Source of the DNA: a virus
Strand: one strand, 5' to 3'
DNA length: 20,267 bases
Virus record (IMG/VR): IMGVR_UViG_3300025102_000381
Location: 1 to 20,267 of that record
The position numbers and the translations under genes were made by a program. Below, piece after piece: positions 1-20,267 of the stretch (the stretch's first letter is position 1; the number at the start of each line of letters is the position of its first letter). The notes under the pieces are model-generated. The model was not told where the DNA came from and did not search any database. It saw only the letters and a program-made list of their open reading frames with translations.

Positions 1-1000
1 TTAATTGTTTCGCATATTCTTCTAGTGGCACACCTAATTTTTTAGCGATTGTAACTTGTGAGGGTGTGAGTCTCACTGTTTTGCGACCCGGGTTTACACT
101 TCGCTTCGCTGAAGCTACTGTTTGTGTCGGCTTGGTCGTCACCTTATCTTCACTTTTAGCAAATTTATGTGGAAAGTCAATACGCATTCTTCTATCAATC
201 TCCGCATAATATTCATCAGTGGAGGGGTCCATACCCTCTTCTTTAGTTAGTTTGTCGTGCAAATCAAACGCTGTATAAGTCATAGCGCTGTCTGTACCAA
301 ACCAAAGATTCTTTTCTGCCCATTCATTAGCTCTTGGATCTGATGGTGCAGTTTGAGGTTTTATAGCGTCTTCAAGAGTCGGCTGCTTAACTGGTTTTTG
401 TTTGCTTTCAGCTTCAACTTTTTTCTTCATCATTTCAACTCTAGCTTCTTCTAAACCCAATCTTGCTATTTCTTTTTGTGCTTGGATTTCAGCTGTTAAA
501 TCTCCAGCTTCTCTTGCTTTTGCAAGTTTAGCCGCCGCTGCCTCTAAACCAGAAGTAACTCTATTTTCCATAGCAGACATATAGCTTGGTTCCATAGTCG
601 TTAATTTAGTTTTAGTTTTATCAGCTTCTGCTTTAACTCCTTTTGCGTACTCTAAAGCAGCTTCTTTTTGTCTTTCTGCTTCACGCATTTTTTTAGTTAG
701 TTTAGCAATTCTTCTTTTAACGCCTTCGCTGTAATCTTCTAATTCTTTCTTATCCTCAACACTTTTATCTTCTTGAACTTTGTCTTCTTTAACAGGCTCT
801 TCTGTTTTTTGTTCTGGTTGTTGCTCAGGCTCTTTAATATCTTCTTTAACTTCCTCAACAATAACTTTATTCGAATCTGAAGGCTCTTCATTTTGAACCT
901 CCTCTTGTTTTTTCTCTTCTGGTAAAGTCACATCTACTTCAGGTCCTGAATTATCTATGTCTACCATTTCGTTTGTTTCGTATTTTCTAGTTTCTGGCAT
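1..1000 (-). CDS. Putative capsid scaffolding protein, partial (C-terminus beyond the left edge)
   Basis: An open frame runs from an ATG at 1000 to the left edge with no stop, so the gene is cut. An SD-like AAGGAG lies just upstream of the ATG. The first ~80 residues are very acidic and low-complexity (Glu/Lys/Val/Pro). A long charged coiled-coil-like part follows (YSEGVKRRIAKLTKKMREAE, then AALEYAKGVKAEADK). The visible end reads LTPSQVTIAKKLGVPLEEYA. An acidic N-terminus, a helical middle and a short motif near the C-end match scaffold or capsid-assembly proteins that precede the major capsid gene in marine podovirus- and siphovirus-like genomes. That family link is recalled, not computed. 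Its place just downstream of a GroES-like gene and below the portal fits a head-assembly role. Alternative: another internal head protein. Confidence 0.6.
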   Translation of the reverse strand, partial: MPETRKYETNEMVDIDNSGPEVDVTLPEEKKQEEVQNEEPSDSNKVIVEEVKEDIKEPEQQPEQKTEEPVKEDKVQEDKSVEDKKELEDYSEGVKRRIAKLTKKMREAERQKEAALEYAKGVKAEADKTKTKLTTMEPSYMSAMENRVTSGLEAAAAKLAKAREAGDLTAEIQAQKEIARLGLEEARVEMMKKKVEAESKQKPVKQPTLEDAIKPQTAPSDPRANEWAEKNLWFGTDSAMTYTAFDLHDKLTKEEGMDPSTDEYYAEIDRRMRIDFPHKFAKSEDKVTTKPTQTVASAKRSVNPGRKTVRLTPSQVTIAKKLGVPLEEYAKQL

Positions 1001-1016
1001 AGTTTCTCCTTATTGA

Positions 1017-1475
1017 TTATATGTGGTGAAGAACAGATTCAGGATTTTCTATGGTTCCTAAAACTTCATCATCGTTTAATAAACGGACTTCTCCACCTTC
1101 AATGGGTAATCTTGATCCTGCGTATCTTGCAAAAATAACCCATTGTCCTTTTTTGCACCACGGTCCTGTTGGAAATTTTTCTTTATCGTGATAGGCCAAC
1201 GGTCCCATCTTTATTACATAACCACAATTTGTAGCTATTCGTAATTTTTCTAGTGATTCTTGCGCAATAATTATTCCACCTTTAGTTTTTTCTTTTGGTG
1301 TAAAAGGTAAAACTAAAAGTCTCCAGCCACTTGGCTCAGGCAACTGGTCTGTAACAGCTTTTATACTATCTGGATTTAAAGGTTCTTTTTCTTCTTGTGA
1401 TTTGTATTTTTCCTCCAAAGCGTTTTTATGCTTTGGTATTTCCTTTTCCGATGTCGATAACATTTCCTTGCTCAT
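1017..1475 (-). CDS. GroES-like phage co-chaperonin (Cpn10)
   Basis: 152 aa. Residues ~50-142 read as a GroES/Cpn10 barrel: GWRLLVLPFTPKEKTKGGII is the first strand plus mobile loop (GGIII at 66-70), KKGQWVIFARYAGSRL is the central strand pair, and GGEVRLLNDDEVLGTI is the usual C-terminal end. A ~48-residue polar extension precedes the barrel, so the protein is longer than the ~95 aa of bacterial GroES. Phage Cpn10s (for example T4 gp31) replace host GroES on GroEL to fold the capsid protein; that role is inferred here from fold and position beside the scaffold. The ATG at 1475 has a good AAGGAG seven bases upstream, which supports this start even though it overlaps the preceding gene by 50 nt. 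Confidence 0.88.
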   Translation of the reverse strand: MSKEMLSTSEKEIPKHKNALEEKYKSQEEKEPLNPDSIKAVTDQLPEPSGWRLLVLPFTPKEKTKGGIIIAQESLEKLRIATNCGYVIKMGPLAYHDKEKFPTGPWCKKGQWVIFARYAGSRLPIEGGEVRLLNDDEVLGTIENPESVLHHI

Positions 1476-1665
1476 CTTTTTGCTCCTTATTTTCTAGCAG
1501 GTTAGAGATTTCCTGTAACAAGTACTGATATGTACGTGCCTGTCCTAACATATATTGATATTTTTCCATATTGTCAACCCCACCTGTAATCATAGTATCC
1601 CCAACAGCTTGAAGTCTATCTTTTAATATTTTTTGTATTTTTGATACAATTACTAATCCGTCCAT
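1426..1665 (-). CDS. Small phage protein, helical (79 aa), unknown function
   Basis: 79 aa, mostly helical. A central motif (GDTMITGGVDNMEKYQYMLG) is followed by QARTYQYLLQEISNLLENKE. Short proteins with this pattern (a turn, then YxxxxGQxxxxxxLxxEI) recur between portal and capsid genes of tailed phages; their role is not established and I assign none. It overlaps the upstream gene by 13 nt and the co-chaperonin by 50 nt, so the three are probably translated in a coupled way. It may be a minor head or head-completion component. Confidence 0.7.
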   Translation of the reverse strand: MDGLVIVSKIQKILKDRLQAVGDTMITGGVDNMEKYQYMLGQARTYQYLLQEISNLLENKEQKDEQGNVIDIGKGNTKA

Positions 1666-1853
1666 CTTTCTATCACCTTTATTTTTTCTTCCGCATCTAC
1701 AATAACTTGTAGAAGTTTATCCATTTCATCCAAGTGTTGTGGATGTTCACCTATGCCCACGGAGTTTCTAACATAGATATTTAACGTAGCAACGGATTCT
1801 GCAATTTGCGCTTCATATCTTTTTTTAAGCGCGTTTAGTTTGTCTGATTGCAT
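1653..1853 (-). CDS. Small coiled-coil phage protein (66 aa), unknown function
   Basis: 66 aa. LNALKKRYEAQIAESVATL is an amphipathic helix; a short linker (NSVGIGEHPQHLDEMDKLL) and a second helix (QVIVDAEEKIKVIERW) follow, giving a helical-hairpin look. The linker signature is familiar from marine phage head modules, but no function is known to me. The start codon lies 29 nt inside the upstream gene and the stop 13 nt inside the downstream gene, typical of the compact virion operon. Confidence 0.7.
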   Translation of the reverse strand: MQSDKLNALKKRYEAQIAESVATLNIYVRNSVGIGEHPQHLDEMDKLLQVIVDAEEKIKVIERWTD

Positions 1854-2103
1854 CTTTTCCTTTCTTTGCTATTTGTACAACTTTATTCTTACCCATAACT
1901 TTTGCTCTTTGCTCCATTACAGTTAAGATCTGTATTTTTCTTGCAAAAGGTTTGTTTATTTTTTTAACTTTTGCAACAGTTGCTCTGGCATCTGCAGGCG
2001 TTGCAAATTTTATTTTAACTGTATCTCTAGGATTCTCATCTGTATACAATCTTCTATCTGAACCTTTTGGTTTTTTACCAGTGCCTACTTTAGGATCTGC
2101 CAC
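1825..2103 (-). CDS. Basic small phage protein (92 aa), unknown function
   Basis: 92 aa, rich in Lys/Arg. It opens MADPKVGTGKKPKGSDRRLY; a short alpha/beta part follows (TVKIKFATPADARATVAKV, then KPFARKIQILTVMEQRAKVM) and the tail is lysine-rich. Proteins with this GTGKKPKGSxRRLYTDENP start occur in marine phage structural modules as hypothetical proteins (recalled). Being basic, it may bind DNA or acidic coat surfaces; that is inference. The start overlaps the 3' end of a 38-aa ORF by 14 nt. Confidence 0.65.
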   Translation of the reverse strand: MADPKVGTGKKPKGSDRRLYTDENPRDTVKIKFATPADARATVAKVKKINKPFARKIQILTVMEQRAKVMGKNKVVQIAKKGKDAIRQTKRA

Positions 2104-2206
2104 GTTTCATCTCCTTAATATGCTTTTTAATAATTTTAGATTGTTTCTTGTGTAGCTTAGAAGCCTTATTTAAAGCCTTAGCTACTTTTTTTAGTTTTTT
2201 TACCAT
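2090..2206 (-). CDS. Tiny lysine-rich peptide (38 aa), second of a tandem pair
   Basis: ATG at 2206 has a GGGAG site upstream; stop TAA lies at 2090-2092. The product is 38 aa, strongly basic, with the core KKVAKALNKASKLHKKQSK. The same core appears in the ORF just upstream (KKVIKGLNKASKLHAGQAK), so the two look like a tandem duplication that diverged. It overlaps genes on both sides. No function is known; high charge and position suggest a nucleic-acid-binding or internal virion peptide, as inference only. Confidence 0.55.
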   Translation of the reverse strand: MVKKLKKVAKALNKASKLHKKQSKIIKKHIKEMKRGRS

Positions 2207-2306
2207 TGATAACTCCCTTTAACATTTTAGCTTGACCAGCGTGTAGTTTAGAGGCTTTGTTCAAACCTTTAATTACTTTTTTAATTGTTCTTTTTTTCTT
2301 TAACAT
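2178..2306 (-). CDS. Tiny lysine-rich peptide (42 aa), first of a tandem pair
   Basis: 42 aa, Lys/Leu-rich, with the core KKVIKGLNKASKLHAGQAK. Two in-frame ATGs are close together; the second (2306) is chosen because GGAG sits six bases upstream of it, while the first is only one base from the same SD. The start lies inside the 3' end of the DUF6321-like gene and the stop lies inside the next peptide gene. It is paralogous to the 38-aa ORF that follows. Function unknown. Confidence 0.55.
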   Translation of the reverse strand: MLKKKRTIKKVIKGLNKASKLHAGQAKMLKGVINGKKTKKSS

Positions 2307-2590
2307 TTCCATCTCCTTCTTGCCTGACGTAGACGTGAGTTTGGATCTTTCGCTGCTTTAGGGAATTTTTTCATTTGTCCTAGTGATCTAGCGCAGTATG
2401 ACTTTCTGCGATTAGCAGCTTTTGATCCAGGCTTCACTTTTCCTGTCACGGCTGTTTTTAGTTTAGAACCGGGATTTAATCTTCTATAGGCTTTGACACC
2501 GGCTTGAGTCATACCTGCTCCAGACTTTGTAGGTCTAAAGTTCTTTTTGTTTCTCGCTGGCATAGTACCTTTTGAGTAATAGCTTCTCAC
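2300..2590 (-). CDS. DUF6321-like basic protein
   Basis: Up to 96 aa. The central segment TKSGAGMTQAGVKAYRRLNP is followed by GSKLKTAVTGKVKPGSKAAN, then RRKSYCARSLGQMKKFP, ending in RRRWKC. This ordered set (GAGxTxxGVxxYRRxNPGSKLxTAV, RRKSxCARxxG, RKWKC-type end) is what I recall for DUF6321 in marine T4-like and related phages. Function unknown; two conserved Cys and many Arg/Lys. The frame opens with GTG at 2590, overlapping the upstream TAG (TAGTG), but ATG at 2563 with AAAGG nearby gives a more family-like start (MPARNKK), so the real product may be 87 aa. Confidence 0.75.
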   Translation of the reverse strand: MRSYYSKGTMPARNKKNFRPTKSGAGMTQAGVKAYRRLNPGSKLKTAVTGKVKPGSKAANRRKSYCARSLGQMKKFPKAAKDPNSRLRQARRRWKC

Positions 2591-2982
2591 TACACCATAC
2601 CTTTATAATATTTTTGATAGCTTTTATTGCCAACTTTTACACCACCTAAATCACCTTTGATATGTGTGCCCGTATAATTTCTTTGAGCTTCTCTAACCAT
2701 AGCCATACCGCCATCCTCTGCTTTCTTTCTTGATGTAAATGTTTTTACGTTAGTTGGTTTAGGTCCCACATTGGCAGCTGCCCGTTTCCTGGCAACGGCA
2801 GATCTTCTCTGACCCTCTGACATTCTTCTCGCTTTCGCTAGAGGCACGCATTTTGGATACTTCCGTTTCGCGTCCGCTTTCTGTTTTGAACGGCCACACT
2901 TTGAGAAAGAACCATCTTTTCGCTTGCTCCCAATATCTACCCATTTTTGTTTGAACCATTTGTCTAAACCGTTCTTTGCCAT
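2590..2982 (-). CDS. DUF5872-like basic protein
   Basis: 130 aa from ATG 2982 (MAKNGLDKWFKQKWVDIGS). A longer frame begins at a TTG at 3012, but family members as I recall them start MAK-x-G-x-x-KWF, and the ATG lies directly after the upstream stop (TAAATAAAATG), so the ATG was preferred. The N-terminal ~60 residues hold the signature: KWVDIGSKRKDGSFSKCGRS, then KYPKCVPLAKARRMSEGQRR. That pattern fits DUF5872, often next to DUF6321 in viral genomes. The C-terminal half (GGMAMVREAQRNYTGTHIKG) is not part of that domain. No enzymatic motif seen; role unknown. Confidence 0.72.
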   Translation of the reverse strand: MAKNGLDKWFKQKWVDIGSKRKDGSFSKCGRSKQKADAKRKYPKCVPLAKARRMSEGQRRSAVARKRAAANVGPKPTNVKTFTSRKKAEDGGMAMVREAQRNYTGTHIKGDLGGVKVGNKSYQKYYKGMV

Positions 2983-2983
2983 T

Positions 2984-3247
2984 TTATTTATTTGGTCTTC
3001 GTGCCTTGCCAAATCCTTTTACTTGTATACAGCCACCGTCTTTAAGACCTTGTCTTTTTAATCTTGCAGTAGCTTCCATAAGACCACCCTCTGCTTTTTT
3101 ACCTCTGAAGTCTTTTCTTTTTACACCAGAAGGATCTTTAATTTTTCCTGCACATATTTTAGATGCGTAGGCATTTGCATATGCGCTTGGGTACACGGCG
3201 AATTTTCTTTTCGCTGCTGCTTTACCTCTAGGACAAAGTTTAGTCAT
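2984..3247 (-). CDS. LCPRGKAAAKRKF-type basic protein (87 aa)
   Basis: 87 aa. The first half carries the striking motif LCPRGKAAAKRKFAVYPSAY, then ANAYASKICAGKIKDPSGVK. This cassette is recurrent in marine phage genomes and usually keeps company with DUF5872 and DUF6321 proteins, as it does here; no function is established. The second half (GGLMEATARLKRQGLKDGG) resembles the Gly/Lys linkers of its neighbours. AAAGG lies upstream of the ATG at 3247. The stop is one base from the start of the DUF5872-like gene, so coupling is likely. Confidence 0.72.
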   Translation of the reverse strand: MTKLCPRGKAAAKRKFAVYPSAYANAYASKICAGKIKDPSGVKRKDFRGKKAEGGLMEATARLKRQGLKDGGCIQVKGFGKARRPNK

Positions 3248-3249
3248 AA

Positions 3250-3381
3250 TTAAGCCTTTGCTGTTTGTTTAGCTCGTTTAAAATTAGCTGCTGTAGGTGC
3301 ACCTTTTGCACCTTTTTTTCTCATTTTACCTCCACGCTTTCTTTTAGCGTGAATGTTTGCATACAGACCTTTACCAGCCAT
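3250..3381 (-). CDS. KGLYANIHAKR-type basic peptide (43 aa)
   Basis: ATG at 3381 overlaps the stop of the upstream gene (TAATG); TAA at 3250-3252. The product contains AGKGLYANIHAKRKRGGKM and RKKGAKGAPTAANFKRAKQT. The two-part signature (KGLYANIHAKR, then GxKGAPTAxxFKxAxxTAK) is familiar from many marine phage genomes, either as a separate peptide or as a domain. It ends only three bases before the next gene. Function unknown; it belongs to the run of small basic proteins between portal and co-chaperonin. Confidence 0.72.
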   Translation of the reverse strand: MAGKGLYANIHAKRKRGGKMRKKGAKGAPTAANFKRAKQTAKA

Positions 3382-3683
3382 TATTTTTTCTTCTTCATTT
3401 TGGCTTTTTTCTTTTTAGCCATTACGAATTTTTTAAGTTGTGGTGGTATAGAACCTTTTTTCATAGCTTCTCTTTTTTTCATCATCATCATAGAGCCGCC
3501 ACCCATTTTTTTAACTCTGCCACCCATCTTCATTTTACCAACACCGTCAGCAGCATAAAAAGGAACTTTCTCACCTTTTTTATTAGTCACCATTTTTAAT
3601 TTAGTGCCTTTTTTGAGCATAGTTCTTTTTTTCATCATACCGCCGCCCATTTTCATATTTCTTTTACCGTAATCGTTTCTCAT
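3381..3683 (-). CDS. Met/Lys/Gly-rich low-complexity protein (100 aa)
   Basis: 100 aa built mostly from Met, Lys and Gly: NMKMGGGMMKKRTMLKKG near the start, GVGKMKMGGRVKKMGGGSM in the middle, then MMMMKKREAMKKGSIPPQLK. The only complex stretches are LKMVTNKKGEKVPFYAADG and SIPPQLKKFVMAKKKK; both are seen in small marine phage proteins as I recall. No enzyme motif. The bias is stronger than base composition alone would give, since Met has a single codon. Overlaps the next gene by one base (TAATG) and abuts the holin-like gene. Role unknown; possibly a disordered internal or DNA-contacting virion protein. Confidence 0.6.
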   Translation of the reverse strand: MRNDYGKRNMKMGGGMMKKRTMLKKGTKLKMVTNKKGEKVPFYAADGVGKMKMGGRVKKMGGGSMMMMKKREAMKKGSIPPQLKKFVMAKKKKAKMKKKK

Positions 3684-4072
3684 TATTTTTTTCCTCCGTT
3701 TCTAAATATTTGTGTACCCTTTATACCAAAAATACTGGCAACTACAAGCACCCATAAATTGGTAAACCATTTTGGAAGCTCGTGAAAGTATTCGAAGAAC
3801 AACTTTACCTTCTCCATAGCAGTCGGATCGTCCGACATAACTGCCCACATTAACACCACGATAGGGGCCGAAATTATAACGAGGACAAATTCATCTTTAT
3901 AATCGTTTTGACGGGCCTCTAAGAGTTTGCCCTGGTAAGATTCTTCTCCTCGGGCCATCTTTTCTGCGTGCATTAACTGTGCATCAGACATAGCCATCTT
4001 AGTTTTTTGTCTATTTGAATATATTTTAGCTCCTGCTTGCATTGCTATCTTTGCTAAACTAAACCACGCCAT
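3683..4072 (-). CDS. Holin-like membrane protein
   Basis: 129 aa. An amphipathic N-terminal region (residues 1-58, with AMSDAQLMHAEKMARGEESY) is followed by two hydrophobic segments, about 62-79 (FVLVIISAPIVVLMWAVM) and 104-120 (TNLWVLVVASIFGIKG), separated by a loop with DDPTAMEKVKLFF. A short basic tail (RNGGKK) ends it. This layout resembles the GTA-type/Phage_3 holins found beside portal genes in alphaproteobacterial phages. The holin role is inference from topology; a structural membrane protein used in DNA entry is an alternative. The gap to the portal is three bases. Confidence 0.6.
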   Translation of the reverse strand: MAWFSLAKIAMQAGAKIYSNRQKTKMAMSDAQLMHAEKMARGEESYQGKLLEARQNDYKDEFVLVIISAPIVVLMWAVMSDDPTAMEKVKLFFEYFHELPKWFTNLWVLVVASIFGIKGTQIFRNGGKK

Positions 4073-4075
4073 AAA

Positions 4076-6514
4076 TTACTCCTTTTTTAACTCGTTTTGT
4101 AAGATTGTTTTCTCAATAGACGTATCAGCACGTAAATTTGCTAGTTTTTCGTTTTGTTCAAGCTTTTCTTCTTGTGTATCTTTGTTTAACATAGCTCTCA
4201 TACGGTCAAGATTGATTCTTTCTTCACCTTCTTGTCTTTTTCTAGTATTTTCTTGTGCTTGTAGGTCTAATTCTCTTGCTCTAAGCATTGCAATCGGGTC
4301 ATTTCCAAATTTAGAAGTAATTCTTGTTTCTTCTTTCATATATTCTTCTGTCATCTCCGATATTAACACTGCTTTTCTACTTTCAATTCGTTGTTGAAGT
4401 GCCATTACTTCTGCTTGCATCTGTGGATTTGTCATAGATTGTTGCATCATCATTGCTAATCTAGGTAATTCTTCTCTAAATTCTAATTCTATCTGTTCTT
4501 GTGCCATTAAACTTATATGTTCAAGTATATTTTTTTGTATTGCAGCACCAACCATAGGTGCATTTCTTACCATATTGGTTTGTAAAAAATTTAAATGCGC
4601 TGTGATGTGTGCTTGATGGTCTTGACCAGGAAAGGCTTGAAACGGTTTACCACCTAGCGCATCAATATGTTCTAATGCTGGATCTTTTGGTGTTGGTGGT
4701 AATGGTTTTTTTAAAATTAAATCAATATCTTTCACACCTAACGCTTCATACATATTTCTATACACTTCGTATTGATTATGAATGGCTGGATTAGAGGCAG
4801 CCAGTTGCATTTCTGTCTGTGCGAGGGAGATCCTTTGTGTCTGAGAAAAGATATTAGGATCTGCAACTGGCAATATATCTACTCTGTCATCGAAGTCTAA
4901 TTGTTTTACCTGCCTCTGGCCTCCGACAACATCATAGGGGTAGATTGGAGGTAGATATAATTTGAAAACTCTTGATAATAAACTAAATTCTTTTTTCATT
5001 GAAGCATACAATCTTTTATGTATGGCAGACATTGTTCTGCTTCCTCTTTCCAGCATAGCTACTGTCGTACCCACAGCTGCTGATTGATTACCCTCACCTA
5101 CCTGCAAGTCTGCTATTGAAGCGAATCTTTGACCTGCTTGTACTACGACGCCCATAAGTGCTAATAAAGTTTGCGATGGTTCTTTAAAAGGTAAAGTCAT
5201 AAATGCATCTCTTAAATTTCCACCAGGAGCATCTACATCTCTAAATTCTCCAGGTTGAATTGACTGTGACTCATCTCTCATTTTGATACCACGCATTTTA
5301 AATCCTGCAGGTAAATTAGATAATGTCCCTGCGTCTAGTAGTGATCTTAGTGCTGATGTTGCAGTTCTAGATAATCCACCTATCATATGGATTAAACCAA
5401 AACCATAAAAACCAAGACCGGGTAAAAATTTAAAGTGAACAAAGTAACTAATTTTACTTTTAGTTATGTCACCGATTTCGTAGTTTCTTCTTATTGATAA
5501 TACTTCTTTTGATGATTCTTCTATGGTTACAATGTATGGAAGTTTAATTCCTGTCGGTGTCCCATCAGCATTGGCATCGTTAAAACCATCAATGTCTAAA
5601 TTAACGTGACACTCTAATAAAGTATACATCTTTTGATCTTTACCTTTTCTTGTGCCGTCAAGTTCTCTTTCTTTTTTATCTGTTTCAGACTCATTCATAT
5701 AAGCAGGATTTAATTCTATATCTCGATAAAAACCACCCACTTGTTGTTTTCTTAATTCGTTTTCAGAAATTTTTATTGTGTGTATGATTGCATCTGCATC
5801 TTCTAATGATGTTGCTGTGTAAGGCACTACTAAATCATCTGCCGGTACAAATTTAGAAACAGCTCTACCCATAACAGAATCATAATAAACTTTTTTAAAT
5901 GCAGATCCTGATAATGGTAAATAAAATAACATTTGATCAAACTCAGCTTCGTATTCTTTCATCTCTGACATAATCGTATAATTCATAAAATCTTTTACAC
6001 GTAATGCTTGTTGTTCTTTATCTGGTGTTGGCATTCCAATAATCTGTGTTCTAACTGGACCACCTGATGGTAATAATTCTTTGTAAGCTAAAGATTGAAA
6101 TTGTGTAACGGCTTCTGCTAATACGGGGTGTGTTGCACCTGATGCACCTTTAAAGGGTTCTGTTTTACTTTCGTATTTAAATCCCAATAAATCTAAACCT
6201 TGTGTATAAGATCTCTCCCAATCTTTTCTAGAAGATTTATAATCTTCATAGTTTGCAGCTAACTCTTGACCAATAGGGTCAAGAACATCATCAGGTAATA
6301 ATTCTGCTAAATTTGCAAAATGATCTTTACCTTGTTCCATATTAACTTTTGATGGATCAAAATTTATATCAACACTGCCATCTTGATTCTCTTGTACTTC
6401 AACGGGTGCTTGTGGTTTTTTTTCTGTTTGTTCTAATTCTACTTTTAGACCCTCTTCATTGGGTATCGTAATAGTTTGCTCAACGTTTGGAAGAGCTTTG
6501 TCTACGTCTGCCAT
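4076..6514 (-). CDS. Portal protein (P22-like family)
   Basis: 812 aa. An acidic N-terminal extension (1-80) precedes the conserved core, including DYKSSRKDWERSYTQGLDLL, EPFKGASGATHPVLAEAV (119-136) and LLPSGGPVRTQIIG. Later blocks include LPLSGSAFKKVYYDSVMGRA, FVPADDLVVPYTATSLEDAD, and the segment around GLGFYGFGLIHMIGGLSRT. The last ~130 residues are a Gln/Glu/Met-rich coiled coil (QMQAEVMALQQRIESRKAV). Size and motif order fit the P22-type portal that forms the dodecameric DNA channel at one capsid vertex. GGAGAAAACAA lies before the ATG. Genome position (terminase upstream, scaffold downstream) agrees. Confidence 0.92.
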   Translation of the reverse strand: MADVDKALPNVEQTITIPNEEGLKVELEQTEKKPQAPVEVQENQDGSVDINFDPSKVNMEQGKDHFANLAELLPDDVLDPIGQELAANYEDYKSSRKDWERSYTQGLDLLGFKYESKTEPFKGASGATHPVLAEAVTQFQSLAYKELLPSGGPVRTQIIGMPTPDKEQQALRVKDFMNYTIMSEMKEYEAEFDQMLFYLPLSGSAFKKVYYDSVMGRAVSKFVPADDLVVPYTATSLEDADAIIHTIKISENELRKQQVGGFYRDIELNPAYMNESETDKKERELDGTRKGKDQKMYTLLECHVNLDIDGFNDANADGTPTGIKLPYIVTIEESSKEVLSIRRNYEIGDITKSKISYFVHFKFLPGLGFYGFGLIHMIGGLSRTATSALRSLLDAGTLSNLPAGFKMRGIKMRDESQSIQPGEFRDVDAPGGNLRDAFMTLPFKEPSQTLLALMGVVVQAGQRFASIADLQVGEGNQSAAVGTTVAMLERGSRTMSAIHKRLYASMKKEFSLLSRVFKLYLPPIYPYDVVGGQRQVKQLDFDDRVDILPVADPNIFSQTQRISLAQTEMQLAASNPAIHNQYEVYRNMYEALGVKDIDLILKKPLPPTPKDPALEHIDALGGKPFQAFPGQDHQAHITAHLNFLQTNMVRNAPMVGAAIQKNILEHISLMAQEQIELEFREELPRLAMMMQQSMTNPQMQAEVMALQQRIESRKAVLISEMTEEYMKEETRITSKFGNDPIAMLRARELDLQAQENTRKRQEGEERINLDRMRAMLNKDTQEEKLEQNEKLANLRADTSIEKTILQNELKKE

Positions 6515-6626
6515 TTGTTTTCTCCAATCGGACCACTGTAACCTTTTTAGGTGGAAGATTCAACCCTTGCGGATTAGGTCCTCTTTTAGGTGGTGCGCCT
6601 GTTGTTAGTTTAGTTTGTTTTATCAT
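6480..6626 (-). CDS. Proline-rich small protein (48 aa)
   Basis: ATG at 6626 overlaps the upstream stop (ATGA); TGA at 6480-6482, 35 nt inside the portal gene in another frame. The motif TKLTTGAPPKRGPNPQGLNL is the recognisable part; short peptides with APPKxGPNPQG occur just upstream of portal genes in many marine phages (recalled). The C-terminal tail (VVRLEKTNGRRRQSSSKR) is read through the portal SD and start and is basic. There is no SD of its own, so translation probably depends on re-initiation. Function unknown. Confidence 0.6.
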   Translation of the reverse strand: MIKQTKLTTGAPPKRGPNPQGLNLPPKKVTVVRLEKTNGRRRQSSSKR

Positions 6627-8476
6627 ATAATTTCATCTTCGTCATCAAAAGGTAATAGTCTGTCTAGGCCAAAAGGTAAAGATCTAGTTTCCGTTGTTTC
6701 TTCTTGAAACTCAGGTTGAATACTTGTAGTTGCCTCTGGCACATCTGTGTAATCTGGTATTTCAAGCTCTCCTCTTTTTAACTGATTTTGTTGTCTTTGT
6801 TGATAATCTGCAGCTCGTTCTGCTCTTTGTAAATCTAGACCTGCATCAAATGCGTTAGCTAAAAATATTGCTTGTTTTTCTTTTTCTGTTAATTGACCCA
6901 CAGCATCTTCAGGAGCTGTTTTTAAGTTTTTTCTTTTTTGCAAGGCAGAAGAGTAATCAGAGCCGAAACCTGCATCAGCTATGTATTTTCTTTTTTGCAC
7001 TGAGTCTTTTATTGGTGTTCCAAAACCAAACGTTGCAACGTTAAGTGCCATCTCTGATGGTGTTAATCCTGCATACGTATCAAGAACAACAGATGGTCCT
7101 GCAAAACCTAATTCACCAAGAGCTATTTTACCTGCACTACTAAACAAGTTTCTAGCGGCAGGAGATCTTGTAATTTCCTCACCTGCAGCTTTAACCGCAA
7201 GCGCTGGATCTAAATTAGCTCCAGCTCTCTTCATAAGTTCCTTCATTGCTCTAGGCTGTTCTTCAAAAACATCTGGAGCAACTCTTTTAGTCATATCTAC
7301 TAATGTCTCTCTAGTGCCATAAGGCGTATTTTTTAATCTTACTTCTAATGTTTCTGGAACAGCGTCTAAATATTTTTTAATAACTTTTTTCTTATCAGAT
7401 AAATTTTTTGCAACTTTAAAATCTGTATCAAATACTCTTCTTAAAGCATTTTCTTTCATATTATCACTAGCAGTTGCAAATTGCACATTAAACGCATTCT
7501 GTCCTCTGCCTGCAGTGTGATGAATGTGAAAAGGTGAAAATACATTTCTTTTAGTGGCACTTGTAGGATCGTATGTTTTATTTAATTTTTTATTAAATTT
7601 ATCTCTTAAATCAGGGTTTTCTTGAATGAAACGTTTTTTCTCATATTCTTTTAAAGTTGATTTAGAATCTGTGCCATATAATTTTTTATTATCGTCAATA
7701 TGTTTTAGTACATTATCGTAGGTAATAACTTTTGGTTTACCTTTTTTATCTAAAACATTCGTATCAATTAATTTTGTTTTTAAGGTTTCGGGAATGCTTT
7801 TTGGTCTAGTATTTTTTGGATTTAAAAATTGTATGTGTGACGTTGGTAATTTATTATCTTGATAACGAAGAGCATTCTCTATTAAATCTCTATATAACAA
7901 ACCTTTTGGAGTTTTTTCTGTAGGAACCAAACCAAATATTCTTTTGCTTTGTCTAGCAGCAGTCATTTCTTTTTTTCTGGCTAATCTTACGGGATCTTTT
8001 TTAATATCCTCTGCAACTTTTCTGGCAATGTTTCGTCTATATTCTACAAATTCAGGATCTGTTTGTAATCTTTTTTTTCTTACCTCATCTCCTCTTCGTT
8101 GTAGTGTTAATCTTCTTATTTCTTCTTTTGATAAATTTTTAGTGTCTACCTTTAATCTTTTTGCTTCTTTTAAAATTTCCTTATCTGACAAATAAAATTT
8201 AATAGGACTTTTTGATTTTATCCCTAATCTAGCTCTTCTCATTTCAACAGAATCAGCTGTAGGTTTTTTACCACCTCTTAAAACATATCCCTGTTCATCT
8301 AAAAAATTTGCAAACTCTTGATCGGTCCCTGTAAAATTTTTATAAAGCTCAATAAATGTTTCGTTATCTAATTTAGATCCATTTGCAAACTTTTCTCTTT
8401 TAATAAAACCACCATTAGACATCGAACGACGTCTAGTTAAGTGAGCCATCATCTCATTGTATTCGTGGATTTTCAT
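6623..8476 (-). CDS. Large uncharacterised virion-associated protein with an HNH-like patch (617 aa)
   Basis: 617 aa, no confident family. The start (KIHEYNEMMAHLTRRRSMSN, then GGFIKREKFANGS) resembles the N-termini of proteins placed between terminase and portal in marine phages. Residues 80-180 are a highly charged helical stretch. Residues 313-345 contain FSPFHIHHTAGRGQNAFNV followed by DNMKEN: a His cluster (317, 319, 320) and Asn residues at 327, 330 and 339, which looks like a degenerate HNH/His-Me finger. A small-residue, partly hydrophobic segment (about 450-490) and an acidic C-terminus follow. Possible roles are an ejected internal protein or a packaging-associated nuclease; both are inference. 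TAATG joins it to the gene before. Confidence 0.6.
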   Translation of the reverse strand: MKIHEYNEMMAHLTRRRSMSNGGFIKREKFANGSKLDNETFIELYKNFTGTDQEFANFLDEQGYVLRGGKKPTADSVEMRRARLGIKSKSPIKFYLSDKEILKEAKRLKVDTKNLSKEEIRRLTLQRRGDEVRKKRLQTDPEFVEYRRNIARKVAEDIKKDPVRLARKKEMTAARQSKRIFGLVPTEKTPKGLLYRDLIENALRYQDNKLPTSHIQFLNPKNTRPKSIPETLKTKLIDTNVLDKKGKPKVITYDNVLKHIDDNKKLYGTDSKSTLKEYEKKRFIQENPDLRDKFNKKLNKTYDPTSATKRNVFSPFHIHHTAGRGQNAFNVQFATASDNMKENALRRVFDTDFKVAKNLSDKKKVIKKYLDAVPETLEVRLKNTPYGTRETLVDMTKRVAPDVFEEQPRAMKELMKRAGANLDPALAVKAAGEEITRSPAARNLFSSAGKIALGELGFAGPSVVLDTYAGLTPSEMALNVATFGFGTPIKDSVQKRKYIADAGFGSDYSSALQKRKNLKTAPEDAVGQLTEKEKQAIFLANAFDAGLDLQRAERAADYQQRQQNQLKRGELEIPDYTDVPEATTSIQPEFQEETTETRSLPFGLDRLLPFDDEDEII

Positions 8477-9420
8477 TAGACTCCTAATATATCTGCTAGG
8501 CCACCTTTAGCTTTGTCATCTCTTGGAGTGTCATCTAAAAACTCGTCGAGTTCATCAACCTCATCGTCTAAAGATGCAGGTTTAGGTTTAGCTGGAGCTA
8601 CAATATCAAAACCATCAAACTCTTTCATAAACTCTTCTGCAGCTTCGTCAGGAGATCTTGATCCATCTATAATATTATCAAGTGCATCAAATTTATTATT
8701 GTTTCTTGTATAGTATTTATCAAAAAGCTCTAGTGGGTCTTTAGCGTCTGTGCCTGGTTGTAAATCGTTGGAGAACTGTAGATCTTCTAATTCTTTATCA
8801 GTTAAACCTATTCTTTTATCTTTAATCATAATCTGTCTAACAACAGCTCTTCTTCTACCTTCCTGCATTACATCTTTCTGTGCGCCTCTTCCTAAAGGAC
8901 CAAACATAGTTTCTACAGCTTGTTTTGCTAACGACTCAGCTTTTTTTGAACCTGCTGTTGTACGTTGTAATTCTTGCATAAGTTTTCCTCTTTCACTTTT
9001 TGGATCAACGCCTTCTGGTAAACCAAAGTCATCTCTCAAAGATCCAAGTCCTTGTTCATCAACTTTTTTCTTTGTGCCAATATCAATGACATCAGCTTCA
9101 GGTTTTGGTTTTGCTGTTTTAATTTCTTTTAATCTATCTGTAACACCAAACTCTTTATTTTTAGCTTCTAGTAATCTTCTAGCGTTCATCTCAAAGTTAG
9201 CAACTTCAGATGCATTTTTATTTGATAATGCGAAAGGACCATACTCTGCAATCTTATCTTCAATCAGTTGTCTTGCTTTTGGATTATCGTAAGCGTCATC
9301 TGAATAAAGTTTGAAAGGACTGTTTTGATCTAATTGAATAGGTTTACTTACGTTCGTTCTTGTGCCAATGGCTCTGTTAACGTAATCTTTTCCAAATAAT
9401 CTAATTAATAATTGTAACAT
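8476..9420 (-). CDS. Uncharacterised protein downstream of terminase (314 aa)
   Basis: 314 aa with a short hydrophobic start (MLQLLIRLFGKDYVNRAIG) and then charged, helix-prone sequence. VKRP-type enzyme motifs are absent; notable parts are EAKNKEFGVTDRLKEIKTA, VDPKSERGKLMQELQRTTAG and a very acidic C-terminal third (SLDDEVDELDEFLDDTPRDD). The start resembles the opening of other proteins that follow terminase in marine phage genomes. Together with the 617-aa protein it probably belongs to the virion (internal or head-completion protein), by position only. The terminase stop is three bases upstream, and its own stop overlaps the next start by one base. Confidence 0.6.
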   Translation of the reverse strand: MLQLLIRLFGKDYVNRAIGTRTNVSKPIQLDQNSPFKLYSDDAYDNPKARQLIEDKIAEYGPFALSNKNASEVANFEMNARRLLEAKNKEFGVTDRLKEIKTAKPKPEADVIDIGTKKKVDEQGLGSLRDDFGLPEGVDPKSERGKLMQELQRTTAGSKKAESLAKQAVETMFGPLGRGAQKDVMQEGRRRAVVRQIMIKDKRIGLTDKELEDLQFSNDLQPGTDAKDPLELFDKYYTRNNNKFDALDNIIDGSRSPDEAAEEFMKEFDGFDIVAPAKPKPASLDDEVDELDEFLDDTPRDDKAKGGLADILGV

Positions 9421-9423
9421 AAT

Positions 9424-10899
9424 TTACCAATAGTAACTGTATTTTTTAGGAGGTAGCTTTTCATCCTCGTAATCTTCAGGGTGAGCTATAAAACCTCCCT
9501 GTCTAAAGCGCATAACGGCTTGTGTCATTGAGTCAACCAAGTCGTCGTGATCTCCATACGGAAACGCTGCACACTCCTCAATCACCTCTTGTGCAAACTT
9601 TTCGTGTGTAGGAGCCCATATCATACCACTTTCAAATAAAGGTGCAATAGAATTTACACGAGTATGCTTATCATTACCTTTAGACGGCGTGTAATTGACA
9701 ACGGGTATACCCATTGATCTTAATTCGTGAGTCAAAGGCAAACCAGATGCTTTGGCTTCAACCAACACAGTTTCTGGTTGCCAGTAATCATATTGCTCTT
9801 TTGCAAGTCTTCTAAGTTCTGGAAACTCTAATCTATCTTTATACGCATCTAATAATATTAATTGATGTGGTGTATCTTCGTTATCCTGAAACACACCCCA
9901 GGTCGTGATGGCAGAAAAGTCTGCCGTTTGTTTTTTCATAAACGCAGTATCATAAGATTGTATGACGTGCTTTAGTGGTGGTAGATAATCTTTCTCCCAA
10001 GGCTGCCACCATTCTCTTTTGATAATCGCACCTTCTTCTGATGTTGGGTTTTGCATCCACTGTGCATTCCATTTACCAACAGATAGTGATGCTTTCACAC
10101 CTTCTAACTCAGGTAACTTCCAATACTCTGGCCAAACCGGTTTACCTGATGGCATAATGGCAGGAAACTCAACTACGTGCCATTGATCTGCTTTAGATGT
10201 TTTTTGTGATTGCATTAACATACCGGTTAGATCTTTTGTATTCCATCTTGTCATCACACAAACGATTCGTCCACCCGGTTGCAAACGTTGTCGTGGTCCT
10301 GATGTATACCATTCGTAGGCTCGCTCTAATGCTTGCCTGTTCATTGCGTCTTGCTCCGAGTGTGGATCGTCGATGATTAATAAGTCTGCGCCTCGACCTG
10401 TAATAGCACCCCCGACCCCTGATGCGAAATACTCGCCGCCTTGTGCTGTTTCCCATTTACCTGCAGCTTGCGAATCTTCCCTGAGCCTTGTTTGAAATAC
10501 CTCTTGATACTCTTGTGAGTCGATTAAAGTTTTAGCTTTACGCCCGAACCGAATAGCTAGTTCTCCGGTGTGGGTGGTTTGTATAATTTTTAGTTTTGGA
10601 TTATTCCCGATCATCCAAGCTGGCAGCAGGGAACTGGCGAACTCTGACTTAGTATGTCTTGGTGGCATATTTACAATTAGTCTTTTGATCTCACCGTTTG
10701 CCATTTGGTTAAATTTTTCTGCAATAATTTTATGGTGGTAGCCTTCAATAAAATCTGGCCACATATGTTTTACAAACGATAAAAAGTCTGATTTAATTTT
10801 GTCTATCTTTTTCTTCTCTTGTAACTGTAAGAAGGTTTTCATAAACTCCTTACGAACGTCTGGTGGTAATTTCTTTATCTTTTCTAGATCTATTTTCAT
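9424..10899 (-). CDS. terL: Terminase large subunit (TerL)
   Basis: 491 aa, normal length. ATPase domain: Walker A-like MPPRHTKS (78-85; Thr where Gly is common, Lys84 kept), Walker B LLIIDDPH (173-180), coupling motif VMTRWN (215-220). Nuclease domain: SYDTAF with Asp317, VEAKASG with Glu381, and GDHDDLVDSM with Asp452/453/456, the RNase H-like metal ligands. It pumps DNA into the prohead through the portal and cuts concatemers. The ATG at 10899 is chosen because the full N-terminal helix (KIKKLPPDVRKEFMKTF) fits relatives I recall; it lacks an SD, while an inner ATG (MKTFLQ) has AAGGAG only three bases upstream. The gene follows a 203-bp non-coding gap. Confidence 0.96.
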   Translation of the reverse strand: MKIDLEKIKKLPPDVRKEFMKTFLQLQEKKKIDKIKSDFLSFVKHMWPDFIEGYHHKIIAEKFNQMANGEIKRLIVNMPPRHTKSEFASSLLPAWMIGNNPKLKIIQTTHTGELAIRFGRKAKTLIDSQEYQEVFQTRLREDSQAAGKWETAQGGEYFASGVGGAITGRGADLLIIDDPHSEQDAMNRQALERAYEWYTSGPRQRLQPGGRIVCVMTRWNTKDLTGMLMQSQKTSKADQWHVVEFPAIMPSGKPVWPEYWKLPELEGVKASLSVGKWNAQWMQNPTSEEGAIIKREWWQPWEKDYLPPLKHVIQSYDTAFMKKQTADFSAITTWGVFQDNEDTPHQLILLDAYKDRLEFPELRRLAKEQYDYWQPETVLVEAKASGLPLTHELRSMGIPVVNYTPSKGNDKHTRVNSIAPLFESGMIWAPTHEKFAQEVIEECAAFPYGDHDDLVDSMTQAVMRFRQGGFIAHPEDYEDEKLPPKKYSYYW

Positions 10900-11102
10900 T
10901 TCAAAAAAATTTTCTGCAAAATTTTTACAGGTTAATTTTGGAACCCATAATGAATTTACAGGCTATGTATCTCTAAATCAAGCAATATAGTGTGTGTTTT
11001 GGGACCCCTTTTGTCTATATACAAATTAATATTATAAATAAAAAACTATTTTAGAAATGTATTGGGACCCCTAGGCCCCCGCAGGGGGCCTAGGGTTTAG
11101 CG
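10900..11102. other. Non-coding gap upstream of terL with spaced GGGACCC-like sites
   Basis: 203 bp with no credible ORF. It holds three similar sites, ttttGGAACCC (10936-10946), ttttGGGACCCC (10997-11008) and attGGGACCCC (11061-11071), about 61-63 bp apart, and a strong hairpin at 11069-11095. No good sigma70 promoter was found here for terL. It might be a regulatory leader or a packaging recognition region; position next to terL allows this but does not prove it. Confidence 0.5.
11069..11095. terminator. Perfect 12-bp GC-rich hairpin (possible terminator)
   Basis: Arms CCCTAGGCCCCC (11069-11080) and GGGGGCCTAGGG (11084-11095) pair perfectly around the loop GCA. It lies eight bases after the stop of the minus-strand gene ending at 11103. 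A U-tract is absent on the minus strand, so intrinsic termination is uncertain; attenuation before terL, RNA protection or a protein site are alternatives. Confidence 0.55.
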
Positions 11103-11291
11103 TTAGTCTAATAAAGTCATATATGCTTTAGGATTTAACCTACTAAATTTATCTAAATCTTTTTGCATTTTATTCCAGTCGCCTGTTTGCTCTGCCTGTT
11201 TTACACTGTCGTGTAATACTGCTTCTTCATCTGTTAACATTTCTGATTGTCCAGAAAATGGGTTAACTCTTTTTATTTTTCGTTCCGCCAT
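11103..11291 (-). CDS. Small phage protein (62 aa), unknown function
   Basis: 62 aa from ATG 11291 (MAERKIKRVNPFSGQSEML). The frame extends further upstream, but AAAGGACGAAAG just before this ATG and overlap with a membrane peptide in another frame favour the shorter form. The rest (LTDEEAVLHDSVKQAEQTGD, then DKFSRLNPKAYMTLLD) looks like a compact helical domain; similar proteins are present in marine phages near terminase genes (recalled). Function unknown. It is the last gene before the hairpin and terL. Confidence 0.7.
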   Translation of the reverse strand: MAERKIKRVNPFSGQSEMLTDEEAVLHDSVKQAEQTGDWNKMQKDLDKFSRLNPKAYMTLLD

Positions 11292-11425
11292 CTTTCGTCC
11301 TTTCGTAGTTTCCTGTTTAACGCTTCTAACTTCTGGTCGTAGTGTGCTACCATTGCTGTGCTTACTATCCATAACAATGCACCTGCTCCACATATCACCA
11401 GTCCTATTATCATTAATGTATTCAT
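11273..11425 (-). CDS. Single-pass membrane peptide (50 aa)
   Basis: ATG at 11425, TAA at 11273-11275. Residues 4-24 are hydrophobic (LMIIGLVICGAGALLWIVS), followed by a charged coiled-coil-like tail (HYDQKLEALNRKLRKDERW). This N-terminal anchor plus charged helix recalls inner-membrane spanins or small holins, but 50 aa is short and no partner is adjacent, so the assignment stays open. A consensus promoter ends six bases upstream of the ATG. It overlaps the next gene by 19 nt. Confidence 0.6.
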   Translation of the reverse strand: MNTLMIIGLVICGAGALLWIVSTAMVAHYDQKLEALNRKLRKDERWRNEK

Positions 11426-11431
11426 AGTCCT

Positions 11432-11460
11432 ATATTATCCCATTATAGATTATATGTCAA
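11432..11460 (-). promoter_or_regulatory. Strong sigma70-type promoter (TTGACA-17-TAATAT)
   Basis: On the minus strand TTGACA (11460-11455) and TAATAT (11437-11432) are separated by exactly 17 bp. Only six bases (AGGACT) separate the -10 from the ATG at 11425, so the usual start point would fall on or next to the start codon and the mRNA would be leaderless or nearly so. A GATAAT alternative at 15 bp overlaps the -10. Confidence 0.75.
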
Positions 11461-11534
11461 GGCCATAAATAATACCACGCAAATACTATTGCGACTGTGC
11501 CCATTAATATATAATCAAACATCTCTACACTCAT
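11457..11534 (-). CDS. Tiny transmembrane peptide (25 aa)
   Basis: The ATG at 11534 overlaps the upstream stop (ATGA) and the frame ends TGA at 11457. The 25-aa product is nearly all one hydrophobic helix (YILMGTVAIVFAWYYLWP). Its stop overlaps the -35 of the next promoter. Possible small membrane effector, or spurious; supported mainly by ATGA coupling and hydrophobicity. Confidence 0.4.
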   Translation of the reverse strand: MSVEMFDYILMGTVAIVFAWYYLWP

Positions 11535-11722
11535 TGCACTGTATATTCCGACATTTTAATCGGTCTGTTTGCTCGTCTGTATCCTTGCTGTGATACATCA
11601 TAGTAAATTATATAACTATCTTCAAACTTACACTTGTTATCCCATTTAAAGTCTCGCGTTATAAACTTCGCATACTTTTTTGCATAATAACTAATTATAC
11701 CTCTTGTCCCTAGTTTAATCAT
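11531..11722 (-). CDS. Small basic phage protein (63 aa), unknown function
   Basis: 63 aa from ATG 11722 (MIKLGTRGIISYYAKKYAKF). A longer frame starts at a TTG (11773) inside a promoter/palindrome and is rejected. AAAGG lies ten bases before the ATG within the leader AACAGAAAGG, which also precedes the 185-aa gene at 12334. The rest (TRDFKWDNKCKFEDSYIIYY, DVSQQGYRRANRP) is aromatic and basic, with no recognised motif. Its promoter overlaps a 13-bp inverted repeat. Confidence 0.6.
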   Translation of the reverse strand: MIKLGTRGIISYYAKKYAKFITRDFKWDNKCKFEDSYIIYYDVSQQGYRRANRPIKMSEYTVQ

Positions 11723-11737
11723 TTCTGCCTTTCTGTT

Positions 11738-11770
11738 ACTTGGTATCCTATTTATAGTAGGATACCAAGT
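11738..11770. repeat. 13-bp inverted repeat overlapping a promoter (operator or hairpin)
   Basis: Perfect arms ACTTGGTATCCTA (11738-11750) and TAGGATACCAAGT (11758-11770) flank a 7-nt spacer. It covers the spacer and -10 of the promoter for the 63-aa gene and lies seven bases after the stop of the 185-aa gene. The inner half-sites TATCCTA/TAGGATA match motifs in other promoters of this window, which favours an operator; as RNA it could also terminate the upstream transcript. Confidence 0.6.
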
Positions 11771-11773
11771 CAA
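11745..11773 (-). promoter_or_regulatory. Promoter TTGACT-17-TAGGAT within a palindrome
   Basis: Minus strand TTGACT (11773-11768), 17 bp, TAGGAT (11750-11745). A predicted start near 11738 gives a short leader containing AACAGAAAGG before the ATG at 11722. From the end of the -35 to this leader is 30 bp, exactly as in the promoter of the 185-aa gene, so the two look like copies of one promoter cassette. Confidence 0.55.
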
Positions 11774-11776
11774 GTA

Positions 11777-12334
11777 TTAATTACTTTGTATTTGTTTTAT
11801 TTTGGAAGTATCCACAACCCACGCAATACCAATCTTCTTGGTTGTAGCATCAAGAGACTTGATTAACTCTTCAGGCGTTCCGCTTTCCATAACTTGATCT
11901 ATTGCTCTTGTCTTCAGGTCTTCAAGTTGTTTAAGCTTCAAGCCTTCAGGTCTTCTTCTTATTTCACGATCAACAAGTTCTCGCGCCCAGTCCTTCAGTT
12001 GCTCTTCGCAATCTGAAAGTGATAGTCTTTCCGCGTGTGTATCAAAACGATAAGAATTAAATTCTCTTTTCGTATTCTCGTTTTGTTGCGACTTCTTCTT
12101 GAAGAAGGTTCGGGCTTTGTCCCTTACTTTTTCTAAATGAGCTTCCGCCTTTCTGAACTCGTTGAGTATTTTGTCAGCGCCCATTTTCTTGGCTAACTTA
12201 CCGACTATCTTCTCGGTTGCTTCAGCTCTATATTGTTTTACCAACAGTTCCTGTTCTTCAATTAAAGGGTTGAAGTTTCTTCGCACCTTAGACTTGAAGT
12301 GGTCTAGTTGATATTTTGTCATTGTTTTTGCCAT
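11777..12334 (-). CDS. Coiled-coil phage protein (185 aa), unknown function
   Basis: 185 aa. Begins MAKTMTKYQLDHFKSKVRRN; residues 15-85 are charged helices (NPLIEEQELLVKQYRAEATE, ADKILNEFRKAEAHLEKVRD). A second helical part (LSLSDCEEQLKDWARELVDR) and a compact C-terminal segment (VMESGTPEELIKSLDATTKK) follow. It is familiar as a hypothetical protein of marine phages, with no assigned function. AAAGG in the leader AACAGAAAGGTATAT sets the start. It is expressed leftwards from the divergent control region at 12354-12396, alone or with the 63-aa gene. Its regulation by an ATAGGAT-type palindrome suggests early or controlled expression. Confidence 0.7.
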   Translation of the reverse strand: MAKTMTKYQLDHFKSKVRRNFNPLIEEQELLVKQYRAEATEKIVGKLAKKMGADKILNEFRKAEAHLEKVRDKARTFFKKKSQQNENTKREFNSYRFDTHAERLSLSDCEEQLKDWARELVDREIRRRPEGLKLKQLEDLKTRAIDQVMESGTPEELIKSLDATTKKIGIAWVVDTSKIKQIQSN

Positions 12335-12353
12335 ATATACCTTTCTGTTAATA

Positions 12354-12385
12354 ATAGGATTATCCTATTGACAAATGATTGTCAA
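12354..12385 (-). promoter_or_regulatory. Leftward promoter of the divergent control region with 15-bp palindromic operator
   Basis: Minus strand TTGACA at 12385-12380; TAATCC lies 17 bp further (or GATAAT at 15 bp). The palindrome ATAGGAT-T-ATCCTAT (12354-12368, plus strand) covers the -10 region and touches the -35 of the divergent plus-strand promoter, so one bound protein could control both directions. The leader AACAGAAAGG follows. Confidence 0.6.
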
Positions 12386-12396
12386 GTGTATATATA
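12368..12396 (+). promoter_or_regulatory. Rightward promoter TTGACA-17-TATATA
   Basis: TTGACA (12368-12373), 17 bp, TATATA (12391-12396). The predicted start is near 12403, immediately before a 10-bp hairpin that opens the GC-rich structured region. The -35 elements of this and the leftward promoter form an inverted pair (TTGACA-N6-TGTCAA). Confidence 0.7.
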
Positions 12397-12402
12397 TTAA
12401 AT

Positions 12403-12585
12403 TAGGACTACAGGGATAGAAATCCTGTAGTCCTTTCGGGTCAAGTGAGAGGGTGTACTAATTCCGGACAGCCTCACTTGGCCAAACTTGAGCCCTGATC
12501 CCGTCAGCTGATAAGGTAAAACGCGGGATCTGGGGTCAAGTAAGCTGGAGCAGGCTCCGTTAAATAACGCGGCTGGCTTCTTGGC
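12403..12585 (+). ncRNA. Candidate structured RNA or long 5' leader (GC-rich, three strong stems)
   Basis: This non-coding stretch is clearly GC-richer than its surroundings. Stem 1: GGACTACAGG (12405-12414) with 12424-12433, 10 bp perfect. Stem 2: CAAGTGAG (12442-12449) with CTCACTTG (12473-12480), closed further by GGTGT/ACAGCC. Stem 3: CTTGA-G-CCC-T-GATCCCG (12487-12503) with 12524-12540, 15 pairs interrupted by a G-G and a T-T mismatch. GGAGC/GCTCC and CGTTA/TAACG mini-stems follow. A good promoter sits just upstream on the plus strand. No U-tract ends it; it may be a separate RNA or a leader of the Gp88-like gene, which has its own promoter too. No Rfam family recognised. Confidence 0.5.
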
Positions 12586-12620
12586 CAAGCTTCAAGCAAC
12601 AAGCTTCAAGCAACAAGCTT
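12586..12620 (+). repeat. Heptamer array CAAGCNN x5 (upstream of Gp88-like gene)
   Basis: Five uninterrupted units: CAAGCTT, CAAGCAA, CAAGCTT, CAAGCAA, CAAGCTT. The last two bases form the start of the -35 TTGACA of the next promoter. The same heptamer forms a longer array after the gene (13295-13415). Confidence 0.85.
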
Positions 12621-12646
12621 GACAATTGAGTGAATAGGATTATAAA
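12619..12646 (+). promoter_or_regulatory. Promoter TTGACA-16-TATAAA for the Gp88-like gene
   Basis: TTGACA (12619-12624) and TATAAA (12641-12646) with 16 bp between. ATAGGAT (12634-12640) directly precedes the -10. The SD GGAG and the ATG (12653) follow within six bases, so either the mRNA starts at the ATG or the SD serves read-through transcripts from the promoter at 12368. Confidence 0.65.
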
Positions 12647-12652
12647 GGAGAT

Positions 12653-13252
12653 ATGAAAGTTAGAGATGCACTACAGATTACAGGAAGCTTGAGTAAACCT
12701 TCCAAGATGCCAGGATGGGCCTACGGTCTACCAGCTAAAGAATGCAAAACAGGCGGCAAGTTACAAAAAGTTCCAGGCTCTGTCTGTTACGATTGTTATG
12801 CCCTGAAGGGCTGCTATGTTTTTAAAGTTGTGCAGCAAGCACAATACAAACGTTTAGAAGCCATCCAAAACCCATTATGGACAGGGGCTATGGCTATTAT
12901 AATTAATTCTAAGAAATCAAAATTTTTCAGGTGGCACGATTCCGGCGATGTGCAGGACGAAGCTCACCTGATGAAGATCTTCGCCGTGTGTAAACTCACA
13001 CCTTCTGTGAAGCATTGGATGCCGACGCGCGAGGCGTGGGTGAAAGCCTTCCTCGTGATGAAGCCTGATAATCTTGTAATAAGATTTTCAGCTCCGATGA
13101 TTGATCAGCCGGCCCCTGCGAGCTGGCCGCATACTTCAACTGTTGTAAAAACTGGTCCATCTTGTCCAGCCCCTCAACAGGGAAACGAATGCGGAGATTG
13201 TAGGGCCTGCTGGGATCCTGCCGTTAAGAATGTAGCCTATGGCCAACACTAA
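12653..13252 (+). CDS. Gp88-like cysteine-rich protein
   Basis: 199 aa. MPGWAYGLPAKECKTGGKL (19-37) is followed by CYDCYALKGCY (Cys45, 48, 54), FRWHDSGDV (92-100), HWMPTREAW (121-129), and a C-terminal Cys cluster GPSCPAPQQGNECGDCRACW (168-187; Cys171, 180, 183, 186) ending NVAYGQH. The MPG-x-x-Y-x-LPA opening, CYA motif, RWHDSGD and terminal CGxCRxCW are what I recall of the phage 'gene product 88' family, common in mycobacteriophages and environmental phages, function unknown. The Cys pattern suggests a metal or Fe-S site; that is inference. AAAGGAGAT precedes the ATG. It is an isolated plus-strand gene bracketed by heptamer arrays, which could reflect a moved cassette. Confidence 0.8.
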   Translation: MKVRDALQITGSLSKPSKMPGWAYGLPAKECKTGGKLQKVPGSVCYDCYALKGCYVFKVVQQAQYKRLEAIQNPLWTGAMAIIINSKKSKFFRWHDSGDVQDEAHLMKIFAVCKLTPSVKHWMPTREAWVKAFLVMKPDNLVIRFSAPMIDQPAPASWPHTSTVVKTGPSCPAPQQGNECGDCRACWDPAVKNVAYGQH

Positions 13253-13430
13253 AAAATTTGTGGCCGATAATTTTTCTGTCGATGTTTCTGGACTCAAGCA
13301 GCAAGCCACAAGCCGCAAGCGTCAAGCCCCGAGCGACAAGAGCCTCAAGCGACAAGCTTCAAGCCCCAAGCAACAAGCATCAAGCTCCAAGCCACGAGCA
13401 GCAAGCTCCAAGATTCTTTTACCCTCATAA
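13239..13430 (+). CDS. Doubtful repeat-encoded ORF (63 aa)
   Basis: Starts inside the end of the Gp88-like gene (ATGGCC) without a clear SD. The first ~18 residues (MANTKKFVADNFSVDVSG) are ordinary; the rest (LKQQATSRKRQAPSDKSLKR onward) is a direct translation of the CAAGCNN array and is Lys/Gln/Ser/Ala-rich. It overlaps the tail of the nuclease gene on the other strand. Probably fortuitous, possibly a translated repeat. Confidence 0.2.
   Translation: MANTKKFVADNFSVDVSGLKQQATSRKRQAPSDKSLKRQASSPKQQASSSKPRAASSKILLPS
13295..13415 (+). repeat. Heptamer array CAAGCNN x17 (downstream of Gp88-like gene)
   Basis: Units start at 13295 and recur every 7 bp; one 2-bp insertion (13344-13345) breaks the phase. 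Position 1-5 (CAAGC) is kept in nearly all units, with CGAGC twice and CAAGA twice, while the last two bases vary freely. Conservation of the pentamer but not of the spacer argues against very recent slippage alone. Same orientation as the array at 12586. Confidence 0.88.
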
Positions 13431-13690
13431 AGTTTTATGTCACCGGAAGCAAGGGACTTGGCTAAGATGAAACTATTCTTTGGATGTCTAATATGCCAGG
13501 CTATTTGGTGTGCTGAGAAGGACAATTTTTTACTTCTACTTACTTTAAACTCAAGTGTAAAATAAAACTGGTTTTTGTTGTAACACAAAGCATCTGGCGT
13601 ACCTAAACTGCTAGTATTTTCTATTCTTGTATAGATTATTTCTGGTGTGTTTTTCTTAAAATAATTGTAAAATTTTGCCTCTGGTCCCAT
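13322..13690 (-). CDS. VRR-NUC/Hjc-like PD-(D/E)XK nuclease with repeat-encoded tail
   Basis: 122 aa. Residues 18-50 hold the nuclease core: YTRIENTSSLGTPDALC with Asp33, then FTLEFKV with Glu47 and Lys49, and Gln62 in SAHQIAWH. This (GxPD-x(13)-ExK, then HQxxWH) fits small phage PD-(D/E)XK enzymes of the VRR-NUC or resolvase-like type that cut branched or flap DNA. Residues ~93-122 (ILELAARGLELDACCLGLEA and on) are read from the complementary strand of the CAAGCNN array, so the native C-terminus was probably replaced or extended. The ATG lies in a 7-bp inverted repeat and there is no SD; the upstream stop is 24 bp away. Confidence 0.72.
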   Translation of the reverse strand: MGPEAKFYNYFKKNTPEIIYTRIENTSSLGTPDALCYNKNQFYFTLEFKVSRSKKLSFSAHQIAWHIRHPKNSFILAKSLASGDIKLYEGKRILELAARGLELDACCLGLEACRLRLLSLGA

Positions 13691-13714
13691 AAGATATTCA
13701 GAGTAAGATGGGAC
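13684..13714 (-). promoter_or_regulatory. Hairpin occluding the nuclease start codon
   Basis: GTCCCAT (minus strand, 13714-13708) pairs perfectly with ATGGGAC (13690-13684), which contains the start codon, across a 17-nt loop. The stop of the upstream 75-aa gene (TAG, 13716-13714) overlaps the first arm, so a terminating ribosome could open the stem. This suggests translational coupling; not proven. Confidence 0.45.
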
Positions 13715-13941
13715 TACAACTTCTTCTTAACTTTACCCATTCTCCAACTCTCTGTCGTCGATAACTCTAGCACAATTCTATGCGTCTCACGAGAACCAAG
13801 TATATTATTTTCCATCAGACTCATCGATATAATATCAAAATATCCATCGGGTGAATGGAACTCGCCTTGTGGTAACTTAACTTGTACTCTAGCATTCTGA
13901 CAGGTTGGACTTTTTAAGAACTTCTCTAACTGCTCTGCCAT
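13714..13941 (-). CDS. Small phage protein (75 aa), unknown function
   Basis: 75 aa from ATG 13941 (MAEQLEKFLKSPTCQNARVQ), preceded by GGAAAGATA; the frame also has an ATG at 13959 without SD. It contains a likely beta-rich segment (VQVKLPQGEFHSPDGYFDII, then ETHRIVLELS) and a lysine tail. Similar short proteins occur in marine phages but have no assigned role. It is followed by the nuclease gene and faces away from the small terminase. Confidence 0.65.
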   Translation of the reverse strand: MAEQLEKFLKSPTCQNARVQVKLPQGEFHSPDGYFDIISMSLMENNILGSRETHRIVLELSTTESWRMGKVKKKL

Positions 13942-13969
13942 TATCTTTCCGCTGATCATATTGACTTTT

Positions 13970-13993
13970 ACTTAATCTTACTCTAAATGTCAA
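13970..13993 (-). promoter_or_regulatory. Possible promoter between terS and the 75-aa gene
   Basis: TTGACA (minus, 13993-13988) is followed after 17 bp by a weak -10 (TAAAAG). A plus-strand TTGACT (13961-13966) faces it. The minus -35 lies over the terS start codon. Weak support for the -10 keeps confidence low. Confidence 0.35.
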
Positions 13994-14508
13994 ATATGGG
14001 AGTACCAAAAAGATTGACAGAAATGCAGCAAAAGTTTGCCCAATTATTGGTGACAAACGAAGGTAGAAAGACACCTACAGAATGTGCAATAGAGGCTGGC
14101 TATGACAAGGACACAGCATACGTTAGAGCATCTGAACTACGTAACCCAAAGAAGTATCCATTGGTTGTTAAATATATTGGTGAGATCAGAGAAGAATATC
14201 AAAAGAAGTACGACGTAGACTACGGGAAACACATAACAGAACTTGGCAAGATACGACAGCAAGCGTTAGCCAAAGGTGCTTGGTCTGCTGCTGTAAATGC
14301 AGAAGTAGCTAGAGGTAAGGCTGCTGGATTATATATTGAGCAAAAAATTATTCGTACAGGTAAGCTCGAAGATCTAACGTCTGAAGAACTAGAGAGTCGA
14401 ATGAAGACAATAATTGACGAGTATTCTCCGATTCTTGAGGGTGTTGATGAAAAAGAATTAAAAGAACGAGTGCTGTCAAAACCAGAATCTCCAAAAGATT
14501 CATCATAG
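13987..14508 (+). CDS. terS: Terminase small subunit (TerS)
   Basis: 173 aa. RLTEMQQKFAQLLVTNEGRK opens the DNA-binding domain, followed by TECAIEAGYDKDTAYVRASE, a helix-turn-helix of the Terminase_2 type (A-x-x-AGY, then A-x-x-RxxEL). The middle (YGKHITELGKIRQQALAKGA) and AAVNAEVARGKAAGLYIEQK form the oligomerising helical part; the tail is acidic. TerS recognises the packaging site and loads TerL. It is unusual that the gene is 3 kb from terL and on the opposite strand. The first ATG lacks an SD; ATG four codons on (MGVPKRL) is possible. Convergent overlap of 6 nt with the next gene. Confidence 0.85.
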   Translation: MSNMGVPKRLTEMQQKFAQLLVTNEGRKTPTECAIEAGYDKDTAYVRASELRNPKKYPLVVKYIGEIREEYQKKYDVDYGKHITELGKIRQQALAKGAWSAAVNAEVARGKAAGLYIEQKIIRTGKLEDLTSEELESRMKTIIDEYSPILEGVDEKELKERVLSKPESPKDSS

Positions 14509-14793
14509 AGTTATCTTTTCCATCTTCTTAATAATAGATCTAGGAAAACAATTTCTATCAGAGAACACAGCAGCTTCAGTATCATAACTTGAGAATGTCC
14601 AGACATACTTACTATTCTTATCAAAGATGTAGGCTTGAGATACCATTGTAGCTGGTAGTAACTTTCTCATCTCGTCCACTTCTGCGTGCCCGCTGTCCCC
14701 GCACGGATCGACCCAAACAATCTTATAGAAGTAATATTTTTTATTACCTATGGTTGCATATTTATATTTAGATTTCTTCCTGGTTCTGGGCAT
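14503..14793 (-). CDS. Uncharacterised phage protein (96 aa)
   Basis: 96 aa from ATG 14793 (MPRTRKKSKYKYATIGNKKY); the frame runs on upstream but into repeat-rich non-coding DNA. The body reads YKIVWVDPCGDSGHAEVDEM, then MVSQAYIFDKNSKYVWTFSS and DRNCFPRSIIKK. The pattern WVDxxGDSGHA, YxFxKxxxYxxTFxSYD, FSDRNxFP is recognisable from many marine phages but has no named function. No SD is visible before the ATG. The last codon overlaps the end of terS on the other strand. Confidence 0.68.
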   Translation of the reverse strand: MPRTRKKSKYKYATIGNKKYYFYKIVWVDPCGDSGHAEVDEMRKLLPATMVSQAYIFDKNSKYVWTFSSYDTEAAVFSDRNCFPRSIIKKMEKITL

Positions 14794-15029
14794 ATATGTT
14801 TTTAAAATATTTTTTATCAAAAATCCAATCCTAACCTTCCGCGCGGCCCCTATCAAAAGGTCACCTCGTCACCTGGTCACCTCTAAATTAAAAGTACACT
14901 TTTACAAATTTTAACTTTTTAAAAACATATAGACGGGGTGACTTTGGCGTAAAACCTAGCTTTTTGCGGGTCCCCGGTCACCTGAGCCCTGTCTCCTGTC
15001 CCTCGACACTGTGGCAGAAATAAGGCAAT
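14794..15029. other. Non-coding gap with GGTCACCT repeats
   Basis: 236 bp without a credible gene. It contains three head-to-tail octamers (14859-14882), a further GGTCACCT at 14976-14983, an inverted half-site (GGGGTGAC, 14934-14941), an interrupted palindrome AAAAGT-AC-ACTTTT (14889-14902) and AT-rich sequence between them. This combination could be an origin-like or operator region; no RNA or promoter was identified with confidence. Confidence 0.45.
14859..14882 (+). repeat. Tandem octamer (G/C)GTCACCT x3
   Basis: GGTCACCT, CGTCACCT and GGTCACCT follow each other with no gap. Another GGTCACCT lies at 14976-14983 and a reverse-oriented version at 14934-14941. GGTCACC is itself palindromic around its centre, apart from the middle base. 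Confidence 0.75.
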
Positions 15030-15047
15030 CTAGTCTTTTTTTGCCTT
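15022..15047 (-). terminator. Weak hairpin at the end of the exonuclease operon
   Basis: AAGGCAA (minus, 15047-15041) pairs with TTGCCTT (15028-15022) across a 12-nt A-rich loop, followed by ATTTCT. It straddles the stop of the 62-aa gene. The stem is short and the U-tract poor, so termination is only possible. Confidence 0.35.
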
Positions 15048-15218
15048 AATTGTCTCATTCTTGACAAGTTCTCGCCCTTTTTTGTTTCGGTATTTTATCT
15101 GTACCGTGACGCCTGGGGCCAGTTTCGTCTGCAAAGAACTTAACATCTTCTTGTAGCTCATCGCCTCAATCTTGTCAGATTGTCCGTCGGGTTTAGTTAT
15201 CTCGTACGTGTATCTCAT
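15030..15218 (-). CDS. Small phage protein (62 aa), unknown function
   Basis: 62 aa (MRYTYEITKPDGQSDKIEAM, then SYKKMLSSLQTKLAPGVTVQ and IKYRNKKGRELVKNE). Looks like a small beta-rich fold: an N-terminal strand pair, one helix and a second strand pair. It overlaps the end of the exonuclease gene by 26 nt and is probably the last gene of the operon. Similar proteins accompany exonucleases in marine phages as I recall; function unknown. Confidence 0.65.
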   Translation of the reverse strand: MRYTYEITKPDGQSDKIEAMSYKKMLSSLQTKLAPGVTVQIKYRNKKGRELVKNETIKAKKD

Positions 15219-15882
15219 TGTAATATCTATCTAATCGTTCTAAAAATTTATACATACAGTTTTTAAAATCTTTACCTTTTATTTGAAACTTTTGAAAGTA
15301 GTTATCGGGTGTACACATTAAAATAACACCTTGCCTGATCCCTGTATCATAGATCTGGTTATGTGCCATCGCGTACGCTGCCAACTGTAAGAAATAATCT
15401 TCGATCCATTCTTTACGCTTTGGCTTGTTCGATTGTTTAAAGTCCACAATACTCTCTTCATAATCATACACACCAACGAGATCTGTAGCGCCCGCATAAA
15501 GGCCTGGATACCATAACGTAACCTCGGAGCCCCATACCTCTTGTAAATCGCCTAAACCTTTGTCTATGACGGTCTGAGCCATACTTTTAGCGGTCTTACC
15601 CTCTGGTGTTAGGTCCAAATGTCCTTGACCCAAAATGAACTTCTCTAAATGTAAATGCATATTAGAACCTCTGGACGCTGATTGTTCCTTGATTCTATCT
15701 GCCTCAATCTTGCCTTTTTTTGCTCGCCATTCAGCTAACTTTCGTTTCTTTTCTTCGGACTGGGTGGCTTGTAAAATGGTTGTAACACTTGGTAACTTTT
15801 CTTTACCTACATCATAGGTTCGGATACCATCTGTTGTACTACGACTCGAAGGCGGGTAGTGATAAAGTTTATTCCACTTCAT
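15193..15882 (-). CDS. RecB/Cas4-like PD-(D/E)XK exonuclease
   Basis: 229 aa. LPSVTTILQATQSEEKKRKL (30-49) is the usual N-terminal block of this family; RGSNMHLHLE (71-80) gives the His76/Glu80 patch; GSEVTLWYPGLYAGATDLVG (118-137) contains Glu120 and Asp134; SIVDFKQSN (144-152) gives the catalytic Asp147-x-Lys149; QLAAYAMAH (166-174) is the Q-x-x-x-Y motif. Such phage exonucleases degrade or resect DNA for replication and recombination or recycle host DNA. The start overlaps the previous stop by four bases (ATGA). Confident on fold, less on exact role. Confidence 0.85.
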   Translation of the reverse strand: MKWNKLYHYPPSSRSTTDGIRTYDVGKEKLPSVTTILQATQSEEKKRKLAEWRAKKGKIEADRIKEQSASRGSNMHLHLEKFILGQGHLDLTPEGKTAKSMAQTVIDKGLGDLQEVWGSEVTLWYPGLYAGATDLVGVYDYEESIVDFKQSNKPKRKEWIEDYFLQLAAYAMAHNQIYDTGIRQGVILMCTPDNYFQKFQIKGKDFKNCMYKFLERLDRYYNEIHVRDN

Positions 15883-16004
15883 TTACGCTTTCGGTGTCGG
15901 CCCATATACCAGTCGCCTGGTTCATAGTCCCATCGTTTACCGTGATGACCTCTTATATCCGCGTACCACATTCTAAGTCTTACAATTATCTTTCTCCAAC
16001 TCAT
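15879..16004 (-). CDS. Tiny Trp/Arg-rich protein (41 aa)
   Basis: 41 aa, linked by ATGA overlaps to the HNH gene upstream and to the exonuclease downstream. Sequence parts SWRKIIVRLRMWYADIRG and HHGKRWDYEPGDWYMGRHR are Trp- and Arg-rich; the RGHHGxxWDxEPGDW pattern recurs in small marine phage proteins (recalled). Function unknown; perfect coupling to neighbours supports that it is translated. Confidence 0.62.
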   Translation of the reverse strand: MSWRKIIVRLRMWYADIRGHHGKRWDYEPGDWYMGRHRKRK

Positions 16005-16468
16005 ATACTTCTATCGGTTAGTCTTTCCATTTCTTCATAAACTTTCATTATATTTAACACGTCTGCTGGAGTTACAGCATTTTTTCTTTTATTGCAACCT
16101 GCACAGCAAAATACAATATTACCTTTCTCATATGGACGCAAAGGGTTTAGTCGGTCAATAGACATATTCGTATTGATATGCACACGTTGAATTTTTTTAG
16201 GAAGCTTCATTCTTTTTTGTGCACGAGTTTTTTCTCTGGCAGAAATAAAAGTCATTGGCTGCTCACAATACATACAAAGTTTGCCGTCTGTGTCAGGATA
16301 TTTCTCTTTCATAAAAATAATCTGGTTCATATACAGTTGAAAATACTGTTGCTTATCAACGATACACTGTCTATAGGTGTGGGGGCGTCTCTTTCGATAC
16401 GAGGGCTTTGCAAAGTGATTCCACAATACATTCAAATGTTTACGATCTAGAGGAAGTTTGGATGGCAT
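16001..16468 (-). CDS. HNH-type endonuclease-like protein
   Basis: 155 aa from ATG 16468; a longer frame would use TTG. KLCMYCEQPMTF (63-74) gives Cys65 and Cys68, NMSIDRLNPLRPYEKGNIVF (101-120) is the beta-beta part with Asp105 and Asn117, and CCAGCNKRKN (121-130) supplies the second Cys pair (121/122 and 125) and Asn126. This is the HNH/His-Me finger layout of the SxDRxxxxxxYxxxNIxxxCxxCNxxK type. It may nick or cut DNA, as a homing-like or packaging-aiding enzyme; the usual catalytic His is not evident at the SIDR position, so activity is uncertain. Starts three bases after the previous stop. Confidence 0.75.
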   Translation of the reverse strand: MPSKLPLDRKHLNVLWNHFAKPSYRKRRPHTYRQCIVDKQQYFQLYMNQIIFMKEKYPDTDGKLCMYCEQPMTFISAREKTRAQKRMKLPKKIQRVHINTNMSIDRLNPLRPYEKGNIVFCCAGCNKRKNAVTPADVLNIMKVYEEMERLTDRSI

Positions 16469-16470
16469 TA

Positions 16471-16647
16471 TTAACAGTCGTCGTTTGGCTCCCTGTATCC
16501 TGTCCCTTTTTGCCTGTTGCCCCAACGCTTCTGCCAGGCATAAACACTCATCTTACTACCGATGGTTTCCATCCAAGACAAAGGTTTATCAATCATCCTC
16601 TTTAGAATCATTCTAAGTTTGGTAATTGCATCTGGTATGGTAGTCAC
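16471..16647 (-). CDS. Small basic protein (58 aa) with GTG start
   Basis: GTG at 16647 with AAGGAG five bases upstream; the GTG overlaps the previous stop (GTGA). The product (TTIPDAITKLRMILKRMIDK, then PLSWMETIGSKMSVYAWQKR and WGNRQKGTG) is basic with an amphipathic N-terminal helix. It ends three bases before the HNH start. Too short for automatic calls, but its signals are good. Function unknown. Confidence 0.6.
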   Translation of the reverse strand: MTTIPDAITKLRMILKRMIDKPLSWMETIGSKMSVYAWQKRWGNRQKGTGYREPNDDC

Positions 16648-16874
16648 ATATCTCCTTGATTTCTAAACTGATCTTTAGCATAAAACGCAACTTCTTTCTC
16701 TAGCCTTTTTATTTCTTGTCTAAGCTCTAGTATCTCACGTTCTATCTTTTCGTTATGTTGATGTAGCTTCGCGTTTCTAAACTCTGATACACGTATTTTT
16801 TCTTCTAGATCATTAGGACCACGTAAATTATCCAAAGTTTTTTCTAGATCTTTACAATCTTTATCGCTCATCAT
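16644..16874 (-). CDS. Coiled-coil protein (76 aa)
   Basis: 76 aa. After a short acidic start (MMSDKDCKDLEKTLDNLRG) residues 25-66 form a clear coiled coil with heptad Leu/Ile positions (AKLHQHNEKIEREILELRQE, then IKRLEKEVAFYAKDQF). It probably dimerises. Overlaps its upstream gene by 14 nt and its downstream gene by four. Function unknown; coiled-coil partners of phage replication or recombination proteins are possible. Confidence 0.65.
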   Translation of the reverse strand: MMSDKDCKDLEKTLDNLRGPNDLEEKIRVSEFRNAKLHQHNEKIEREILELRQEIKRLEKEVAFYAKDQFRNQGDM

Positions 16875-17025
16875 TGTCTTTACCTTTAAAAAATATTTTT
16901 AAAAAGTCAGCATAATCTACACCAGCATCTTGTAGAGCTTTTAAATCTGCAAGAGTTGGCTCAGGTTTTTTGGGCATCGGGACATCAGCGTTCCTATACT
17001 CTTCTTCTTTAGTCATAGGTTTCAT
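16861..17025 (-). CDS. Small phage protein (54 aa), unknown function
   Basis: Start placed at ATG 17025 (MKPMTKEEEYRNADVPMPKK) because AAGGA stands seven bases upstream; an in-frame ATG at 17067 lies inside the previous gene. The C-terminal half (TLADLKALQDAGVDYADFLK) is a helix followed by a lysine-rich end. Function unknown. Part of the overlapping operon read leftwards. Confidence 0.58.
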   Translation of the reverse strand: MKPMTKEEEYRNADVPMPKKPEPTLADLKALQDAGVDYADFLKIFFKGKDNDER

Positions 17026-17035
17026 ATCTCTTTCC

Positions 17036-17224
17036 TTATTCATTTGTGACATAGTCTTGTGTTTCAATGGCCCCCCTTATTGTTATATCAGATTTTCTTT
17101 TCTTAAAGTCTGTTCTGTTACAGCTTATATACTTCTTGATATTTTGTTTGGTATCAATCATAAAAGTTTTAGCAATATCATCACGACAATTTTTAAATGT
17201 TATTGTTAGTGTTTTACGTTTCAT
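17036..17224 (-). CDS. Small basic protein (62 aa), unknown function
   Basis: 62 aa (MKRKTLTITFKNCRDDIAKT, then FMIDTKQNIKKYISCNRTD and SDITIRGAIETQDYVTNE). Probably alpha/beta; two Cys at 13 and 35. The ATG overlaps the previous stop (ATGA). No family recognised. It shares the MKRK opening with the gene before it. Confidence 0.58.
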   Translation of the reverse strand: MKRKTLTITFKNCRDDIAKTFMIDTKQNIKKYISCNRTDFKKRKSDITIRGAIETQDYVTNE

Positions 17225-17421
17225 ATTTTAGACACCTCACTTATTGTTATAAGGTAATCTTTATTTTTATAATTAATCTCTAAATCTCTTTCAGGTTCGT
17301 TTAGAGCATTTATAAAAAATCCTGATCCAGTATGATTTAAAGTCTTATGCTTATCCATAAATCTTTGAAATATATTACCTATTTCTAAGACTCTTGACGG
17401 TTTCATTTTTTTACGTTTCAT
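17221..17421 (-). CDS. Small phage protein (66 aa), unknown function
   Basis: 66 aa (MKRKKMKPSRVLEIGNIFQR, FMDKHKTLNHTGSGFFINAL, then DLEINYKNKDYLITISEV). A helical first half and a beta-hairpin-like end are suggested by residue pattern. AAAGGAAAT precedes the ATG. The stop overlaps the next start by four bases. No family recognised. Confidence 0.6.
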   Translation of the reverse strand: MKRKKMKPSRVLEIGNIFQRFMDKHKTLNHTGSGFFINALNEPERDLEINYKNKDYLITISEVSKI

Positions 17422-17430
17422 ATTTCCTTT

Positions 17431-17595
17431 CTACTTTTTTGTACAGTTCTCTCTTGATATGTTTACTTCACCTTTTTCTTTTAACCACACATAGCTCCAT
17501 TCACTGTTACCAGGCGTGCACGCTTTACCAAATTGCACTCGGTATGTGCAGCTTGTAAGTAGCAAAGCGATTAATATCGTATTTATTATCTTCAT
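17431..17595 (-). CDS. Small predicted lipoprotein (54 aa)
   Basis: 54 aa. MKIINTILIALLLTSC is a complete lipoprotein signal: positive start, hydrophobic core, and lipobox LTSC with Cys16 as the acylated residue. The mature part (38 residues, Cys26 and Cys51) may carry a disulfide. AGGAGG is an excellent SD. The start overlaps the stop of a second lipoprotein gene (ATGA). Small phage lipoproteins can be outer-membrane spanins, exclusion or lysis-timing factors; none is shown here. Confidence 0.72.
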   Translation of the reverse strand: MKIINTILIALLLTSCTYRVQFGKACTPGNSEWSYVWLKEKGEVNISRENCTKK

Positions 17596-17723
17596 TTTTT
17601 CTTTCCTCCTGTAAGAAGTTGTTTAACGATTGTAGATGTAGGATCTAACAAATCTCCTGGGTCCATAGTTTTACTGCAGCTTGTTAAGATCAACACCGCT
17701 ATAATCATAGCTAGGGTTTTCAT
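17592..17723 (-). CDS. Small predicted lipoprotein (43 aa)
   Basis: 43 aa. MKTLAMIIAVLILTSC ends in lipobox LTSC (Cys16), leaving a mature peptide of only 28 residues (CSKTMDPGDLLDPTSTIVKQ onward). AAGGAGAAATAG is a strong SD before the ATG. The gene starts 53 nt inside the zinc-ribbon gene in another frame and its TGA overlaps the next lipoprotein start. The two signal peptides are alike, so a duplication is possible. Function unknown. Confidence 0.7.
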   Translation of the reverse strand: MKTLAMIIAVLILTSCSKTMDPGDLLDPTSTIVKQLLTGGKKK

Positions 17724-17853
17724 CTATTTCTCCTTCCGAGTTACACATTGGACACTGAACAATAACATCTCTCTTAAACTCTGGACTCTCCGTAACCTTG
17801 AAGTATCCATTACCCATACATCTAGGACAGATCTTTTTTGCTTTTGACATCAT
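17671..17853 (-). CDS. Zinc-ribbon protein with DnaJ-like CxxCxGxG motif (60 aa)
   Basis: 60 aa. Cys9-Pro-Arg-Cys12-Met-Gly-Asn-Gly and Cys34-Pro-Met-Cys37-Asn-Ser-Glu-Gly form one zinc site of the DnaJ cysteine-repeat type (CxxCxGxG). A short beta hairpin lies between (YFKVTESPEFKRDVIVQ). The tail is acidic (DENPSYDYSGVDLNKLQ). Role unknown; such mini zinc ribbons in phages may bind host proteins or nucleic acid. Overlaps its upstream gene by 32 nt. Confidence 0.68.
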   Translation of the reverse strand: MMSKAKKICPRCMGNGYFKVTESPEFKRDVIVQCPMCNSEGEIDENPSYDYSGVDLNKLQ

Positions 17854-17971
17854 CTTTATTTACAGGTTTTAGATTCATCAACATAGCCATCAAAGCGTAT
17901 ACTTCTGCATACGGTCTTCTTGCCATATAATCGATAAGATCTTTTCTTTGTTCTGGTGTTAGTTCTAACAT
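17822..17971 (-). CDS. Small helical protein (49 aa), unknown function
   Basis: 49 aa. LELTPEQRKDLIDYMARRPY, then AEVYALMAMLMNLKPV form two helices; the rest is lysine/aspartate-rich. The ATG overlaps the stop of the RHH-like regulator (TAATG), so it is likely translated with it and might be its partner, for example as an antitoxin/toxin-like or repressor/anti-repressor pair; that is speculation from position alone. Confidence 0.6.
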   Translation of the reverse strand: MLELTPEQRKDLIDYMARRPYAEVYALMAMLMNLKPVNKDDVKSKKDLS

Positions 17972-18150
17972 TAGTCTTTCTCCTTCTTAATCTTACCATT
18001 TAATTTTTTTAACTCAAGGTTGGTAAGAACCTCAATTGTTTTACTAATAGATAATGTCGCTCCATCCACTTTAACTTTTGATATCTTAATCAAATTGTTA
18101 TAAACAGAATGTGGTAAAGACACGTTTCTATATTTTGTTATATCAGTCAT
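17971..18150 (-). CDS. Ribbon-helix-helix-like transcriptional regulator (59 aa)
   Basis: 59 aa. TKYRNVSLPHSVYNNLIKIS gives the short basic beta strand (RNVSLP) followed by helix A; KVKVDGATLSISKTIEVLTN gives the turn and helix B. Strand, helix, LSISKTI turn and helix match the RHH/CopG/Arc layout, and the length is typical. AAGGAAAGAA precedes the ATG. It is the first gene after a near-consensus promoter whose spacer holds ATAGGATA, so autoregulation is plausible. The fold call is by pattern, not alignment. Confidence 0.62.
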   Translation of the reverse strand: MTDITKYRNVSLPHSVYNNLIKISKVKVDGATLSISKTIEVLTNLELKKLNGKIKKEKD

Positions 18151-18173
18151 TTCTTTCCTTTTGTTCTTGACTC

Positions 18174-18203
18174 ATTATATAGGATAGTCAAAGGAGATGT
18201 CAA
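18174..18203 (-). promoter_or_regulatory. Near-consensus early promoter TTGACA-18-TATAAT
   Basis: Minus strand TTGACA (18203-18198) and TATAAT (18179-18174), 18 bp apart; the sequence TATCCTATATAAT places an ATAGGATA-type site right at the -10. It reads into the long overlapping operon 18150 to 15030. Its -35 overlaps the region just before the GTG of the divergent gene at 18204. Confidence 0.8.
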
Positions 18204-18416
18204 GTGAAGTTTATGTTAGTTATGACCATATGTTCTGCCACATTTCAGACTTGTTTGCCTCCTAGTGATGTGCGACCAGTCTACGATAGCCATTATGATT
18301 GTGCAACCGCAGGTTATCTTAATGCGCTTGGTGTGTTACAAGAATTAGATATTGATTCTGTAAACGATAATAAACTTGTAGTTAATTTTAAATGCTACCC
18401 ACAATCAGATATTTAA
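18204..18416 (+). CDS. Small two-Cys phage protein (70 aa)
   Basis: 70 aa from GTG 18204; AAGGAG lies eight bases upstream. KFMLVMTICSATFQTCLPPS is a hydrophobic strand-like opening, then YDSHYDCATAGYLNALGVLQ and KLVVNFKCYPQS. The layout (hydrophobic start, Ser/Asp-Cys in the middle, F-x-C near the end) recurs in marine phage hypothetical proteins and in two others here (18417-18644, 19919-20131). No clear signal peptide. Convergent with the next gene, stop to stop with no gap. Function unknown. Confidence 0.65.
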   Translation: MKFMLVMTICSATFQTCLPPSDVRPVYDSHYDCATAGYLNALGVLQELDIDSVNDNKLVVNFKCYPQSDI

Positions 18417-18644
18417 TTATTGTGGGACGTTATCAGAGCACACATATCCGATAACTTGTTTACCATCATACTCGTGATAATAAAGACTACTAAACATTTT
18501 TCTCTTTTTTCTTTCGTGCACTTTTACATTGTGTGTATACCAAGACTCACAACTTACTTTTGAGGGTATTTCAAAACTGTGTTGTTTAATATCGCCCATC
18601 GGCGTTAGATATAACAGAGTTATCATTGTTATTTTTTCAAACAT
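18417..18644 (-). CDS. Small two-Cys phage protein (75 aa)
   Basis: 75 aa. MITLLYLTPMGDIKQHSFEI is the hydrophobic opening, SKVSCESWYTHNVKVHERKK holds the middle Cys32, and VIGYVCSDNVPQ the terminal Y-x-Cys. It follows a ~250-nt structured leader-like region with a good promoter, so it may be translated from that transcript. Only a weak GAGAAAG lies before the ATG. Function unknown. Confidence 0.6.
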   Translation of the reverse strand: MFEKITMITLLYLTPMGDIKQHSFEIPSKVSCESWYTHNVKVHERKKRKMFSSLYYHEYDGKQVIGYVCSDNVPQ

Positions 18645-18669
18645 TTTAGTTTTATATCTTTCTCAAAAC

Positions 18670-18898
18670 TATTCTGCCAGAGATTTTTTTGGCCTGTCGA
18701 TTTCTCAACAGGTGCTCTACGCTTGCAAACGCAGAGACTGCTCTGGATCACCCTAGGTTCTGCCACCGATCCAACTATCCAGTTGAAAAGGATACTAGAA
18801 TGAACCGCTCTTGGTGTCCTCGGGTATTAACCCATAATTCACCAAGTTTGTGCCTTACCCCTCGGTGGCCCGAGAGTTTTTCAGCCACAGAATAGCGT
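18670..18898 (-). ncRNA. Candidate structured RNA (about 230 nt) with pairing ends
   Basis: Read on the minus strand. Ends: CTATTCTG (18895-18888) pairs perfectly with CAGAATAG (18677-18670). Inside: CTCTCGG-GCCA-CCGAGGG hairpin whose loop can also pair with upstream GTGGC; CTTGGTG/CACCAAG (7 bp) enclosing GGGT-TAAT-ACCC; TATCC/GGATA; GGATCG/TGATCC; CTCTGCGTT-TGCA-AGCGTAGAG; and CCTGTTGA-GAAA-TCGACAGG, an 8-bp stem with a GNRA loop. The region is GC-richer than its neighbours, has no credible ORF, and a TTGACA-17-TATATA promoter ends about seven bases before its 5' end. I see no RNase P, tmRNA or tRNA signature. It could be an independent RNA or a cis-regulatory leader of the gene ending at 18417. 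Confidence 0.62.
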
Positions 18899-18904
18899 AA
18901 GGAA

Positions 18905-18933
18905 TATATAGGATATTATAAGATAGATGTCAA
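18905..18933 (-). promoter_or_regulatory. Promoter TTGACA-17-TATATA for the candidate RNA
   Basis: Minus strand TTGACA (18933-18928), 17 bp, TATATA (18910-18905). TATCCTAT overlaps spacer and -10. It shares TTGACATCT and TATCCTATATA with the promoter at 18174-18203, so the two look co-regulated. Confidence 0.78.
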
Positions 18934-18961
18934 TACTTAAAATAAAAATTTTGTGAATAAA

Positions 18962-19105
18962 TTAACGACCTTGACCTTTGTACAACTTAAACGTGCGTCT
19001 TTTATATTTGTTCATTTTTTGTAGACTGGGTCTACGTCCAATCGAAGTTTTATGATGTATGGGTTCGTGTACGGCTTTGTTTAAAAAATTACCTTTCTTA
19101 GCCAT
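18962..19105 (-). CDS. Small basic protein (47 aa)
   Basis: 47 aa (MAKKGNFLNKAVHEPIHHKT, then SIGRRPSLQKMNKYKRRTFK and LYKGQGR). The KTSIGRxxxxxxxNKxKRRxFKxYxGQGR motif recurs in small marine phage proteins (recalled). Basic, probably nucleic-acid-binding, but this is inference. The start lies eight bases inside the zinc-ribbon gene. It is the last gene of the lysis-type cluster before the RNA promoter. Confidence 0.65.
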   Translation of the reverse strand: MAKKGNFLNKAVHEPIHHKTSIGRRPSLQKMNKYKRRTFKLYKGQGR

Positions 19106-19316
19106 CTTGGTTTTCGTCTAAATTTCTAATTTTTAAATTTGTTTCTTTATCTGCAATGACGTATTTTATAACACCATTTACTTTCTGTTCTAGATCTGCA
19201 CCACAGTTTACACATCTAAAATAATGTGGTTCAAAACTTACAAGTATTGTATCTGTTTCACACTCTGGACATTTTCCTGTCACAATCTGTGATGTGAGCT
19301 CACCTATTCTAGCCAC
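19098..19316 (-). CDS. Zinc-ribbon protein (72 aa)
   Basis: 72 aa. Cys16-Pro-Glu-Cys19 and Cys35-Val-Asn-Cys38-Gly form a classical zinc ribbon (GKCPECETDTILVSFEPHYF, then RCVNCGADLEQK). The rest (VNGVIKYVIADKETNLKIRN) is beta-rich. A transcription- or nucleic-acid-related role is usual for such ribbons, but none is shown; the close phage relatives I recall are unnamed. It overlaps the endolysin gene by 13 nt. Confidence 0.72.
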   Translation of the reverse strand: MARIGELTSQIVTGKCPECETDTILVSFEPHYFRCVNCGADLEQKVNGVIKYVIADKETNLKIRNLDENQDG

Positions 19317-19774
19317 GGTGTGTATGTGACTTTCCCGTCCACTCTTTGTGCACGTAAGGACTGGTTTCTATTTTGATTTGTTGAATAACTACAATGAATC
19401 CAGCCCGAAGTCGGTTCGCCGTCACGGTAAAATTCTAATATGAGCTGGTCATAATCAAGTTCTGATCTAATGTACTTTGCTAATTCTTTGTTGTCTACAC
19501 CTGGTATTTCAAAGTCAGCTGCAGCTGCACTGTCATCTGCCACGTGTTGGCTGTTTACACTGCTACCAATCTCTACACAAAGCTGGGCACAACGGAATCC
19601 TGACGATATAATTAATGGTTTGTCAAAGTGTGATCTAATTGGCTGTAATACATTTGTAGCCAATGCTTTAAGATTCTCTATTTGCGCAGGATTAGGATTA
19701 TTATTAATCCCCTTACGCTCTGCTATCTGGCTTTTGGTAAGCTCGTCCAAGGTTATGTTAGCTGTTAATTTCAT
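19304..19774 (-). CDS. M15-family peptidase, probable endolysin
   Basis: 156 aa. ITLDELTKSQIAERKGINNN is the usual opening of phage Peptidase_M15_3 proteins; LIISSGFRC (54-62) precedes the zinc site. Ligands: His77 in NSQH, Asp87 in AADFEI, His127 in GWIHCSY. His-x(9)-Asp ... His is the D-Ala-D-Ala carboxypeptidase/L-Ala-D-Glu peptidase pattern, and the segment SGWIHCSYS is typical. It would cleave the stem peptides of peptidoglycan to lyse the host. No signal peptide is seen, so a holin or the adjacent tiny membrane peptides would be needed for release. The start overlaps a 30-aa membrane peptide gene (ATGA). Confidence 0.86.
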   Translation of the reverse strand: MKLTANITLDELTKSQIAERKGINNNPNPAQIENLKALATNVLQPIRSHFDKPLIISSGFRCAQLCVEIGSSVNSQHVADDSAAAADFEIPGVDNKELAKYIRSELDYDQLILEFYRDGEPTSGWIHCSYSTNQNRNQSLRAQRVDGKVTYTPWLE

Positions 19775-19863
19775 AATTTATTATTATCGTTTAACCCTAC
19801 ATATATTACAACACAAAGCAACACAAAAGCTATTAAAGTATTTATAGGAAAAAATGGCTCCAT
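19771..19863 (-). CDS. Tiny transmembrane peptide (30 aa) upstream of the endolysin
   Basis: 30 aa: INTLIAFVLLCVVIYVGL is one hydrophobic helix after a short MEPFFP start; the tail is polar. It starts on the stop of the previous micro-ORF (TAATG) and its stop overlaps the endolysin start (ATGA). Position suggests a small holin or lysis helper; size is at the lower limit, so confidence is moderate. Confidence 0.5.
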   Translation of the reverse strand: MEPFFPINTLIAFVLLCVVIYVGLNDNNKL

Positions 19864-19924
19864 TACTGAGATATCCCCATCAACCACAACACTATAAATA
19901 TATAACAGATTGGTTCCATTACTG
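19855..19924. repeat. Direct repeat TGG(C/T)TCCATTACTG spanning two start sites
   Basis: Copies at 19855-19868 and 19911-19924 match at 13 of 14 bases, 56 bp apart. On the minus strand each reads CAGTAATGGARCCA and carries a stop-start TAATG, so the 57-bp unit between them may be a duplicated translation-coupling module. Confidence 0.6.
19863..19919 (-). CDS. Micro-ORF, hydrophobic peptide (18 aa), doubtful
   Basis: MEPICYIFIVLWLMGISQ, opened and closed by TAATG stop-start junctions. It begins MEP like the following 30-aa peptide and may be a partial duplicate of it. Too short to call firmly. Confidence 0.3.
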   Translation of the reverse strand: MEPICYIFIVLWLMGISQ

Positions 19925-20131
19925 TAGTATTAAAGATTTTATAGAGTAAGATCCATCTATATTTTTTTCTAACTCTGCTTTAGATTTAATGCATTTATAT
20001 TGCACATTAGGTGCAGGGACTCGAGTAGCTTCTCTACGGTGCTTCAAACAAACAGACATCGACTCCTGAATACGATGCTCTTTGATATCAGGTCCTACAA
20101 ACATTAGAAGGGCTACAATGTGCTCGATCAT
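19919..20131 (-). CDS. Small two-Cys phage protein (70 aa)
   Basis: 70 aa. MIEHIVALLMFVGPDIKEHR is a hydrophobic strand-like opening, ESMSVCLKHRREATRVPAPN has Cys28, VQYKCIKSKAELEKNIDGSY has Cys47, ending SIKSLILQ. The order S-x-x-Cys, R-x-A-T-R, V-x-Y-x-Cys, AELE is familiar from marine phages (recalled). It resembles the two other small two-Cys proteins of this window in layout. The ATG overlaps the upstream stop (ATGA) and its own stop overlaps a micro-ORF. Function unknown. Confidence 0.66.
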   Translation of the reverse strand: MIEHIVALLMFVGPDIKEHRIQESMSVCLKHRREATRVPAPNVQYKCIKSKAELEKNIDGSYSIKSLILQ

Positions 20132-20267
20132 CTTGTTACCTTACCTTTGTTTGGTCCATATTTAATTCTATATTTATGTGTACCTGTGCCATTGATCTCT
20201 ACTTCTTGTTTAAGATCTTTTACATAGCTCATTTGTTTTGCTTTTTTCTCTTGATCAGAGATGTAAT
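20128..20267 (-). CDS. Partial CDS cut by the right edge
   Basis: An open frame enters at the right edge and stops at 20128-20130 (TGA). Visible residues include ISDQEKKAKQMSYVKDLKQE and VEINGTGTHKYRIKYGPNKG, then a basic end. An internal ATG (MSYVKDL) would give a 34-aa peptide, so it is unclear whether the gene starts in or outside the window. Function unknown. Confidence 0.5.
   Translation of the reverse strand, partial: YISDQEKKAKQMSYVKDLKQEVEINGTGTHKYRIKYGPNKGKVTR

Follow-up and report, generated by a model that had tools for sequence, protein, structure and literature searches.

The closest described system is manA (Rfam RF01745), an RNA of T4-like cyanophages and marine metagenomes which was put forward as a candidate riboswitch (Weinberg 2010, PMC2864571). 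It is graded 'Y' as cis-regulatory and 'y' as a riboswitch in that study, and a possible pseudoknot was already remarked in 2010. The Rfam structure of manA was corrected in 2020 in the Rfam 14 paper (PMC7779021), with a CaCoFold structure containing 48 significantly covarying base pairs; the structure of manA is therefore not claimed as new here.

The window, the whole stretch of 20,267 nucleotides that was analysed, belongs to a marine viral contig related to 023Pt_psg01, HTVC027P and HTVC023P (TerL identity of 74%, 74% and 61% respectively), the last two being Pelagibacter phages. On its minus strand a real RNA gene was found, folded, non-protein-coding and with its own promoter. With a probability of roughly 0.6, it is a member of a manA-like superfamily of structured RNA genes, virus-encoded, mobile and standing alone, and acts in trans and not as a switch for the neighbouring 75-aa gene. 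The features of the locus, all on the minus strand, are as follows.

18669..18898: predicted structured RNA of about 230 nt, manA-like, subtype H
18905..18933: sigma-70-type promoter (TTGACA 18928-18933, 17-nt spacer, TATATA 18905-18910)
18905-18914: operator-like motif ATCCTATATA, inside the promoter of the RNA
18888..18895: P1 5' strand CUAUUCUG, pairing perfectly with 18669-18676
18669..18676: P1 3' strand CAGAAUAG, abutting P5 with zero linker
18876..18887: conserved UGGCNGAANAAC box, including P2 5' GCU 18883-18885
18850..18858: conserved GUAANGCAC box, including P2 3' GGC 18852-18854
18859..18876: P2.1 hairpin CUCUCGG / CCGAGGG, its loop GCCA 18866-18869 being the 5' side of PK1
18762..18767: PK1 3' strand GGUGGC, partner of the P2.1 loop
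18810..18846: P3 (CUUGGUG 18840-18846 / CACCAAG 18810-18816), with P3.1 hairpin 18822-18833
18756..18806: P4 domain (GGUUC 18802-18806 / GAACC 18756-18760)
18776-18794: P4.1 hairpin, within the P4 domain
18771-18774 and 18689-18692: PK2, 5' side UUGG in the P4 domain, 3' side CCAA in the P5 region
18677..18746: P5 (CCAGAG 18741-18746 / CUCUGG 18677-18682)
18716-18737 and 18693-18712: P5a and P5b, extra hairpins inside P5, specific to the window subtype
18417..18644: 75-aa gene, downstream of the RNA; in RNA-free phages its translation is as a rule coupled to that of the 47-aa gene
18965..19105: 47-aa gene, on the upstream side of the inserted unit
17971..18150: 59-aa putative DNA-binding regulator gene, whose promoter (18176-18203) carries the ATCCTATATA motif

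Both the promoter and the perfect pairing of the first and last eight bases had been proposed in the earlier note and were confirmed. Its coordinates, 18670-18933, hold the RNA and take in the promoter as well, the predicted transcript running from about 18898 to the final P1 base at 18669. A pseudoknot of the GCCA loop had also been suggested; the loop and the pseudoknot stand, with covariation favouring the downstream UGGC at 18762-18765 as partner over the upstream GUGGC named there. The promoter score was equalled or beaten in 2.8% of random windows from the same contig. No terminator follows the RNA in the window, so that the 75-aa gene is probably co-transcribed.

The window copy was compared with Rfam 15 at the gathering threshold and at E≤5 and E≤10, and nothing relevant was found; a match to RT-6 at E=3.5 was rejected as chance. 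The comparison with IMES families recommended in the earlier note matched none of the Rfam covariance models for these, and neither ARAGORN nor Rfam reported a tRNA or tmRNA for the window RNA. The statement that the RNA belongs to no known class has to be revised all the same, for the Rfam search recommended there, fruitless with the window itself, gave matches for relatives: in permissive scans RF01745 matched exactly at the RNA in five out of seven relatives tested (E 1e-10 to 3e-5). The scores (L123 51.5 bits, L156 49.6, L186 44.1, L175 35.8 and L099 33.5) all lie below the RF01745 gathering cut-off of 55.2 bits. By the Rfam test the window copy is no member of manA, and it is accordingly treated as a related variant: a strongly diverged, elaborated cousin.

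The helix order of the RF01745 structure line, P1-P2-P2.1-P3-P4-P5 with P5 abutting P1, is like that of the window RNA. Both have P1, then UG, P2, a P3 domain and a P5 (5 bp in manA), both are phage-borne, and both have a promoter just 5' of the RNA; in classical manA of cultured cyanophages, TTGACA...TATAAT-like boxes stand immediately 5'. The boxes at P2 are similar, not identical: the window has UGAAAAAC and GUAAGGCAC where manA has UGAAUAA and UAA, or, taken at full length, UGGCNGAANAAC/GUAANGCAC against UGACUGAAUAA/UAAGGUG. The 5' hairpin that leads the helix order in manA and other types is absent from the window copy, whose P5 loop is, unlike that of manA, expanded by the two added hairpins; these are the peculiarities of its subtype. 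Nor does it adjoin a metabolic gene, as would be expected of a cis-regulatory manA in the 5' UTR of such genes. Of the features that define the extended manA-like family, the window has the N-N pairing between UGGCNGAANAAC and GUAANGCAC, the contiguity of P1 and P5, P3 and PK1. The copies in 023Pt_psg01 and HTVC008M, which are unannotated or labelled hypothetical protein, share its boxes, helices, pseudoknot and promoter type, but have the 5' hairpin, a short P5 loop and other genomic neighbours.

The first relative was found by a single-sequence nhmmer search before any pattern was in use, in an intergenic region of 023Pt_psg01 (E=0.0023) and on the opposite strand compared with the layout of the window. 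BLASTN of the RNA against phages had given one promoter-sized match, to the same phage, which nhmmer later extended. The short exact pattern GGTAAGGCACAAACTTGG had zero matches, and GTGGCNGAANAAC and GTAANGCACA are common to the two RNAs. A pattern derived from the window and this one pelagiphage was found in at least 119 stretches of viral contigs, against a chance expectation, by our own estimate, of a few. In 84,980 cellular species genomes the pattern scan matched 18 stretches, each with a low score and either coding, unstructured or due to chance, so that the family is viral as far as the pattern reaches. One candidate, L100, was dropped as a false positive with a coding match. The window RNA belongs to a virus-only family much larger than the databases show. 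At the representative level eight main types, A-H, and a few singletons can be told apart, with folds that are alike. Distribution is patchy, as none of 160 relative contigs selected by endolysin or TerL contains the RNA.

A sequence model trained without window-type sequences recovered the HTVC008M copy (E=6e-20) and the window RNA (E=3.9e-7) in 2.4 Mb, part of the latter score coming from the selecting motif, and features outside the motif were therefore scored separately. P2.1, P3 and a contiguous P5/P1 occurred all together in 24 out of 51 true members and in none of 17 motif-bearing chance sequences, and the three values of the window itself were jointly reached in 0.1% of motif-preserving shuffles. 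The sequence model trained on the new types did not recover classical manA.

The surroundings of the RNA differ between viruses. In 12 relatives without the RNA, the 47-aa and 75-aa genes overlap or abut, stop to start; it is precisely at this junction that the window has a promoter-RNA unit of about 320 bp. Sister phage L318 has the RNA with 91.6% identity over 308 bp, followed by a different, 65-aa gene. In L204 a 290-bp promoter-RNA unit, the closest copy known until then, is found between a helicase region and phrog_2378, with 257 of 290 positions identical over promoter and RNA and with unrelated flanks. The precise insertion in the window and the L204 unit in its unrelated flanks indicate that promoter and RNA move as a unit. 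Elsewhere the RNA lies 5' of gp32 (L103, L196, L118, HTVC008M and P-HM2), after gp23, regA, pstS or a ferredoxin gene, or before talC or purL. It is antisense to its neighbours in 023Pt and L158 and faces a convergent gene in P-TIM68, the downstream gene being on the opposite strand in all three, and it is located inside tRNA arrays in L093, L119, L163, L169, L179 and L199.

The main rival is the 2010 proposal for manA, by which the RNA would be a cis-regulatory leader or riboswitch, responding to a bound metabolite and governing the gene that follows, in this case the 75-aa gene. The grades given to manA in that study (PMC2864571) support this, and in the window a same-strand gene follows 27 nt downstream with no terminator between. 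Many members, namely the B type with phrog_2378 next and the neighbours of gp32, lie just 5' of a same-strand gene, as a leader would. Against a leader, the neighbours vary by lineage and share no common pathway, and some are on the opposite strand or are tRNAs. In every relative listed (the 12 above) the 75-aa gene stands without the RNA, and other genes follow the L318 and L204 copies, which makes the switch in front of the 75-aa gene, one of two options in the earlier note, unlikely. On balance the leader hypothesis is rather doubtful as a general account, although a cis-regulatory role may apply to some copies. The other option of the note, an RNA acting alone, is the better one, being favoured by the varied neighbours, the independent promoters and the antisense and tRNA-array copies.

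The layout of the RNA is cloverleaf-like, with P1, UG, a D-arm-like P2 bearing the GAA and UAA boxes, P3, P4 and P5. P2 is a three-pair arm that opens with GAA, P5 has 5 bp in most members and runs into P1 without linker, and the fold is closed by P1 and held by at least one pseudoknot. Measured against the generally known structure of class II tRNAs (Leu/Ser), the RNA resembles these in the UGGCNGAA box, the 2-nt joint before it, the zero linker after the closing stem and the extra arm, but has no anticodon loop, T-loop or CCA end, and a pseudoknotted hairpin takes the place of the D-loop. We infer a likeness to tRNA from the topology and the D-arm box only. Members in L154 and L111 likewise lie within or beside phage tRNA arrays, a group I intron is found near the L093 copy, and L117, L150, L175 and L183 contain a tmRNA or tmRNA-like match.

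The position of several members in tRNA arrays, the D-arm-like box and the compact, pseudoknotted core would also suit a ribozyme or an RNA processed along with tRNAs, for which cleavage or maturation, by itself or as a substrate of RNase P, is the function. This is improbable, as the RNA matches no Rfam ribozyme family and the conserved core has no recognisable cleavage site.

Structural support comes from compensatory changes, which the earlier note had named as the check to be made in homologues and which exist among the relatives in every main helix, the pseudoknot included. The N of the UGGCNGAANAAC box pairs with the N of the GUAANGCAC box in 120 out of 120 genuine family members, as GC (64), AU (27), UG (19), CG (5) or UA (5); this P2 pair was located via the motif and not via pairing. 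In an alignment of helix strands with 38 distinct rows, 93.4% of the cells were paired compared to 38-46% with the partners slid, and two-sided changes were found in 24 out of 29 pairs, including all five PK1 pairs across types; these values are upper bounds, because the positions of P1, P5 and PK1 were chosen partly by pairing. For PK1, GCCAC/GUGGC in the window corresponds to ACCAC/GUGGU in L128. Between the window and L204, which differ by 22 substitutions and a 1-nt indel, compensatory changes occur in P1 (C-G to U-A), P3 (G-C to A-U), P3.1 (GGGU:ACCC to GGCC:GGCU) and P5b, and no pair is broken. The indel excludes a conserved reading frame, and the claim of a structured, non-coding RNA in the earlier note is borne out. 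The window sequence folds at -85.4 kcal/mol (z = -2.92), with 2 of 200 dinucleotide shuffles folding equally well; this statistic is moderate by itself and decisive in combination with the homologues. That the stretch has no function and either folds by chance or is an artefact of antisense coding, as the z of only -2.9 and a 68-aa ORF on the other strand might suggest, is highly improbable, the chance fold being already refuted by the covariation, which is seen family-wide and between near-identical copies, and a conserved frame by the indel.

For the preferred reading, a mobile RNA gene acting in trans, the promoter offers a lead to regulation. The ATCCTATATA motif was found upstream of 13 RNAs and six small-regulator genes among the loci searched. 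In 2.4 Mb, the motif ATCCTATA(T/C/A)A of the window promoter occurs 54 times, 19 of these just 5' of a manA-like RNA or of a small gene of the 59-aa type, which suggests shared regulation of the two. Types A, C and H have dedicated promoters at constant spacing to the RNA; those of types B and D to G are weak or do not resemble sigma-70 promoters. The RNA would be transcribed early, as a molecule of about 230 nt, under an operator shared with a small phage regulator. A protein of the host or the phage may then be bound by this tRNA-shaped RNA, which would work in trans as a decoy or scaffold; the tRNA-processing or translation machinery would be the first suspect.

A wider reading, to be taken as tentative, is that of a superfamily of RNAs confined to viruses, tRNA-shaped, pseudoknotted and acting in trans, which includes the manA branch, is borne as mobile promoter-RNA units by phages of SAR11, cyanobacteria and other hosts, and would serve host take-over or counter-defence instead of metabolite sensing. 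If this is true, the 2010 label 'manA riboswitch' is wrong. With the present data, the range of an orphan RNA class of cyanophages grows to include phages of SAR11, an abundant group of marine bacteria, and many other viruses, and the evidence that it is a self-standing RNA gene makes its function directly testable. HTVC008M on Pelagibacter HTCC1062 offers a cultured model; literature searches gave no paper linking this phage to a noncoding RNA.

Several hypothetical proteins have been annotated over the RNA, at 4993-5163 of L286 (HTVC008M gp008) and as PHM1_121 of P-HM1, P-SSM4_169.1, PHM2_011/012 of P-HM2 and S-SSM5_127; these are probably spurious gene calls. The P-SSM7 copy has a hairpin plus U-run on its 3' side, which favours the stand-alone reading. 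In L307, L312 and L313, a terminator-like hairpin (GAGGGTG..TTGACACCCTC-T run) 5' of classical manA overlaps the -35 box of the RNA promoter.

The 59-aa protein family has the consensus MTD.TKYRN.SL...SISKTIE...KKLNGK; by eye the neighbour was taken for a ribbon-helix-helix repressor, but Pfam, PHROGs, a PDB sequence search and a fold search gave no confirmation. Across the window, L010, L021, L036 and L081, the 47-aa gene has two or more versions whose N-termini are unrelated, GNFLNK...TSIGRRPSLQKMNK and FGV(S/N)NY...KRTPKKRPG, and whose C-terminal ends are similar (..GQGR), a modular exchange at a tiny gene. Elsewhere in the window, a phage GroES-like co-chaperonin (Cpn10, Pfam PF00166, E 1.6e-9) is encoded at 1017-1475, and a GP88-family protein (PF17338) at 12653-13252 on the plus strand, opposite to most genes.
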